DNA of 64,000 nt. It comes from Acidiphilium multivorum AIU301. GTDB taxonomy: Bacteria > Pseudomonadota > Alphaproteobacteria > Acetobacterales > Acetobacteraceae. Positions within the stretch are counted from its first letter, which is position 1. The number at the start of each line of letters is the position of its first letter. The notes beneath the pieces were generated by a model. The model was not told the DNA's origin. It saw only the letters and a list, made by a program, of their open reading frames with translations, and did no database searches. The stretch covers positions 930,001-994,000 of the forward strand of contig NC_015186.1 of assembly GCF_000202835.1 (NCBI RefSeq), written 5' to 3'. A program made the translations under genes and the position numbers. Below are positions 1-64,000 of this stretch, piece by piece.

Positions 1-407
1 ACGCCGCCGAAGAAGTCGCGCTTCGCCGCGGGATCGGTCTCGTCGTTGAAGATCGGCGGGTGGCAGGGATGGGTGACGAAATAGCTGATGTCGGCGCGCT
101 CCGGCAGTTCGCCGGCATGGGGGGCGGCGGCGTCGAGCATGATGACGATCGTGCCGGGGCGGAGGGTTGCGACGATCTCGTGCGCGATCCGGCCGATCAG
201 CCGGTCGGGCACCGCCATCAGCACCACGTCGGCGCGGGCGAGCGCCTCGTCGCGCGTCACGCAATCGACGCCGACGGCCTCGCGCAGCCGGGCGCGCCCG
301 TCCGCGGAGATCTCGACGTGATCGACGTCGTAGGCGGAGCCTTTCAGGTTGGCGGCGAGCCGGACCCCCATCTTGCCGCCGGCGCCGAGCAGGGCGATTC
401 TCGTCAT
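1..407 (-). CDS. apnO: D-apionate oxidoisomerase-like NAD-binding protein (ApnO type), 3' end outside window
   Basis: This is the N-terminal 135 residues of a phosphogluconate-dehydrogenase-like oxidoreductase. It opens with a Rossmann motif, MTRIALLGAGGKMGVRLA, followed by the signatures AVPDRLIGRIAHE and THPCHPPIFNDETDP, which I associate with the family containing D-apionate oxidoisomerase. That enzyme turns D-apionate into 3-oxo-isoapionate in the cytoplasm. Its ATG overlaps the TGA of the kinase gene (ATGA, 404-407), so the two are translationally coupled, and the kinase would act on its product. The gene runs off the left edge, so the C-terminal domain cannot be seen. The symbol rests on family resemblance plus operon context; a related sugar-acid dehydrogenase cannot be excluded. 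Confidence 0.75.
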   Translation of the reverse strand, partial: MTRIALLGAGGKMGVRLAANLKGSAYDVDHVEISADGRARLREAVGVDCVTRDEALARADVVLMAVPDRLIGRIAHEIVATLRPGTIVIMLDAAAPHAGELPERADISYFVTHPCHPPIFNDETDPAAKRDFFGG

Positions 408-1795
408 GCGTCTTGTCTCCTGATCTCGCCCGTCGCGGCATGACCGCCGCGCAGGACCGTTTGAAAGAAGTCGGGGCCGCCCATCTGGCCGCCCTTGAGC
501 ACGATTTCCGCGAGGCCGCCGGCCCGCGCGCTGCCGTGCAGGCGGCAGAGCGGCGCGCCCGGCGCGAGCGGGGCGAGGGCGGTCAGCGCGCCGATGCCCA
601 GCGCCTGCGCCGCGTGACCCGACGTATCGCCGCCCGCGATCACGCCGCGGGTGAGGCCCGATTGCGCGGCGAGGCGGCCGAGCAGCCGGCCGAGCCCGGC
701 GCCGATCCGGGCATGGATGGTTTCGACGGGTTGGCCCGCCGCGGCGATGGCCGCACGGGTGCGGATGATGGCCGGATCGTCCGGCCCCTCGGCGGTGTGC
801 AGCACGACGCTGCGCCCCTCGCGCAGGGCGGCGAGGCCGTCCCGCTCGGCGCGGTCGAGTTCCCGCGCCCAGAGGGCGGGGTCGGCGGCGGCGGCGGCAT
901 CGACCGCGAAGGTAGTGAAGCCGTCGCGCCGCGCCTGCGCGATCTGCGCGGCGGTGACCGGCGCGCAGGAGGCGGAGACGACGGCGATGCGCTTGACCGG
1001 CGGGGCGGATGCGGGCTCGGCCTCCGGCGTCAGCAGGCCGATCCGCCGCCAGTGCGCGACGAGGGCGTATTCGACGCCCTGCGAGCCGATCGCGAAGAGG
1101 CGCTCGCCCCGATGCTCCCAGATCAGCCGGCCGGCTTCCGCGATCGTGGCCTCGTCGATGGCATCGAGCGAGACGATCCGCTCGCCGGCGTCGAGGCAGG
1201 CGGCCAGCGCCGCGTCGGCTCGTCCGCCTTGCAGGGCGACGAGGTCGACCAGCCCCATCGGCGCCGCGATCTGGCGGGCGAGGTGACGGCGGAGATCGGC
1301 CTCGTCCATCGGGGTGACGGGATGGCGGGACATGGTCGGGTGCCGGTCGAGCCGGTGGACCGCGCCGCCGGCGACGGCGAAAAGATTGCCGAAGGCCTGG
1401 TAGCGGCCGAGCGCGGGGGCGGCGACGAGCAGCGGGTGCCAGGCGCCGCCGAGGCGCGGGACGCCGAGTTCGATCGCCCGGCCGATCGAGCCGACCTGCG
1501 GCGCGGAGTCGAAGGTCGAGCAGACCTTGTAATGGGTGACCGGCGCGCCGATGCGGGCGAGGGTGTCGAAGATGCCGGGAAGGTTCGCGTCCATCCAGGC
1601 CGGCGTCTGCGAGCGGGCGATGCCGGCGATGCCGACGGCGCGGCAATCGGCGAAGCGGGCGAGGGCGGCCTCGTCGGGCGTTTCGAGGAACAGCACGGTG
1701 GGCACGCCAGCGAAGCCGAGCACCTCCATCACCGCCGACGAACCGGTATAATCGTCGCCGTAGAAGCCGATCAGCCTGTCGCCGCGCGGGGTCAG
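404..1795 (-). CDS. oiaK: Four-carbon acid sugar kinase family protein (DUF1537), probable 3-oxo-isoapionate kinase
   Basis: This is a DUF1537/OtnK-type kinase. The N-terminal substrate-binding domain begins RLIGFYGDDYTGSSAVMEVLGF, and the C-terminal nucleotide-binding domain ends with the glycine-rich stretches GGDTSGHAAQALGI and LKGGQMGGPDFF. Members phosphorylate C4-C5 sugar acids; beside a RuBisCO-like gene the likely substrate is 3-oxo-isoapionate, phosphorylated at O4. The start is unclear. The open frame reaches an ATG at 1879, but that would add 27 low-complexity residues inside the upstream gene. The first codon next to the conserved domain is CTG at 1795, overlapping the upstream TGA (CTGA). 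No ATG, GTG or TTG occurs between 1879 and the domain. The 3' end overlaps the next gene by ATGA. Confidence 0.83.
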   Translation of the reverse strand: MTPRGDRLIGFYGDDYTGSSAVMEVLGFAGVPTVLFLETPDEAALARFADCRAVGIAGIARSQTPAWMDANLPGIFDTLARIGAPVTHYKVCSTFDSAPQVGSIGRAIELGVPRLGGAWHPLLVAAPALGRYQAFGNLFAVAGGAVHRLDRHPTMSRHPVTPMDEADLRRHLARQIAAPMGLVDLVALQGGRADAALAACLDAGERIVSLDAIDEATIAEAGRLIWEHRGERLFAIGSQGVEYALVAHWRRIGLLTPEAEPASAPPVKRIAVVSASCAPVTAAQIAQARRDGFTTFAVDAAAAADPALWARELDRAERDGLAALREGRSVVLHTAEGPDDPAIIRTRAAIAAAGQPVETIHARIGAGLGRLLGRLAAQSGLTRGVIAGGDTSGHAAQALGIGALTALAPLAPGAPLCRLHGSARAGGLAEIVLKGGQMGGPDFFQTVLRGGHAATGEIRRQDA

Positions 1796-3057
1796 GACGC
1801 GCCCTCCAGCGCCCGGGCCAGCGCCGGGTGCGTCTTCGCGTGCTCGGCGGCGGGAATGCCCGCCATCGCCGCGTCCCACGCCGCGCGCAAGGCCGCCACG
1901 CCTTCGGCCGGCCCGCCGGGATGGCCCATGATGCCGCCGCCGGCGGCGTAGATCAGGTCGGCCGAGCCGAGCGCCGCGTAGGTGTCGCCCGCCTGGCGGA
2001 CCGACTGGCCGGAGGAGAAGACCGGCATGACGACGTTCGGCGCCGCGTCGGACATCGGGGTGAGACAGGCGCGCGCGGAGGCGATGACGCTGTCGTCATC
2101 CTCGGAGAACTTGTTGCGCAGGCCGTTCACATGCATGTGGTCGGCGCCGGCGAGGCGCCAGATCTTCTGCCAGGCGACATAGGACCAGCCCAGCAGCGGG
2201 TGCCGCGACAGCGCGCCCCAGCCGTTGCGATGCGCGTGGACCGGCAGCGCGGCGTGGCGCGACAGCGCGAGGAAGCCGCTGACGCCCACGGAATTGAGGC
2301 TCGCCATCACGCAGGTGCCGCCGAGCTCGCGCACGAGGTCGTGCCGGCGGCGCATCTCGTCGACCTCGCCGGTCAGGTTGAAGGCGAACATCACCTTCTT
2401 TCCGGTTCGCTCGGCATGATCGTTGACGACGCGCATCACCGCGCGGGCGCGGGCCTCGAACGGGCAGGCGGGGCCGTCGGCCTGCAACTCGTCGTCCTTG
2501 ATGAAGTCGATGCCGGCCTCGCAGAGGGTGGCGACCAGCGCCGCGGTCTGCCCGGCATCGAAGCCGACGCTGGGCTTGACGATGGTGCCGATCAGCGGCC
2601 GCCCCTCGACGCCGGCAAGCCGCCGCGTGCCGGGGATGCCGAAGCGCACGCCGGGATTGGCGGCGGCGAAGCTCGCGGGCAGCCGCAGGTCGAGCAGGCG
2701 CAGGCCGGAGAACTGGCGCAGTTCGAAGAGATTGCCGGCGACGGTCGCGACGAGATTGGGCAGCGACGGGCCGAGATTGTCCACCGGCCAGGAAAGGGTG
2801 ACGGCGGCGCGGCGGATGACCGGCGGCGACGCGCCGCGCGGGGTTCCGGCGCCGGGCAGGGAGGGCGAGCCGACCGTTTCCAGGACATCGAGCCGCTCGA
2901 CCCGTGCCGCGGCGCGCGCCTTGAGTTCGGGGGTTTCGCCGGGCACCGGCACGAAGGTGCCGCTCGACTGCTCGCCGGCCATCGCCGCGGCGGCGTGGCC
3001 GGGGTCGAACGCGGTCTCGATCAGGTAATCGGCTTCGATGCGTTCCGCGCCACTCAC
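1792..3057 (-). CDS. RuBisCO-like protein, probable 3-oxo-isoapionate-4-phosphate decarboxylase/transcarboxylase
   Basis: This 421-residue protein has the RuBisCO large-chain fold. It keeps the TIVKPS motif (Lys161), the carbamylated-lysine/metal motif DFIKDDE (Lys187, Asp189, Glu190), an HAHRNGWG segment (His273, His275, Arg276) and Lys315 at the loop-6 position. It is therefore likely a catalytically competent metal enzyme, not a decayed homologue. RuBisCO-like proteins next to a DUF1537 kinase and an ApnO homologue belong to D-apiose catabolism, where OiaX decarboxylates and OiaT transcarboxylates/hydrolyses 3-oxo-isoapionate 4-phosphate. I cannot tell OiaX from OiaT by eye, so no symbol is given. 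It is the first gene of the minus-strand operon; an operator-like motif lies 39 bases upstream at 3096-3109. Confidence 0.88.
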   Translation of the reverse strand: MSGAERIEADYLIETAFDPGHAAAAMAGEQSSGTFVPVPGETPELKARAAARVERLDVLETVGSPSLPGAGTPRGASPPVIRRAAVTLSWPVDNLGPSLPNLVATVAGNLFELRQFSGLRLLDLRLPASFAAANPGVRFGIPGTRRLAGVEGRPLIGTIVKPSVGFDAGQTAALVATLCEAGIDFIKDDELQADGPACPFEARARAVMRVVNDHAERTGKKVMFAFNLTGEVDEMRRRHDLVRELGGTCVMASLNSVGVSGFLALSRHAALPVHAHRNGWGALSRHPLLGWSYVAWQKIWRLAGADHMHVNGLRNKFSEDDDSVIASARACLTPMSDAAPNVVMPVFSSGQSVRQAGDTYAALGSADLIYAAGGGIMGHPGGPAEGVAALRAAWDAAMAGIPAAEHAKTHPALARALEGAS

Positions 3058-3095
3058 TGGACATCCTTCCCTTCGCGCCGCTTGCCGGGCGCAAC

Positions 3096-3109
3096 TGGTA
3101 TGATGAGTA
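3096..3109. promoter_or_regulatory. Operator-like motif upstream of the RuBisCO-like gene
   Basis: The sequence TGGTATGATGAGTA lies in the 80-base gap between the RLP start and the regulator stop. It matches 13 of 14 bases of TGGTATGATGACTA at 4040-4053, in front of the transporter arm. FCD-type GntR proteins often bind T-x-GT-x6-AC-x-A palindromes. The 4040 copy fits that pattern fully and this one has G in place of the C. Assignment to the adjacent GntR protein is inference. Confidence 0.5.
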
Positions 3110-3137
3110 GTTCAGTCAGCGGGGTCGCGCAAGGGGA

Positions 3138-3893
3138 TCAGGCGAGGGAAGGCTGCTCGGTCTCGGGGGTGGCGGCCTCGTTCATCAGGGCCGAATAGAG
3201 GGCGTTCGCCCGGCTGAGATGCTCGGTCATCGCGACGGCCGCGGCATCGGCGTCGCCGGCGGCGATGGCGCGGTAGATCCTGTCGTGCTCGGCGAGCGTC
3301 AGGCGTTCCGCGCCGCGGGCCGAGACCAGGTCGCGCTTGAAGCGCATCATCCACGAGGCGAGGCCCTGGCAGACCGCGGTGATCAGGGAGTTGCCGGTCA
3401 TCTCGGCGATGCGGCGGTGGAATTCCATGTCGGCGGCGATGAAGCGCGGCGCGTCGCCGCGCGAATCGTGGCAGGCGGCGAGCGCCTCGCGCAGCGCCGC
3501 GAGGCCTTCGCGGGTGGCGCGCATCGTCGCCACCCGCGCGAGCCCGACCTCGAACAGCAGGCGCGCCTCCTTCAACTCATCGAGACCACGCGGGCTGTTG
3601 GCGAGGAGTTGCAGCATCGCGCCGGAAATCTGTTCGATGATCGTCTCCGCCGAGGGCTGGATCACCCGCGCCCGCTCGCCGTGGGAAATCCGGATCAGCC
3701 CCATCTGCTGCAGGCTCTGCATCGCCTCGCGGATCGCGGGGCGGCCGACGCCGAGCATCTGCATCAGTTCGCGCTCCGCCGGCAGTTGCGAGCCGGGCGG
3801 GAACTGCCGCGCCTCGATCGCGGCGATCAGCCGGTCGAGCACCTCGTGCGACAGTTTCCGCCGTTCCACCGGCCTTGGTTCGAGCCTTTTCAT
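3138..3893 (-). CDS. GntR family transcriptional regulator, FCD/FadR subfamily
   Basis: This 251-residue protein has an N-terminal winged helix-turn-helix (about residues 13-80, with LPAERELMQMLGVGRPAIREAMQSL) and a C-terminal all-helical FCD ligand-binding domain (about 100-235, with DMEFHRRIAEMTGN). FCD regulators normally bind a sugar acid or related metabolite and repress neighbouring catabolic genes. It sits between the minus-strand catabolic arm and the plus-strand transporter arm and reads in the same direction as the catabolic arm. Its own promoter lies in the divergent gap at 3894-4158, which holds one copy of the shared motif. It is the natural candidate to control both arms and itself; the inducer is not known. 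Confidence 0.9.
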   Translation of the reverse strand: MKRLEPRPVERRKLSHEVLDRLIAAIEARQFPPGSQLPAERELMQMLGVGRPAIREAMQSLQQMGLIRISHGERARVIQPSAETIIEQISGAMLQLLANSPRGLDELKEARLLFEVGLARVATMRATREGLAALREALAACHDSRGDAPRFIAADMEFHRRIAEMTGNSLITAVCQGLASWMMRFKRDLVSARGAERLTLAEHDRIYRAIAAGDADAAAVAMTEHLSRANALYSALMNEAATPETEQPSLA

Positions 3894-4039
3894 GATCCAG
3901 CCATTCCACCTGCTTCCGGGCGCCGCGCGCCGAGTGACGATGCCCTTCGAGATGGGCCCCGTTCATCATCCGTCCATATCCCCGTCGTCCCGAAGGCGCA
4001 GGCAGGTCGGCGGACGGAATGCAGCCGGGCCCCTCTTGA

Positions 4040-4053
4040 TGGTATGATGACTA
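4040..4053. promoter_or_regulatory. Operator-like motif in the divergent gntR/transporter gap
   Basis: TGGTATGATGACTA fits the T-x-GT-x6-AC-x-A pattern of FCD-type GntR operators and nearly repeats the motif at 3096-3109. The gap 3894-4158 holds no gene other than the leader ORF at 4115. This copy is placed so that it could control both the regulator and the transporter operon. No footprint or promoter is known; the call rests on the repeated sequence and its two positions. Confidence 0.5.
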
Positions 4054-4114
4054 TGTGACATCTTCCCGGCACCGTAAATGCCATTCATAACGGCAGCGGA
4101 CGGAGGAACGTTTC

Positions 4115-4162
4115 GTGACATCAGACCGAATTCCGCCCCGCGACGCCGCGACGGGCCCATGA
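4115..4162 (+). CDS. Candidate 15-codon leader ORF coupled to the DUF2291 gene
   Basis: A GTG at 4115 follows a strong ribosome-binding site (GGAGG, 4102-4106) at proper spacing. It opens a 15-codon frame reading MTSDRIPPRDAATGP. Its TGA (4160-4162) overlaps the ATG of the DUF2291 gene at 4159 as ATGA. The DUF2291 ATG itself has only a weak Shine-Dalgarno sequence, so ribosomes finishing the leader could restart there. The peptide has no run of regulatory codons that would suggest attenuation. The pattern could also be chance; translation has not been shown. Confidence 0.35.
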   Translation: MTSDRIPPRDAATGP

Positions 4163-4851
4163 GCAGGTCGATTGCCGCCGGCCTGCGGTATCCAAGGCTC
4201 GTGGGTTTCCTCGGCTTCTGCGTGGTCTTCGCCGCCCTCTGGGCCGGCGGGCTGGTCGCCACCGTCCGGCCGATCGGCGGGTCCGCCGCCGGCGACAGCC
4301 ATCCCTCCGCCGGACTGGCCTTCAAGCCGGACGCCTATGTCGCGCGGATCTGGGGAACGCGCGTGGTGCCGGACGCGCGGCGCGAAAGCGCCAATCTCGC
4401 CACCGTGCTCGCCGCGCTGGCGAAGGACAAGGGCGCGGCCCTGGCGCGGTACGGCCACAAGGTCGCCAGCACCTACAACATTCTGGTGCGCTTCACCGGC
4501 ACGGTGGGCAAGGTGGATACCTCGTCGCCGATCGGGACGATGCGGGTGACCGTGGCGGGAGCGAGCCCGGTGGCCGTGAAGGTCGCGACCGGGCCGGTGA
4601 TTCTCGGCACCACGCTGCGCGACGCGCTGAAGTTCATCAGCTTCGGCGAGTTCCTCAACCAGATCCAGTACGGCGACGTCGCCGACGCGCTCAACAGCCG
4701 CGTGGTGAAGACGGTCGTCGCGCCGCTCGACCTCGCGAAGCTGAAGGGGCGGAGCGTGACCGTCTACGGCGCCTGGACCTATGACGACGGCGATCCGTCC
4801 GACATCACGGTGACGCCGGTGATCATCGAGGCCGGAAAGGCGGGCGGATGA
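4159..4851 (+). CDS. DUF2291 family protein of sugar ABC transporter operons
   Basis: This 230-residue protein has one N-terminal membrane segment or signal anchor (LVGFLGFCVVFAALWAGGLV) followed by a periplasmic domain resembling DUF2291. That family is found almost only in operons for ribose-type sugar importers; its molecular role is unknown. I chose the ATG at 4159 over an in-frame ATG at 4078 because the hydrophobic segment then lies near the N-terminus and the start overlaps the stop of a short leader ORF. The stop overlaps the ATPase start (ATGA, 4848-4851). No lipobox cysteine is evident, although many family members are annotated as lipoproteins. Confidence 0.8.
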   Translation: MSRSIAAGLRYPRLVGFLGFCVVFAALWAGGLVATVRPIGGSAAGDSHPSAGLAFKPDAYVARIWGTRVVPDARRESANLATVLAALAKDKGAALARYGHKVASTYNILVRFTGTVGKVDTSSPIGTMRVTVAGASPVAVKVATGPVILGTTLRDALKFISFGEFLNQIQYGDVADALNSRVVKTVVAPLDLAKLKGRSVTVYGAWTYDDGDPSDITVTPVIIEAGKAGG

Positions 4852-6362
4852 GCGCGCCGGTCTTCCAGGCCGAGAGCGTGACCAAGGCGTTTCCCGGCAC
4901 GCTGGCGCTGGATCGCGTCGATTTCGCGGCCCATGCCGGTGCCGTGAACATCCTGGTCGGCGAGAACGGCGCCGGAAAGTCGACGCTGATGAAGATCATC
5001 GCCGGCGCCGAGCGGCCGACCGGCGGCCGCCTGCTGCTCGACGGCGAGCCGGTCAGCTTCGGCACGCCCTCGGAGGCGACGGCGAAAGGCATCGGCATCA
5101 TCTACCAGGAACTCGATCTCTGCCCGAATCTTTCGGTGGCGGAGAACATCTTCCTCGGCCATGAGGCCGGCAAGGGCGCGCTGGTCGACCGCAAGCGGCA
5201 GATCGAGGTGGCGCGGCAGATCCTGCGCCGCCTCGATCACGACATCGACCCGAACCGCCTGGTCGGCGACCTGAGCGTGAGCCTGCAGCAGATCGTCGCC
5301 ATCGCCAAGGCGCTGCGCCACGAGGTGCGGGTGCTGATCATGGACGAGCCGACCTCGGCGCTCTCCGCCGGCGAGGTGCGCACGCTGTTCAAGCTGATCC
5401 GCGACCTCAAGGCGCAGGGCGTCGCGATCATCTACATCTCGCACCGGATGGAGGAGCTTCTCGAGATCGGCGACTACATCACGGTGCTTCGCGACGGCCG
5501 GGTCGCCGCGCATGCGCCGATGCAGGGCATCGACATGGGCTGGATCCTGCATCGGATGCTCGGCGACACCACGCTCGACGTGCCGCATCACGGCAATGTC
5601 GCGACCGGGGCGCCGATCCTCGCGGTGGCCGGGCTGCGCTGCCCGCGCACGGAGAACGGCGTGTCGGTCGAGGGCGTGTCGCTCGAGGTGAGGCGCGGCG
5701 AGATCGTCGGCCTGTTCGGGCTGATGGGCGCGGGGCGGACGGAACTGCTCGAATGCCTGATGGGGCTGCACCCGGAATCGACCGGCGAGGTCGCGCTCGC
5801 CGGCGAGACGCTCGATCCGCGCCTCGGCCTCGACCAGCGGATCGCCCGCGGCATGATGCTGATCCCGGAGGACCGGCAGGCCGCGGGCATCGTGCAGACG
5901 ATGACGCTGGGCGAGAACATCACCCTCGCCAATCTCGGGCAGTACGAAAACTTCGGCTGGCTGCAACGGAATTTCGGCGCGTCCGACATTGCCGCGACGA
6001 TCCGCAACCTCGCGATCACGGCGTTCTCGCCGACGCAGATGATCACCACGCTCTCCGGCGGCAACCAGCAGAAGGCGATCGTCGGCAAGGCGCTGCTCAT
6101 CCGCCCGCAGCTGCTGCTGATGGACGAGCCCGGCCGTGGCATCGACGTGAAGGCGAAGGCGGAGATCTTCACCATCATGAACCGTCTCGCCGCCGAGGGC
6201 ATCGGCATTCTCTTCGTCTCGTCCGAGGTGAAGGAGATCGTCGCCCTCGCGGACCGGACGATCGTGATGTCCGAAGGGCGCATCACGGCGGAATTCGCGC
6301 GCGGCGCCTATGACGAACAGGACCTCATGCGCGCCGCCGCCCGCGCGCGGGAGGCCGCATGA
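4848..6362 (+). CDS. Sugar ABC transporter ATP-binding protein (RbsA/MglA type)
   Basis: This 504-residue protein carries two fused ATPase halves, as usual for ribose/galactose-type importers. The first half has an intact Walker A (GENGAGKSTLMK), the signature DLSVSLQQ and Walker B LIMDEPTSAL. The second has a degenerate P-loop (GLMGAGRTELL), the signature LSGGNQQK and LLMDEPGRGID. It powers uptake through the permease encoded next, on the cytoplasmic side of the membrane. Start and stop overlap both neighbours by ATGA. Given the flanking catabolic genes the imported sugar is probably a branched or unusual pentose such as D-apiose, but specificity resides in the binding protein and cannot be read here. 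Confidence 0.95.
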   Translation: MSAPVFQAESVTKAFPGTLALDRVDFAAHAGAVNILVGENGAGKSTLMKIIAGAERPTGGRLLLDGEPVSFGTPSEATAKGIGIIYQELDLCPNLSVAENIFLGHEAGKGALVDRKRQIEVARQILRRLDHDIDPNRLVGDLSVSLQQIVAIAKALRHEVRVLIMDEPTSALSAGEVRTLFKLIRDLKAQGVAIIYISHRMEELLEIGDYITVLRDGRVAAHAPMQGIDMGWILHRMLGDTTLDVPHHGNVATGAPILAVAGLRCPRTENGVSVEGVSLEVRRGEIVGLFGLMGAGRTELLECLMGLHPESTGEVALAGETLDPRLGLDQRIARGMMLIPEDRQAAGIVQTMTLGENITLANLGQYENFGWLQRNFGASDIAATIRNLAITAFSPTQMITTLSGGNQQKAIVGKALLIRPQLLLMDEPGRGIDVKAKAEIFTIMNRLAAEGIGILFVSSEVKEIVALADRTIVMSEGRITAEFARGAYDEQDLMRAAARAREAA

Positions 6363-7456
6363 GCGGACAATCGGAACAGGTCGAGAGAATGAGCGAGACA
6401 GTCGAAACCTCTGCACCCGCCTCGGCCCCGGCGCTCGCGGCCCTGCTGCTGCGCTTCCGCGCCTTCGTCGCGCTGATCGTGATCATGGCGCTGTTCGCCT
6501 TTCTCTCGCCGGCGTTTCTCACCTGGTCGAACATCATCACCGTGCTGGTGCAGTCCTCGATCAACGGCCTGCTCGCGATCGGCATGACATTCGTCATCGT
6601 CTCCGGCGGGATCGACCTTTCGGTGGGCTCCATCGCCGGGCTTTGCGGCATGATCGTCGGCGCGCTGATCGATGTCGGGCTGCCGGTGCCGTTCCTGGGC
6701 GTGGTGATCTACCCGCATGCCTGGGCGGCGGTCGCCATCGCGCTGGCCGCCGGCGCGCTGATCGGCGCGATCAACGGCTTCGTCATCACCAGGATGAAGG
6801 TCGCCCCCTTCATCGCGACACTCGGCATGCTCTACATCGCGCGCGGCATCGCCCTGCTCAGCAACAACGGTTCGACCTTTCCCTTCCTCGACGGGCACAA
6901 GGCGCTCGGCAACCGGGGCTTTCCCTGGCTCGGCAACGGGCTGCTGCTGCACATCCCGGTGCCGATCTGGCTGCTGGTGATCGCGAGCGTGGTGGCCACG
7001 GGCATCGCCGAGCGCACGAAGTTCGGCCGCCATGTCTACGCGATCGGCGGCAACGAGCGCGCGGCCGCGCTCTCCGGCGTGCGGGTGCTCGCGGTGCGCG
7101 CGCGGGTCTATGTGATTTCCGGCGTGCTGGCGGCGCTGGCGGGCATCGTCATCGCCGCGCAGCTCGACTCCGCGGGGGCGGCGGCCGGCACCGGCTACGA
7201 GCTGAACGCCATCGCCGCGGCGGTGCTCGGCGGCACGTCGCTGATGGGCGGCAAGGGAACGATCGGCGGCAGCGTGATCGGCGCGCTGGTGATCGCCGTG
7301 CTGGTCGACGGGCTGATCCTGCTCGGCGTGTCGGATTTCTGGCAGATGATCATTACGGGTTTCGTGATCGTGCTGGCGGTGGCGATCGATCAGGTGCAAT
7401 TCCGCGGCGTGCGCATGCCCTGGGGCCGGCGCCGCGGCAAGGAGGTAACGCCCTGA
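6359..7456 (+). CDS. Sugar ABC transporter permease (RbsC type)
   Basis: This 365-residue, strongly hydrophobic protein has about ten predicted membrane segments. It carries family motifs such as TFVIVSGGIDLSVGS and GRHVYAIGGNERAAALSGV, the latter being the cytoplasmic coupling loop that contacts the ATPase. It forms the transmembrane channel of the importer, normally as a homodimer. The ATG at 6359 overlaps the preceding TGA; an in-frame ATG at 6389 is a possible alternative. A small palindrome spans its stop codon before the binding-protein gene. Confidence 0.94.
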   Translation: MSGQSEQVERMSETVETSAPASAPALAALLLRFRAFVALIVIMALFAFLSPAFLTWSNIITVLVQSSINGLLAIGMTFVIVSGGIDLSVGSIAGLCGMIVGALIDVGLPVPFLGVVIYPHAWAAVAIALAAGALIGAINGFVITRMKVAPFIATLGMLYIARGIALLSNNGSTFPFLDGHKALGNRGFPWLGNGLLLHIPVPIWLLVIASVVATGIAERTKFGRHVYAIGGNERAAALSGVRVLAVRARVYVISGVLAALAGIVIAAQLDSAGAAAGTGYELNAIAAAVLGGTSLMGGKGTIGGSVIGALVIAVLVDGLILLGVSDFWQMIITGFVIVLAVAIDQVQFRGVRMPWGRRRGKEVTP

Positions 7457-7468
7457 ACAGCGTTCAGG
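7452..7468 (+). promoter_or_regulatory. Intercistronic palindrome over the permease stop codon
   Basis: CCTGAAC-AGC-GTTCAGG forms a perfect 7-bp stem with a 3-base loop and contains the permease TGA. It has no T-run after it, so it is not a classical terminator. Stem-loops before a binding-protein gene commonly help give that gene a higher transcript level; that role is inferred here. Confidence 0.35.
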
Positions 7469-7515
7469 AGGTTGCGAACAATCAACGAGTTCAACAGCAA
7501 GCGGAGGAACTGACC

Positions 7516-8502
7516 ATGAAACTGAAGACACTGCTCGGCCCGGCCTGCCTCGGCGCCGTGCTTGCCGCATCGGCGGCGCTGCCGGCCCATGCCGCGACCC
7601 AGCCGGCGATCCATTCGCAGAAGGGCAGCAACGGCAAGACGATCGCCATCTTCGTCCCCTCGCTCAGCAATCCGTTCTTCGTGGCGGAGGAAAAATTCGC
7701 CGCCGAGGAAGCGACGAAGCTCGGCTACGGCACGATGGTCGCGAGCCATAACGGCAATGCCTATACCCAGCTCAACCTGATCAAGACCGCGATCGCGCGC
7801 CACGTCGCCGCGATCATTCTCGACAATGCGGGCGCGGATTCCTCGATCTCGGCGGTGAAGCTCGCGACCAAGGCGGGCGTTCCGGTCTTCCTGATCGACC
7901 GCGAGATCAACGCCAAGGGCATCGCCAAGGCGCAGATCGTCTCCAACAACTTCCAGGGCGCGCAGCTGGAGGGGACGGAGTTCGCGAAGCTGATGGGCTA
8001 CAAGGGCACCTATGTCGAGCTGACCGGTCTGCCGTCGGACACCAACGCCAAGGTCCGCTCGCAGGGTGTCGCCAGCGTGCTCAAGCATTTCTCCGGCATG
8101 AAGATGGTCGCCGTGCAGACCGCCGACTGGTCGCAGTCGAAGGGCTTCCAGGTGACGCAGACGCTGCTCGAGGCGCATCCGCACATCAAGGGCCTGGTCG
8201 CCGACAACGACACGATGGCGATGGGTGCTGAAGCGGCGCTGCTCGCGGCCCACAAGCCGAACGTGATCGTCACCGGCTTCGATGGCAGTCCGGACGTGAT
8301 CAATTCGATTCGCAAGGGCCAGATCAAGGCCGACGTGCTGCAGCCGATCGCGACCTTCTCGCGCGAGGCGGTGATCGAGGCGGACAAATACATCCGCACC
8401 GGCAAGACCGGCAAGCCTGAGAAGCAGGAGCTGAACTGCACGCTGATCACCAAGGCGAATGTCGGCGACTACACCAACTGGGCGATGAAATCGAAATCCT
8501 GA
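7516..8502 (+). CDS. Periplasmic sugar-binding protein (Peripla_BP_4, ribose/apiose type)
   Basis: This 328-residue secreted protein has a clear Sec signal peptide (MKLKTLLGPACLGAVLAASA, cut after AHA near residue 26). A type-1 periplasmic binding fold follows, with family hallmarks KTIAIFVPSLSNPFF near the N-terminus, FLIDREINAKG in the middle and TGFDGSPDVINSIRKGQIKADVLQP near the end. It would capture the sugar in the periplasm and deliver it to the permease. ATG at 7516 is preceded by GGAGG (7503-7507). The locus suggests D-apiose or a related branched pentose as ligand; ribose-like sugars remain possible. Confidence 0.94.
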   Translation: MKLKTLLGPACLGAVLAASAALPAHAATQPAIHSQKGSNGKTIAIFVPSLSNPFFVAEEKFAAEEATKLGYGTMVASHNGNAYTQLNLIKTAIARHVAAIILDNAGADSSISAVKLATKAGVPVFLIDREINAKGIAKAQIVSNNFQGAQLEGTEFAKLMGYKGTYVELTGLPSDTNAKVRSQGVASVLKHFSGMKMVAVQTADWSQSKGFQVTQTLLEAHPHIKGLVADNDTMAMGAEAALLAAHKPNVIVTGFDGSPDVINSIRKGQIKADVLQPIATFSREAVIEADKYIRTGKTGKPEKQELNCTLITKANVGDYTNWAMKSKS

Positions 8503-8522
8503 GCTGGCGGCTCGGCAACCAC

Positions 8523-8548
8523 CCGGCGGCCCTTCGCGGGGCCGCCGG
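8523..8548. promoter_or_regulatory. Strong stem-loop between binding protein and dehydrogenase genes
   Basis: CCGGCGGCCC and GGGCCGCCGG form a perfect 10-bp stem around a TTCGCG loop. What follows on the plus strand is CAAAAATC, an A-run, so it is unlikely to be an efficient intrinsic terminator for the operon. It more likely protects the upstream transcript 3' end or lowers read-through into the dehydrogenase gene. Confidence 0.45.
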
Positions 8549-8586
8549 CAAAAATCGATCTGAACACCGACGGAACGGGGCGGCGA

Positions 8587-9642
8587 ATGCTCAACGGGGC
8601 GCTGATCGGCTGCGGCTTCTTCGCGCAGAACCAGCTTCGGGCCTGGGCGGAGGCCGGCGATGCCGGCATCGTCGCCCTGTGCGACCGGGATGCGGCGCGG
8701 CTTGCGGCAACCGCGGCGCGCTTCGGCATCGCCCGCACCTATGACGACGCGGCGGAGATGCTTGCCCGCGAGCGGCCCGACTTCGTCGACATCGCGACCA
8801 CGGTGGCCTCCCACGTGCCGCTGGTGACGCTGGCGGCGCGCGCCGGCGTGCCGGTGATCTGCCAGAAGCCGTTCACCGAAACGCTCCCCGAGGCGGCGGA
8901 GCTGGTCGAGACCTGCCGGCGGGCGGGCGTGAAGCTGATGGTGCACGAGAATTTCCGCTGGCAGGCGCCGATCCGCGCGGTGCGCCGCGTGCTCGATGAA
9001 GGCGAGATCGGCCAGCCGTTCTGGGCGCGCATCGCCTTCCGCTCGGCCTATGACGTGTATGCCGGACAGCCCTATCTGGCCGAGGGATCGCGCTTCATCA
9101 TCCAGGATCTCGGCATACACCTGCTCGATGTCGCGCGGTTTCTGTTTGGCGAGGTGACGACCCTGGCGGCGCGGACCCAGCGGGTGAATCCCCGCATCGC
9201 CGGCGAGGACGTGGCGACGATGATGCTCGGCCACGCGGCGGGGGTGACGACGGTCGTCGATTGCAGCTACGCCAGCGCGCAGGAGCGCGAGCTGTTTCCG
9301 CAGAGCCTGATCGAGATCGACGGGGCGCGCGGCACGCTGCGGCTCGGCGCCGATTACGAACTCGTCGTGCACGCCGATGGCGCGACGCGGCGCGAGACCG
9401 TCGCCCCCGACGAGGCGCGCTGGGGACCGGCGCCCTGGCACGGCATTCAGCACAGCGTGTTCGACATCCAGGAGCATTTCATCGCGTGCCTGCGCGGCGG
9501 GCGCGAACCGGAAACCTCGGGGGCGGACAATCTCCGCACCCTCGCGCTGGTCGAGGCGGCCTATCTGTCGGCGCAGCGCGGCGGCGCGCCGGTCGATCCC
9601 GCCGCGCTCGTGGCGGCGGCGCGGGACGAGGCCGGGGGCTGA
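8587..9642 (+). CDS. apsD: Gfo/Idh/MocA family dehydrogenase, probable D-apiose dehydrogenase
   Basis: This 351-residue oxidoreductase has an N-terminal NAD(P)-binding Rossmann fold (ALIGCGFFAQNQLRAW) and the family lysine motif in CQKPFTETLPEA. The C-terminal sheet domain includes MVHENFRWQAPIRAV and IIQDLGIHLLDVARFLFGEV, the latter carrying the family's histidine. Members oxidise or epimerise sugars. In D-apiose pathways an enzyme of this family, ApsD, oxidises D-apiose to the lactone. A lactonase (ApnL) would be needed next and is not visible, but the minus-strand operon continues beyond the window. It is the last gene of the transporter operon. The symbol is a context-based inference. Confidence 0.8.
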   Translation: MLNGALIGCGFFAQNQLRAWAEAGDAGIVALCDRDAARLAATAARFGIARTYDDAAEMLARERPDFVDIATTVASHVPLVTLAARAGVPVICQKPFTETLPEAAELVETCRRAGVKLMVHENFRWQAPIRAVRRVLDEGEIGQPFWARIAFRSAYDVYAGQPYLAEGSRFIIQDLGIHLLDVARFLFGEVTTLAARTQRVNPRIAGEDVATMMLGHAAGVTTVVDCSYASAQERELFPQSLIEIDGARGTLRLGADYELVVHADGATRRETVAPDEARWGPAPWHGIQHSVFDIQEHFIACLRGGREPETSGADNLRTLALVEAAYLSAQRGGAPVDPAALVAAARDEAGG

Positions 9643-9696
9643 CCCGAAAGGGGAGGAGACTGGCTCGGGCGCGGTCGCCGGCTGCCGCGGAGGTTG

Positions 9697-11373
9697 TCAG
9701 CCGGTGGCGAGCGGCGCCTCTCCCATGCGGCTCAACGCGGCGAATACCGAACGAACCGGCCCGGACCAGTCGCCGAGATGCTCCTGGCGATGAAGGGTGA
9801 TCGAGTCGTACCATGGCGTATCGGTCCGGCCGAGCAGCCAGCGCCAGTCGCACGAAGCCGAAAGCAGAACGTGACACGGCTTGCCCATCGCGCCGGCCAG
9901 ATGGGCGATCGACGTGTCGACGGTCACGAGGCCGTCGAGATGGTGAAGGATGCCGGCGGTGGCGCCGAAGTCGGTGATCCGGGATGCCAGGCTGTCGATC
10001 TCGTAGTCCGCGCATCGCGCGCCAAGCTGTAGCGCGACGAAGTGCACTCCGGGGAGATCGAACAGGCTGGAGAGAGCGCCGGGCGGCAACGAGCGTCGCC
10101 GGTCGTTGTTGTGGCCGGGATTGCCGGCCCAGACCAGTCCGAAGACCCGTTCGCCACGGCGCGGCGCGAGATCGGCGAAGCGCGCGATCTCGGCCTCCGG
10201 CGCCGCGAGATAACCGCCGGACGCCGGGATCGCGGACGGCGTGAGGCGAAGGACATGAGGCAGGCTCATCTGGTCGATCGCGCAGTCGACATCGGCGGGC
10301 GCCGGATCATCGAGCCGGCAAAGGCCGATGCCGAGATGCGCGAACAGCGGGAACAGTGGCGCATGGCAGGCGAGGGTGACGCGGCGCGCCTGCGCGGCCA
10401 GCGCGGGCAGGAAGCGCGCGAACATGATCGTATCGCCCAGGCCCTGTTCCGCGCGGACGAGCAGGTGGCGGCCGGCCAGCGATTCGCCGCGCCAGACGGG
10501 TGCGGGCAGGCGGTCGAAATGCGGGCCATAGATCGGATGACGCTTGCGCCATTCATACGCCTCGAACCCGGTCGCGAAATCGCCGGACAGCAGGGCGGCG
10601 ACGCCGCGGTTCCATTGCGCCACGGCGAAATCGGGATCGAGCGCGATGGCCCGGTCGCACAATGCGATGGCTTCCGCCGTATCGCCACGGATGGTGCGCA
10701 GCACGGCCAGGCTGGCCAGCGCCTCCCGCAGGTCGGGATTGATCTCGAGTGCCGCGCGCAGGTCGGCCTCGCCCTCATCGATCCGGTCGAGCCCGATCAG
10801 CGCGTTGCCGCGGTTGAGCAAGGCCCCCGCATGGCCGGGCTGCGCGGCGAGCACCAGATTGAAGAGGTCGATGGCGGGGCCCGGCTTGCCGAGCGCCGAG
10901 AGTGCTGAGCCAAGGGTGAACCGTGCGTGGTCGCAGCCCGGATCCAGCGCCAGGGCCAGGGCCGCGCAGCGCGCCGCCTCGGCGTTGGCGCCGGCCGCCA
11001 GATGGGCCGCGGCCAGTCCGGCCTGCGCCGGCGCGAAGCCCGGCCGCAGCCTTACCGCCTCGGCATAGGCTGTGACCGCGCCTGCCGCATCGCCGCGGTC
11101 GATCCGCACCGCGCCGGCAACCATCCATCCCTCCGCCAGGTTCGGCATGGCGGCGCAGGCGGCAGAGGCGTCGCGTTCCGCGGCATCGAGCGCGCCGAGC
11201 GACCAGAGCGCCAGCGCCCGGTTGGCGAGCGCCGCGGGAAAGCCGGGCAGGACCTCGAGCACGCCGGTGAAGCATGCCGCCGCTTCGGCGTAATTGCCGC
11301 TCCCATGGGCCGCGAGCCCTCCGGCGAAAAGCTGTTCGGGCGAGGCGGAGGACGCGAGCACATTCTGATCCAT
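9697..11373 (-). CDS. TPR-repeat protein with C-terminal glycosyltransferase-9-like domain
   Basis: This 558-residue protein has roughly seven tetratricopeptide repeats in its first half (for example YAEAVRLRPGFAPAQAGLAA and FNLVLAAQPGHAGALLNRGNAL). The second half resembles the heptosyltransferase (GT9) fold: LLVRAEQGLGDTIMFARFLP, then FGLVWAGNPGHNNDRRRSLP and HHLDGLVTVDTSIAHLAGAM. This architecture is widespread in alphaproteobacteria and may glycosylate proteins or cell-surface components; no substrate can be assigned. It has no signal peptide, so a cytoplasmic location is likely. It stands alone, convergent with the dehydrogenase gene on its left. Confidence 0.85.
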   Translation of the reverse strand: MDQNVLASSASPEQLFAGGLAAHGSGNYAEAAACFTGVLEVLPGFPAALANRALALWSLGALDAAERDASAACAAMPNLAEGWMVAGAVRIDRGDAAGAVTAYAEAVRLRPGFAPAQAGLAAAHLAAGANAEAARCAALALALDPGCDHARFTLGSALSALGKPGPAIDLFNLVLAAQPGHAGALLNRGNALIGLDRIDEGEADLRAALEINPDLREALASLAVLRTIRGDTAEAIALCDRAIALDPDFAVAQWNRGVAALLSGDFATGFEAYEWRKRHPIYGPHFDRLPAPVWRGESLAGRHLLVRAEQGLGDTIMFARFLPALAAQARRVTLACHAPLFPLFAHLGIGLCRLDDPAPADVDCAIDQMSLPHVLRLTPSAIPASGGYLAAPEAEIARFADLAPRRGERVFGLVWAGNPGHNNDRRRSLPPGALSSLFDLPGVHFVALQLGARCADYEIDSLASRITDFGATAGILHHLDGLVTVDTSIAHLAGAMGKPCHVLLSASCDWRWLLGRTDTPWYDSITLHRQEHLGDWSGPVRSVFAALSRMGEAPLATG

Positions 11374-11433
11374 GCCCGCAGCTTAAAGAGATGAGCTTAA
11401 CGAAACCTTACGGGCGCCACCCGCCGGCGCGGT

Positions 11434-13260
11434 TCAGCGGTCGGCGACCGCGGTGCCGTAATCCTGCAGCTGCGGCGCGTGTCCTTCGGCCAAGGCGGTG
11501 AGGCTCGCCGGCACGTCGCCGATCTGCTCGGCATAGATCCAGCTGTCGGCCAGCACCTGCTGGACGAAGCGGCGGGTGGCCGCGTTCGGGATCGATTCGA
11601 TGAAGATCAGCGGATCGCCGCCGTCCTTGATCGTGTCGACCCATTTCGACGCGGCGACCGGGCCGGCATTGTAGCTGGCCAGAATGTCGAGCAGGTTGCG
11701 CTTCACGTCGGGCTGGGCCGCCAGGTAGCGCAGATAGGACTGGCCGAGCGCGAGGTTGGCCGCCGGATCGTCCAGCCGGTCGGCGATGCCGTAGCGGTGC
11801 GCCATCGCGAGCGCGGTCGCCGGCATCAGCTGCATCAGCCCGCGCGCGCCGACCACGGAAACGGCGCGCGGGTTGAAGCCGGATTCGGTGCGGGCGAGCG
11901 CATAGACCAGCGCGGGATCGACGCTGAATCCGCCGGCCGGGTGCAGGGCGGGCAGGGGCAGCTTCACCCCGGCAATTTCGTTGCCCGGCAGGACGCGGGT
12001 GAGCGCCACCGCGACATCGATCAGCCCGGCGCGGGCGGCGACGCGAAGTGCCGCGCGGCCGAGATTGGGATCGGACTTGATCTGCGGCCACAGGCTGCGC
12101 AGGGCGAGCGCCGCATCGCTGTCGCGGCCGACCTGCAGCAGCGCGAAGGCGAGGGCGCCTTCCGGCTGCGCCGCGACCGCCTCGACATCGGCTTCGGACA
12201 GGCTGGCGGCAAGGCTGCTGCCGCCGAGATCCCGGCCGAGCAGCCGTCCGGCGAGCATGCCGTAGAACGTGCCCGAATTGTTCGCCGCCTTGCCGAGCCA
12301 GGCGAGATAGGCGTCCGCCTGCCCAAGGCGGAGTGCCGCGCGCGCGGCCCAGAAGGCGCCGGCGGCGTGCCGGTCGGGCCCGCAATCGGGCGATTCGGCG
12401 GCGTGCTCGAAGAAGGGCAGCGCCTCGGACATCCGGCCCAGCCGCCAGGCGGCGAGGCCGGCGACGAAATCCGGGTCCCACACCCGGTTGCCGCCTTCCT
12501 TGGCCGCGGCGGCGGCGATCGAAAGGGCCTGTTCGTAATCGCCGCGGTCGAAGACCTGACGGGCGACGATCGCGCGCAGCGCCGCGCCTTGGGCGAAGGA
12601 GATATGATTGTCGTTCCGGATCAGGCCGATGGCGCGGCCGCTCTCGCCGCTGCCGCTCAGGCGCTGCACATATCCGGCAAGGCGCATCGGCACCCGGACT
12701 CCTCCGGCCGGCGGCGTCGCCGCGCCGGTGGGGACGATTTCGGGCTCCGGCAGGTAGTCGACCGTTGCGGGCGGCATGTGGCCCCCGCGCGGCAACCGCT
12801 TGGCCAGCAGCGCGCGGATGCGGTTCGTGCCGGGCTGGCCGCCATAGGCCTTGAGCCAGGCCTCGAGTTCATGCGGCGTCGAATGGTGATAGGGGCCGAG
12901 ATAGAGCTGCGCCTGCACCTGGCCCATCAGCATGTCGTTGTCGAGCCGGTGGATCAGCGCCGCCGCCTCGGCCACGCGCCCCGCGGCCTGATCGGCGAAG
13001 ATCCGGCGATACAGCGTCACGTCGCTCGGCGCGAGCGGGCGGGCGAGCACCACCTCGGCGCCGTTCGCCGGCGTCGAGCGCGGGATCGCATACGCTACGG
13101 ATTCCGGGCGCGATGCAGCGCCCTGCTTGTCGGTCGAAGGCCCCCTGAGTCCGGCCGGCGCCGCATGTGCGATCGCGGGCATACCGACGGACAACGCCGC
13201 CGTGACGATGCACGCCCGGGCGACGCTTAGGCGGGAGAGCTTTTTAACGGCCCCTCGCAT
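11434..13260 (-). CDS. slt: Soluble lytic murein transglycosylase
   Basis: From the ATG at 13260 the product has 608 residues. It starts with a signal peptide (SRLSVARACIVTAALSVGM then AIAHA), a long alpha-superhelical region, and a C-terminal SLT domain with ALARTESGFNPRAV (catalytic Glu459), GARGLMQLMPATA and DILASYNAGP. Such enzymes cleave peptidoglycan glycan strands in the periplasm to form 1,6-anhydroMurNAc ends. An upstream in-frame ATG at 13314 would place 18 extra residues before the signal peptide and is less likely. The gene is monocistronic; an AT-rich gap of about 110 bases separates it from the uracil-DNA glycosylase gene. Confidence 0.9.
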   Translation of the reverse strand: MRGAVKKLSRLSVARACIVTAALSVGMPAIAHAAPAGLRGPSTDKQGAASRPESVAYAIPRSTPANGAEVVLARPLAPSDVTLYRRIFADQAAGRVAEAAALIHRLDNDMLMGQVQAQLYLGPYHHSTPHELEAWLKAYGGQPGTNRIRALLAKRLPRGGHMPPATVDYLPEPEIVPTGAATPPAGGVRVPMRLAGYVQRLSGSGESGRAIGLIRNDNHISFAQGAALRAIVARQVFDRGDYEQALSIAAAAAKEGGNRVWDPDFVAGLAAWRLGRMSEALPFFEHAAESPDCGPDRHAAGAFWAARAALRLGQADAYLAWLGKAANNSGTFYGMLAGRLLGRDLGGSSLAASLSEADVEAVAAQPEGALAFALLQVGRDSDAALALRSLWPQIKSDPNLGRAALRVAARAGLIDVAVALTRVLPGNEIAGVKLPLPALHPAGGFSVDPALVYALARTESGFNPRAVSVVGARGLMQLMPATALAMAHRYGIADRLDDPAANLALGQSYLRYLAAQPDVKRNLLDILASYNAGPVAASKWVDTIKDGGDPLIFIESIPNAATRRFVQQVLADSWIYAEQIGDVPASLTALAEGHAPQLQDYGTAVADR

Positions 13261-13371
13261 GACCGTTCGGCTACACGCCAAATTCCCGGCTGGGCAAGCT
13301 CTCCAAGAGGGCAAAATTCTAAAAAAATATACAAAACAAGGAAAACCGCAGGACTTGCGGCCGAATAATTT

Positions 13372-14202
13372 TCAACTTTTCGTGATGTCTTGTGAATTTC
13401 GCATGTCAGCATCGCGCAGGATGCGGGATTCGACACATTCGCGCCGCAATTCCAGAAGGTCCGCCCAGGCGAGGCGCTTCGCGGCGGGCTGCCGCAGCAG
13501 GTAGGCGGGATGGTAGGTCGGCAGGGCGCGCAGCGTCTGGTCGAGCCCCTCGATGGTCACCTCCCGCCACTTGCCGCGCAGCCGGGTGATGCCGTCCTTG
13601 CCGCCGATCAGCGCGCGCACCGCGACGGCGCCGAGCAGCACCAGCCGTTCCGGCCGCACCAGGGCGATGTGGCGGTGCAGAAACGGCAGGCATTGCGCGA
13701 TTTCGGTATCCGACGGCGTGCGGTTTCCCGGCGGCCGCCAGGGCACTACGTTGACGATGCGCACGGTGCCGCGGTCGAGGCCGATGCTGCCGAGCATCTT
13801 GTCGAGCAACTGGCCGGCGGGGCCGACGAAGGGCCGGCCGATGCGGTCTTCCTCGCCGCCCGGCGCCTCGCCGATGATCATGATCCGCGCATCCTCGGCG
13901 CCGTCCGCGAAGACGAGCTGCGTCGCCGTCCGCTTGAGCGCGCACTGGTCGAAAGCCTCGAGGGCGGCGCGCAACTCGGCGAACGAGGCGGCGCCGGGCG
14001 CGGACGGGGCGGTGGGAAGCCGCACGACGGTGCCCGGCGCGGACGGGGCGGCCGGAGCGGGCGAGGCCGGGCGCGATGCCGCCGCGCGGTCGGGCGGCGT
14101 TTCCAGCAGCGCCTCGTCCGCGCCCCATTCGGCCTGCAGCGCCAGGGCGGCGAGCAGGGCGGCGCGGCTGTCTCCCGTCATCTCTCCGCCTTGAGCGTTC
14201 AT
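13372..14202 (-). CDS. Family-4-like uracil-DNA glycosylase with an incomplete iron-sulphur cysteine set
   Basis: This 276-residue protein has an about 70-residue Ala/Pro-rich N-terminal extension and then a family 4 UDG domain: GEAPGGEEDRIGRPFVGPAG (from residue 111), NVVPWRPPGNRTP, and PTYHPAYLLRQP with His231. It would remove uracil from DNA in base-excision repair. Family 4 enzymes usually bind a 4Fe-4S cluster with four cysteines. Here Cys87 and Cys171 remain, while the other two positions are Phe84 and Trp155. It may lack a cluster or use a different ligand set. A second start, ATG at 14181, has a better Shine-Dalgarno sequence and would remove seven residues. Confidence 0.87.
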   Translation of the reverse strand: MNAQGGEMTGDSRAALLAALALQAEWGADEALLETPPDRAAASRPASPAPAAPSAPGTVVRLPTAPSAPGAASFAELRAALEAFDQCALKRTATQLVFADGAEDARIMIIGEAPGGEEDRIGRPFVGPAGQLLDKMLGSIGLDRGTVRIVNVVPWRPPGNRTPSDTEIAQCLPFLHRHIALVRPERLVLLGAVAVRALIGGKDGITRLRGKWREVTIEGLDQTLRALPTYHPAYLLRQPAAKRLAWADLLELRRECVESRILRDADMRNSQDITKS

Positions 14203-14283
14203 GGTCCGATTTGCGCCCGAGGCCGGGTTTTGCGCAATGCCGCGAGCTTCCCTATACGTTAATCGAAGCGCAGGAGGAATCGC

Positions 14284-15918
14284 ATGTCAGACACAGTGCC
14301 GCCCCGGGAATCCATGGAATTCGACGTCGTCGTGGTCGGCGCCGGCCCGGCCGGCCTGTCGGCGGCGATCAGGCTGAAACAGATCAACGCCGAGCTTTCG
14401 GTCTGCGTCGTCGAAAAAGGCGGCGAGGTCGGCGCGCATATTCTCTCCGGCTGCGTGCTGGAACCGCGCGCGATGACCGAACTGCTGCCCGACGCCGATA
14501 TCGGCGCGATCGAGTTCTCGGCGAAGGCGGGCGAGGACCGTTTCCTGTTCCTCACCGAAACCGGCAGCCACCGCATGCCGACGCCGCCGCAGATGAACAA
14601 TCACGGCAATTTCGTCGTCAGCCTCGGCAATGTGGTCCGCTTCCTGGGCGCGAAGGCGGAGGAGCTCGGCGTCGAGATCTATCCCGGCTTCGCCGCGGCG
14701 GAGCTGCTGGTCGAGGAGGGCCGCGTCGCCGGCATCGCCACCGGCGACATGGGGATCGGCAAGGACGGCCAGCCCACCGCGCAATACCAGCGCGGGATGG
14801 AACTGCGCGCAACATATACGGTGTTCGCCGAGGGCTGCCGCGGCTCGCTCGGCAAGCAGCTGATGTCCCGCTTCGGCCTGCGCGACGGGGTCGATCCGCA
14901 GACCTACGGCATCGGCATCAAGGAACTCTGGGAGGTGCCGGCGGAGCGCCACAATCCCGGCATGGTCATGCACACGATCGGCTGGCCGCTCGATACCAAA
15001 ACCTATGGCGGCTCGTTCCTCTACCATCTGGGCGGCAACCTGATGGCCTACGGGTTCGTCATCGGGCTCGACTACGAGAACCCCTATCTCTCGCCCTTCG
15101 AGGAGATGCAGCGCTTCAAGACCCACAAGGCGATCCGCCCCTATTTCGAGGGCGCGAAGCGCATCTCCTACGGCGCTCGGGCGCTGAACGAGGGCGGCTT
15201 CCAGTCGATCCCCCGGCTCGCCTTTCCCGGCGGCGTGCTGGTCGGCTGCGAGGCGGGGTTCCTCAACGTGCCCAAGATCAAGGGCACCCACACCGCGATG
15301 AAATCCGGCATGCTCGCCGCCGAGGCGATCGCCGAGGCGCTGTCCGGCAGCCGCCCCGCGACACTCGACGCCTTCCCCGAGAAGGTGCGCGCCTCCTGGC
15401 TCTGGCCCGAGCTTCAGGCGGTGCGCAACATCCGCCCCGGCTTCGCGAAATTCGGCATGTGGGGCGGGCTGATCAACGCCGCGTTCGAAACCTACGTCAC
15501 CCGCGGCAAGTCGCCCTGGACGCTGCGCAACCACGCCGACAACACCGCGCTGAAGCCCGCCCGCGATGCAACCCCCATCGCCTATCCGAAGCCCGATGGC
15601 GCGCTCACCTTCGACCGGCTGAGTTCGGTCTTCATCTCCAACACCAATCACGAGGAAAACCAGCCGGCGCATCTCACGCTGCTCGACCCGGCGAAGGCGA
15701 TTTCGGTGAACTGGGCCGAATACCGCAGCCCGGAGACGCGCTACTGCCCGGCCGGCGTCTACGAGATCGTCGGCGCCGAGGCGGGCGATCCGAAGCTGCA
15801 GATCAACGCGCAGAACTGCGTGCACTGCAAGACCTGCGACATCAAGGACCCGACGCAGAACATCAACTGGGTGGTGCCCGAGGGCGCCGGCGGCCCGGCC
15901 TATCCGGGCGGGATGTGA
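14284..15918 (+). CDS. Electron transfer flavoprotein-ubiquinone oxidoreductase
   Basis: This 544-residue protein has an N-terminal FAD-binding motif (VVVGAGPAGLSAAI, about residues 15-28). It ends with a 4Fe-4S cluster region: a cysteine in ETRYCPAGVYEI and three in NCVHCKTCDIKDPTQNINW. It passes electrons from ETF, which is loaded by acyl-CoA and related dehydrogenases, to ubiquinone at the inner membrane. The length agrees with the family. ATG at 14284 follows a strong AGGAGG. An AidB-like acyl-CoA dehydrogenase elsewhere in the window (47597-49240) might feed into ETF, though AidB proteins are often atypical. A GNAT gene follows after two bases. Confidence 0.96.
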   Translation: MSDTVPPRESMEFDVVVVGAGPAGLSAAIRLKQINAELSVCVVEKGGEVGAHILSGCVLEPRAMTELLPDADIGAIEFSAKAGEDRFLFLTETGSHRMPTPPQMNNHGNFVVSLGNVVRFLGAKAEELGVEIYPGFAAAELLVEEGRVAGIATGDMGIGKDGQPTAQYQRGMELRATYTVFAEGCRGSLGKQLMSRFGLRDGVDPQTYGIGIKELWEVPAERHNPGMVMHTIGWPLDTKTYGGSFLYHLGGNLMAYGFVIGLDYENPYLSPFEEMQRFKTHKAIRPYFEGAKRISYGARALNEGGFQSIPRLAFPGGVLVGCEAGFLNVPKIKGTHTAMKSGMLAAEAIAEALSGSRPATLDAFPEKVRASWLWPELQAVRNIRPGFAKFGMWGGLINAAFETYVTRGKSPWTLRNHADNTALKPARDATPIAYPKPDGALTFDRLSSVFISNTNHEENQPAHLTLLDPAKAISVNWAEYRSPETRYCPAGVYEIVGAEAGDPKLQINAQNCVHCKTCDIKDPTQNINWVVPEGAGGPAYPGGM

Positions 15919-15920
15919 GC

Positions 15921-16394
15921 ATGGAGGCGGCGTGCTCCATCCGCGCCGCCGGCGAGGCCGACCTTGCCGCCGTGGCGCGGATCACCGCGGCGGCCTACGG
16001 GCCGTATGTCGCCGAATTCGGCGCGCCGCCCGTGCCGATGACCGACGATCACGCCGCCAGGATCGCCCGTGGCGAAACCTTCCTCGCCGAGATCGCGCAT
16101 GATCCGGTCGGCCTCGTCAGCCTCGAACTGCACGATGACCATGCGCTGGTGTTCAGCGTCGCGGTCGATCCGCCGTCGCAGGGCAGGGGCCTTGCCGGCG
16201 CGCTGCTGCGCTTTGCCGAGACCCGCGCGCGCGGCGCGGGGCGGCGCGAACTCCGGCTCTATACCAACGCCCGCATGACGCGGAACATCGCCATCTACCT
16301 GGCGCACGGGTTTCGCGAGACCGGCCGCCGCCCGCACCCGCACCGCGCCGGCTGGACGCTGGTGGACATGGCCAAGACCCTCGATCGTCCCTGA
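15921..16394 (+). CDS. GNAT family N-acetyltransferase
   Basis: This 157-residue single-domain protein has the GNAT fold, with the acetyl-CoA pyrophosphate-binding loop in VDPPSQGRGLAGALL and the late strand-helix IAIYLAHGFRETGRRPHP. It transfers an acetyl group from acetyl-CoA to an amine, but the substrate cannot be deduced. It starts two bases after the ETF-QO stop, so the two are probably co-transcribed without an obvious functional link. Confidence 0.85.
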   Translation: MEAACSIRAAGEADLAAVARITAAAYGPYVAEFGAPPVPMTDDHAARIARGETFLAEIAHDPVGLVSLELHDDHALVFSVAVDPPSQGRGLAGALLRFAETRARGAGRRELRLYTNARMTRNIAIYLAHGFRETGRRPHPHRAGWTLVDMAKTLDRP

Positions 16395-16454
16395 CCGGCC
16401 CGACCCGTGCCGCCGATTTGCAAAATCCCGCCATTGGCCCGATAGGCAGACGCC

Positions 16455-17198
16455 ATGAACGGAGCAGACCTGCGGATCGGCATTGCCGGCATCACCGGCC
16501 GGATGGGCAAGCTGCTGGCCGACGCCGTGCCGCTGGCCGGCGCCACGCTGGCCGGCGGCATCGGCCGCGACGGTGACCTCGCCGCGCTCGCGCGCGAGAG
16601 CGATGTGGTGATCGACTTCACCGTGGCCGCCACGGTCAGCCGCCATGCCGGCATCCTCGCCGGAGCCGGCACGCCCTGGGTGCTCGGCACCACCGGATTC
16701 GATCCGGCCGCCGAGGCCGACATCGCCGATGCGGCCGCGCGGATTCCGGTCTTTCAGGCGGCGAATTTCGCGCCGGGCGTGAACCTGGTGATCGCGCTGG
16801 CCGAGCGCCTCGGCGCCACGCTCGCCGCCGAGACCCACGATGCCGAAATCCTCGAGATGCACCACCGCCAGAAGATCGACGCGCCCTCGGGCACCGCGCT
16901 GGCGATCGGTGCTGCGGTGGCGCGGGGCAGGGGCGTCGACCTTGCGGCGGTGAAGGACTCCGGGCGCGATGGCCATACCGGCAAGCGCGAGACCGGCGCC
17001 ATCGGCTTTGCCGCCCTGCGCGGCGGGCAGATCGTCGGCAGCCACAGCGCGATCTTCACCAGCGCCGTCGAGCAGATCACGCTCACCCACCACGCGCTCG
17101 ACCGGCGGATTTTCGCCGAAGGCGCGGTCCGCGCCGCGCTGTGGCTGGCCGGCCGCGCGCCCGGGCGCTACGGCATGCGCGACCTGCTCGGCCTGTAG
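16455..17198 (+). CDS. dapB: 4-hydroxy-tetrahydrodipicolinate reductase
   Basis: This 247-residue protein has an N-terminal nucleotide-binding motif ([18 protein letters not shown]), the DapB signature [15 protein letters not shown] carrying the catalytic His and Lys, and the C-terminal strand region [17 protein letters not shown]. It reduces hydroxytetrahydrodipicolinate in the diaminopimelate/lysine pathway. That supplies lysine and the peptidoglycan cross-linking amino acid. It is slightly shorter than the E. coli enzyme because the N-terminal domain is trimmed between the Rossmann motif and DFT ([16 protein letters not shown]). metK follows after about 120 bases. Confidence 0.95.
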
Positions 17199-17319
17199 CC
17201 GCGCCGCCCCTTGTCTTGACCCCCGGGCGCGATTGCGCCATGCCCCGGCACGCTCCGGCATTCCGCCGGCGCCGCCGCCCGGCCCGGGCACGACGTCTTC
17301 GCGACAAGAGGAGAAATCC

Positions 17320-18507
17320 ATGCGCGACAAAGGTGACTACCTGTTCACCTCGGAATCGGTCTCCGAGGGCCACCCCGACAAGGTTGCCGACCGGATTTCG
17401 GACACGGTGCTCGACGCCTTCCTGGCGGCGGATCCCTATGCGCGCGTCGCCTGCGAAACGCTGGTGACGACCAACCGCATCGTGCTCGCCGGCGAAACCC
17501 GCGGCCCCTCGACCATCACCCGCGAATATCTCGCCCATCTCGCCCGCCTCGCCGTGCATGACATCGGCTACGAGCAGGAAGGCTTCTCCTGGCGCGACGC
17601 CAAGATCGACGTGCTGCTGCACGAGCAGTCGGCCGACATCGCCGCCGGCGTCGACGCCGCCGGCAACAAGGACGAGGGCGCGGGCGACCAGGGCATCATG
17701 TTCGGCTATGCCTGCTCCGAGACCGACGCGCTGATGCCGGCGCCGATCTATTACGCCCACCTGATCCTCCGCCGCATGACCGAGCTGCGCAAGATCGGCG
17801 ATGCCCGCGCCGCCGGCCTGCTGCCGGACGCCAAGAGCCAGGTCACCCTGCGCTATGCCGATGGCAAGCCGGTCGGCACCACCTCGATCGTGGTCTCGAC
17901 CCAGCACGAGGACGGGATGAGCCAGGACGAGATCAAGGCGATGCTCCGCCCGCTCGTCACCGAGCTGCTGCCCGATGGCTGGATGTGCCCGGACGATCAG
18001 TTTTACGTGAACCCGACCGGCAAGTTCGTCATCGGCGGGCCGGACGGCGATTGCGGCCTGACCGGGCGCAAGATCATCGTCGACACCTATGGCGGCGCGG
18101 CCCCGCATGGCGGCGGCGCCTTCTCCGGCAAGGACCCGACCAAGGTCGACCGTTCCGCCGCCTACATGTGCCGCTACCTCGCGAAGAACGTGGTCGCCGC
18201 CGGCCTCGCCACCCGCTGCACCATCCAGGTCAGCTACGCGATCGGCGTGTCGCACCCGCTTTCGGTCTATGTCGACATGCACGGCACCGAGCGGGACGTC
18301 GATCACGCCAGGCTCGAAACCGTGCTGCGCGAACTGGTGAACCTCACCCCGCGCGGCATCCGCGAGCATCTGCACCTCAACCGGCCGATCTACGTGCCGA
18401 CCTCCGCCTACGGCCATTTCGGCCGCGAGCCGGACGACCGGCTGGGCACCTTCACCTGGGAGAAGACCGACCTCGCGCCGGCGCTGAAGGCCGCGTTTGG
18501 CCGCTGA
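17320..18507 (+). CDS. metK: S-adenosylmethionine synthetase
   Basis: This 395-residue enzyme makes S-adenosylmethionine from methionine and ATP. It has the N-terminal motif [20 protein letters not shown], the signature [12 protein letters not shown] and the P-loop-like [22 protein letters not shown] at 17320 follows AAGAGGAG. The 121-base upstream gap is GC-rich and I could not fit any known SAM-sensing riboswitch in it. The 3' end is immediately followed by the tRNA methyltransferase gene, which uses SAM as substrate. Confidence 0.97.
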
Positions 18508-18523
18508 GGAGACGGTTGAGGAG

Positions 18524-19201
18524 ATGGCGGGCGGCAAGGCGCTGAAGCCGCCGCCCGACCGGCTCTATGGCCGCGCCCGCGGCCACGCGCTGCGGGCCCG
18601 CCAGGAGGAGCTGATCGAGACGTTGCTGCCGCGCCTGCGCTGGCCGGAGCGGAACTTCGCCATCGCGCCGAAGGAACTCTGGCTCGAGGTCGGCGCCGGC
18701 GGGTTTGAGCATGCCGAGGCGATCGCCGCGGCCAATCCCGAAATCGGCCTTGTCGCCTGCGAGGTGTTCGTCAACTGCATCGCCTCGCTGCTCTCGCGCC
18801 TCGCCCCCGAGGGTGTCGAGCCGACAATCCCGCCCAACCTGCGCGTGCACGACGACGACGCCCGCGCCCTGCTGCGCACCCTGCCGGCGGGATCGGTCTC
18901 GCGCCTGTTCCTGATGTTCCCCGATCCCTGGCCGAAGGCGCGCCACGCGAAGCGGCGGTTCGTCCATCCGGCGATCCTCGCCGAGGTCGCCCGCGTGCTC
19001 CGGCCGGGCGGGCTGTGGCGGATCGCCAGCGACGACCCGACCTATCAACAATGGGTTGAGGAAGTATTTTCTAACGCAGAGGCATTTTTTTTGTTAAGTA
19101 AATCCGGAATTCGCCCCCCGGACTGGCCGCCGACCCGATATGAAGCCAAGGCCATCAAGGCAGGGCGCCAGCCGCACTACTGGACATTTGTTGTAAAATA
19201 G
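18524..19201 (+). CDS. trmB: tRNA (guanine-N7-)-methyltransferase
   Basis: This is a SAM-dependent methyltransferase that forms m7G46 in tRNA. It shows the SAM-binding strand ELWLEVGAGGFEHAEAIAAA, the family motif FLMFPDPWPKARHAKRRF and the C-terminal PTRYEAKAIKAGR. I give the ATG at 18524 (225 residues). A TTG at 18497 that overlaps metK, preceded by GAAGG, would add nine residues and cannot be excluded. The last 45 codons are unusually AT-rich compared with the rest (for example a T-run near 19085 encoding FFLLSKSG). Confidence 0.92.
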   Translation: MAGGKALKPPPDRLYGRARGHALRARQEELIETLLPRLRWPERNFAIAPKELWLEVGAGGFEHAEAIAAANPEIGLVACEVFVNCIASLLSRLAPEGVEPTIPPNLRVHDDDARALLRTLPAGSVSRLFLMFPDPWPKARHAKRRFVHPAILAEVARVLRPGGLWRIASDDPTYQQWVEEVFSNAEAFFLLSKSGIRPPDWPPTRYEAKAIKAGRQPHYWTFVVK

Positions 19202-19235
19202 CCTGTCAATTCGACGTTTTACGACCTCCGGGCTG

Positions 19236-19263
19236 TTGACAGATCAGGTATGCAGGATAAAAC
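19236..19263 (+). promoter_or_regulatory. Candidate sigma-70 promoter of the liv operon
   Basis: A perfect -35 hexamer TTGACA (19236-19241) is followed after 16 bases by TAAAAC (19258-19263) as a -10 candidate. It lies in the roughly 200-base non-coding gap before the binding-protein gene, leaving an untranslated leader of about 130 bases. The -10 match is only moderate. Confidence 0.35.
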
Positions 19264-19399
19264 CGGAATGTGACGTGCGGTTGCCACGATATAACCGGGG
19301 TCAGCACATCGTAAGACCCTCGTGTTAGTAGAATGCGGACCGCGCCTGATCGCTGGGCCGAATGCGTCGTGTGAAGCGGCCACAAGTACGGAAGGGGAA

Positions 19400-20662
19400 A
19401 TGATCCAAATGGATTTCGAGAACTCTGCATCGTTCAAGCGTCGCGGGCTGCTGAAGGCTGGCGCCGCCGCCGGCGTGTCCAGCCTTGTCCTCCCGCAAGT
19501 CAGCTGGGGCGCCAGCGAAACGCCGGTCAAGATCGGCATGATCGACCCGCGCACCGGCGTCTACGCGCCTGCGGGTCACAACGAGATCATCGGCGCCACC
19601 ATGGCGGTCGACGAGATCAACAAGAAGGGCGGCATTCTCGGCCGGCCCGTCCAGCTTCTCGTCGAGGACGACAACAGCCTGCCCGGGCCTGCCGTCAGCA
19701 AGGCGCAGAAGCTCGTCGCCGAGGACAAGGTGAACTTCCTGATGGGCACGGTGAATTCGGCCGCGTCCGAATCGCTCAGCCAGTTCGCCCTTCAGCACGA
19801 GATGCTGTTCGTCGACACCGGCGGCCACGCGGATGACGTGACCGGCAGCAAGTGCCACTGGACCACGTTCCGCACCTGCTCGACCACCTGGATGCTCACC
19901 GCCGGCGACTTCGAGACGCTCTTCAAGAAGTTCGGCAAGAAGTGGTTCTTCATCGTGCCCGACTATGCCTTCGGTCACGCCCTCTACAAGGACTACATGA
20001 TCCAGCTGAAGAAGGCGGGCGGCCAGGCCGCGGGCCACGCGCTCGCGCCGCTGGGCACCACCGACTTCTCCTCCTACCTGATCCGCGCCCGCGCCGCGAA
20101 GCCGGACGTGCTGATCTGCCTGCAGGCGGGCGACGACCTCGTGAACCTGCTGAAGCAGGCCGTGCAGTTCGGCCTCGACAAGCAGATGGCGATCGCCGGC
20201 GCGCTGCAGGAAATGGAAGTGCTCCAGGCGCTGCCGAAGGCCGCTCTCCTCGGCTGGTGGACCTTCGAGTGGTACTGGAACCAGCCCGGCGTTCCGCATG
20301 TCGCCGATTTCGTGACGGCGGTGAAGAAGCGCACCGGCGGCAAGGTGCCGACGGCGCGAACCTGGTTCGGCTATGCCACCGCCCACGCCATCGCGATGGC
20401 CGCGAACAATGCCAAGTCGCTCGACTCGCTGAAGGTGGTGAAGGCCCTCGAGGGCATGGAACTGCCGCCGGATGTGGCACTGCAGCCGGGCAAGGTTTAC
20501 TACCGCGCCGGGGACCATCAGATGATGGCGAACATGTTCCCCGGCTACGTCCCCAAGGACGCGAGCTACCCGAACCTGTTCAAGGTGGCCGAAGTGGTGC
20601 CGAGCGAGAAGATCGCCCTGTCGCCGGAGGCCGCCGGCTGCAAGATGACGTACCCGAGCTGA
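19400..20662 (+). CDS. Branched-chain amino acid-type ABC transporter substrate-binding protein
   Basis: This 420-residue periplasmic protein of the Leu/Ile/Val-binding family has a signal peptide with a twin-arginine-like start (SFKRRGLLKAGAAAGVSSLV), suggesting possible Tat export. The mature domain begins ETPVKIGMIDPRTGVYAPAG and keeps the family stretch KIFL-equivalent KKWFFIVPDYAFGHALYKDY. ATG at 19400 has GGAAGGGG upstream; an ATG at 19322 would place an implausible 26-residue tail before the signal peptide. It heads a five-gene operon encoding a complete importer. The ligand may be an amino acid, amide or urea-like compound; it cannot be read from sequence. Confidence 0.92.
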   Translation: MIQMDFENSASFKRRGLLKAGAAAGVSSLVLPQVSWGASETPVKIGMIDPRTGVYAPAGHNEIIGATMAVDEINKKGGILGRPVQLLVEDDNSLPGPAVSKAQKLVAEDKVNFLMGTVNSAASESLSQFALQHEMLFVDTGGHADDVTGSKCHWTTFRTCSTTWMLTAGDFETLFKKFGKKWFFIVPDYAFGHALYKDYMIQLKKAGGQAAGHALAPLGTTDFSSYLIRARAAKPDVLICLQAGDDLVNLLKQAVQFGLDKQMAIAGALQEMEVLQALPKAALLGWWTFEWYWNQPGVPHVADFVTAVKKRTGGKVPTARTWFGYATAHAIAMAANNAKSLDSLKVVKALEGMELPPDVALQPGKVYYRAGDHQMMANMFPGYVPKDASYPNLFKVAEVVPSEKIALSPEAAGCKMTYPS

Positions 20663-20690
20663 AGCCCCGCCCGCGTGGCGGACTGGACCG

Positions 20691-20712
20691 GTCCACGGCG
20701 AAAGCCGTGGGC
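20691..20712 (+). promoter_or_regulatory. Intercistronic stem-loop with GAAA tetraloop
   Basis: GTCCACGGC and GCCGTGGGC pair as a 9-bp stem (one G-T pair) closed by a GAAA tetraloop. It sits in the 121-base gap between the binding protein and the first permease gene. No T-run follows, so it is more likely to stabilise the 3' end of the abundant binding-protein mRNA than to end transcription fully. Confidence 0.5.
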
Positions 20713-20783
20713 CCGTTCGCCGCATCCGCCGCGCGACCTCGTCTCCAGCCGCGCCCGCGGGCGCCAGATATGAAGTAAGATCC

Positions 20784-21653
20784 GTGGAAACTCTGCTTGT
20801 CTACAGCGCCTTCAACGGGTTGGTGGTCGGCATCTTCTATGCGCTCATGGCGCTGGGACTGTCGCTGATCCTCGGCCTGAACGGCGTCATCAATTTCGCC
20901 CATGGCACCTTCATGGCGCTCGGCGGCTATCTCGCCTTCACCCTCGAACCCTATATCGGCTTCTGGGGCGGGCTGATCGTCGCTCCGCTGCTGGCGGTGG
21001 TGGTCGGCGTCGTGACCGAACGGGTGCTGATCCGCCCGCTCTACGGGCGCGATCCGCTGTTCTCGCTGCTGCTGACCTTCGGCCTCGCGATGATCATGCA
21101 GGACATGATCCGCACCATCTGGGGCTCGATCGGGCAGCCCTTCGCCCTGCCGAACTACCTCAACTCGCCGCTCAGCTCCTCGATGTTCTTTCTCACCGGC
21201 TTCCGCATCGTGGTCATCCTGATCACCGTGCTGGTCACCGGCGCGCTGTTCGCGGTGCTGCGGTTCAGCCGCATCGGCATCCGCATCCGCGCCGGCAATG
21301 CCGATCTCGAAACCATCTCCTCTCTCGGGGTGAACATCTTCTTCCTGCGCGCGGCGAATTTCGGCATCGGCATCTTCCTTGCCGGCGTGGCCGGCATCCT
21401 CGCCGCCGGCCAGCTCGGCCTGTCGCCGACGATCGGTGATTCGCTGATCATGCCCGCCTTCGTCGCCATCATCGTCGGTGGCGTCGGCAGCCTGATGGGC
21501 AGCGTGCTCGGCGGGCTCATCATCGGCATGGCCTCCGGCCTCACCGCGGCCTTCTATCCGGTCGCGCAGGAAGTCGTCATCTACGTCATCATGGCGGTGG
21601 TCCTGGTCATCCGCCCCCGCGGCCTGCTCGGCCAGGAAGGTCTGTTCGAATGA
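20784..21653 (+). CDS. livH: Branched-chain amino acid ABC transporter permease (LivH type)
   Basis: This 289-residue membrane protein has about eight predicted transmembrane segments and family landmarks NGLVVGIFYALMALGLSLIL, GVINFAHGTFMALGGYLAF and FVAIIVGGVGSLMGSVLGG. It is one of two permease subunits forming the channel. The start is a GTG at 20784, since no in-frame ATG fits before the first membrane segment. Its stop overlaps the next permease start (ATGA, 21650-21653). Confidence 0.94.
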   Translation: METLLVYSAFNGLVVGIFYALMALGLSLILGLNGVINFAHGTFMALGGYLAFTLEPYIGFWGGLIVAPLLAVVVGVVTERVLIRPLYGRDPLFSLLLTFGLAMIMQDMIRTIWGSIGQPFALPNYLNSPLSSSMFFLTGFRIVVILITVLVTGALFAVLRFSRIGIRIRAGNADLETISSLGVNIFFLRAANFGIGIFLAGVAGILAAGQLGLSPTIGDSLIMPAFVAIIVGGVGSLMGSVLGGLIIGMASGLTAAFYPVAQEVVIYVIMAVVLVIRPRGLLGQEGLFE

Positions 21654-22636
21654 GCACTGCACTCGACACCAAGCCGGCCACGCGGCCCGCGCCCTCGATC
21701 GGCGGACGCGAGATCTCCGCGGCGATCATCTGGCTCGCCCTGCTGTTCGTGCCGATCTGGCTGCCGGCCGTCGGCGGCTTCACCGATCTCGCCTCGCGCG
21801 TGCTGATCTACGCGATGGCCGCGACCGGGCTAAACCTGCTGCTCGGCTACACCGGCGGCCTGTCCTTCGGCCATGCGGCCTATTTCGGCCTCGGCGCCTA
21901 CGGCACCGGCCTGTTCATCATCCATGTCATTCCCTCGATGCCGCTCGCCCTCATCGCCGGCACGCTGCTCGGCGGCATCGGCGGCATCCTGGTCGGCCCG
22001 ATGGTGATGAAGCGCAAGGGCATCTACTTCTCGATGATCACCATCGCCTTCGGCCAGATGTTCTACTTCCTCGCCGTGCGCTGGAACACCGTCACCGGCG
22101 GCGAGGACGGGCTGACCGGCTTCTCCCGCGTGCCGCTGCATCTCGGCGGCGAAACCATCAATCTCGGCCCGGCGCGCTTCTATTATGTCGTGCTGGCGCT
22201 TTTCGCGGTGGTCATGCTCGTCGTCTGGCAGATCCTCCGCTCGCCGATGGGCCATGCCTTCGTCGCCACCCGCGAGAACACCACCCGGCTGCGCTTCCTC
22301 GGCGTCGCGGTGGACAAGCAGGTCTGGGTCGCCTTCGCGATCTCGGCCTTCATCACCGCACTCGCCGGCAGCCTGAACGCGATGCTGACCGCCTTCGCCT
22401 CGCCGGACGACCTGCAATGGCAGCTCTCCGGCTCCTTCGTCGTCATCTGCGTGCTCGGCGGGATGCGCAGCTTCTGGGGACCGTTCCTCGGCGCCGTGAT
22501 CTACATCGTCGCGCAGGACTACCTCTCCAGCGTGACCCAGAACTGGATGACCTATATCGGCCTGATCTTCGTCCTGTCGGTGCTGTTCTTCCCGCAGGGC
22601 CTGCTCGGCTTCATCAAGGGGAGGGCGCGGTCGTGA
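21650..22636 (+). CDS. livM: Branched-chain amino acid ABC transporter permease (LivM type)
   Basis: This 328-residue membrane protein pairs with the LivH-type subunit. It has about ten predicted transmembrane segments, the family motif NLLLGYTGGLSFGHAAYFGLGAYG-like region near residue 65, and VVICVLGGMRSFWGPFLGA near the end. Start and stop overlap both neighbours (ATGA at 21650, GTGA at 22633), indicating tight translational coupling through the operon. Confidence 0.94.
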   Translation: MSTALDTKPATRPAPSIGGREISAAIIWLALLFVPIWLPAVGGFTDLASRVLIYAMAATGLNLLLGYTGGLSFGHAAYFGLGAYGTGLFIIHVIPSMPLALIAGTLLGGIGGILVGPMVMKRKGIYFSMITIAFGQMFYFLAVRWNTVTGGEDGLTGFSRVPLHLGGETINLGPARFYYVVLALFAVVMLVVWQILRSPMGHAFVATRENTTRLRFLGVAVDKQVWVAFAISAFITALAGSLNAMLTAFASPDDLQWQLSGSFVVICVLGGMRSFWGPFLGAVIYIVAQDYLSSVTQNWMTYIGLIFVLSVLFFPQGLLGFIKGRARS

Positions 22637-23397
22637 GCCTTCTGAAACTCGAACATGTCGGCCGCCGCTTCGGCGCGCTGCAGGCGCTGAAGGACATCTC
22701 GCTCGCGGTCGAGCCGGGCGAGCTGCGCGCCGTCATCGGCCCGAACGGCGCGGGCAAGACCACGCTGTTCAACCTGATCAGCGGCTTCTTCCCGCCCACC
22801 GAGGGGCAGATCATCTTCGACGGCCAGCCGATCACCGCGGTCAGCCCGAACGAGCTGGTCCGCCGCGGCATCATCCGCACCTTCCAGATCACCCAGGTCT
22901 TCCTTTCGCTCTCGGTCTACGAGAATGTCCGCGTCGCGGTGGAAACGGCGATGGGCCTGCAGCTCCGTCCCTGGATCTCGCGGGCGACGCGCGCGAAGGT
23001 CGATGAAAAGGTGGACGAGCTGCTCCAGGTCACCCGCATCGCCGACAAGGCGGACCGCATCGTCGGCGAGATGTCGCATGGCGACCAGCGCGTGGTGGAA
23101 ATCGGCATCGCCCTGTCGCGCCATCCGCGCCTGCTCCTGCTCGACGAGCCGACCGCCGGCATGGGGGATGAGGAAACCCACCACATGACCGACCTGATCC
23201 GCCGGCTCAACAAGGACCAGGGCATCACCATGCTGTTCGTCGAGCACGACATGGCGATCGTGTTCGGCATCGCCGACCGCATCACCGTGCTCGACAACGG
23301 TACCTTCCTCGCCGAGGGCACCGCGGCGGAAATCTCCGCCAACCCGCGCGTCCAGAGCGCCTATCTCGGAACCGCCATCGAGGAGACCGCCGCATGA
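22633..23397 (+). CDS. livG: Branched-chain amino acid ABC transporter ATP-binding protein (LivG type)
   Basis: This 254-residue ATPase has Walker A GPNGAGKTTLFN and Walker B LLLLDEPTAGM. Its signature region, VGEMSHGDQRVVEIGIAL, has MSHGDQ in place of the usual LSGGQ; SHG/SYG variants are common in the LivG subgroup. The switch histidine is in FVEHDMAIV. The start is a GTG at 22633 overlapping the LivM stop; the open frame continues upstream but only as shadow sequence. It forms a heterodimer with the next ATPase. Confidence 0.94.
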   Translation: MSLLKLEHVGRRFGALQALKDISLAVEPGELRAVIGPNGAGKTTLFNLISGFFPPTEGQIIFDGQPITAVSPNELVRRGIIRTFQITQVFLSLSVYENVRVAVETAMGLQLRPWISRATRAKVDEKVDELLQVTRIADKADRIVGEMSHGDQRVVEIGIALSRHPRLLLLDEPTAGMGDEETHHMTDLIRRLNKDQGITMLFVEHDMAIVFGIADRITVLDNGTFLAEGTAAEISANPRVQSAYLGTAIEETAA

Positions 23398-24104
23398 GTG
23401 CCGTTCTCGAAGCCGAGGGCCTGCAGACCTATTACGGCAAGAGCCATATCCTGCACGGCGTCTCGCTGAAGGTGAACCAGGGCGAGCTGATCGCCCTGCT
23501 CGGCCGCAACGGCGCCGGCAAGACCACCACCATGCGCAGCGTCATGGGCCTCACCCCGCCCCGCGATGGCAACATCAAGCTCTTCGGCAAGGATGTGACC
23601 AGGGCGGCTTCCCATCGCATCGCCAATGCCGGCGTCGGCTATGTTCCCGAGGGCCGCAAGATCTTCGGGCACATGACGGTGCACGAGAACCTGCTCGTTC
23701 CCCCCGAGACCAAGGGGCCGTGGACGATCGAGACGATCTACAAGCTCTTCCCGCGCCTTGAGGAACGCAAGACGAGCAAGGGCGGCCGGCTCTCCGGCGG
23801 CGAGCAGGAAATGCTGGCCATCGCCCGCGCGCTGCTGCTCAACCCGAAATTCCTCATCCTCGACGAACCCTCGCAGGGGCTCGCGCCGGTCATCGTGCAG
23901 GAAGTCATGCGCACGATCGGGCGGATGAAGGGGGAGGGGATGTCGATCCTGCTGGTCGAGCAGAACGCGCATCTGGCCCTGCAACTCGCCGACCGCGCCT
24001 ATGTGCTCTCCGACGGCGAGGTCGTCTATGACGGCTCCGCCGCCGAACTCGGTGCGGATACGGAACGGATGGAACACCTCGCCGGCGTCAGCCACGCCGG
24101 CTGA
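23394..24104 (+). CDS. livF: Branched-chain amino acid ABC transporter ATP-binding protein (LivF type)
   Basis: This 236-residue second ATPase of the importer has Walker A GRNGAGKTTTMRS, signature RLSGGEQEMLAIARAL, Walker B FLILDEPSQGLAP and switch histidine region LLVEQNAHLAL, where Gln-Asn-Ala-His is typical of LivF. ATG overlaps the LivG TGA. Its stop codon lies inside the first of two tandem hairpin units that end the operon. Confidence 0.94.
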   Translation: MSAVLEAEGLQTYYGKSHILHGVSLKVNQGELIALLGRNGAGKTTTMRSVMGLTPPRDGNIKLFGKDVTRAASHRIANAGVGYVPEGRKIFGHMTVHENLLVPPETKGPWTIETIYKLFPRLEERKTSKGGRLSGGEQEMLAIARALLLNPKFLILDEPSQGLAPVIVQEVMRTIGRMKGEGMSILLVEQNAHLALQLADRAYVLSDGEVVYDGSAAELGADTERMEHLAGVSHAG

Positions 24105-24153
24105 CGTTGTGTCGATTGGCGTCAGCCACACGGGCTGACGCTGTGGCGATTGG
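24086..24153 (+). repeat. Tandem 34-bp hairpin repeat at the end of the liv operon
   Basis: Two adjacent 34-bp units (24086-24119 and 24120-24153) differ at only four positions. Each contains the perfect stem CGTCAGCC/GGCTGACG around a 5-base loop. The first unit covers the last codons and stop of livF. The pair probably ends or protects the operon transcript; it arose by a local duplication. Confidence 0.75.
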
Positions 24154-24191
24154 CGGCTGCGCGCCGTTCATCTAAGCATGGCAGGTCAGTC

Positions 24192-25421
24192 ATGAGGCCT
24201 GCCATGTCATCGATCGCCGCCCCTCCCACCGCCACGACCGCGACCGACCGCGAGGCCGCGAAGGTCATGGCGGCGGGCATCGCCAGCATGGTCCTCACCG
24301 TCGGCCTCGCCCGCTTCCTCTACACGCCGCTGCTGCCGGTGATGCAGGAGCAGGCGCATCTCTCCGTCACCGGCGGCGGCTGGCTCGCCACCATCAACTA
24401 CGCCGGCTACATGACGGGCACGCTGCTGATCGCCGCGATCGGCGACTTGCGCACCCGTTTCCTGTTCTACCGCGCCCTGCTGGTCATCGCCGTCATCACC
24501 ACGGCGGCGATGGGCCTGACCACCAGCCTCGTCGCCTGGGCGGTGCTGCGCTTCCTCGCCGGAATGACGGCGGTGGGCGCGCTGCTGCTCGGCACCGGGC
24601 TGATGCTCGCCTGGCTGCGCCATCACGGCAGGCGGCTCGAACTCGGCGTGCCCTTCGGCGGCCTCGGCCTCGGCATCGTCGTCTCCGGCCTGCTGCCGAT
24701 GGCGATGGCCTTCCGGCTCGACTGGGCCGGCGAGTGGATCGCCTCCGGCCTGTTCGGCATCGTCTTCCTGATCCCCGCCTGGATCTGGATGCCGATGCCC
24801 CCGCAAGCCGATGCCGCCGGCCCCGCCGCCCTGGCGGACACGCCGCCGGTCGCCCGCTGGATGGCGCTGTTCGTCGCCGCCTATTTCTGCGCCGGCGTCG
24901 GCTATGTCGTCAGCGCCACCTTCATCGTCGCCCTGGTGGCGCATCTGCCGGCGCTGCGCGGCATGGGGAATCTGGTCTGGGTCGTGGTCGGCCTCGGCGC
25001 GATCCCGACCGCTCCGCTCTGGGACCGCGTCGCCCGCCGCACCGGCGACATCAGGGCGCTGCTCGCCGCCTTCGCCCTGCTCACCCTCAGCATCGCGATC
25101 GGCGCGACCACGCGCGGCGTCGCCCTCTCGCTGGTCGGTGCCGCCCTCTACGGATGTTCGTTCAACGGCATCACCAGCATGACGCTGACGATCATCGGCC
25201 GGCTCTACCCGCGCAATCCCTCGAAGGCGATGGCGCGGATGACGATCAGCTTCGGCGCCGCGCAGATCATCGCGCCCGCCGTCTCGGGCTATATCGCCGC
25301 GCTCACCGGCAGCTACGACGGCGCGCTGTGGATGGCCGCCGCGGTGATGGTCACCGGCATGGCCTGCCTGCTGCTGCTCCCGCGCCGGCGCACCCAGGCG
25401 GCAGCCGAAGCCGCCGCCTGA
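24192..25421 (+). CDS. MFS transporter of the YbfB/YjiJ family
   Basis: This roughly 409-residue membrane protein has twelve predicted transmembrane segments. Family-like stretches are GLARFLYTPLLPVMQEQ near the start, NYAGYMTGTL, and FNGITSMTLTIIGRLYPRN in the second half. It is a secondary transporter, with substrate unknown. I chose the ATG at 24192; others at 24150 and 24204 are possible. It stands alone after the liv operon and is followed by a cluster of inverted repeats. Confidence 0.85.
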   Translation: MRPAMSSIAAPPTATTATDREAAKVMAAGIASMVLTVGLARFLYTPLLPVMQEQAHLSVTGGGWLATINYAGYMTGTLLIAAIGDLRTRFLFYRALLVIAVITTAAMGLTTSLVAWAVLRFLAGMTAVGALLLGTGLMLAWLRHHGRRLELGVPFGGLGLGIVVSGLLPMAMAFRLDWAGEWIASGLFGIVFLIPAWIWMPMPPQADAAGPAALADTPPVARWMALFVAAYFCAGVGYVVSATFIVALVAHLPALRGMGNLVWVVVGLGAIPTAPLWDRVARRTGDIRALLAAFALLTLSIAIGATTRGVALSLVGAALYGCSFNGITSMTLTIIGRLYPRNPSKAMARMTISFGAAQIIAPAVSGYIAALTGSYDGALWMAAAVMVTGMACLLLLPRRRTQAAAEAAA

Positions 25422-25435
25422 TCCATACGATCCTT

Positions 25436-25539
25436 AGAGCACTTTCCGATCCTTTCGGATCGGATGTAGTGCTCTACCACATTGATAAACAGAGCATCTT
25501 TATCCGATCAGATGATTCCATCTGATCGGATGATGCTCT
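25436..25539. repeat. Two adjacent intergenic hairpin repeats (AGAGCA type)
   Basis: The first hairpin, 25436-25475, has outer arms AGAGCACT/AGTGCTCT and inner arms TCCGATCC/GGATCGGA. The second, 25491-25539, has outer arms AGAGCATC/GATGCTCT and inner arms ATCCGATCAGATG/CATCTGATCGGAT with a 4-base loop. AGAGCA-N-TTCCGATC palindromes resemble short repeats scattered in alphaproteobacterial intergenic DNA. They may also end MFS transcription. They abut the TAGTGTCC repeat. Confidence 0.7.
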
Positions 25540-25658
25540 AGTGTCCTGCCCCTGAAATTCGTGGGTGAATTTCAGGGACAAGCAGGCCACTAAACTATTG
25601 TTTTTTCCAGTGTCCACTTTGAATCTGAAATCCGATGGATTTCAGATTCGGGACACTA
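25539..25658. repeat. 120-bp palindromic repeat element, copy A (full length)
   Basis: The element is bounded by the inverted ends TAGTGTCC (25539-25546) and GGACACTA (25651-25658). It carries two internal hairpins: CCCTGAAATTC/GAATTTCAGGG and GAATCTGAAATCC/GGATTTCAGATTC with a 3-base loop. A related copy is at 30386-30502 and a truncated inverted one at 54636-54712. The right end supplies the ilvD stop codon (TAG, 25656-25658). It looks like a non-autonomous mobile repeat (MITE or REP-like); it encodes no protein. Confidence 0.8.
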
Positions 25659-27509
25659 GCGCCCGCGCTGCACCTGCGTCACGTCGCGCACCGCGCCGTT
25701 GGCCGCACTCGTGGTCAGCGCCGCATAGGCCTGCAGCGCGGCGGAGACCACGCGCTCGCGCGCGGCCGGTTTCCACGCCGCCTTGCCCTTCGCCTCCATC
25801 GCCGCGCGCCGCGCTTCCAGCGTCGCCTCGTCGAGCTTCACGTCGAGCTTGCGGTTCGGGATGTCGATGGCGATGATGTCGCCCTCCTCGACCAGCCCGA
25901 TCGCCCCGCCCTGCGCCGCTTCCGGCGAGATATGCCCGATCGACAGCCCCGCCGTGCCGCCGGAGAACCGCCCGTCGGTGATCAGCGCGCAGGATTTCCC
26001 GAGGCCCTTCGATTTCAGGTACGAGGTCGGATACAGCATCTCCTGCATCCCCGGCCCGCCTTTCGGCCCCTCGTAGCGGATCAGCACCACGTCGCCCGCC
26101 TTCACCCTGTCGCCGAGAATGCCGGCGACCGCGTCTTCCTGGCTCTCGAAGATCCGCGCCGGCCCCTCGAAGACGAGGATCGACGCATCGACGCCGGCCG
26201 TCTTCACGATCGCGCCGTCGAGCGCGATGTTGCCATACAGCACGGCGAGCCCGCCATCCTTGCTGAACGCGTGCTCGGCGTCGCGGATGACGCCCTTCTC
26301 GCGGTCGAGATCGAGGCTCTCGTAGCGCCGGCTCTGGCTGAACGCCTCCGTCGTCCGCACCCCGCCGGGGGCGGCGCTGTAGAGCGTCTTCGCCGTCTCG
26401 CCGCCGCGCATCACGTCCCAGCGGTCGATCGCCTCGCCGATCGTCTTCTCGTGCACCGTGGCGCAGTCGCGATGGATCAGCCCGGCGCGGTCGAGCGCGC
26501 CGAGAATGCCCATGATGCCGCCGGCGCGGTGCACGTCCTCCATGTGGACATTGCTGACCGAGGGCGAGACCTTGCAGAGATTGGGCACCCGGCGCGACAG
26601 CCGGTCGATGTCCGCCATGGTGAAGTCGAGTTCCGCCTCGCGTGCCGCGGCCAGCAGGTGCAGCACCGTGTTGGTCGACCCGCCCATCGCGATATCGAGC
26701 GACATCGCGTTCTCGAACGCCTTGAACCCGCCGATCCGGCGCGGCAGCACGCCCTCGTCGTCCTGCTCGTAATAGCGCCGGGCGAGATCGACGATCTGCC
26801 ATCCCGCCTCGACGAACAGCCGCTTGCGGTCGGCATGGGTGGCGAGCAGCGAGCCGTTGCCCGGCAGGGCGAGGCCGAGCGCCTCGGTCAGGCAGTTCAT
26901 CGAATTGGCGGTGAACATGCCCGAGCACGAGCCGCAGGTGGGGCAGGCGGAGCGCTCCATCACCGCGGCCTGCTCGTCGGTCTTGGTCGGGTCGGCGGCG
27001 ACGACCATGGCGGTGATCAGGTCGGCGGCCCTGGTCTCGCCATCGGCGATGTATTTGCCCGCCTCCATCGGCCCGCCCGAGACGAAGATGGTCGGGATGT
27101 TCAGCCGCATCGCCGCCATCAGCATGCCCGGCGTGATCTTGTCGCAGTTGGAAATGCAGACCAGCGCGTCGGCGCAATGGGCGTTGACCATGTATTCCAC
27201 CGCATCGGCGATCAGCTCGCGCGAGGGCAGCGAATACAGCATGCCGCCATGACCCATGGCGATGCCGTCATCGACGGCGATGGTGTTGAACTCCTTCGCC
27301 ACCCCGCCGGCCGCCTCGATCTCGCGGGCGACGAGCTGGCCGAGATCCTTCAGGTGCACATGGCCCGGCACGAACTGGGTGAAGGAATTGGCGATGGCGA
27401 TGATCGGCTTGCCGAAATCCGCATCGCCCATGCCGGTCGCGCGCCACAGCGCGCGGGCGCCCGCCATGTTGCGGCCGTGGGTGGAGGTGCGGGAACGGTA
27501 TTGGGGCAT
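25656..27509 (-). CDS. ilvD: Dihydroxy-acid dehydratase
   Basis: This 617-residue enzyme dehydrates dihydroxy acids in valine, isoleucine and pantothenate synthesis. It has the Fe-S/metal motifs [37 protein letters not shown] and [21 protein letters not shown] at 27509 gives [20 protein letters not shown], the usual N-terminus; an ATG at 27533 would add eight residues. The length equals the E. coli enzyme. The stop codon lies inside the end of the 120-bp repeat, so insertion of the repeat may have changed the last residues. Confidence 0.97.
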
Positions 27510-27570
27510 GGTGTCTCGTTTCCAGTCTGGCAATTTTGCCGGTTACTATAGGGTCAGGACCGGTGCCGCG

Positions 27571-27777
27571 CTACCCTGCGCCGGTCAGGGCGAACACCCG
27601 CAGCGCCGAGGCGAGCGGGCGGTCCGGGTCGCGCGCGGCGTCGACCTCGCCGACCAGCGTGCCCAGCGCCACGCCGCGCCGCGCCGCCGCCGCCTCCAGC
27701 GCCGTCCAGAATTCCGGCTCCAGCGCCACGCTGGTGCGGTGCCCGGAGAGCGACAGGCTGCGCTTCTCGAGGTTCAT
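27571..27777 (-). CDS. Small ribbon-helix-helix domain protein
   Basis: This 68-residue protein reads MNLEKRSLSLSGHRTSVALE with the helical stretch PEFWTALEAAAARRGVALGT. It matches the single-domain RHH_4-like proteins common in alphaproteobacteria. A DNA-binding role is possible: the strand SGHRTSVALE would contact DNA as a dimer. Its ATG overlaps the hpnN stop (ATGA, 27774-27777), so it is translated with the exporter gene. The reading frame continues upstream inside hpnN, but that part is shadow sequence. Confidence 0.75.
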   Translation of the reverse strand: MNLEKRSLSLSGHRTSVALEPEFWTALEAAAARRGVALGTLVGEVDAARDPDRPLASALRVFALTGAG

Positions 27778-30350
27778 TCCCGCCGCGGCAGCACGTAGAG
27801 CAGGGCCGGCAGGAACACGAAGGTGGCGATCAGCACGGCCAGCAGGCTGAGCAGCAGCAGCGCGCCGAGGCTCGCCGTGCCGCGGTCCTGCGAGGCGGCG
27901 AGCGAGCCGAAGGCGGTGCCGGTGGTCAGCGCCGAGAACAGCACGGCCCGCGCCGTGGCCGAGCCCAGCAGGTGCTTCATCCCGTCGCGCCAGTTCATCA
28001 CGAAATACACGTTGAACGAGACGCCGACGCCGAGCAGCAGCGGCAGCGCGATGATGTTCGCATAGTTCAGCTGCAGCCCGGCGAGATGGGCGAACAGCGC
28101 GGTGAGAACGGCCGACAGCGCCAGGGTGAGCACCACCAGCGCCGAATCCCGCGCCGAGCGGAGAAACAGCATCAGGATCAGCCCGATCGCGGCGGCGGCC
28201 AGGGCGGCGGCCTCGCGGAAGGCGCCGAGGATGGTCTGCGCCGTCGCCACCGTGGTCGCCGCCGGCCCGGCCGCGACCGGCACCACCGTCTCCACCGCCC
28301 GCACGAAGCGCCACAACCCCGCCGAGCTTTGCGCCGCCGCGGTCGGAATCACCTGCACCCGCACCTCGCCGCCCGGCAGGAACCAGTCCCGCTTCACCGA
28401 CTGCGGCAGGTTCGCCGCCGTGATCTCCTGCGCCGAGAGCGCCTGGTTCAGCCTCGTCAGCGCATCCGGCAGATAACGGGTGAGGGCGGCGTTCATCGCC
28501 ATCACCCGCGCGTCGGGAGCGGACTTCAGCTGCTCCAGCGCGGCGCCGATGCCGAGCAGCGGGGAGTCCTTCGGCAGCTTGCCCGCGACCGCGGCGATCT
28601 CCGCCGCCGCCTTCGCCGCCGCCGCGCGCAGGCGCTGCGGCGTCACCGCGGGCGGCGTGCCGGCCGCGAGGCTCGGCGCCAGGATGCCCTGCGTCTGCCG
28701 GATCATGCCGAGCTTGGCCGCCTGGTGCTGCGGCACGAAGGTCGCGCCGGAAATCACCTGCGAGACCTCGGGGAGCTTGCCAAGCCGCGCCGAAAGCTGC
28801 CGCGCATCCTCGACATTCTTCGCCAGGACATTGATGTAGAAAGGATTCGTGACCGATTTGTCGAGCAGCGAATGCAGCGTCCGCATCGCCTCCGTATTCG
28901 GGTTCTGGGTGTCGAGCGGGTTGGCGTCGAACTGCAGCGTGGCGGCGGCGAGAATGCCGGCGATCGCCACCGCGGCGAAAATGCCGAGCACCGGGCGGCC
29001 GTGCCGCTGCAGCGCGCTGTCGCCCCAGTCGCCGAGCGGAAAGCCGATCCGCTCCGCCTCGCCGCGCGGCCGCGTGTAGGCGAGCAGGGCGGGCAGGAAG
29101 GTGATCGTGCAGATGAAGGCGATCACCATGCCGATCCCGGCGATCAGCCCCAGTTCGGCGACGCCCACGAAGCTGGTCGGCACGAAGGCGAGAAAGCCGC
29201 AGGCCGTCGCCCCGGCGGCGAGCGCGATCTGCACCCCCGCCTCGTCGGCGGCGCCGATCAGCGCCAGCGCGGGGTCGTCCACCCGGCGGCGCACGTCGCG
29301 CAGCCGCACGCAGAACTGGATCGCGAAATCGACCGCGAGGCCGACGAACAGGATCGCGAAGGCCACCGAGATCAGGTTCAGCGTGCCGATGGCGAGGGCG
29401 GCGAAGCTGATCGTCAGCGCAAGTCCCGCGAGCAGCGTGGCGAGGATCGGCACGATCATCCGCCACGACCGCACCGCGAGCAGCAGCCAGAGCGTGATCA
29501 GCGCGGTGCTGATGAGCAGCCCGGCCACCATCCCCTGGGTCAGGCTGGCGAACTGCTCGTCCGAAAGCGGGATCTGCCCCGTGTAGCTGATCCGCGCCGA
29601 GCCGTCCTTCACCTCCGGCAGCCTGGCGATGATCCGCCGCAGCGCCGCCGTCGCCACCCCGCCCGGCTCCAGCGCGCCGTGATCGAGAACCGGATGGATC
29701 AGCACGAAGCGCACATTGCCCTGCTCCGCGGCCACCCCCGGCATCAGCAGCGACTGCCACGAGAGCGGCGCGGGATGCCCGGCCGCCGCGGCCGCCAGCG
29801 CCTTGCGGAAGGTGTCGAGCTGGGCGCGGTAGGGGGCGAGGTTGGCCTGCCCCGCGCCGACGCCCACCGCCATCAGGTCGAGCGCCTTGAACAGCCCGGC
29901 GGCGGAGGGATCGGCCGAGAGCTGGCCGAGAAAGGGCTGGGCGGTGACGATCGAGTTCAGCAATGTGGCGAGCTGCGTCTCGGGCAGCAGCAGCAGGCCG
30001 TCGCGGTCGTAGAAACTGCCGGTGCCGGGGCGCGAGGCATCGTGGAAATGGGTCTTGTCCTCCGCCACCTTCGCGGCCAGCGCCTTCGCCGTCGCGTCCG
30101 CCGTCTCCGGCACATCGGCGCGCACCACCGCGACGATGAGGTTCTGGAACTGCGGGAACGCCCGGTCGAACTTCATCTGCTCCTGCCGCCAGGGCAGGCT
30201 GGCGGCGAAGAGGTGATCGGTATTGGTGTCGATCCCGAGATGGGACGACGTATAGGCGAGCCCGAGCACGATCGCGGCCAGATAGGCCGCGATCACCGCC
30301 CGCGCGTGGCGGCGGCTCAGGGCGACCGCGGTCATGATCAGTCTTCGCAT
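27774..30350 (-). CDS. hpnN: Hopanoid-associated RND (MMPL) transporter HpnN
   Basis: This 858-residue RND-superfamily membrane protein has two halves, each with one leading membrane helix, a large periplasmic loop and a five-helix bundle. The start reads TAVALSRRHARAVIAAYLAA, with SSHLGIDTNTDHLFAASLPWRQ beginning the first periplasmic loop. That is characteristic of HpnN, which moves hopanoids to the outer membrane. Membrane motifs such as ILFVGLAVDFAIQFCVRLRD are present. No other hopanoid gene is nearby. An ATG at 30335 is an alternative start. The downstream overlapping RHH gene is co-translated. Confidence 0.87.
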   Translation of the reverse strand: MRRLIMTAVALSRRHARAVIAAYLAAIVLGLAYTSSHLGIDTNTDHLFAASLPWRQEQMKFDRAFPQFQNLIVAVVRADVPETADATAKALAAKVAEDKTHFHDASRPGTGSFYDRDGLLLLPETQLATLLNSIVTAQPFLGQLSADPSAAGLFKALDLMAVGVGAGQANLAPYRAQLDTFRKALAAAAAGHPAPLSWQSLLMPGVAAEQGNVRFVLIHPVLDHGALEPGGVATAALRRIIARLPEVKDGSARISYTGQIPLSDEQFASLTQGMVAGLLISTALITLWLLLAVRSWRMIVPILATLLAGLALTISFAALAIGTLNLISVAFAILFVGLAVDFAIQFCVRLRDVRRRVDDPALALIGAADEAGVQIALAAGATACGFLAFVPTSFVGVAELGLIAGIGMVIAFICTITFLPALLAYTRPRGEAERIGFPLGDWGDSALQRHGRPVLGIFAAVAIAGILAAATLQFDANPLDTQNPNTEAMRTLHSLLDKSVTNPFYINVLAKNVEDARQLSARLGKLPEVSQVISGATFVPQHQAAKLGMIRQTQGILAPSLAAGTPPAVTPQRLRAAAAKAAAEIAAVAGKLPKDSPLLGIGAALEQLKSAPDARVMAMNAALTRYLPDALTRLNQALSAQEITAANLPQSVKRDWFLPGGEVRVQVIPTAAAQSSAGLWRFVRAVETVVPVAAGPAATTVATAQTILGAFREAAALAAAAIGLILMLFLRSARDSALVVLTLALSAVLTALFAHLAGLQLNYANIIALPLLLGVGVSFNVYFVMNWRDGMKHLLGSATARAVLFSALTTGTAFGSLAASQDRGTASLGALLLLSLLAVLIATFVFLPALLYVLPRRE

Positions 30351-30385
30351 CGAACGGTTCCGGTCCGTGGTCGCATACCGTGCCC

Positions 30386-30502
30386 TGGTGTCCCGCGCTG
30401 AGATCCGGAGTGAATTTCAGCGCCGATCAGGTCACGAATATGTTGATTTTACGAGTGTCCACTTGAGTCTGAAACCCGGCGGACTTCAGTGTCGGGACAC
30501 TA
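30386..30502. repeat. Palindromic repeat element, copy B (diverged)
   Basis: This 117-bp copy runs in the same direction as copy A, from TGGTGTCC (30386-30393) to GGACACTA (30495-30502), and includes the shared AGTGTCCACTT core. Its first hairpin is GCGCTGAGAT/ATTTCAGCGC: the outer pairs differ from copy A on both arms together, so base pairing is kept. It occupies the gap between hpnN and the TAXI gene. Confidence 0.75.
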
Positions 30503-30550
30503 GGCCCTGCGCCATGGCGCGGCAAGACAATGGCCCCGCGCCGGGCGGCG

Positions 30551-31534
30551 TCAGCCGCGCACCAGCGCGTCCGGCACGGCGAGCCCCGCCTCGCGCAGCG
30601 CCGCCGCCGCGCCGGGGTGGAAGGGCACCGGCGAACTGCGGTCGATCCAGCCCGCGTCCAGCCGCGCCGGCCCGCTGCCGGGCAGGGTGCGCAGCAGGGC
30701 GGCGCGATGGATCAGCGCCGCCCGCGTCACCGCATGGGCCAGCCCTTCCGGCAGGTTCGCCGCACCGATGGCGATCGCCTCGGAGCCGATCGTCGCCACC
30801 GCGGCGGACAGATGCGGCAGCGCGTCGCGGCCGATCACCGTCGGCCCGATGCCGGGCAGCGCCCGCCGCGCCGCCGCGATCTCGCCCCGCTCGAAGCCGA
30901 TCAGGTTGTAGCCGCCGCTCGCCGCCGCGGCGCGGACCGCCGGCAGCGGCGTGACGCCGAAAAAGGCGCAGGCGTCGATCCGGCCCTTTTGCAGCAGTTC
31001 GATCTGCTCGTGATAAAGCCCGTCGATCGCCAGCTGCGGCCGCACCCCGGCGGCGGTGAGCGCCGCCGCCGCCAGCACCGCCCCGGCACCGCCGGCCGGG
31101 CCGACGCCGATCCGCTTGCCGTCCAGGTCGCGCAGCCGGCGCAACCCGCTCCGCGCCGGCGCGAAAATCTGCAGGCTCGCGCCGAAGACCGGAAACAGGG
31201 CGCGGAATCCCTGGAGCTTCACGCCGCTGGTCCAGGCGCCCTGGCCCATCCAGGCCTGTTCGGCGACGGCCAGCACCGCGAGGCCCAGCTGTGCCGCGTG
31301 CTGCTCCACCAGCAGGATGTTGGCGGCGCTGCCGCCGGATGCGCGGTAGGACACGGAAATCCGCGCGGCCTTCTGCGCCAGCTGTCCCCATGCCTGGCCA
31401 TAGACCGAGAACCCGCCGCCCGGCTGGCCGGTCCCCATCGTGATGGCCACCGGCATCACCGGCAGGCTCGCCGCCCGCGCCGCCAGAGGCGCCCCGGCCA
31501 TCGCCCCCAACACCGCGCGCCGTCCCCGCGCCAT
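30551..31534 (-). CDS. TAXI-family TRAP transporter solute-binding protein
   Basis: This 327-residue exported protein has a short signal region (MARGRRAVLGAMAGAPLAAR), then the TAXI hallmarks VAITMGTGQPGGGFSVYGQAW and ISVSYRASGGSAANILLVE and a later DLDGKRIGVGPAGGAGAVL. It would bind a small carboxylate, such as glutamate or a C4-dicarboxylate, in the periplasm. ATG at 31534 has AGGAG at ideal spacing; earlier in-frame starts exist at 31540, 31552 and 31606. No TRAP membrane subunit is encoded next to it, so it must work with a permease elsewhere or have another role such as sensing. Confidence 0.85.
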   Translation of the reverse strand: MARGRRAVLGAMAGAPLAARAASLPVMPVAITMGTGQPGGGFSVYGQAWGQLAQKAARISVSYRASGGSAANILLVEQHAAQLGLAVLAVAEQAWMGQGAWTSGVKLQGFRALFPVFGASLQIFAPARSGLRRLRDLDGKRIGVGPAGGAGAVLAAAALTAAGVRPQLAIDGLYHEQIELLQKGRIDACAFFGVTPLPAVRAAAASGGYNLIGFERGEIAAARRALPGIGPTVIGRDALPHLSAAVATIGSEAIAIGAANLPEGLAHAVTRAALIHRAALLRTLPGSGPARLDAGWIDRSSPVPFHPGAAAALREAGLAVPDALVRG

Positions 31535-31687
31535 TGCCATTCTCCTCGTCATGTCCCGCGTTGTTCCGCCCGATTTGGGCGAATTCAGGGCGCAGCCTCC
31601 TGCCATGCCCGATCCGTCGCACCGGACACGACGTGATCACGAAACCGGTACGTTCGCTTAAAATACGAAACCATCGGCAAGGCAAAT

Positions 31688-32638
31688 TCAGGTCAGGTTG
31701 CGGATCCGCTCCAGCCCGGCCAGCAGGGCCGCGCGAATGCCCGGCTCCAGCGCCGAGTGTCCGGCGTCCGGCACCACCGTCAGCCGCGCGGCGGGCCAGG
31801 CGTCGGCGAGGTCGAAGGCGGAATTCGGCGGGCAGATCATGTCATAGCGCCCCTGCACGATCTCGCCCGGCACGCCGGCCAGCCGTCCCATCCCGGCCAG
31901 CAGCCCGTCCGGCGGCAGGAACAGGTTGTTCAGGAAGTAATACGCCTCGATCCGCGCGAGCCCGAGCGAGGTGCGGTCCTGCGCGAAGGCGCTCACCGTC
32001 TCGTAGCTCGGCAGCAGCGTCGAGCACGATCCCTCATAGACCGACCAGGCCTGCGCCGCCGGCAGGTGAATGGCCGGATCGGGGTCGCAGAGCCGGCGGA
32101 AATAGCTCCCCAGCAGATCGCCCCGCTCCGCCTCGGGCAGGAAGTTCACCAGCGCCGCGTGCGCATCGGGGAAGAAGCGGGCGATTCCTTCGAGGAACCA
32201 TTCCACCTCGCTCGGCCGGCCGAGGAAGATGCCGCGCAGCACCATGCCCATCACCCGCTCGGGATGCGCCTGGGCATAGGCCAGCGCGAGGGTCGATCCC
32301 CAGGAACCGCCGAACAGCAGGAACTGCCTGATGCCGAGATGCTCGCGCAGCGCCTCGATATCCTCGATCAGCGCCGGCGTCGTGTTGCGCGCGAGGCTGC
32401 CCAGCGGCGTCGAGCGCCCGGCGCCGCGCTGGTCGAAGATCACCACGCGCCAGAATGCCGGGTCGAAGAAGCGCCGGTGCACCGCGCCCGCGCCGGCGCC
32501 CGGCCCACCATGCAGGAACAGCACCGGCCGCCCGCGCGGGTTGCCCACCTGCTCCCAGTAGATCACATGCCCGTCGCCGACCGGCAGATACCCCGTCTGA
32601 TACGGGCCGACCTCGGGGAACAGGTCACCCCGCGGCAT
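31688..32638 (-). CDS. pip: Proline iminopeptidase
   Basis: This 316-residue alpha/beta hydrolase of peptidase family S33 has the oxyanion motif HGGPG (43-47), DQRGAGRS, the nucleophile elbow GGSWGS (Ser112) and a late DAGHSALEP histidine. It releases N-terminal proline from peptides in the cytoplasm. The N-terminus LFPEVGPYQTGYLPVGDGH is typical. The start overlaps the end of the aminotransferase gene by 14 bases, so the two are probably co-transcribed despite unrelated functions. Confidence 0.94.
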   Translation of the reverse strand: MPRGDLFPEVGPYQTGYLPVGDGHVIYWEQVGNPRGRPVLFLHGGPGAGAGAVHRRFFDPAFWRVVIFDQRGAGRSTPLGSLARNTTPALIEDIEALREHLGIRQFLLFGGSWGSTLALAYAQAHPERVMGMVLRGIFLGRPSEVEWFLEGIARFFPDAHAALVNFLPEAERGDLLGSYFRRLCDPDPAIHLPAAQAWSVYEGSCSTLLPSYETVSAFAQDRTSLGLARIEAYYFLNNLFLPPDGLLAGMGRLAGVPGEIVQGRYDMICPPNSAFDLADAWPAARLTVVPDAGHSALEPGIRAALLAGLERIRNLT

Positions 32639-33779
32639 CGGCCGCCCCTTCGAGGCAGGCCTCGATCACCCGCGCCACCTGCGCGTCGTCGAGATCGGGA
32701 TGCAGCGGCAGCGCCATGATCCGCGTCGCCACATCCTCCGAAACGGGCAGCGCCGTCCCGTCATGCGAGGCGCGATAGGCCGGCTGGTGATGCAGCGGCT
32801 TCGGATAATACACCGCACTCGGAACACCGCGGGCGCGCAGCCGCGCCTGCATCGCCTCGCGCGCCGCGCCATCGCGCAGCAGCACCGCATAGATCGCCCA
32901 GGCGCTCGAACTCTCCGGCACGCGGACGGGGGTGGCGAACACCGATGCCAGCGCCTCGTCATACCGCCGGGCGATCGTCTCCCGCCGCGCCAGTTCCGCC
33001 TCGAACACGTCGAGCTTGGCGAGCAGCACCGCCGCCTGCAGCGTGTCCAGCCGCCCGTTCATGCCGATCCGCTGCACGTCGTAGCGCGTCGTCCCCTCGC
33101 CATGGGTGCGCAGCGAGCGATACAGCGCCGCGCGCTCGTCACTCTCGGTGAACAGCGCGCCGCCATCGCCATAGGCGCCGAGCGGCTTCGAGGGGAAGAA
33201 ACTCGTCGCCGTCGCATCCGCGGCGCGGCCGAGCCGCTCCCCGCCGAGCGCGGCGCCGAAGGCCTGCGCGCAGTCATCCAGCGTGAACAGCCCGTGCCGG
33301 GCGGCGATGTCGCGCAGCGCCGGCCAGGGCGCGGGCTGCCCGAACAGATCGACCCCGACCACCGCCCGCGGCCGCAGCAATCCGGCCGCGTTCACCGCGC
33401 CGATCCGCGCCTCCAGATGCGCGGGGTCGATCTGGAACGTCGCCGGATCGATATCGACGAAAACCGGCGTCGCGCCGAGCAGCAGCGGCACCTCGGCGGT
33501 CGCGGTATAGGTGAAGGCCGGCAGGAACACGGCATCGCCCGGCCCGATCCCCTCCGCCATCATCGCGATCTGCAGCGCGTCGGTGCCCGAACTCACGCTG
33601 ACGCAATGCGCCGCCCCGCAGAACGCGGCGAGCCGCTGCTCCAGCTCGGTGACTTCGGGGCCGAGGATGAACTGGCCATGCGCCAGCACGGCGTCGATCC
33701 GCGCCCGCAGGCCGGGGCCGAGCCGCGCCTGCTGCGCCTTGAGATCGAGAAACGGAATCGGGGGAAGATCGGTGTCCAT
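32625..33779 (-). CDS. DegT/DnrJ/EryC1/StrS-type sugar-nucleotide aminotransferase
   Basis: This 384-residue PLP enzyme has PLP-phosphate contacts in SVSSGTDALQIAM, LDDCAQAFGA (Asp168/169) and the Schiff-base lysine in FFPSKPLGAYGDGG (Lys198). The family transaminates keto-sugar nucleotides, and closest by eye are WbpE/PglE-like enzymes of surface polysaccharide synthesis. The adjacent upstream gene encodes a nucleotide-sugar 4,6-dehydratase that would supply a 4-keto sugar, so both likely act in one amino-sugar pathway. The gap between them is only nine bases. Confidence 0.92.
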   Translation of the reverse strand: MDTDLPPIPFLDLKAQQARLGPGLRARIDAVLAHGQFILGPEVTELEQRLAAFCGAAHCVSVSSGTDALQIAMMAEGIGPGDAVFLPAFTYTATAEVPLLLGATPVFVDIDPATFQIDPAHLEARIGAVNAAGLLRPRAVVGVDLFGQPAPWPALRDIAARHGLFTLDDCAQAFGAALGGERLGRAADATATSFFPSKPLGAYGDGGALFTESDERAALYRSLRTHGEGTTRYDVQRIGMNGRLDTLQAAVLLAKLDVFEAELARRETIARRYDEALASVFATPVRVPESSSAWAIYAVLLRDGAAREAMQARLRARGVPSAVYYPKPLHHQPAYRASHDGTALPVSEDVATRIMALPLHPDLDDAQVARVIEACLEGAADAAG

Positions 33780-33788
33780 CGGCGTTCT

Positions 33789-35690
33789 CTAGCCGGTCGG
33801 GCCCGCCGCGGCGAGGGGTTGCGCGCCGAACTCCGGCACCAGCCTTGCCAGCGCCGCGAGCGCGGCCGCCGCCTCGCCGCGCTGGATCAGGGCGGCCAGC
33901 TCGTCGAAGGCCCGGCCGACCAGGGCGGCGTCGGCCACCCGCGGGGCGGCCATCAGCAGGCCGGGAAACCCGGTCTCGATCGGCCGTTCGGCGCCGTGGA
34001 ACAGCTCCTCGAACAGCTTTTCTCCCGGCCTGAGCCCGGTGAAGCGGATCGGGATGTCGAGATCGGGCCTGAGCCCGGCGAGGCGGATCATCTGCCGCGC
34101 GAGATCGACGATCTTCACCGGCTCGCCCATGTCGAGCACGAAGATCCCGCCCTGGGCGACCGGCAGCGCCGCGTCCGAGCGGCCGACCACGGCGGCCTGC
34201 AGCACGAGCGAGACCGCCTCGCGCACCGTCATGAAATAACGCCGCATGTCGGGATGCGTTACCGTCAGCGGCCCGCCGCGGGCGAGCTGGCGGCGGAACA
34301 GCGGCACCACCGAGCCGGTCGAGCCCAGCACGTTGCCGAACCGCACGGTGACGATGCGCATCCCCGCCTGCCGCCGCGCCGCGACGTCGAGCCCCTGGGC
34401 ATACATCTCCGCCAGCCGCTTCGACGCGCCCATCACCGAGGACGGGTTCACCGCCTTGTCGGTCGAGATCAGCACCATCAGCCCGGCGCCGGCGGCGCGG
34501 GCGGCATCGGCCACGTTGCGGGTGCCGAGCGCGTTGGTGGCGATGCCCTCCAGCGGATTGGCCTCGACGATCGGCACATGCTTCAGCGCCGCCGCGTGGA
34601 ACACGAGGTCCGGCCGCCATTCGGCGCAGAGCGCCTCGATCCGCGCGCGGTCCCGGACATCCGCGATCACCGCCGCGCGCGCGAGGCCCGGCACCTGCTC
34701 CGAGAGTTCGAGATCGATCCGCCACAGCGCGAACTCGCTCGAATCGAGCAGGATCAGCCGCGCCGGCCCGAACCCCGCGACCTGGCGGGCCAGTTCCGAG
34801 CCGATCGACCCGCCGGCGCCGGTCACCAGCACGCAGCGTCCCTGGATCATCCGCGCCATGCCCTCGCGGTCGAGCGCGACCTGCGGGCGGTTGAGCAGGT
34901 CCTCGATGGCGATCGGCCGCAGCGCGGTCTCCGGCTCGCCCGGCGTGGTGGGCGAGAGCGTGGTCGGCCGCGGCGCGCGGGCGGCGCGGATGCCCCGGCG
35001 CTCGGCCTCGTCCATGATCTCGCGCAGCGCCGGGCCGACGAGCTCGCGGCTCGCCACCACCAGCACGGCCGGCATCTGCCCGACCTCGGCCAGCCGGTCG
35101 AGCGCCGCCGCCAGCCCGCTCACCTCGCCGAGGATCGGCACGTTATGGATGCGCCGGCCGGTCTCCCGCGCCGAGCCCGCCAGCACGCCGATCACCCGGT
35201 AGCGTTGGTGGCTCTCGCGCGACAGGGCGGCGAGGAACAGTTCCGCGCCCTCGCCATCGCCGAGCAGCAGCGCGGTCTCGGCATCGTCCGACAGCACCTC
35301 GCGGCGGCTGCGCGCCATCCGGTAGAGCACGCGCGGCGCCAGCAGCGCGAGGCCGAGCGTGATCATCAGCAGCGGCGGAAAACTCGCCGAGGGAAGCCTG
35401 GCGCCGACGCCGACGAGCAGCAGCACGAGCAGCAGCGCCGCGAACACCGCACTCGCCCCCACCGCGATCGCGTCGGGCAGGGCGGTGAAGCGCCAGTGCT
35501 GCCGGGCGAGGCCGAACGGCACGCCGACCAGCCAGATCGCCGCCGACCCGGCCAGCGGCAGGACCGCCGGCGAGGGCATCGGATGCGCCGGATCGGCGAG
35601 CCAGCAGGCGCCGATCACCGCCAGCGCGGCCAGCAGACCGTCGAGGGCGAAATTGACCGCGATGCGGATCTGGCTGCGCTGCAACGTCAT
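33789..35690 (-). CDS. Membrane-bound nucleotide-sugar 4,6-dehydratase (PglF/WbpM/CapD family)
   Basis: This 633-residue protein has four N-terminal membrane helices (about residues 12-125), a Rossmann-like regulatory domain and a C-terminal extended SDR domain with LVTGAGGSIGSELARQ, HAAALKHVPIVEANP and LISTDKAVNPSSVMGASKRLAE. The SMK-type active site, in place of YxxxK, is usual for this family. It dehydrates UDP-GlcNAc or a related nucleotide sugar to a 4-keto-6-deoxy form. ATG at 35690 (MTLQRSQIRIAVNF) is chosen; the open frame reaches 35810 but would enter the putA operator region. It is transcribed away from putA. Confidence 0.92.
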   Translation of the reverse strand: MTLQRSQIRIAVNFALDGLLAALAVIGACWLADPAHPMPSPAVLPLAGSAAIWLVGVPFGLARQHWRFTALPDAIAVGASAVFAALLLVLLLVGVGARLPSASFPPLLMITLGLALLAPRVLYRMARSRREVLSDDAETALLLGDGEGAELFLAALSRESHQRYRVIGVLAGSARETGRRIHNVPILGEVSGLAAALDRLAEVGQMPAVLVVASRELVGPALREIMDEAERRGIRAARAPRPTTLSPTTPGEPETALRPIAIEDLLNRPQVALDREGMARMIQGRCVLVTGAGGSIGSELARQVAGFGPARLILLDSSEFALWRIDLELSEQVPGLARAAVIADVRDRARIEALCAEWRPDLVFHAAALKHVPIVEANPLEGIATNALGTRNVADAARAAGAGLMVLISTDKAVNPSSVMGASKRLAEMYAQGLDVAARRQAGMRIVTVRFGNVLGSTGSVVPLFRRQLARGGPLTVTHPDMRRYFMTVREAVSLVLQAAVVGRSDAALPVAQGGIFVLDMGEPVKIVDLARQMIRLAGLRPDLDIPIRFTGLRPGEKLFEELFHGAERPIETGFPGLLMAAPRVADAALVGRAFDELAALIQRGEAAAALAALARLVPEFGAQPLAAAGPTG

Positions 35691-35730
35691 GGTGCTCCGT
35701 CTGTAGCGGAATTGGCCGCCGCCGTCATAG

Positions 35731-35805
35731 GGTGCACCGCAGCAACGAATTGGGTTGCACCTTTTCTCACAAAAGGTGTAACCCGCTCCGCATCGCAGGT
35801 GCAAC
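35731..35805. promoter_or_regulatory. Probable PutA operator region (GTTGCA sites and a long palindrome)
   Basis: The gap before putA contains GTTGCA at 35754-35759, its reverse complement TGCAAC at 35800-35805, a variant TGTAAC at 35777-35782 and GGTGCACC at 35731-35738. Two of these form the arms of a 33-bp palindrome, 35752-35784, whose arms GGGTTGCACCTTTT/AAAAGGTGTAACCC match at 13 of 14 positions. GTTGCA is the site bound by the ribbon-helix-helix domain of E. coli PutA, and this PutA has such a domain. The palindrome lies between the two divergent genes and could also affect the dehydratase promoter. Confidence 0.7.
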
Positions 35806-35824
35806 CGCAACAGGAGGAACGGCG

Positions 35825-38800
35825 ATGGCTGTCAGCACGATGGGGGTCAAGCTCGACGATCAGGTCCGCGCCCGGCTCCGCGCCCTGGCCGAACGCGAGG
35901 GGCGGACGACGCATCACCTCGCCAAGCAGCTCATTCTCGCCGGGCTGGAGCGGCTCGAACGCGGCGAGGCGCTCGACGCCGCCGCCACCGCCGAGGACGA
36001 TGCGCCCGCTGCCGTGCCCTTCCTCGAATTCGTCCAGGACGTGCAGCCGCAGACGGTGCTGCGCGCCGCGATCACCGCCGCCTACCGGATCCCGGAGACC
36101 GACGCGATCGCCGGGCTGATCGAGGGCGCGACCCTGCCCGCCGCCGCCGCGAAACAGGCGCGGGCGACCGCGACCAATCTCGTCACCGCGCTGCGCGCCC
36201 GCCGCAATGCCGGCCTGGTCGAGACGCTGCTGCAGGAATACGCGCTGTCGAGCCACGAGGGCATCGCGCTGATGTGCCTCGCCGAGGCGCTGCTCCGCAT
36301 CCCCGACGCCGCCACGCGCGACGCGCTGATCCGCGACAAGATCGGCGCCGGCGACTGGCAGAGCCATCTCGGCGGCAACAAGTCGGTCTTCATCAACGCC
36401 GCCACCTGGGGGCTGCTGCTCACCGGCAGGCTGAACGCCACCGCGAGCGAGGCCGGCCTGTCCTCGGCGCTGACCCGGCTGCTCGCCCGCGGCGGCGAGC
36501 CGGTGGTCCGCCGCGGCGTGAACATCGCGATGCGGCTGATGGGCGAGCAGTTCGTCATGGGCCGGACCATCGGCGAGGCGCTGGCCAATGCCCGCAAGCG
36601 CGAGGCGAAGGGCTTCGCCTATTCCTACGACATGCTGGGCGAGGCCGCGCTCACCGCCGCCGATGCCGCGCGCTACTACCGCGACTACGAACAGGCGATC
36701 CACGCGATCGGCGCCGCCGCGGGCGGCAAGGGGATCTATCGCGGCCCCGGCATTTCGGTGAAGCTCTCGGCGCTGCATCCGCGCTACTGCCGCGCCCAGC
36801 GCGCGCGGGTGATGGAGGAGCTGGCGCCGCGGCTCAAGGCGCTGGCCCTGCTCGCCCGCCGCTACGATATCGGCATCAATATCGACGCCGAGGAAGCCGA
36901 CCGGCTCGACCTCTCGCTCGACCTGCTGGAAGGCCTCTGCTTCGAGCCGGGCCTCGCCGGCTGGAACGGCATCGGCTTCGTGGTGCAGGCCTACCAGAAG
37001 CGCGCGCGATCGGTGATCGAGTTCCTGATCGACCTCGCCCGCCGCAGCCGCCACCGGCTGATGGTCCGGCTGGTCAAGGGCGCGTATTGGGACAGCGAGA
37101 TCAAGCGCGCCCAGCTCGACGGGCTGGAAGGTTTCCCGGTCTTCACCCGCAAGATCCACACCGACCTGTCCTATCTCGCCTGCGCGCGGGCGATGCTGGC
37201 GGCGCGCACCGAAATCTTCCCGCAATTCGCCACGCATAACGCGCTGACGCTGGCGAGCATCCACGCCCTGGCCGGACCCGCCTTCGAGGTGGGGGACTAC
37301 GAGTTCCAGTGCCTGCACGGCATGGGCGAGCCGCTCTACGAGGAAGTCGTCGGCCCGCAGAAGCTCGACCGGCCCTGCCGGATCTACGCGCCGGTCGGCA
37401 CCCATGAGACGCTGCTCGCCTATCTCGTCCGCCGGTTGCTGGAGAACGGCGCCAACACCTCCTTCGTCAACCGCCTCGCCGATCGCCGCGTGCCGGTCGA
37501 AGCCCTGATCGAGGACCCGGTCGCCGCCGCGAGAAAGATCGAGCCACTCGGCGCGCCGCATCCGAAGATCGCGCTGCCGGGTGCGATTCTGGGCACGCGG
37601 CGCAATTCCGCCGGATTTGATCTGACCAGCGAGCAGCGCCTCGCCTCGCTCGGCTCGGCCCTGCTGGCAAGCCTCGAACAGGACTGGCGCGCCGCCCCGC
37701 CGGATGCCGATCCGGCCGCGCCGGGGCGGGCCGTGGTCAACCCCGCGAATATCGCCGACCGCGTCGGCACCGTCATCGAGCCGGATGCGGGCGCGGTCGG
37801 CGCCGCGCTCGCCCGCGCCGCCGCCATGGCGCCGATCTGGCAGGCGACGCCTGCCGCCGAGCGCGCCGCGATCCTGCTTCGCGCCGCCGACCTGCTCGAA
37901 CACCGGATGACGGCGCTGGTCGGGCTGATCGTGCGCGAGGCCGGCAAGTCGCTCCCGGCGGCGATCGGCGAGGTGCGCGAGGCGGTCGATTTCATGCGCT
38001 ATTACGCGGGCCAGCTGCAGGACGGGTTCGACAACGAGACGCACCGCCCGCTCGGCGTGGTGGCGGCGATCAGCCCGTGGAATTTCCCGCTCGCCATCTT
38101 CACCGGCCAGGTGGTCGCCGCACTCGCCGCCGGCAATGTGGTGCTCGCCAAGCCGGCGGAGGAAACCCCGCTGATCGCGGCCCAGGGCGTGCGGATAATG
38201 CACGAGGCCGGCGTGCCGGCGGATGCGTTGCAGCTGCTGCCGGGCGACGGGCGGACGGGCGCCGCGCTGGTGGAGGATGCCAGGGTCGGCGGCGTGGTGT
38301 TCACCGGTTCGACCGCCGTCGCCCGGCTGATCCAGGCCACGCTCGCCCGGCGCCTCGATGCCGATGGGATGCCGGTGCCGCTGATCGCCGAGACCGGCGG
38401 GCAGAACGCGATGCTGGTCGATTCCTCGGCGTTGCTGGAGCAGGCGGTGGGCGATATCGTGACCTCGGCCTTCGATTCCGCCGGGCAGCGCTGCTCGGCC
38501 CTGCGCATCCTGCTGGTGCAGGACGACATTGCGGATCCGCTGCTCGCCATGCTGCGCGGGGCGATGGAGGAACTCGCCGTGGGGGCGACCGACCGGCTGT
38601 CGAGCGATGTGGGCCCGGTGATCACGCGGGAGGCGCGGGACAATATCCGCGCCCATGTCGAGACGATGGAAGGGCGGGGGCATAAGGTGTTCTCGGTGGC
38701 GCTGCCGCCAGAGACCGAGGGCGGGTGGTTCGTGGCGCCGACGATGATCGAGATCGACCATCCCTCGGCACTGGAGCGCGAGGTGTTCGGGCCGGTGCTG

Positions 38801-39637
38801 CACGTGGTGCGTTACCGGCGCGAGGAGCGGAATGCGATGGTCGCCGCGGTGAATGCGCTGGGCTACGCACTCACTTTCGGCGTGCACAGCCGGATCGACG
38901 AGACGATCGCGCAGGCGGTGGGCAAGGCCGAGGCCGGCAACATCTACGTCAACCGCAACATCGTCGGCGCCGTGGTCGGCGTGCAGCCCTTCGGCGGGCA
39001 TGGGCTGTCGGGCACCGGGCCGAAGGCGGGCGGGCCGTTCTACCTGCGCCGGCTGCTGGCGCGGCGGCCGATGGCGCATGGCGAGGGCGAGCCGGCGCCG
39101 GCATTCGCGAAGCTGGTCGGCTGGATGCGCGAGCAGGGGATCGAGACCGCGCCGGCGCTCCGCTATGCGGCGGCTTCGGCGTTCCGCGACGCCGAGCTGC
39201 CGGGGCCGGTGGGCGAGCAGAATACCCTGCGGCTGAAGCCGAAGGGGCTTGTGCTCTGCCGGGCCGCGAGCCCCGAGGGCATGTGGCGCCAGGTCGCCGC
39301 CTGCCTTGCCACCGGCAATGCGCCGCTGGTGCTCTGCGACGGCGCCGAGGCGGAGATCGCCCGGATGCCGGCGGAGATCCGCCCGGCGATCGCGCCCGCC
39401 GATGCGGTGGCGCGGGCGGAATTCCGCGCCGTGCTGTTCGAGGGCCATCGCGACGCGCTGATCGCGCTGCAGATGGCGCTGGCCGAGCGGGACGGACCGA
39501 TCGTGCCGGTCCACGCCCTGCCGGCGGAGGACCATTCCGAGTGGGATTATCCGCTCGAATTCCTCCTCGAGGAGCAGTCGATCAGCGTCAACACCGCGGC
39601 GGCGGGAGGCAATGCCAGCCTGATGTCGATCGGCTGA
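35825..39637 (+). CDS. putA: Trifunctional PutA: proline dehydrogenase, P5C dehydrogenase and transcriptional repressor
   Basis: This 1270-residue protein has an N-terminal ribbon-helix-helix (MGVKLDDQVRARLRALAERE, within residues 1-50), a FAD-dependent proline dehydrogenase barrel (about 180-490, with KLSALHPRYCRAQR) and an aldehyde dehydrogenase domain (about 540-1010, Glu856 in ETGGQN, Cys890 in GQRCSA). A C-terminal ALDH-like tail completes it. It oxidises proline to glutamate at the membrane and, through the RHH domain, likely represses its own gene when proline is absent. ATG at 35825 follows AGGAGG; an upstream in-frame ATG at 35732 lies in the operator region. It is monocistronic. Confidence 0.97.
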   Translation: MAVSTMGVKLDDQVRARLRALAEREGRTTHHLAKQLILAGLERLERGEALDAAATAEDDAPAAVPFLEFVQDVQPQTVLRAAITAAYRIPETDAIAGLIEGATLPAAAAKQARATATNLVTALRARRNAGLVETLLQEYALSSHEGIALMCLAEALLRIPDAATRDALIRDKIGAGDWQSHLGGNKSVFINAATWGLLLTGRLNATASEAGLSSALTRLLARGGEPVVRRGVNIAMRLMGEQFVMGRTIGEALANARKREAKGFAYSYDMLGEAALTAADAARYYRDYEQAIHAIGAAAGGKGIYRGPGISVKLSALHPRYCRAQRARVMEELAPRLKALALLARRYDIGINIDAEEADRLDLSLDLLEGLCFEPGLAGWNGIGFVVQAYQKRARSVIEFLIDLARRSRHRLMVRLVKGAYWDSEIKRAQLDGLEGFPVFTRKIHTDLSYLACARAMLAARTEIFPQFATHNALTLASIHALAGPAFEVGDYEFQCLHGMGEPLYEEVVGPQKLDRPCRIYAPVGTHETLLAYLVRRLLENGANTSFVNRLADRRVPVEALIEDPVAAARKIEPLGAPHPKIALPGAILGTRRNSAGFDLTSEQRLASLGSALLASLEQDWRAAPPDADPAAPGRAVVNPANIADRVGTVIEPDAGAVGAALARAAAMAPIWQATPAAERAAILLRAADLLEHRMTALVGLIVREAGKSLPAAIGEVREAVDFMRYYAGQLQDGFDNETHRPLGVVAAISPWNFPLAIFTGQVVAALAAGNVVLAKPAEETPLIAAQGVRIMHEAGVPADALQLLPGDGRTGAALVEDARVGGVVFTGSTAVARLIQATLARRLDADGMPVPLIAETGGQNAMLVDSSALLEQAVGDIVTSAFDSAGQRCSALRILLVQDDIADPLLAMLRGAMEELAVGATDRLSSDVGPVITREARDNIRAHVETMEGRGHKVFSVALPPETEGGWFVAPTMIEIDHPSALEREVFGPVLHVVRYRREERNAMVAAVNALGYALTFGVHSRIDETIAQAVGKAEAGNIYVNRNIVGAVVGVQPFGGHGLSGTGPKAGGPFYLRRLLARRPMAHGEGEPAPAFAKLVGWMREQGIETAPALRYAAASAFRDAELPGPVGEQNTLRLKPKGLVLCRAASPEGMWRQVAACLATGNAPLVLCDGAEAEIARMPAEIRPAIAPADAVARAEFRAVLFEGHRDALIALQMALAERDGPIVPVHALPAEDHSEWDYPLEFLLEEQSISVNTAAAGGNASLMSIG

Positions 39638-39658
39638 TTTTTGCTCCCCCCTCGGCGG

Positions 39659-42295
39659 TCAGCCGCCGAGGGACGCGCGGATCGCGGCGAGCGCCTCGTC
39701 GGCCTTGCCGCCATCCGGGCCGCCGGCCTGGGCCATGTCCGGCCTTCCGCCGCCGCCCTTGCCGCCGACCGCTTCCGAAGCGGCGCGGACCAGGGTGACG
39801 GCGTTGAAGCGGTCGGTGAGATCCGGCGAAACGGCGACGACGATGCTCGCCTTGCCCTCGGCGGTGGAGACCAGGGCGGCGATGCCCGAGCCCATCGATT
39901 TCAGGATGGAATCCGCCAGCGATTTCAGGTCGCGCGGCGAGACCTCGCCGAGATTGCGGGCGGCAAACTTGATGCCGGCCACCTCCTCGATCTCGGACGC
40001 GGCGCCGCCGGTGGCGAGCTTGCGCTGCAGCTCGGCGACCTGCCGCTCGAAACGCTTTTTCTCCTCCAGCAGGGCGGCGATGCGGGCGGGGAGTTCGGCG
40101 GGCGCGACCTTGAGCGCGGCGGCGGCCTCTTCCAGCAGGTCGGCCGCGGCCTCGGTGGCGGCGAGGGCGGCTTCGCCGGTCACCGCCTCGATCCGGCGGA
40201 TGCCGGCGGCGACGCCTGATTCGGCGAGGATGCGGAAGGCGCCGATATCGCCGGTGCGGGCGACATGGGTGCCGCCGCACAGCTCGATCGAATAGGCGGA
40301 CTTCCCGGCATCGCCGGCGCCCATCGAGACGACGCGCACCTCATCGCCGTATTTCTCGCCGAATAGCGCCATCGCGCCGCGCTTGACCGCTTCATCGGGC
40401 GTCATGAGCCTTGTTTCGACCGCGGCGTTCTCGCGGATGCGGGCGTTGACCTCGCGCTCGACGGCGCGGAGTTCCGCTCCCGTCACCGGGCGGGGCTGGG
40501 AGATGTCGAAGCGCAGGCGGTCAGGCGCGTTCAGGCTGCCCTTCTGCGTCACGTGCGGGCCGAGGGCGCGGCGCAGCGCCTCGTGCAGCAGGTGGGTCGC
40601 CGAATGGTGGGCGCGGATGGCGCCGCGGCGGGCGTGATCGACCTCGGCATGGACGGAATTGCCGGGGGCGATCTCGCCTTCCTCGATCGTGCCGTAATGG
40701 ACGAACAGATCGCCGGCCTTTTTCTGCGTGTCGGTGACGCGGATGGTGACGCCGGGGGCGGTGAGCGTGCCGGTGTCGCCGACCTGGCCGCCGCTTTCGG
40801 CGTAGAAGGGCGTCTGGTTGAGGATGAGGGCGACCTCCTGCCCGGCCTCGGCGCGGCCGGCGGGCGCGCCGTTCACCACCACGGCGAGGATGCTGGCATC
40901 GCTCTCCTCGGTCGAGTAGCCGAGGAACTCGGTGCCGCCGAGACGGTCGCGCAGGTCGAGCCAGACGGTTTCGGTCGCGGCATCGCCGGAGCCGGCCCAG
41001 GCGGCGCGGGCGCGGGCTTTTTGTTCCGCCATCGACGCGGTGAAGCCCTCATGGTCGAGGCCGCGATGCTGCTCGCGCAGCGCGTCTTCCGTCAGGTCGA
41101 GCGGGAAGCCGTAGGTGTCGTAGAGCTTGAAGGCGACCGCGCCCGGGAGTTTCTCGCCCGAGCCGAGTTTCTGCACCTCATCCTCAAGGAGCGAGAGGCC
41201 GCGTTCGAGCATGACGGCGAATTTCTGCTCTTCCAGTTTCAGCGTCTCGACGATCAGGGCCTCGGCGCGGGGGAGTTCGGGGAAGGCGACGCCCATCTGG
41301 CGGGTGAGGGCGGGAACCAGGCGGTAGATGAAGGGCTCGCGCATGCCGAGCCGGTGGGCGTGGCGCATGGCGCGGCGCATGATCCGGCGCAGCACGTAGC
41401 CGCGGCCCTCGTTCGAGGGCAGCACGCCATCGGCGATCAGGAAGGAGGTGGCGCGGAGATGATCCGCGATGACGCGGTGGCTGACCTTGTGCGCGCCGTC
41501 GGGATCGGTGTGGGAGACCTCGGCCGAGGCGAGGATGAGGGCGCGCAGCGTGTCGGTATCGTAGTTGTCGTGCTTGCCCTGGAGGATGGCGGCGAAGCGC
41601 TCCAGGCCCATGCCGGTGTCGATCGAGGGGCGGGGCAGCGGGTTGCGCACGCCGGCCGGCTCCTCGAGGAACTGCATGAAGACGAGGTTCCAGATCTCGA
41701 TGAAGCGGTCGCCATCCTCGTCCGGGCTGCCGGGCGGGCCGCCGGGAATGGACGGGCCGTGATCGTAGAAGATTTCCGAGCAGGGGCCGCAGGGGCCGGT
41801 ATCGCCCATGCGCCAGAAATTGTCGTCGGTCGCGATCCTGATGATTTTCTCATCCGGCAATCCGGCGATCCGTTTCCAGAGCGAGGCGGCCTCGTCGTCC
41901 TCGTGGTAGACGGTGACGAGGAGTTTTTCCTTCGGCAGGCCGAAGTCGCGGGTCAGCAGGGTCCAGGCGTTCTCGATCGCGACGTCCTTGAAATAGTCGC
42001 CGAAGGAGAAGTTGCCGAGCATCTCGAAGAAGGTGTGGTGCCGGGCGGTGTAGCCGACATTGTCGAGATCGTTGTGCTTGCCGCCGGCGCGGACGCATTT
42101 CTGCGAGGAGGCGGCGCGGACATAGGGCCGGTGCTCGTGGCCGGTGAAGACGTTCTTGAACGGCACCATGCCGGCATTGACGAACATCAGCGTCGGGTCG
42201 TTGCGCGGCACCAGGGGTGCGGAGGGCACCACCTCGTGGCCGTTGCGGGCGAAGAAGTCGAGGAAGGTGGCGCGGATGTCGTTGCTGGAGGTCAT
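39659..42295 (-). CDS. alaS: Alanyl-tRNA synthetase
   Basis: This 878-residue enzyme charges tRNA-Ala. It has the class II catalytic domain ([39 protein letters not shown]), the editing domain with zinc motifs [12 protein letters not shown] and [13 protein letters not shown], and the C-terminal domain ending in [16 protein letters not shown]. Length and order are standard. In many alphaproteobacteria alaS follows recA on the same strand; here they are separated by about 3 kb containing a hypothetical gene and a lower-GC island. Confidence 0.98.
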
Positions 42296-42427
42296 GAAAA
42301 GGCCCGTGATCCCTGAAACGTGTTGTGCGCAGAGCCATACCGCAGGGTTGCGGCAATGTCATCCGAGCGGCGGGCAGGGGCAGGCATCCGCGCATCGGGC
42401 GATGGCGGGCGGGGGGGCGCGGCGGGG

Positions 42428-42976
42428 TCAGGCACGGGCGGGCGGGGCGCGGGCGAGCCAGAGCGGGGTGGCGCGTTCGAGGCGGTTGGGCGGGTCGTTT
42501 GCCGGGGCCAACGGGTGCCGAACGCGGGGGCGGCGCGGGGGGCGCGGTTTCGGCGCGGGCGGGGCGCGGCGCAGGCAGGGCGGCGGGCGCAGGCCGAGGG
42601 TGCGGCAGAGCGGGCGGAGGATGCGGCCGAAGCGCGGGTCGGTCCCGATCAGGGCGATGGTCGCCGGATCCTCCAGCAGGGCGCGGAGGCGGCCGGCGAT
42701 GCCGGCGGCCTCGGGGATGGGAGCAAGAACCCAGCCGCGGCGGCGGGGCAGGTCGGGCGCGCGGGGCCGGGCGGGACGGGGTTTCGGCGCGCGCGGCCGG
42801 GGCGGCGGCGCGCCGGCGGCGAGGACGGCGAAGCGGGCAGCAGCGCGGCGCAGGCGGGTCCAGAGGAGGAGCAAAAGGGCGCGCGTGTCAGGCGCCAGAT
42901 TTCGCGCCGCCCCGCGCACGGCGACGGCCTGGCAGAAACCGTCGATGATGGCGCGGAAGCGGGCGGCGAGGTCCAT
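42428..42976 (-). CDS. Hypothetical Pro/Arg-rich protein
   Basis: This 182-residue, very basic protein has helical ends and a Pro/Arg-rich middle. The N-terminal MDLAARFRAIIDGFCQAVAV and the central RLRALLEDPATIALIGTDP with GRILRPLCRTLGL resemble a small family of uncharacterised Rhodospirillales proteins I have seen in this form. The rest is low complexity. The opposite strand also has long open frames, a usual effect of the extreme GC content. No function can be given. It precedes alaS on the same strand. Confidence 0.6.
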   Translation of the reverse strand: MDLAARFRAIIDGFCQAVAVRGAARNLAPDTRALLLLLWTRLRRAAARFAVLAAGAPPPRPRAPKPRPARPRAPDLPRRRGWVLAPIPEAAGIAGRLRALLEDPATIALIGTDPRFGRILRPLCRTLGLRPPPCLRRAPPAPKPRPPRRPRVRHPLAPANDPPNRLERATPLWLARAPPARA

Positions 42977-43350
42977 GAACGGAACAGGAACACGGACGGG
43001 CGGGGGTGGGCAAGGATTTTTGCGCCGGTGGGGGCGGCGGCATAGGAGGATCAGGGGGTGGTGGTGGCTTGCGACCCTTGTCGGACGCTAGGACGTCATG
43101 AGGTCAGCGCCGAAAGCTGCCATTCGTAGGATGGTAATCGCCGCGCGCACCCACTCTGTGCTTGCCGGGCTAAGGCGCGAGTACAAAGTATGGAGCGCAC
43201 CCCTGCGTTCACCAGCAACAGCAGTAAGCAGAAGCGAGGCAGCGCCGTGCTGAGGGGAGACGTTGAAGGAGCTAGCTCACTGCTATGCTAGCTCACTGCT
43301 ATATTGTCGAAATCGTGACGATTCCCAGATTTGTTGCAAAGGAGCGAAAA
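42977..43350. other. Non-coding left flank of the recA-alaS island
   Basis: From about 43080 the base composition falls noticeably below that of the neighbours. No convincing gene is visible. The stretch contains the 16-bp tandem duplication at 43271-43302 just before the Abi-alpha gene. No attachment site, tRNA or integrase marks the boundary. Confidence 0.5.
43271..43302 (+). repeat. Perfect 16-bp tandem duplication
   Basis: GCTAGCTCACTGCTAT occurs twice without a spacer (43271-43286 and 43287-43302). It sits about 50 bases upstream of the likely Abi-alpha start. The ATG at 43285 that could start that gene straddles the junction, which argues for the TTG at 43351 as the real start. Confidence 0.85.
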
Positions 43351-43824
43351 TTGACCGAAAATAGCTCGTCGGGAAACGACCTAGGTACGGAGATAGCAAA
43401 GGAGCTTATCCGTCAACTTCCGATCAGGGACGCAACGCTCTCGGCTGCACAGCAAACAGGAGAAATTCTGACCGATCTGGCAAAGGTTTTGCACTTAGCT
43501 TTGGCACCCGTTCAACTTCTCGCCGCATACCAAGACCGATTCCGACAGTTTGTTGATCGGGCAGTGCGGCGGGTGCCCGAGGAAAAGAGAATTGCCCCTG
43601 CTCCTCAGATTCTCGGCCCAATCGTCGAGGGTATTCGCTACGAGCCAGAAGGGACGCCCATCGACGAACTGTTTTCGGAGCTGCTTAGTCGGTCAGTAGA
43701 TAGTGACCGTGCGCACGAGGCGCACCCATCTTACCCGATCATAATCAGACAGATTTCCAGTGATGAAGCAAAAATACTATCGAACCTCAAAGGTCGCAGG
43801 TTCGATTATGTTCATACAAGGGAC
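43351..43824 (+). pseudogene. Abi-alpha (DUF4393) family gene, 5' part, interrupted by an insertion sequence
   Basis: This fragment encodes the first 158 residues of a DUF4393/Abi-alpha protein, including APVQLLAAYQDRFRQFVDRA, PAPQILGPIVEGIRYEPEG and ISSDEAKILSNLKGRRFDY. The family is linked by name to abortive infection (phage defence), but its mechanism is not established. The TTG at 43351 has AAGGAG upstream; an ATG at 43285 is the alternative. An IS1595-type element is inserted after codon 158 (…YVHTRD). Translation now runs 11 codons into the element and stops at 43857. Joining it to 44913-45197 restores a single 252-residue frame. Confidence 0.88.
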
Positions 43825-44904
43825 CTTGCCTATCCGGTTGACTCCCATACCTACTAGATCTAGTGTTGGGCATGGATGTCCTGGCCCGTGAAGACCTGCC
43901 GTTCCCGCAGTCTCTGCCGGAATTCCAGCGTATTTTCCCGAACGACGCGGCCTGTGCCGCCTATCTCGAAAGCGCCCGCTGGAATGGAGGGTTCGCCTGC
44001 CCAAGGTGCGGCGTCGTTGGCGAGCCGTTCCGTTTCGAGGCGCGCCCGGGCGTTCTGCGCTGCCGGGCCTGTCGCAAAGACGTAAGCCTGATGGCTGGGA
44101 CCGTTATGGAACGCAGTCACACGCCGCTGTCGACTTGGTTCTGGGCGGCTTACTTGATCGCCAGCCAGACGCCCGGAATGTCGGCCGTCCAATTTCAGCG
44201 GCAACTCGGCCTGTCGCGCTACGAGACCGCCTTCGGCATCCTTCATAAGCTGCGCGCCGGGATGGTGCGCCCCGAGCGCGACAAGATTGGCGACACGCCG
44301 CAAGAACACGTCGAAGTGGATGAAACGTGGGTTGGAGGACGAACCCGAGGCGATGGACGGGGTGTCCATCACAAGGTTCTCGTCGCCTGTGCCGTGGAGG
44401 TGCGCCACCGGAAACCGGGAACCAAGCTCGACAATCGGAAAGACGGTCGCTACGCGGGACGCGTTCGTCTCGCTGTTGTCCCCGACCGTAGCGCCAATTC
44501 GCTCTGCGGATTCGTCGAAAACGCCGTTGCTCCCGGATCGCTGATCGTTACCGACGACTGGAGCGGCTATGCCGGTCTCGGAAGGCGCGGGTTCGACCAC
44601 CATGCAATCGCCGAATGCGGCGACCCGGAGGTGGCAGAAGAATTCCTGCCGATCGTCCACTTGGTCTTTACCAACCTGAAGACCTGGATCAACGGCATCC
44701 ATCACGGGGTCAGCGCCAAACATCTACAAGCCTACCTCAATGAATTCACGTTTCGGTTCAACCGGCGCCTCTATCCCTTCAACGCGTTCCGCTCGCTGCT
44801 CGGAATCGCGGGTAGGGCAGCCGCACCAACCTTTGACGAGCTTTATTCCGGGGAATGGACACACCCTACATTTAGTGGGTGTGGGTAACAACCGGATAGG
44901 CAAG
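43825..44904 (+). mobile_element. IS1595-family (ISXO2-like) insertion sequence, 1080 bp
   Basis: The element begins and ends with inverted repeats sharing CTTGCCTATCCGGTTG perfectly (43825-43840 and the complement at 44889-44904), continuing with weaker matches to CCCA-x-ACC. It is flanked by a perfect 8-bp target duplication CAAGGGAC (43817-43824 and 44905-44912). Size, 8-bp duplication and transposase type all fit IS1595. Intact ends, an open transposase gene and a perfect duplication point to a recent, possibly still mobile insertion. Confidence 0.95.
43863..44888 (+). CDS. IS1595-family (ISXO2-like) transposase
   Basis: This protein, up to 341 residues, has an N-terminal zinc-ribbon (CPRCGVVG and CRACRKD, about residues 47-79) and a DDE-type catalytic domain: VDETWVGGRTRG for the first Asp, VTDDWSGYAGLG for the second, and NLKTWINGIHHGVSAKHLQA with YLNEFTFRFNRR as the family's N/K-type end. 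It would cut and insert the element. GTG at 43863, TTG at 43866 and ATG at 43872 are possible starts. The frame is intact and the gene nearly fills the element. Confidence 0.94.
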   Translation: MLGMDVLAREDLPFPQSLPEFQRIFPNDAACAAYLESARWNGGFACPRCGVVGEPFRFEARPGVLRCRACRKDVSLMAGTVMERSHTPLSTWFWAAYLIASQTPGMSAVQFQRQLGLSRYETAFGILHKLRAGMVRPERDKIGDTPQEHVEVDETWVGGRTRGDGRGVHHKVLVACAVEVRHRKPGTKLDNRKDGRYAGRVRLAVVPDRSANSLCGFVENAVAPGSLIVTDDWSGYAGLGRRGFDHHAIAECGDPEVAEEFLPIVHLVFTNLKTWINGIHHGVSAKHLQAYLNEFTFRFNRRLYPFNAFRSLLGIAGRAAAPTFDELYSGEWTHPTFSGCG

Positions 44905-45197
44905 CAAGGGACTACGACCGAAAGCTGAATCTATTTACGGGTGCGAGCAGAGTGGAAGTTGATGAGCTCCCAAGAACCGGACTGACCTACCCTGAAAACG
45001 TGCAATTCTACATGAACCACCTACATCAACTCGGACTAGCGGGGATTTTTCAACAGGGGAATCAGGAGCCAATTTTTGGCAATGAACCGCGAGAGCAAGT
45101 TGGTGTCAGGGTTCGCTCTCAATATATGTTAACCGATTTCGGGCAGCGCTTCATTCATGCCTGCACCGCGGGAGAGGCCACAAACGACTTTTCGTAA
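44905..45197 (+). pseudogene. Abi-alpha (DUF4393) family gene, 3' part
   Basis: After the second target-site copy (44905-44912) the frame continues YDRKLNLFTGASRVEVDELP and on through ENVQFYMNHLHQLGLAGIFQ and RSQYMLTDFGQRFIHACTAG, the usual C-terminal part of DUF4393 proteins. It ends at TAA 45195-45197. It has no start signal of its own; an internal ATG at 45012 could only make a short fragment. The codon usage is AT-richer than the flanking housekeeping genes, suggesting horizontal gain before the insertion occurred. Confidence 0.88.
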
Positions 45198-45368
45198 AGC
45201 GTGTTCGGCTTCACGCACACTTCGGCGCGTCTATATGTGATAATATTCCTTATTAGATACTCTCCGCCCAAACCCGCCAGTCCGGTTTCCCCCCCCATAG
45301 CCATTATTCCGGTGAGGTCGATCGAGTGGGGGCGGCGGCGCTGGGGGCGCCGCCGGGGCAGGAGCAAA

Positions 45369-46400
<1,032 letters not shown>

Positions 46401-46549
46401 CGGTAACTCCTGAAGCGTGTTGGGCGGGCCGGCGTGATGCAACCGGAGCGCGAAATTAGTCTAGCGGGCGCCGGGTTGCCCGTCGAGGATGAGTTTTGCA
46501 TGAAGAGAACATATCGGCAACACGTTTGGTAAGAATTTATTAACCATTT

Positions 46550-46564
46550 GTTCTCGTCATGTTC
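46550..46564. promoter_or_regulatory. LexA (SOS) box upstream of recA
   Basis: GTTC-TCGTCAT-GTTC matches the alphaproteobacterial SOS box GTTC-N7-GTTC exactly (on the recA strand GAAC-N7-GAAC). It overlaps the galM stop codon (46557-46559), so the operator lies partly in the coding end of the neighbour. A weaker relative, GTTG-N7-GTTC on the recA strand, lies at 46507-46521 and overlaps a possible recA -10 (TATGTT). Confidence 0.8.
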
Positions 46565-47582
46565 TCGTCTGGTCGGTGGTGAAGCGCCAGACGGTGCTGG
46601 AACGGAAGGCCTCGCCGGGGTCGAGCCTGGTGGAGGGAAAGGCGGGGCGGTTCGGCGAATCGGGGAAATGCTGGGTTTCGAGGGCGATTCCGTCGCCGGG
46701 GCCGTAGGGCGGCAGGTCGAGCTTGCCGGCGGCGTAGACCTGCACGGCGGGCTCGGTGGTCTCGACGGCGAGGACGCGGCCGGAGGCGGGGTCGCGCAGG
46801 AGGGCGGCGGGGCCGATGACGCCTTCGGGCTTGTCGAGCACGAAGCAGTGGTCGAGGCCGGCGCGGGCGGGGCCGATTCGCTGCTGGCGGGTGAGGTCGA
46901 GCCAGGTGCCGGCGACGGGGGCGATGGCGCCGGTCGGGATGTTCGCCGCATCGGGCGCGAGGTAGCGCGCGGCGGCGACGGCGATTTCGTGGTCGAGCGC
47001 CGTGCCGCCGCCGGCGAGGTTGAAATAGGCGTGGTTGGTCAGGTTGAGCACCGTGGCGCGGCCGGCGACGCGGGCGGCATAGTCGAGGCGGAGCGTGTTG
47101 TCCGGCGTCAGCGTGTAGGTGACGTAGACGGTGAGGTCGCCGGGGAAGCCGTTCTCGCCGTCCGGACTGTGCAGGCGGAGGGTGAGGGCGCTGCCGGTGG
47201 CGGCGACGATGTCCCACACGCGGTGGCTGAAATTGGGCGCGGGGCCGTCGGCCGGGCCGCCATGCAGGGTGTTGGCGCCCTCGTTGGCCGGCAGGGTGTG
47301 GCGGACGCCGTCGAGGGTGAAGGCGGCGCCGGCGATGCGGTTGGCGTAGCGGCCGACGAGCGCGCCGAAATAGGGGCTTTTCGTCTCGTAGTCGGCGAGG
47401 GTGGGGCAGCTCAGCACGACATTGGCGAGGCGGCCGCGGCGGTCGGGGGCGAGGAGTTCGTCGACGATGCCGCCATAGTCGAGCAGGCTGACCGACATGC
47501 CGGCCGCGTTCGCGAGGGTGATCCGCCGCACCTTCGCGCCGGCGCGCGTGGTGCCGTAGGGGGCGATGACGGGTTCGGGCAT
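46557..47582 (-). CDS. galM: Aldose 1-epimerase (galactose mutarotase)
   Basis: This 341-residue protein interconverts the anomers of aldoses. Family motifs are FGALVGRYANRIAGAAF near the N-terminus, NEGANTLHGGP, the catalytic histidine region NLTNHAYFNLAG and the catalytic glutamate in ALETQHFPDSPN near the end. No signal peptide is present, so it acts in the cytoplasm. ATG at 47582 reads MPEPVIAPYGTTRAG. It follows the acyl-CoA dehydrogenase gene with a short gap, and its 3' end contains the recA SOS box. Confidence 0.95.
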   Translation of the reverse strand: MPEPVIAPYGTTRAGAKVRRITLANAAGMSVSLLDYGGIVDELLAPDRRGRLANVVLSCPTLADYETKSPYFGALVGRYANRIAGAAFTLDGVRHTLPANEGANTLHGGPADGPAPNFSHRVWDIVAATGSALTLRLHSPDGENGFPGDLTVYVTYTLTPDNTLRLDYAARVAGRATVLNLTNHAYFNLAGGGTALDHEIAVAAARYLAPDAANIPTGAIAPVAGTWLDLTRQQRIGPARAGLDHCFVLDKPEGVIGPAALLRDPASGRVLAVETTEPAVQVYAAGKLDLPPYGPGDGIALETQHFPDSPNRPAFPSTRLDPGEAFRSSTVWRFTTDQTRT

Positions 47583-47596
47583 GGGCGGTCGGTCCT

Positions 47597-49240
47597 TCAG
47601 GCGTTTGGGCAGGCGTCCGGGATGACGGCGGCGCGGGCGAGGAGATCGGCGTCGCCGCCGGTGGCGCCGGCGGCGCCGAAGGCCAGCGCGGGGTGGACGA
47701 TGCGCGCGGCGATGAAGCGTTCGGCGACGGCGGCGGGGGCGTGGCGGAGCAGCAGCGCGGCCGAGAGGGCGAGGGCGAGATGCTCGACGAGGCGGCGGGC
47801 GACGGGCTCGGCCGATTCGGGGCGTTCGAGCATCGCCTCGACGCCGGCGATCAGCGCATCGAGCGCGGTGTCCGCGCCGCGGGCGGGGGCGAGTTCGGCG
47901 GCGAGGGCGGCGGCGGCCTCGGGCGTGCGGGTCAGCGCGCGCAGCACGTCGAGGCAGATGACGTTGCCCGCCCCTTCCCAGACGCCGTTCAGCGGCGCCT
48001 CGCGGTAGAGCCGGGCGATCGGGTGTTCCTCGACGAAGCCGTTGCCGCCGTGGCATTCCAGCGCCTCGGCGAGCAGGGCGGGGGCGCGCTTGCAGGTCCA
48101 GTATTTCGCGACCGGGACGATGATCCGGGCGAGGGCGGCTTCGGCCGGGTTACGGGCGGCGGCATCGGTCGCGGCGGCGGCGCGCAGGGCGAGCCAGAGC
48201 GCCGCCTCGGCCTCCAGCGCCATGTCGGCGAGGACGGCGCGCATCAGCGGCTGGTCGATCAGGGCGCGCTGGAAGGCGCGGCGATGGGCGGCGTGGTGGA
48301 GCGCGAGGGAGGTGGCCTGGCGCATCAGCGCGGCGGCGCCGAGCGCGCATTCGAGGCGGGTGAGATGCGCCATCTCGATGATGGTGGCGATGCCGCGGCC
48401 CTCGGCGCCGACCATGACCGCCTCCAGCCCGTCGAACTCGACCTCGGAGGAGGCGTTGGAGCGGTTGCCGAGCTTGTCCTTCAGGCGCTGGATGCGCACC
48501 GCGTTGCGGCTGCCGTCGTCGCGCCAGCCCTGGGCGAGGAAGCAGGAGATCGTCTCGCCGGTGCGGGCGAGGGTGAGGAAGAGGTCGCTGGTGGGGACCG
48601 AGAAGAACCATTTGTGGCCGGTCAGGCGCCACGAATCGCCCGCGCGGGTCGCGGTGGTGCGGGTCTGGCGCAGATCCGAGCCGCCCTGTTTCTCGGTCAT
48701 CGCCATCGCGACGCCGAGGGCCGGTTTTTCCGCCGGCGGCAGCGGGCGCGGGTCGTAGCCGGGCGCGAGAATCCGGTCGCGGAAGCGGGCGAGCAGGTCG
48801 GGCGCGTGGGCGAGGGCGGCGGTGGCGGCGAAGGTCATCGCCGCGGGGCAGCAGACGCCGGGCTCGCCCTGGCCCCAGAGATAGGCCACGGCGGCGCGGG
48901 CGACATGGGCGCCGGGGCGGGGTTCGGTCCAGGCCAGGCTGTGGAAGCGGTCGGCGCGGATCATGCCCATCAGGCGGTGCCAGGCGGGGTGGAAGGCGAC
49001 CTCGTCGATGCGGTGGCCGAAGCGGTCGAAGGCGGCGAGTTCGGGCGGGTTGCGATTCGCCTCCCGCGCCAGGGCGCGCAGTTCGGGCGAGCCGATTCGG
49101 GCGCCGACCGCGGCGAGATGGGGGGCGGCCCAGCCGGCGCCGAAGGCGGAAACCGCCTCGAGAAGGGCGGCATCGCCGGTGAAGGCGTCGTGCGCCGGCG
49201 GTTCGCCGGCCTGGTTGAAAACCTCGTGCGTGACGGGCAT
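47597..49240 (-). CDS. Acyl-CoA dehydrogenase family protein, AidB-like
   Basis: This 547-residue flavoprotein follows the AidB/isovaleryl-CoA dehydrogenase layout. Landmarks are the N-terminal AidB extension with FHPAWHRLM, the FAD/substrate loop AMTEKQGGSDLRQ, GHKWFFSVPTSD, the LKDKLGNRSNASSEVEFDG stretch and the late ECHGGNGFVEEHPIARLYRE. AidB is induced by alkylating agents in E. coli and binds DNA, but many homologues have no proven role. It may instead be a true acyl-CoA dehydrogenase feeding ETF and the ETF-QO at 14.3 kb. It ends with a 100-residue Ala-rich helical domain. Confidence 0.9.
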   Translation of the reverse strand: MPVTHEVFNQAGEPPAHDAFTGDAALLEAVSAFGAGWAAPHLAAVGARIGSPELRALAREANRNPPELAAFDRFGHRIDEVAFHPAWHRLMGMIRADRFHSLAWTEPRPGAHVARAAVAYLWGQGEPGVCCPAAMTFAATAALAHAPDLLARFRDRILAPGYDPRPLPPAEKPALGVAMAMTEKQGGSDLRQTRTTATRAGDSWRLTGHKWFFSVPTSDLFLTLARTGETISCFLAQGWRDDGSRNAVRIQRLKDKLGNRSNASSEVEFDGLEAVMVGAEGRGIATIIEMAHLTRLECALGAAALMRQATSLALHHAAHRRAFQRALIDQPLMRAVLADMALEAEAALWLALRAAAATDAAARNPAEAALARIIVPVAKYWTCKRAPALLAEALECHGGNGFVEEHPIARLYREAPLNGVWEGAGNVICLDVLRALTRTPEAAAALAAELAPARGADTALDALIAGVEAMLERPESAEPVARRLVEHLALALSAALLLRHAPAAVAERFIAARIVHPALAFGAAGATGGDADLLARAAVIPDACPNA

Positions 49241-49275
49241 GGCGGCAGCATAGCCGCGCGGGCGCGGCTTGTCTC

Positions 49276-49312
49276 GCCCGGCATTGTCCCGCCCGGCATT
49301 GTCCCGCCCGGC
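49276..49312. repeat. 15-bp tandem repeat before tRNA-Gly
   Basis: GCCCGGCATTGTCCC occurs twice in tandem (49276-49290, 49291-49305), followed by a partial third unit. It lies between the AidB-like gene start and the tRNA. Such a short direct repeat could vary in copy number between strains. No promoter or hairpin role is evident. Confidence 0.7.
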
Positions 49313-49355
49313 TCTATTGATGGCGGCGCGCGCTGCGCTTATACCCTGTGGCGTT

Positions 49356-49429
49356 GCGGGTGTAGCTCAATGGTAGAGTTCCAGCCTTCCAAGCTGGCTG
49401 TGCGGGTTCGATTCCCGTCACCCGCTCCA
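49356..49429 (+). tRNA. tRNA-Gly (anticodon TCC)
   Basis: The 74-base sequence folds as a standard cloverleaf. The acceptor stem GCGGGTG pairs with CACCCGC, the D arm contains AGCTCAATGGTAGAG, the anticodon loop reads CTTCCAA (anticodon TCC, reading GGA and GGG), and the T arm is GCGGG-TTCGATT-CCCGT. The 3' CCA is encoded. It stands alone between the AidB-like gene and the autotransporter. Confidence 0.96.
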
Positions 49430-49511
49430 TCGATTTTGCAGGGTTTTTCTGGCCGATCGTCGCCGGCCAGCTTGCCGCCACGCCCCGCTCTGCGGGCGGC
49501 AGTTCCTGTCG

Positions 49512-52500
49512 CTACCAATTGCAGGTTGCCGTGAAATTGAATGCATTCAGGGAGGTGTTGTCGCCTCTGCGGCTGATATAGACGAGCCGGCCTTTCCAGC
49601 CGTGCTGGGTGCGGAGGGTCAGTCCGAGCCCGGTGTCGAGGGTTGCGCTTGGCGCCGCTTGCGCGCTCACCGGCATGATCTCGGTGCCGAGAGTCTCGGT
49701 GGAAGCGAGCAGGCGGTTGCCGAGATAGGACGTGCCGCCGACCTCGATCCAGGGCTCAAGATCGAGCCCGAAGGTCCTGATCTGGTACCCGGCTCTGGCG
49801 CCCGCGCCGATCGCACCGAGATCGTTGCCTTGCCGACCATAGGCAAGATCGAGCAAGCCGGCGCCATGTTCAGCGAAACCTTCCTGGGACACGTGCAGAT
49901 AGCGTGCGGCAACGAAAGGCGTGATGAAGCCGCGGTCAATATGATCGGTGTAACTGGCGTTGATGCCGGAACCCAGAAACCATCCATGGCCGGTTCCCGT
50001 TGCAACCAGACCGCTCGGCACGAGGCTGCGGCGGGAATTCACGCCGAGATGGCCGAGGCCCAGCGTCAACGCGATCCGCCATGGACCGTGCCGATAGATC
50101 CCGTAGTCGGAGAGGCTGATCTGGCGGTTTGAGATCTGCTGGTAGGCGGTGTTGCTGCTGCTGGCGGTGCCGGCGACAGCGACGCCGAGAAGGAAGCCGG
50201 GCCGGATCCGGGCTCCATAGCCGATGATGGCGCCCCCGTCGGTGATATTCCCGTCATTGGCCTGGCCGAAGCTGCCCAATCCGTGAAGCCAGAAGCCTTT
50301 CCGCGAGGCGAGGACCGCATCCGTCGTGTCCAGGATGTCCTGATTGATGATGTAGGCATTGCCGGCGACGCCGCTGCCCGAGGAAAAGGCGAGAGGGCCG
50401 ACGTTCAGGCTGAGATAGACATTGTCGGCGGTGTACTGGACCTGCGGCAAGAGATAGCTGGCGAGCGCGGAATTGTAGGCGACGGTTGAGAATTGTCCCG
50501 AGACACCGCCGCCGGAATGGACGATGTCGTAGCGCGAGCCGGGGCGGTAGATGCCGGAATCGGCATTGACGGCGAGGCCGCCGGCGAGCTGGACGGAGCC
50601 CGTCACGGCGAGCTGGCTGTAGCTGATGCCGGGCGCCTGATCGTTGGGGGTGATCTCGATCGAGAGCGTGCTGGCAGGGTTCTGAGCGTAGTTGCCCGTG
50701 ACGGTCATGACGCCGATGGTGCCGCCAGGGGCGACAATGCCGCCATTGTTCGCGACATCGCCGGCGATGGTGCCGTGACCGCGCAGAATGGCGCTGGCAT
50801 CGACGGTGACCATGGCGTGCAGAACGGTGCTGCCATGGATGCTGTCTCCGACCTCGAAAAGACCATTCGCGACAGTGACAACGGGCGCGCTGCCGGTTCC
50901 CGTGTTCGTCTGGCTCGTGGCGTTGTCAATCACCGTGCCTCTGGTGGTGAGGGTTCCGGCGAGGTTGAGCGTTCCGGTCAAGGTCAGGGCATTGGCGGTG
51001 GTCGGGTCGAGAGAGGTTCCGGCCGGGCCGGCAAGGCTGCCACCGGTCTTGGCGACATCAATCAGGCGCGCCGTGCTGAACGGCGACATGGCACCGAGCG
51101 TGCCGCCGCTACTCAGCAAGAGATTGCCGCCTGCTGCGCCGAGGGCCGAATCATTCGACACCAGCAGGGTACCGCCCGTGATGCTGGTATTGCCGGTGTA
51201 GGTGCTGGTTCCGGCGAGGGTTGTCGTGCCGCCGGCAAGTTGAAGCCCGCCGGTGCCTGCGATGGGGCCGGCGAAGGTGCCGCTCCCGTTGCTGATGATC
51301 AGGTTGTTGGCGCCGAGCGCGACGGTGCCGGCGCCGGAGCCGGTTAGGGCGGCAATGGTTTCATTGCCCGATGCGCCGGAGATATCGAACGTGCCGTCAT
51401 CGATGAGGCTGGAAGAGCTGGCGATGGAGCTGGCGCCGGCCAGGGCCAGCGTGCCCGCCGTGATGCTGGTATTGCCGGCATAGGTGCTGGTTCCGGCGAG
51501 GGTTGTCGTGCCGCCGGCAAGTTGAAGCCCGCCGGCGCCTGCGATGGTGCCGGCGAAGGTGCCGCTCCCGTTGCTGATGATCAGGTTGTTGGCGCCGAGC
51601 GCGACGGTGCCGGCGCCGGAGCCGGTCAGGGCGGCAATGGTTTCATTGCCCGATGCGCCGGAGATATCGAACCTGCCGTCATCGATGAGGCTGGAAGAGC
51701 TGGCGATGGAGCTGGCGCCGGCCAGGGCCAGCGTGCCCGCCGTGATGCTGGTATTGCCGGTGTAGGTGCTGGTTCCGGCGAGGGTTGTCGTGCCGCCGGC
51801 AAGTTGAAGCCCGCCGGTGCCTGCGATGGTTCCGGCGAAGGTGCCGCTGCCGTTGCTGATGATCAGGTTGTTGGCGCCGAGGGCGACGGTGCCGGCGCCG
51901 GAGCCGGTCAGGGCGGCAATGGTTTCATTGCCCGATGCGCCGGAGATGTCGAACATGCCGTCATCGATGAGGCTGGAAGAGCTGGCGATGGAGCTGGCGC
52001 CGGCGAGGGCCAGCGTGCCCGCCGTGATGCTGGTATTGCCGGCATAGGTGCTGGTTCCGGCGAGGGTTGTCGTGCCGCCGGCAAGTTGAAGCCCGCCGGC
52101 GCCTGCGATGGTTCCGGCGAAGGTGCCGCTCCCGTTGCTGATGATCAGGTTGTTGGCGCCGAGGGTGACGGCGCCAGCGCCGGAGCCGGTCAGAGCGGCA
52201 ATGGTCTCATTGCCCGATGCGCCGGAGATGTCGAACCTGCCGTTATCGATGAGGCTGGAAGAGCTGGCGATGGAGCTGGCGCCGGCCAGGGCCAGCGTGC
52301 CCGCCGTGATGCTGGTATTGCCGGCATAGGTGCTGGTCCCGGCGAGGGTTTCGGTGCCGCCTGTCAGGACAAGGCCTCCCCTTCCGGAGATGTTCCCGGC
52401 GAAGGTGCCGCTTGCACTGGTCAGGGTCAGGGTCTGGTTGCCGAGGTATACGGTGCCGGTCCAGGTGAGACCGGTAACGGATGCACCATGGCTGGTGGCT

Positions 52501-54152
52501 GAAATATCGAAGGCGCCATTGTCAACGACGCCGGATGAATCGGCAATTGCGCCACCAGGGCCAAGGTTCAGGGTGGTTGCGTTGCCGATCGTTGTCGTGC
52601 CCGAGTATGTGTTGGCTCCAGCAAGAGTCAGCTGGCCGAGGCCATAGACCATGAGGTTTCCGGTTCCGGAGACCGGCTGCGATATGCTCGTGTCGAAGGT
52701 ATTCGTGTCGATGGATCCGCCACCGGCCGCGAGCACGATGGCGTTTCCGCTCGCAAGATCGAAAGTGTTGGAAAACTGAAGAGTTCCGCCGTTGAAGGTG
52801 AGGCTGCTGCCCGCCGCGCCCAGGCTGCCTGCCGCCGAGATGGATAACGTGCCCGCATCGATTGTCCACGGTGTTACCGCAGAGGTGGAGCCCGTCAGGG
52901 CCCAGGTGCCGTTGCCGGTCTTCCGATAGGCGGAAAAGCCGAGATATTGAGATCCGATCGTCGACGTATCGAAGCTGTCGTTCACCGTGCCGCCCAGGAT
53001 AAGGGCGTTGGTTCCGGCTGTGGCGTTCACATCGCCGATGATATTGGAACCCGTGCGGATCTCCAGAGAATTCGTGCCGCCCGTGAACTGAATGGCTTCG
53101 GCGCGCGTGCTGCCGTTCCCGGACAGACCACCTGAAATCGTTCCGCTATTGATGATGGAGAGGTTTGTTCCGGTGATTGCGGCGCCACCATTGCCAAATG
53201 AACCATTCCCGCCCGTGCTGGCGCCGCCGATCCCGCCATTGCCACCGGAAATACTGCCGGAGTTGATTAGACTACCCCCATTGGTGAGGGCGGCTCCCAG
53301 TCCGCCATCTCCCCCCGAGCCGCCGCCGCCATTATCGGTGGTGCCGCCGAAACCGCCTGTGCCGCCGGCAAGCTGCCCGGCATTGTCGAAGCTGCCGTCG
53401 CCCGTGAGAAGCAGCCCCACGCCACCGGACCCGCCACCGCCGCCGCCACCGCCCGAGTTGCCGCCGGCATCGCCGCTGCCGCCATGACCGCCGGCCCCTC
53501 CGGTGATCGTGCCGGTCGTCGAGTTGCCGGAGCTTCCGCTCCCGGTCACAACGAGGCCTGACCCACCGGCGCCGCCGCCGCCGCCGCCTCCGCCTTCGAG
53601 AAGATCGAGCGTGCCGGTTCCGTCGGTTCCGGCATTGCCCGCCCCGCCGGCAACCGCGCCGGCGTTGTCGATCTGCGTGGCATTGCTGCCAACGGAACCG
53701 CCGCTACCGCCCGTGCCGCCGGGAGAAGTGCTGAGAATGGACAGCAGAAGGTTGCCGTTTCCGCCATTTCCACCGGCGCCGCCGATGCCATCGGACAAAT
53801 TGACGCCGCCGCCCCCGCCGCCTCCGGCGCCCGTGCCCAGACCGTTAGTGACCACGCCGACGGCGCTTTGACTTCCTTGCACTCCAGCGGCTTGACCGGA
53901 TGTCGGAGTTGTCGCGCCGCCGGTACCCCCCGCGCCGGCGGGCGCGAGACCGAGGGTCGCTGCGAGGCCGGAATTGATTCCTCCCCCTCCATCTCCACCG
54001 TTTGCCCAAACATATCCTGGTGCAAGGGTTAGAAGTGAAACGGATATTATAAAAAACGCGCGGAGGGCGATTTGGACAAATGATATTGTTGCAGCAGAAT
54101 CTCGCAATGGACCAGAAGCGTGGACCGTATACTTAATCATGCTTATTCTCAT
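49512..54152 (-). CDS. Very large autotransporter with Gly-rich and tandem-repeat passenger
   Basis: This 1546-residue type V secreted protein has an extended signal region (about 1-50, with FFIISVSLLTLAPGYVWA) and a strongly Gly-rich segment (about 50-340, runs such as GGDGGGG and GGGGGGGSGG). Autotransporter beta-strand repeats follow, including four near-identical 94-residue units (about 590-965). A C-terminal outer-membrane beta-barrel (about 1280-1546, from GFWLHGLGSFGQ) ends in TATCNW, with Trp where Phe is usual. The passenger would form a beta-helix on the cell surface, perhaps for adhesion or aggregation. ATG at 54140 is an alternative start. The upstream DNA is markedly AT-rich. Confidence 0.92.
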   Translation of the reverse strand: MRISMIKYTVHASGPLRDSAATISFVQIALRAFFIISVSLLTLAPGYVWANGGDGGGGINSGLAATLGLAPAGAGGTGGATTPTSGQAAGVQGSQSAVGVVTNGLGTGAGGGGGGGVNLSDGIGGAGGNGGNGNLLLSILSTSPGGTGGSGGSVGSNATQIDNAGAVAGGAGNAGTDGTGTLDLLEGGGGGGGGAGGSGLVVTGSGSSGNSTTGTITGGAGGHGGSGDAGGNSGGGGGGGGSGGVGLLLTGDGSFDNAGQLAGGTGGFGGTTDNGGGGSGGDGGLGAALTNGGSLINSGSISGGNGGIGGASTGGNGSFGNGGAAITGTNLSIINSGTISGGLSGNGSTRAEAIQFTGGTNSLEIRTGSNIIGDVNATAGTNALILGGTVNDSFDTSTIGSQYLGFSAYRKTGNGTWALTGSTSAVTPWTIDAGTLSISAAGSLGAAGSSLTFNGGTLQFSNTFDLASGNAIVLAAGGGSIDTNTFDTSISQPVSGTGNLMVYGLGQLTLAGANTYSGTTTIGNATTLNLGPGGAIADSSGVVDNGAFDISATSHGASVTGLTWTGTVYLGNQTLTLTSASGTFAGNISGRGGLVLTGGTETLAGTSTYAGNTSITAGTLALAGASSIASSSSLIDNGRFDISGASGNETIAALTGSGAGAVTLGANNLIISNGSGTFAGTIAGAGGLQLAGGTTTLAGTSTYAGNTSITAGTLALAGASSIASSSSLIDDGMFDISGASGNETIAALTGSGAGTVALGANNLIISNGSGTFAGTIAGTGGLQLAGGTTTLAGTSTYTGNTSITAGTLALAGASSIASSSSLIDDGRFDISGASGNETIAALTGSGAGTVALGANNLIISNGSGTFAGTIAGAGGLQLAGGTTTLAGTSTYAGNTSITAGTLALAGASSIASSSSLIDDGTFDISGASGNETIAALTGSGAGTVALGANNLIISNGSGTFAGPIAGTGGLQLAGGTTTLAGTSTYTGNTSITGGTLLVSNDSALGAAGGNLLLSSGGTLGAMSPFSTARLIDVAKTGGSLAGPAGTSLDPTTANALTLTGTLNLAGTLTTRGTVIDNATSQTNTGTGSAPVVTVANGLFEVGDSIHGSTVLHAMVTVDASAILRGHGTIAGDVANNGGIVAPGGTIGVMTVTGNYAQNPASTLSIEITPNDQAPGISYSQLAVTGSVQLAGGLAVNADSGIYRPGSRYDIVHSGGGVSGQFSTVAYNSALASYLLPQVQYTADNVYLSLNVGPLAFSSGSGVAGNAYIINQDILDTTDAVLASRKGFWLHGLGSFGQANDGNITDGGAIIGYGARIRPGFLLGVAVAGTASSSNTAYQQISNRQISLSDYGIYRHGPWRIALTLGLGHLGVNSRRSLVPSGLVATGTGHGWFLGSGINASYTDHIDRGFITPFVAARYLHVSQEGFAEHGAGLLDLAYGRQGNDLGAIGAGARAGYQIRTFGLDLEPWIEVGGTSYLGNRLLASTETLGTEIMPVSAQAAPSATLDTGLGLTLRTQHGWKGRLVYISRRGDNTSLNAFNFTATCNW
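51259..52386 (-). repeat. Four tandem 282-bp repeats inside the autotransporter gene
   Basis: The landmark GCGATG, within GCCTGCGATG, recurs at 51259, 51541, 51823 and 52105, a constant spacing of 282 bp (94 codons). The units are nearly identical except for scattered changes and a more diverged last one. Each encodes a stretch running from GTLALAGASSIASSSSLID through FDISGASGNETIAALTGSG to GGLQLAGGTTTLAGTSTY. Such near-identity implies recent duplication or gene conversion and makes copy number likely to vary. Confidence 0.9.
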
Positions 54153-54887
54153 TTTTCTGGACGAATTATATTAAATCAACATAATGAATTAATAATTATT
54201 TAATTTATTTTGATAAAATATTTCGGATTGTATCAAATTATTCTTGATTTGAACAATTTCAGACGGGGCGGGCCACAGTCACCGGCGGGTTCGTGCGTAT
54301 TCGCTCAAGTAAATCCTGGATTTCCGGAGTCATTCATGATTGATGGCGATCGCCGCGATTTCAGAAGCTGGCGATGCGGACTGCACGAAATCTCTGCCCG
54401 TCATGAGCGAGGCGCTCGCCCGCGCGCCGGAAGGCCGCCGGCATGTCTTTTGCCTCGCGCAGAGCTGCCGGGATGCCGGGCGTGGCCGCCGCGATGGTTG
54501 CCGGGGAAGGTCTGGCGCTGGATTGTCCCGCTGACGACAAGCGGTTGATCGACGGCTTCGTTTATCGGTGGGGCTTCGCGAGGAGTTGTCGAGCGCCGGG
54601 AACCATGGCCGCGATCCGACGCGGCGGGCACGGGTGGATGCTGGAAAATCAATGATTTGGCGGCCTGCTTGTTCCTGAAATTCACCCGCGAATTTCAGGG
54701 GCGGGACACTGGCCCCGGCTCCTTGCCGAAGCGGCATGCCTCGTGCGGGGGACGGGCATGGATGCTGCCGAAATGGCCGTGCGGGCCACGCGCGCGGCCT
54801 TCGGACGGGGTGGCGCTCTTGACAGCGGGGCCGGGTCGTTGTGGAAGGCGGATGGACGCGCACGGTGTGCGGGCAGTCCGAGCCCGC
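54153..54887. other. Non-coding region with AT-rich promoter zone and a truncated repeat
   Basis: The first 100 bases or so are very AT-rich, unlike anything else in the window, and probably hold the autotransporter promoter. From about 54330 to 54635 there are only short overlapping frames with no recognisable domain. They may be gene remnants or nothing at all. The stretch then contains the truncated palindromic repeat and the leader of tRNA-Trp. I see no supported gene. Confidence 0.6.
54636..54712. repeat. Palindromic repeat element, copy C (inverted, truncated)
   Basis: Read on the minus strand this matches the left half of copy A: CCAGTGTCC, then the hairpin CCCTGAAATTC/GAATTTCAGG, then ACAAGCAGGCC and TTTTCCAGCATCCAC. 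The right-hand hairpin and the GGACACTA end are missing. It shows that the repeat family occurs in both orientations and decays. Confidence 0.75.
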
Positions 54888-54964
54888 AGGGGTGTAGCTC
54901 AATTGGCTAGAGCGCCGGTCTCCAAAACCGGAGGCTGGGGGTTCGAGACCCTCCACCCCTGCCA
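54888..54964 (+). tRNA. tRNA-Trp (anticodon CCA)
   Basis: The 77-base sequence forms a cloverleaf. The acceptor stem AGGGGTG pairs with CACCCCT, the D arm contains AGCTCAATTGGCTAGAG, the anticodon loop CTCCAAA gives anticodon CCA, and the T arm is GGGGG-TTCGAGA-CCCTC. CCA is encoded. tRNA-Trp directly before secE and nusG is a conserved bacterial arrangement, which supports both calls. Confidence 0.96.
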
Positions 54965-55023
54965 GCCGGAACCCGAGGGCCGGCGCCGGCAGCGATTCTT
55001 GTTTTTCGTGGAGCACTCAGACA

Positions 55024-55218
55024 TTGGCGTTCAACCCGGCGAAGTTCTTGCGCGACGTGCGCAGCGAAGCGTCCAAGACCACCTGGCCTTCGCGCAAGGA
55101 GACACTGGTGACCACCGGTGTGGTGCTGGCGATGGTCGTGGTGACCATCGTCTTCTTCCTGGTGGTGGACCAGGTGATCGGGTTCGGCATGCGGCTGCTG
55201 TTCGGCGTCGGGAATTGA
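55024..55218 (+). CDS. secE: Preprotein translocase subunit SecE
   Basis: This 64-residue single-span membrane protein has the SecE hallmark FLRDVRSEASKTTWPSRKET followed by a transmembrane helix (VVLAMVVVTIVFFLVVDQV). It clamps SecY in the protein-export channel. The start is a TTG at 55024, ten bases after GGAG; no in-frame ATG exists. The size is normal for alphaproteobacterial SecE, which lacks the extra N-terminal helices of E. coli. nusG follows after nine bases. Confidence 0.95.
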   Translation: MAFNPAKFLRDVRSEASKTTWPSRKETLVTTGVVLAMVVVTIVFFLVVDQVIGFGMRLLFGVGN

Positions 55219-55227
55219 GGTAGGGTC

Positions 55228-55758
55228 ATGGCAAAACGCTGGTACGTGCTGCATGTGTATTCCGGGTTCGAGAAGAAGATCGCGACCCAGATCATGGAAA
55301 CCGCGGCCCAGAAGGGGCTGGCGGACCAGATCGAGCAGGTGATGGTCCCGGCCGAGGAGGTCGTGGAGATCCGCCGCGCCCAGAAGGTCAACGCCGAGCG
55401 CAAGTTCTTCCCCGGCTACGTGCTGGTGAAGATGGAAATGACCGACGACGCCTGGCACCTCGTGCGCGACATTCCGAAGGTCACCGGATTCCTCGGCACC
55501 AAGCTCAAGCCGACGCCGATTTCCGAGGCCGAGGCGCAGCGCATGCTGCAGCAGGTGCAGGAAGGCACCGAGCATCGCCGCCCCGCCGTGGTCTTCGAGA
55601 TCGGCGAGCAGGTGCGCGTGGCCGACGGGCCGTTCACCAGTTTCAACGGCGTGATCGAGGATATCGACGAGGACAAGGGCCGGGTGAAGGTCTCGGTCTC
55701 GATCTTCGGGCGGTCGACGCCGGTCGAACTCGAATACGGGCAGGTCGAGAAGCTCTGA
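55228..55758 (+). CDS. nusG: Transcription termination/antitermination protein NusG
   Basis: This 176-residue protein has the N-terminal NGN domain (RWYVLHVYSGFEKKIATQIM, FFPGYVLVKMEM) and a C-terminal KOW domain (GEQVRVADGPFTSFNGVIED). It binds RNA polymerase, promotes elongation and links transcription to Rho or the ribosome. It is co-transcribed with secE. Unusually, the ribosomal protein gene rplK does not follow; an unrelated hydrolase gene does, after a strong stem-loop. Confidence 0.97.
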   Translation: MAKRWYVLHVYSGFEKKIATQIMETAAQKGLADQIEQVMVPAEEVVEIRRAQKVNAERKFFPGYVLVKMEMTDDAWHLVRDIPKVTGFLGTKLKPTPISEAEAQRMLQQVQEGTEHRRPAVVFEIGEQVRVADGPFTSFNGVIEDIDEDKGRVKVSVSIFGRSTPVELEYGQVEKL

Positions 55759-55787
55759 ACCTTTCTCCTCCGTCCTGCCGGTGACGG

Positions 55788-55811
55788 GGCATCATCCGGC
55801 CGGGTGATGCC
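55788..55811 (+). terminator. Probable transcription-ending stem-loop after nusG
   Basis: GGCATCATCC and GGGTGATGCC pair as a 10-bp stem (one G-T pair) around a GGCC loop, 30 bases after the nusG stop. No clear T-run follows, so termination may be partial. It separates the secE-nusG unit from the hydrolase gene starting at 55848. Confidence 0.45.
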
Positions 55812-55847
55812 GATCGCTGAACGGGTGGACGGAGCCGGGAGACGGGC

Positions 55848-56750
55848 ATGGACGGTGCGACAGAGACGATCAGGGTTCCGGCGAACGGGCTCGAATTTGT
55901 CGTGGATTCAGCGGGTTCGGGGAAGAAGCTCGCGCTTTGCCTGCACGGGTTCCCGGAATCGCGCTTCTCCTGGCGGTTCCAGCTGCCGCTGCTGGCGAGC
56001 CTTGGCTACACCGCCTGGGCGCCGGATCTGCGCGGGTACGGGCACTCCTCGCGGCCGGAGGGGGTGGAGAATTATCGCATCTCGCATCTGCTGCGCGACG
56101 TCGCCGGGCTGATCGACGCGGCGAAGGCGCGCGGGATCGACGAGGGGGTGGTGCTGCTCGCGCATGACTGGGGCGGGGCGCTGGGCTGGCTGTTCGTGCT
56201 GAACGGGGTGCGGCCGGTCGAGCGGTTCATCGTGATGAACATGCCGCATCCGTACCTGTTCGCGCGCGGGCTCAGGACCTGGAAGCAGCTGCGGCGCTCC
56301 TGGTACATCTTCGGTTTCCAGATCCCCCGCTGGCCGGAGCGGGTGCTGGCGGCGAACCGGGCCGCCTGGATCGCGCGGGCGTTTCGCGGCGCCGCGATCG
56401 ACAAGAGCCGGTTTCCCGACGAGGTGCTGGAGGTCTACCGGCAGAACGCGCTGATCCCCGGCGCGCTGACCGCGATGATCAACTGGTACCGGGCGAATTT
56501 CCGCAACCCGTTCCGCGGGCTCGCGCCGGCGAAGCGGCTCGCGGTGCCGACGCTGATGATCTGGGGCGAGCGGGATGTCGCGCTCGGCCGGGAGCTGACC
56601 GAGGGGACCGGGGCGCTGGTGGACGACCTGACGCTGCGTTACCTGCCGGACGTGTCGCACTGGGTGCAGCAGGAGGCGCCCGAATCGGTGAACGCGATGA
56701 TCCGGGCCTGGCTCACCGGCGCGCCGGTGCCGGAGCATCCGGCGGGGTGA
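55848..56750 (+). CDS. Alpha/beta hydrolase, epoxide-hydrolase-like
   Basis: This 300-residue alpha/beta hydrolase has the oxyanion motif HGFPES (33-38), WAPDLRGYGHSS, the nucleophile elbow LLAHDWGGALGW with Asp107 as nucleophile, and a late LPDVSHWVQQEAP histidine. An Asp nucleophile with HGFPES points to epoxide hydrolases or haloalkane-dehalogenase relatives. The cap-domain tyrosines needed for epoxide opening may be those in NWYRANFRN and nearby, but I cannot place them firmly. It is preceded by a stem-loop and convergent with the MaoC gene. Confidence 0.88.
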   Translation: MDGATETIRVPANGLEFVVDSAGSGKKLALCLHGFPESRFSWRFQLPLLASLGYTAWAPDLRGYGHSSRPEGVENYRISHLLRDVAGLIDAAKARGIDEGVVLLAHDWGGALGWLFVLNGVRPVERFIVMNMPHPYLFARGLRTWKQLRRSWYIFGFQIPRWPERVLAANRAAWIARAFRGAAIDKSRFPDEVLEVYRQNALIPGALTAMINWYRANFRNPFRGLAPAKRLAVPTLMIWGERDVALGRELTEGTGALVDDLTLRYLPDVSHWVQQEAPESVNAMIRAWLTGAPVPEHPAG

Positions 56751-56757
56751 GCGCGGC

Positions 56758-57180
56758 TCAGCGTTCGAGCAGGACGCCCTTGCTGGTGCCCTCGACCGCG
56801 ACCTCGCCCGATTCGAGCAGGGTGAGGGTGCCGGCGCAGATGGCGATGGTGCCGAGGCCGGGCTTGTAGTCCAGCTCGGTGACCTCCCAGCGGATGCGGG
56901 CGTGCGCGCCCATCGGCACCGCGCGGCGGAAGCGGAAGCTGAACTCCATGCCGACGGTCGGGCCGAGACGGGCGAAATGCGCGGCGGTGAGGCCCATCAT
57001 CCGCGCCGTGGTCTCGGTGCCGCTGACGATCAGCCCACCATAGCGCGAGGCTTTCGCCTTCGCCTCGTCGTGATGCATCGGGTTGGTGTCGCCCACCAGC
57101 AGGGCAAAAGCCCGGGACGCACTTTCATGAAAAACGTGATCGGTCTCGAAACTGTGGCCGAGCTTCACCAATTCCGCCAT
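56758..57180 (-). CDS. MaoC-like (hot-dog fold) hydratase
   Basis: This 140-residue single hot-dog domain has the hydratase motif GDTNPMHHDEAKAKASRYGG with catalytic Asp31 and His36, and ends in GTSKGVLLER. It resembles R-specific enoyl-CoA hydratases (PhaJ) and MaoC dehydratases, which add water to enoyl-CoA. ATG at 57180 has GAGGAAGG upstream; the longer open frame to 57711 is shadow sequence. Its function may be in fatty acid or polyhydroxyalkanoate metabolism; nothing nearby tells which. It is divergent from galU. Confidence 0.88.
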   Translation of the reverse strand: MAELVKLGHSFETDHVFHESASRAFALLVGDTNPMHHDEAKAKASRYGGLIVSGTETTARMMGLTAAHFARLGPTVGMEFSFRFRRAVPMGAHARIRWEVTELDYKPGLGTIAICAGTLTLLESGEVAVEGTSKGVLLER

Positions 57181-57319
57181 GTTTTGGCCTTCCTCGCGTG
57201 TTCTTGTCCGCCGCGTCGCACCGTGGCAGTGAAGTTGGACGTCACACCTGCCACAAGGTCCGGAAGGCGTCCATTCGATACCGCGCATCCCGCGCCCTAT
57301 GATAGTCCGGGAGGTTGTT

Positions 57320-58198
57320 TTGCCGATCAAACCATTGAAAAAAGCCGTTCTTCCCGTTGCCGGCCTGGGGACGAGATTTCTCCCGGCCACCAAGGCGATT
57401 CCCAAGGAGATGTTGCCCGTCGTCGACAAGCCGCTGATCCAGTACGCGATCGACGAGGCGCGGGCGGCCGGGATCGAGCAGTTCTGCATGGTCACCGGGC
57501 GCGGCAAGACGGCGCTGATCGACCATTTCGACATCGCCTTCGAGCTGGAGGCGACGCTGGCCGAGCGCGGCAAGCAGGACGCGCTCGACATGCTGCACGA
57601 GGAGGTGATGGAGCCGGGCTCGATCGTGACGGTGCGCCAGCAGGTGCCGCTCGGGCTTGGCCACGCGATCTGGTGCGCGCGGGCCTTCATCGGCGACGAT
57701 CCGTTCGCCATCCTGCTGCCGGACGACCTGGTGCTGAGCCAGACCCCCTGCCTCGGCCAGCTCGCCGACGCCTACCGGGCGACCGGGGGCAATGTCGTCG
57801 CCGTCGAGGAGGTGCCGATGGAGCAGGTGCACCGCTACGGCGTGCTCAAGACCGGGGCGACGGAGCGGAATCTCGTGGAGGTGAAGGGGCTGGTCGAGAA
57901 GCCGAAACGCGAGGAGGCGCCGTCGAATCTCTCGATCATCGGGCGCTACGTGCTGCTGCCGGAGGTGATCGGCCATCTGGCGCGGATGGAGCGCGGCGCC
58001 GGCAACGAGGTGCAGCTGACCGACGCGATGGCGAAGATGATCGGGGCGGCGCCGTTCCACGGGCTGAAATTCGAGGGGCGGCGGTTCGACTGCGGCGACA
58101 AGGCGGGCTATCTGGAAGCGCAGATTGCCTTCGGTCTGGTGCGTCCGGACCTGGGGCCGTCGATCCGTCACTTCCTGAAGGCTTATTCCGATGCATGA
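57320..58198 (+). CDS. galU: UTP-glucose-1-phosphate uridylyltransferase
   Basis: This 292-residue enzyme makes UDP-glucose from UTP and glucose 1-phosphate for polysaccharide and LPS synthesis. It has the nucleotide-binding start KKAVLPVAGLGTRFLPATKA, IPKEMLPVVDKPLIQYAIDE, and VEKPKREEAPSNLSIIGRYV. The TTG at 57320 follows GGGAGG at good spacing and gives the usual short N-terminus; an ATG at 57299 would add seven residues and lies before the ribosome-binding site. Its stop overlaps the mutase start by eight bases. Confidence 0.95.
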   Translation: MPIKPLKKAVLPVAGLGTRFLPATKAIPKEMLPVVDKPLIQYAIDEARAAGIEQFCMVTGRGKTALIDHFDIAFELEATLAERGKQDALDMLHEEVMEPGSIVTVRQQVPLGLGHAIWCARAFIGDDPFAILLPDDLVLSQTPCLGQLADAYRATGGNVVAVEEVPMEQVHRYGVLKTGATERNLVEVKGLVEKPKREEAPSNLSIIGRYVLLPEVIGHLARMERGAGNEVQLTDAMAKMIGAAPFHGLKFEGRRFDCGDKAGYLEAQIAFGLVRPDLGPSIRHFLKAYSDA

Positions 58199-59609
58199 CA
58201 AGACCGGTTTCTCGCATCAATTCCCCGCCAGCACGCTGCGCGAATACGATATTCGCGGCATCGTCGGCGAAACGCTGCACGAGACGGACGCCTTCGCGAT
58301 CGGGCGAACCTTCGGCTCGATGGTCGCGCGCAAGGGCGGCAGCCGGGTGATCGTGGGCCGCGACGGGCGGCTCTCCTCGCCGGCGATGGCGCGGGCGGTG
58401 ATCGCGGGACTGGTCGCCAGCGGCATGCAGGTGACCGATATCGGCTGCGGGCCGACGCCGATGCTGTATTACGCGGCGACCGTCGCCGAGGCCGATGGCG
58501 CGGTGATGGTGACCGGCAGCCACAACCCCTCGAACTACAACGGCTTCAAGATGATGCTCGGGCGCAAGCCGTTCTTCGGCGCGCAGATCCAGGAGCTCGG
58601 GCGGCTGGCGGCGGCGGGGAATGTGGAGCCGGAAGGCGAGGGGTCGGTCGAGGAAAAGGATGTCAGCGACGCCTATCTGGCCCGGCTGCTGGAGGACTGG
58701 GAAGGCGGCGACCGGATGCTCAACGTGGTGTGGGATACCGGCAATGGCGCCGCCGGCGAGATCGTCGCGCGGCTGGTGCAGGCGCTGCCGGGGCGGCACA
58801 TGGTGCTGAACGCCGAGATCGACGGGCGGTTCCCGGCGCATCATCCGGACCCGACGGTGCCGAAGAACCTCGAGCAGCTGGTGGCCGCGGTGAAGAAGCA
58901 GGGGGCGGATATCGGCATCGCCTTCGACGGCGACGCCGACCGGATCGGCATCGTCGACGATACCGGCGAGATCCTGTTCGGCGACCAGTTCCTCGTGCTG
59001 CTGGCGCGCGACGTGCTGGCGGCGCATCCGGGGGCGATGATCATCGCCGATGTGAAGGCGAGCCAGGTGCTGTTCGACCAGATCGCCGCCGCGGGCGGCA
59101 CGCCGCTGATGTGGAAGACCGGGCATTCGCTGATCAAGTCGAAGATGGCGGAGACCGGCGCGCCGCTGGCGGGCGAGATGTCCGGCCACATTTTCTTCGC
59201 CGACAAGTGGTACGGGTTCGACGACGCGATCTATGCCGCGATCCGCGTGCTGAACGCGGTGAACCGGAGCGGCGAGAGCGTTTCCGCCTTCCGCAAGAGC
59301 CTGCCGCAGGTGATCAACACGCCGGAGCTGCGCTTCGACTGCGCGGAGGACCGGAAATTCGAGGTGGTGGCCGAGGTGGCCGAGCGGCTGCGGGCGGATG
59401 GCGCCACCGTGTCGGAGACCGACGGGGTGCGGGTGACGACCGAGGACGGGTGGTGGCTGCTGCGGGCCTCGAACACCCAGGCCGTGCTGGTGGCGCGGGC
59501 GGAGGCGGGATCGGCCGAGGGGCTGGCGCGGCTGAAGCAGATCCTCGCCTCGCAGCTCGCGGCCTCGGGCCTCGCGCCGGATTTCTCCGGCGCGAATTCC
59601 GGGCATTAA
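58191..59609 (+). CDS. Phosphomannomutase/phosphoglucomutase
   Basis: This 472-residue alpha-D-phosphohexomutase has the catalytic phosphoserine loop VMVTGSHNPSNYNGFK (Ser110), the magnesium loop AFDGDADRIGIVD and the sugar-binding GEMSGHIFF. Its product, glucose 1-phosphate or mannose 1-phosphate, would feed the adjacent galU enzyme, and the overlapping genes form one operon. Length and layout match the AlgC/ManB group with dual specificity. A good intrinsic terminator follows at 59637. Confidence 0.94.
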   Translation: MHDKTGFSHQFPASTLREYDIRGIVGETLHETDAFAIGRTFGSMVARKGGSRVIVGRDGRLSSPAMARAVIAGLVASGMQVTDIGCGPTPMLYYAATVAEADGAVMVTGSHNPSNYNGFKMMLGRKPFFGAQIQELGRLAAAGNVEPEGEGSVEEKDVSDAYLARLLEDWEGGDRMLNVVWDTGNGAAGEIVARLVQALPGRHMVLNAEIDGRFPAHHPDPTVPKNLEQLVAAVKKQGADIGIAFDGDADRIGIVDDTGEILFGDQFLVLLARDVLAAHPGAMIIADVKASQVLFDQIAAAGGTPLMWKTGHSLIKSKMAETGAPLAGEMSGHIFFADKWYGFDDAIYAAIRVLNAVNRSGESVSAFRKSLPQVINTPELRFDCAEDRKFEVVAEVAERLRADGATVSETDGVRVTTEDGWWLLRASNTQAVLVARAEAGSAEGLARLKQILASQLAASGLAPDFSGANSGH

Positions 59610-59636
59610 GCCACTGAAGTTCAAAGATTGACGATG

Positions 59637-59664
59637 CGCCCCCGGCCGGAACCGGGGGCGTTTT
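59637..59664. terminator. Intrinsic terminator between the galU operon and trpS
   Basis: A perfect 9-bp stem CGCCCCCGG/CCGGGGGCG with a CCGGAA loop is followed by TTTTC. It lies 28 bases after the mutase stop and five bases before the convergent trpS stop, ending the galU operon on the plus strand. Confidence 0.8.
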
Positions 59665-59668
59665 CGGT

Positions 59669-60670
59669 TCAGCGCGCGGGCAGCAGGCCGACGAGGCGCT
59701 CGGCTTCGGCGACGATCGGCTCGGCGATGGCCGCCGCACGGGCGGCGCCGGCCTGGAGCATGCGGTCGATCTCGGCGGGATCGGCGGCGAGGCGTTTGGT
59801 CTCGGCGCCGATCGGGGTGAGTTTCTGCACCGCAAGCTCGGTCAGCCGTTCCTTGAACGGGCCGAATCCGCTGCCGGCGTGCTGGCGCAGCACCTCCTCG
59901 GCGGTGATGCCGGCGAGGGCGGCGTAGATGCCGACGAGGTTGCGGGCCTCGGGGCGGGAATCGAGCTGCGCCGGGCGCTCGGGCAGCGGTTCCGGGTCGG
60001 TCCTCGCGCGGCGGATCTTCTGGGCGATGGCGTCGGCATCGTCGGTGAGGTTGATGCGGCTCTGGTCCGAGGTGTCGGATTTCGACATTTTCCTGGTGCC
60101 GTCGCGCAGGCTCATGATGCGGGCGCTGCCGCCGATGATGCGCGGGGTGATGGCGGGGAAGAATTCCACCCCGTAATCGTGGTTGAATTTCTGCGCGATG
60201 TCGTTGGCGAGTTCGAGATGCTGGCTCTGGTCCTCGCCGACGGGCACCTCGGTCGCGTGATAGGCGAGGATGTCGGCGGCCATCAGGTTGGGATAGACGA
60301 ACAGGCCGGTGGAGACGGCCTCGCGGTCCTTGCCGGCCTTGTCCTTGAACTGGGTCATGCGGTTGAGCCAGCCGAAGCGGGCGACGCAGTTGAAGATCCA
60401 GGCGAGGCGCGCATGGGCGTGCACCGCCGACTGGTGGAACAGGATGCTGCGGGCGGGGTCGATGCCGCAGGCGACGAGCAGGGCGGCGTTCACCCGCGTC
60501 TGCTGGCGCAGCGCCTCGGGCTCGACCCAGACGGTGAGCGCGTGCAGGTCGACGAGGCAGTAGATGCCCTCGTTGCCCTCCTGCAGCGCGACCCAGTTCT
60601 GGATCGCGCCGAGATAATTGCCGAGATGCGCGATTCCGGTGGGCTGGATGCCCGAAAATATGCGTGCCAT
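59669..60670 (-). CDS. trpS: Tryptophanyl-tRNA synthetase
   Basis: This 333-residue class I synthetase charges tRNA-Trp. It has the HIGH-like motif [18 protein letters not shown] and the KMSKS loop [17 protein letters not shown] at 60670 gives [12 protein letters not shown], the standard N-terminus; the open frame to 60706 adds 12 doubtful residues. murJ lies just upstream with a 43-base gap, so the two may be co-transcribed. The cognate tRNA-Trp is also in this window, at 54.9 kb. Confidence 0.97.
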
Positions 60671-60713
60671 GGCCGCTGTATCAGCGCGCTTCGGCGGCCC
60701 GGTCAAGCGCCGT

Positions 60714-62246
60714 TCAGGCGGGTTTGGGGCGGCGCAGGAGCAGGCGCAGCTCGGCCGGGCGGATGGCGCCGAGGAGAATGCCGGCGAGCGCGAAGACGGC
60801 GAGGCCGGCGGCGATCAGCAGGGCGAGGCTGGCGACGGGGGCGAGATGCATCAGCGCGGTGCGGCGCAGGGCGAGCAGGGCGAGGGCCATCAGCCCGCTC
60901 GCCAGCGCGATGGCGAGGATGCGGCGGGCGAGCGCGCGGTCCGGCGCAAAATCGGCGCGGCGGCGGAGCAGGAGGGCGAGGGCGAGGGCGTTGAACCAGG
61001 CGGCGAGGCTGGTCGAGAGCGCGATGCCGACCTGTTGCAGCGGGTGCATCAGGGCGAGGTTGAGGGCGAGGTTGATCGCGACCGCGGCGAGCCCGGTCTT
61101 GACCGGGGTGGAGGTGTCGCCGCGGGCGAAGAAGCCGGGGGCGAACAGCTTCACCAGCACGAAGGCGGGCAGGCCGAAGGCATAGACGGCGAGGGCGGCG
61201 GCGCTGCGGGCGGCGTCGGCGTCGGAAAAGGCGCCGTGGGCGAAGAGGGTGCGCATCACCGGCAGGCCGATCGCGGCCAGGGCGGCGGCGGCGGGCAGGG
61301 TGAGCAGCAGCGAGACGGCAATGGCGCGGTTGAGCGATTCGCGGGCGGCATCGGTCTCGTTGCGGCGGAACTGGCGCGAGAGACTCGGCAGCAGCACGGT
61401 GCCGACCGCGGTGCCGATGACGCCGAGGGGGAGCTGGTTCACCCGGTCGGCGTAGTACAGCACCGAGACGGTGCCGGTCGGCAGCAGCGAGGCGATGATG
61501 GTGTCGACCGTGAGGTTGAGCTGGGTGACGCCGGCGCCGATCAGCCCGGGGCCGAGGCGGCGCAGCACGGTGCGCGCGCCCGGCGTGAGGCGCGGGACGC
61601 GCAGGCGCAGCGGCGAGCCGGCGCGGGCGAGCGCCCAGGCGAGCAGGACGAACTGCACGATCCCCGACAGGGCGACGCCGTAGGCCAGCGCCTCGGGCAC
61701 GCGCTGGCCGGCGGCGTGCAGGATGAGCAGCGTCGCGATGATGCAGACATTGAACAGGATGGGGGCCGCGGAGGCGGCGGCGAAATGGCCGCGCGCGTTC
61801 AGCACGCCGGAGAACAGGGCGCAGAGGCAGATCAGCCAGAGATAGGGGAAGGTGATGCGCGAGAGCCGGACCGCGAGGGCGAATTTCGCCGGATCGGCGC
61901 GGAAGCCGGGGGCCAGGACGTCGAGCACCAGGGGCATGAACAGCAGGCCGAGGATGGTGAGGGCCATGAGGAACACCGCCATGATCGCGGTGACCTCCTC
62001 GGCGAGGCGGCGGGCCGGGGCCTCGCCCTCCTGCGCGAGGGCGCCGGCATAGGCGGGGATGAAGGCGGCGCTGAACGCGCCCTCGCCGAACAGGCGGCGG
62101 AACAGGTTGGGCAGGCGCAGCGCCACGAAGAACGCGTCCGCCGCCGGGCCGGCGCCGAGCAGGGCGGCGATCAGGATGTCGCGCGCGAATCCGAGCACCC
62201 GGCTGCCCATCGTCCAGGCGCCCACGGTCAGCGCATTGCGCAGCAT
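60714..62246 (-). CDS. murJ: Lipid II flippase MurJ (MviN)
   Basis: This 510-residue membrane protein has about 14 predicted helices of the MOP exporter superfamily. The N-terminal motif [20 protein letters not shown] with [20 protein letters not shown] is diagnostic, and the central [20 protein letters not shown] is conserved. It moves lipid-linked peptidoglycan precursors across the inner membrane. ATG at 62246 follows GAGGAG. It is followed on the same strand by trpS. Confidence 0.96.
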
Positions 62247-62301
62247 TCTCGCTCCTCGGCGGTTGGCGCCCGGCCGGATCGGCCGGAACGAGCGCAGAGC
62301 A

Positions 62302-62790
62302 TTAGCGGGTGGCGGGCACGGTTTCCAGCCTTGGGCGGGCGGGGAGGATGAAGCCGTCGGTGGGATAGATCGTGCGGCCGGGCTCGTGATCGGGCGCGTA
62401 CCAGACGCGCACCGAGGTCCAGTCGTTCGCGGGCGAGACGTCCAGCACCGGGGTGGCGCGCTGGAGGCGGCCGGGCAGCCAGTTGGCCTGGGTGACGAGG
62501 ATCTCGCGCGGGCCGAGCACGCGGGTGACGACGGCGACATGGCCCGCGGTCATCGCGCCGTGGCGGCGGAAGACCAGCACGGCGCCGGGGACGGGATGGT
62601 GCGCGCGGGGGTAGAGCCCATCGGCCTCGTCCCACCAGCGCCAGGCGTCGCCGGTGAGCTCGATGCCGGAGACGGCGCGGGCATAGGGCACGCAGGTGAG
62701 CGTGGTCGGGGTGCCGTATCCGGCGAAGCGCGAGGTGGCGCAGGCGGCGAGCAGCAGCGGCGCCGCGAGGGCGGGCAGGGCGAGTCGCAT
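62302..62790 (-). CDS. CHAP-domain lipoprotein, putative peptidoglycan amidase
   Basis: This 162-residue protein has a lipoprotein signal (MRLALPALAAPLLLAACATS, lipobox LAAC with Cys17) and a CHAP cysteine peptidase/amidase domain: Cys33 in TCVPYARAVSGIEL and His84 in TAGHVAVVTRVL. CHAP enzymes cut peptide cross-links or amide bonds in peptidoglycan. It would be anchored in the periplasm. It lies just upstream of murJ on the same strand, consistent with a cell-wall theme. Confidence 0.88.
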   Translation of the reverse strand: MRLALPALAAPLLLAACATSRFAGYGTPTTLTCVPYARAVSGIELTGDAWRWWDEADGLYPRAHHPVPGAVLVFRRHGAMTAGHVAVVTRVLGPREILVTQANWLPGRLQRATPVLDVSPANDWTSVRVWYAPDHEPGRTIYPTDGFILPARPRLETVPATR

Positions 62791-62819
62791 GGGCAGAGAA
62801 TACCTGCTAGTCAGCCGGC

Positions 62820-63509
62820 ATGGACACGATTTATCGCGGCGACCTGTCGACCCCGGCGGGGCGGCGCAATGCCTGGATCGACGCGCTGTTCGTCGACCAT
62901 GCCGTGCTGCGGCTGGGCTGGACCAATTTCGCTCCGGTGAAGCCGGGCGCGCTGTATCGATCGAACCATCCGGTGCCGTTCCAGCTGGCGAAATTCCGCC
63001 GGCTGGTCGGGATCAACACGCTGATCAACCTGCGCGGCGAGTGCCGCAACGGATCGGACGCGCTCTCGCGCGAGGCGGCGCGGCGGCTCGGGCTCGATTT
63101 CTACGACATGGCGCTGGAATCGCGCGGCGCGCCGCATCGCGACCGCATCCTGCGGCTGGCCGAGATCATCCGCACGATGCGGCGGCCGGCGCTGGTGCAC
63201 TGCAAGTCCGGCGCCGACCGGGCGGGGATCGCGAGTGCGTTGTTCGTGCTGATCGAGGGCGGCAGCGTGGCGGAGGCGCGGCGGCAGCTCAGCCTGCGCT
63301 TTGGCCATATACGGCAGTCGAACACCGGGATCCTGGACGCCTTCCTCGACATGTACGAGGAGGAGGGCGGCGGGATGGCGTTTCTCGACTGGGTGCGCGA
63401 CGCCTATCGCGAGCAGGCGCTGCGCGAGCGCTACGCGCGCGAGACGCGCAACCGGCCGGGCCGGCGGATCGCGCGGTTCGTCAACGACCGGCTGCTCGCC
63501 CGGGAGTGA
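62820..63509 (+). CDS. Tyrosine/dual-specificity phosphatase family protein
   Basis: This 229-residue protein has the phosphatase P-loop VHCKSGADRAGIASA, with catalytic Cys128 and Arg134 (C-x5-R). Upstream, ALYRSNHPVPFQL and TLINLRGE are typical of the bacterial tyrosine phosphatase-like (DSP/PTP) group. The substrate may be a phosphotyrosine protein or a lipid/inositol phosphate. It is divergent from the CHAP lipoprotein gene with only a 29-base gap. It has no signal peptide. Confidence 0.87.
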   Translation: MDTIYRGDLSTPAGRRNAWIDALFVDHAVLRLGWTNFAPVKPGALYRSNHPVPFQLAKFRRLVGINTLINLRGECRNGSDALSREAARRLGLDFYDMALESRGAPHRDRILRLAEIIRTMRRPALVHCKSGADRAGIASALFVLIEGGSVAEARRQLSLRFGHIRQSNTGILDAFLDMYEEEGGGMAFLDWVRDAYREQALRERYARETRNRPGRRIARFVNDRLLARE

Positions 63510-63539
63510 CCGGGCGGCGGCGCGGGCAGGGGCGGGCGG

Positions 63540-63971
63540 TCAGGCCTCCGGCGGGGCGGCGCTGATCGGGATTTCGCGGGCTTCGGTCGGCGGCTGTTCG
63601 CCGAGACCGGGGGCGGCTTCGACGAGTTCGGCCTCGTCCTGCGCCTCGGCAGGCTGGGCATCGCCGCGGCGGGAATGGCCGTTGCCGTGCGGGGCCTGGG
63701 CGGCCTGGTTCATCGCGGAAATGATGCGGAAATAATGCTCGGCGTGCTGGAAATAGCTCTCGGCGAGGACCCGGTCGCCGGCGCCGGAGGCATCGCGGCC
63801 AAGCTGCTGGTACTTGTCATAGAGCTGCTGGGCGGTGCCGCGGACCCGCTGTTCGGGGCCGTTGCTGTCGAAGACGTGGTTGCGGTTGAGGGGGGTGCCG
63901 CCGCTCTGGTAGTTGCGGAATCCGCCGCCGCCGCCACGATTGTTGCGCCCGCGCATACGTTTGATGTTCAT
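63540..63971 (-). CDS. DUF4167 domain-containing protein
   Basis: This 143-residue protein begins MNIKRMRGRNNRGGGGGFRN, a basic Arg/Gly-rich tail, followed by the DUF4167 core QRVRGTAQQLYDKYQQLGRD and HAEHYFRIISAMNQA. The acidic C-terminal tail is low complexity. DUF4167 proteins are characteristic of alphaproteobacteria and of unknown function; the RG-rich tail suggests nucleic-acid contact, which is inference. An ATG at 63956 is an alternative start. Confidence 0.88.
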   Translation of the reverse strand: MNIKRMRGRNNRGGGGGFRNYQSGGTPLNRNHVFDSNGPEQRVRGTAQQLYDKYQQLGRDASGAGDRVLAESYFQHAEHYFRIISAMNQAAQAPHGNGHSRRGDAQPAEAQDEAELVEAAPGLGEQPPTEAREIPISAAPPEA

Positions 63972-64000
63972 CGAGTTGCGTAATCCTGTTTCAGTGCGAC

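Follow-up and report, generated by a model that had tools for sequence, protein, structure and literature searches.

The window analysed here is a 64,000-nt stretch of Acidiphilium multivorum AIU301 (contig NC_015186.1, positions 930,001 to 994,000) that carries three copies of a short repeat, at approximately 25.5, 30.4 and 54.7 kb, all of which had been located in a preliminary description made from the sequence alone. A full copy comprises a left and a right imperfect palindrome (M1 and M2) with a linker between them, its usual border being a TA within CTAG; with a length of 116 nt in copy A, the element is too short for a transposase gene (Table 1). Copy A is flanked by a 423-aa frame, which ends at 25421, and, on the opposite strand, by a 625-aa frame whose stop codon (25656-25658) combines the element's final base with the adjoining TA. 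Copy B is flanked by two minus-strand frames, one of 858 aa (27774-30350) and one of 351 aa (30551-31606). These frames are taken from open reading frames and not from annotation. Copy C, already described as inverted and truncated, is indeed reduced to an inverted M1 and part of the linker, and a tRNA-Trp lies downstream of it.

Table 1. Coordinates of the repeat copies and of the adjoining two-hairpin element in the window.
Feature	Position	Strand	Borders and remarks
Second-family two-hairpin element (GAGCAC..GATGCTC)	25437..25538	+	TA 25539-25540, common with copy A
Copy A, complete element (GTGTCC..GGACAC)	25541..25656	+	TA borders at 25539-25540 and 25657-25658
Copy A module M1, the left palindrome (contains a T.C mismatch and a bulge of ACAA)	25540..25591	+
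Copy A linker, 17 nt, between M1 and M2	25592..25608	+
Copy A module M2, right palindrome	25609..25656	+
Copy B, divergent relative of copy A (77%)	30388..30500	+	TG 30386-30387, TA 30501-30502
Copy C, shortened inverted element	54645..54710	-	M1 (54659-54710) and part of linker; M2 absent

The Acidiphilium host genome contains 17 distinct places with the repeat (27 BLAST rows, ten of them re-matches of the same places); nine of the 17 are full-length at an identity of at least 87%, and seven are copy A itself or are 98-100% identical to it. With a DNA query, 9 of 100 genomes gave a match; model R1 detects the module in 81 of the 297 Acetobacteraceae genomes sampled, spread over 39 of 91 genera, and in 5 of 387 genomes taken from across the class. 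The host is included in each count, with at most 18 matches taken per genome in the Acetobacteraceae search and at most 14 in the class-wide one. Nitratireductor soli, Magnetospirillum species and Blastochloris are also named among the pattern-scan matches listed, in which 80 of 117 stretches bear organism titles. The repeat was found on two plasmid records, both from Acidiphilium, and the Siccirubricoccus form on none; it also occurs in two IMG/VR viral contigs (L236:4219-4277 and L237:2774-2833), a possible vehicle between genomes. The positions of copies A and B are lineage-specific: by eye, no copy is present at site A in nine relatives' loci (L186 and L187 left aside) or at site B in six, G004 included. 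In relatives, the flanks of both sites have diverged too far to reveal an empty site to the exact base, and none was found. Upstream of 1501, at site A in G010 (L179), lies a different palindromic sequence ending TTGCTCTAA, perhaps another family of this sort. In three places (L117, L136, L156) M1 modules stand in direct tandem with the linker repeated, indicating that modules can multiply within an element.

The three copies differ markedly in how well they fold. Taken as single-stranded DNA, copy A as a whole reaches -36.7 kcal/mol (z -9.7), and its modules score z -5.3 (M1) and -7.7 (M2) against dinucleotide shuffles, none of 200 shuffles being as good in any of these comparisons. M1 of copy C is intermediate (z -2.2; 7/200 shuffles as good), and copy B stands barely above shuffles in M1 (z -1.2; 23/200 as good or better), in M2 (z -1.5; 18/200) and as a whole (z -1.5; 16/200 as good). 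The preliminary description had pointed to matching changes on both arms of the first hairpin of copies A and B that would leave its pairing intact; the arms that it quoted are right and the core helix is kept with different letters (CCCTGAAATTC..GAATTTCAGGG in copy A, GCGCTGAGAT..ATTTCAGCGC in copy B), but copy B is far from fully paired. Within the window, model R1 matches copies A and C and leaves copy B unmatched, and Rfam at gathering thresholds returns two tRNAs only, the repeat being without a match to any described family. The sequence analyses yielded no evidence for a role in mRNA protection or as a structured RNA, two uses that had been proposed beforehand.

The idea that the repeat is a mobile element, likewise put forward beforehand, finds support in IS630-like ends and in TA/CTAG borders. 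In the host, the motif CTAGTGTCCYG has 18 matches, of which 17 are repeat ends and one is the end of a frame-broken, shortened IS630 copy (contig C1); a second broken copy (contig C2) has a like end, one letter off, and these two are the only host copies of the matching IS630. Full-length relatives are borne by plasmids of Roseomonas, Rhodovastum and Komagataeibacter, and in a DNA search relatives appear on 604 plasmid records, 167 of which cover at least 80% of the query. Five copies, from Roseomonas marmotae, Rhodovastum, Komagataeibacter (two) and Bradyrhizobium (L257-L261), have a full transposase gene annotated as IS630 family, and all five are 1,149-1,171 nt long from TA to TA, with CTA on the left and TAG on the right; their ten ends read GTGTCCTGAT.., two of them with a single deviating letter. 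Other host IS630 copies (L053-L055) were considered as a source and rejected, their TAGAGCG ends not fitting the repeat. A nearby autonomous element was also sought, by BLAST-clustering the open reading frames of at least 100 aa (stop-to-stop) at repeat loci; the 25 largest clusters, inspected by eye, reveal no recurrent transposase.

Measured as the best ungapped 20-nt match to 19 IS ends, 12 of 15 repeat ends agree at 15-18 positions, a level to be read against 20,000 random 20-mers drawn from element-bearing loci, of which 36 reach at least 13/20 and six reach 15-16. The 19 ends include two from the broken host copies and leave out those of L260, L280 and L281 and the Streptomyces IRR; 6 of 18 IS copies (Variovorax, Bradyrhizobium barranii, the ISRj1 group, Paracoccus, Roseovarius and Roseomonas mucosa) were set aside as having no convincing in-register, TA-bounded end pair. 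The left ends of copies A and C and of the Siccirubricoccus, KT_bin-0655 and Magnetospirillum elements (15-17/20) each fit IRL best, and the right ends of copies A and B and of the Siccirubricoccus, Neoroseomonas, KT_bin-0655, Magnetospirillum and Rhodopila elements (16-18/20) fit IRR best, the Neoroseomonas match being tied with an IRL. The polarity of the left ends is nevertheless weak, because the two ends of the Rhodovastum copy differ by a single letter in 20. An origin in the ends of a known insertion sequence, which the preliminary description had held against its own reading, is found in part: most outer ends are of the IS630 family, but the left end of copy B (11/20) and the Nitratireductor ends (12/20 and 10/17) match the 19 IS ends poorly. 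Repeat and transposon also meet in one genome, KT_bin-0655, which holds a copy of the repeat (L078) together with an IS630 in two adjoining pieces, its protein 89-91% identical to that of Rhodovastum and its single readable end beginning TAGTGTCCTGATCGAGAAGTTCC.

Borders were counted in the 79 of 121 listed elements whose second module was recognised by the script, the other 42 being dropped; a few of the 79 look mis-paired but were kept (e.g. L097, the first module of L115, L141, L166, L170). A TA stands on the left in 57 of 79, on the right in 41 and on both sides in 30, and no joint variation of left and right border letters is visible among the 79. A CTAG preference of IS630 is, by its title, reportedly the subject of a published study. 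GANTC occurs in the 3' arm of M2 in 53 of the 79 listed elements, compared with a fraction of about 0.10 in simple shuffles, and in 3 of 121 M1 interiors. One end of the IS copies, too, often has GANTC at positions 9-13 with a varying N (L257-L262, L280-L284, L288), appearing as GATTC, GAATC or GACTC at one end of several alphaproteobacterial copies. Control of the ends by CcrM, whose site is GANTC, is conceivable, and it stays a remark because Rhodococcus and Streptomyces copies also have GAGTC, because Rhodovastum and ISMex18 have no GANTC and because shared descent explains much.

Copy A shares its left TA with an element of a second, distinct two-hairpin family, TA-bounded and 103 nt long, which has about 40 further places in the host (L292-L321); the list holds 43 places, hand-collapsed from 63 rows with partial copies included, and 40 of 47 candidates were scored. 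Its ends agree at 11-13 of 20 positions with those of the other host IS630 copies (L053-L055, TAGAGCGTATTTCGATCAG). A member of this family lies within 12 bases of 9 of the 17 host repeat places, three of which are between two members, compared with about 0.007 expected at random, and the neighbours that were read share the TA with the repeat copies. Such adjacency is what elements with the same TA/CTAG target would produce. A pattern search for an empty site inside the second family gave 0 matches.

Two copies alone do not suffice to establish covariation; the claim is carried by a comparison across M1 modules, the kind of check that the preliminary description had proposed. The pattern scan that supplied the modules (121 listed, with 105 distinct interiors) fixed most of the outer stem, so that outer-stem conservation is there by construction and only the interior and M2 were free to vary. 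In 49 of the 121 modules, drawn from other genomes, less than 0.88 alike, aligned with MAFFT and scored on a structure named by us, 91.1% of cells are paired as against 81.5% in shuffles, and 106 cells are changed yet paired as against 31.3 in shuffles, all slid controls staying at or below 33; two-sided changes affect 11 of 13 inner pairs. The consensus that RNAalifold derives by itself from the same alignment has 14 pairs, three with two-sided changes. In 42 of the 121 modules, less than 0.85 alike, arms pair with their own partners at 5.76 of 8 inner positions and with permuted partners at 3.45 (maximum of 2,000 permutations, 4.21). The pairing-preserving changes are therefore genuine across the 49 dissimilar modules: the letters turn over and the pairing stays. 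A covarying helix, as expected of a structured RNA family, is present; template switching can yield the same signal.

How the arms change within genomes bears directly on this ambiguity. Among the modules listed, 89 are long M1 modules, and in the middle of their stem GAA stands opposite GNA in 49, and the two arms are exact complements there in 20, the latter being of seven kinds. Neoroseomonas soli has nine copies, with GAA in five and, in the other four, TTC facing a GAA that has not changed; intermediate forms are absent. Among 17 Siccirubricoccus modules, the whole 5' triplet is the complement of the other arm in L121 and L134, the 3' triplet has been rewritten in the same sense in L115, and L107 shows this rewriting by eye in a shifted register; GGGC lies beside the stem in three of these four rewritten modules and in none of the other 13 (Fisher 0.006, in a test framed post hoc). 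A one-base variant (L099) indicates that single steps occur too, and sister copies may by shared descent repeat a single rewriting event. In L009, which lies in the host genome, M1 is inverted (51/52 to the reverse complement), the linker and M2 keeping their normal orientation. The arms of L028 are alike over 25 of 25 positions. Template switching is described as homogenising arms and inverting spacers (PMC8604942), and has been argued to be able to create and maintain hairpins with multibase compensatory changes (PMC8794818). Three-base arm blocks and an inverted interior being among such products, covariation need not mean a functional fold. In our view template switching has a share in the covariation, beside which the fold may have a function; that M1 keeps its mismatch and bulge in many copies, even though arms are rewritten, suggests that the outer frame is under some selection.

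Taken together, these observations lead us to regard the repeat as probably (at a probability of roughly 0.7) a non-autonomous MITE of an IS630-family (Tc1/mariner-type) transposon, the pairing of its arms being kept at least partly by template switching. The repeat shares its ends with IS630, has TA/CTAG borders, occupies lineage-specific positions and displays block-wise agreement of its arms within genomes. We infer from the IS630 literature that the outer GTGTCC.. ends would serve as recognition sites for an IS630 transposase supplied in trans, which would excise the element and insert it at a TA, mostly in CTAG, with duplication of the TA. Each end of the element is extended by an inverted repeat of its own sequence, and this makes up the two quasi-palindromic modules. 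Template switching between the arms, more than selection, would be the main keeper of the pairing, either arm being rewritten to complement its partner, so that apparent compensatory changes would arise without selection on a folded RNA.

A less probable reading, although one compatible with an IS630 origin, is that the folded form itself is selected, as single-stranded DNA or as RNA, for instance because it marks the outer ends for cleavage, stabilises or terminates transcripts, or acts as a small structured RNA, the covariation then reflecting compensatory selection. This is the step that the preliminary description took from covariation to function; the covariation has held up, and the step itself is not required, given the visible footprints of template switching. 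The strength of the covariation speaks for selection on the fold, as do the oriented mismatch and bulge of M1, which recur in several Acidiphilium genomes found without the pattern, and a weak strand bias of mismatches among the modules listed (31 G.T against 19 A.C on the plus strand, at inner depths 2-3 and 7-11); however, template switching gives the same signal, much of the structure has been lost in copies B and C, Rfam has no match and the positions are not conserved. Rather unlikely, in our estimate, is a mobiliser that belongs to another IS630 group or is a different enzyme altogether, the likeness of the ends being old or partial: the Rhodovastum transposase is unmatched in 9 of 15 repeat-bearing genomes, including the copy-rich Siccirubricoccus, Neoroseomonas and Nitratireductor, and the Nitratireductor ends differ, yet end matches of 15-18/20 come from several genera, and CTAGTG also starts other IS630 copies of repeat-bearing genomes, in Limobrevibacterium (L266) and Humitalea (L265). 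Highly improbable is the REP-type (Y1/RAYT) enzyme suggested beforehand, which would make the repeat a REP/BIME element moved by a REP-associated tyrosine transposase: its two imperfect hairpins, oriented and inverted relative to each other, and the tandem module chains do recall BIMEs, but the ends are in keeping with an IS630-family DDE transposon and PF01797 is without a match in the host (0/1; control search positive in 5 of 14 genomes) although its seven 98-100% copies look recent. The lack of a Y1 transposase in the host is our reason for not classing the repeat as REP/BIME.

We found no description of this family in the literature searched, in which subscription papers are poorly covered. 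The RIME of Rhizobium, of about 108 bp with two large palindromes, is similar in size and in its two palindromes, as far as its description goes. The closest system by architecture, judged by its description in PMC2229807, is CIR of Caulobacter, Brucella and other Alphaproteobacteria, intergenic and of about 110 bp, with two inverted-repeat arms, a linker and GANTC; in CIR the GANTC lies at or near the loop, whereas in the repeat it lies in the stem, and the account of CIR in that review leaves its mobiliser open, calling for more information on the mechanism of mobility, whereas IS630 ends could be identified here. By origin, the closest is RUP, the repeat unit of pneumococcus, which the same review describes as a non-coding intergenic element of 107 bp with IS630-like ends and a TA target and for which IS630-Spn1 is the proposed mobiliser; it differs in belonging to another phylum and another IS630, and its description there reports no two-arm or other signature of structure or function (PMC2229807). 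IS630-family insertion sequences such as ISY100, described as inserting almost only at TA with duplication of the TA (PMC2170065), resemble the repeat in having terminal repeats and a TA at both borders; the repeat, in contrast, has no transposase and a tenth of the length, and its palindromic modules are absent from the IS copy ends that were read.

A wider and much more tentative proposal is that two-arm alphaproteobacterial repeats (the present one, its neighbour family and perhaps CIR) may be IS630 MITEs whose ends have grown into oriented quasi-palindromes, the intact outer end being cut, a fixed mismatch and bulge inactivating the inner copy, and template switching keeping the arms complementary even as their letters change. 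If this were true, strong covariation without a selected RNA would constitute a class of false positives for covariation-based RNA discovery. The present results name IS630 as a likely mobiliser for a class of two-arm alphaproteobacterial repeats. The family also lends itself, as a natural data set, to comparing covariation with block rewriting of one arm, and it counsels caution when functional RNA is inferred from covariation in palindromic mobile DNA. The window also contains other repeated DNA, namely about five 282-bp units in tandem, 74-97% alike, at 51165-52459, and a pair of 42-nt inverted arms (43825-43866 and 44863-44904), 81% complementary and 996 nt apart, which are possibly the ends of an insertion sequence.
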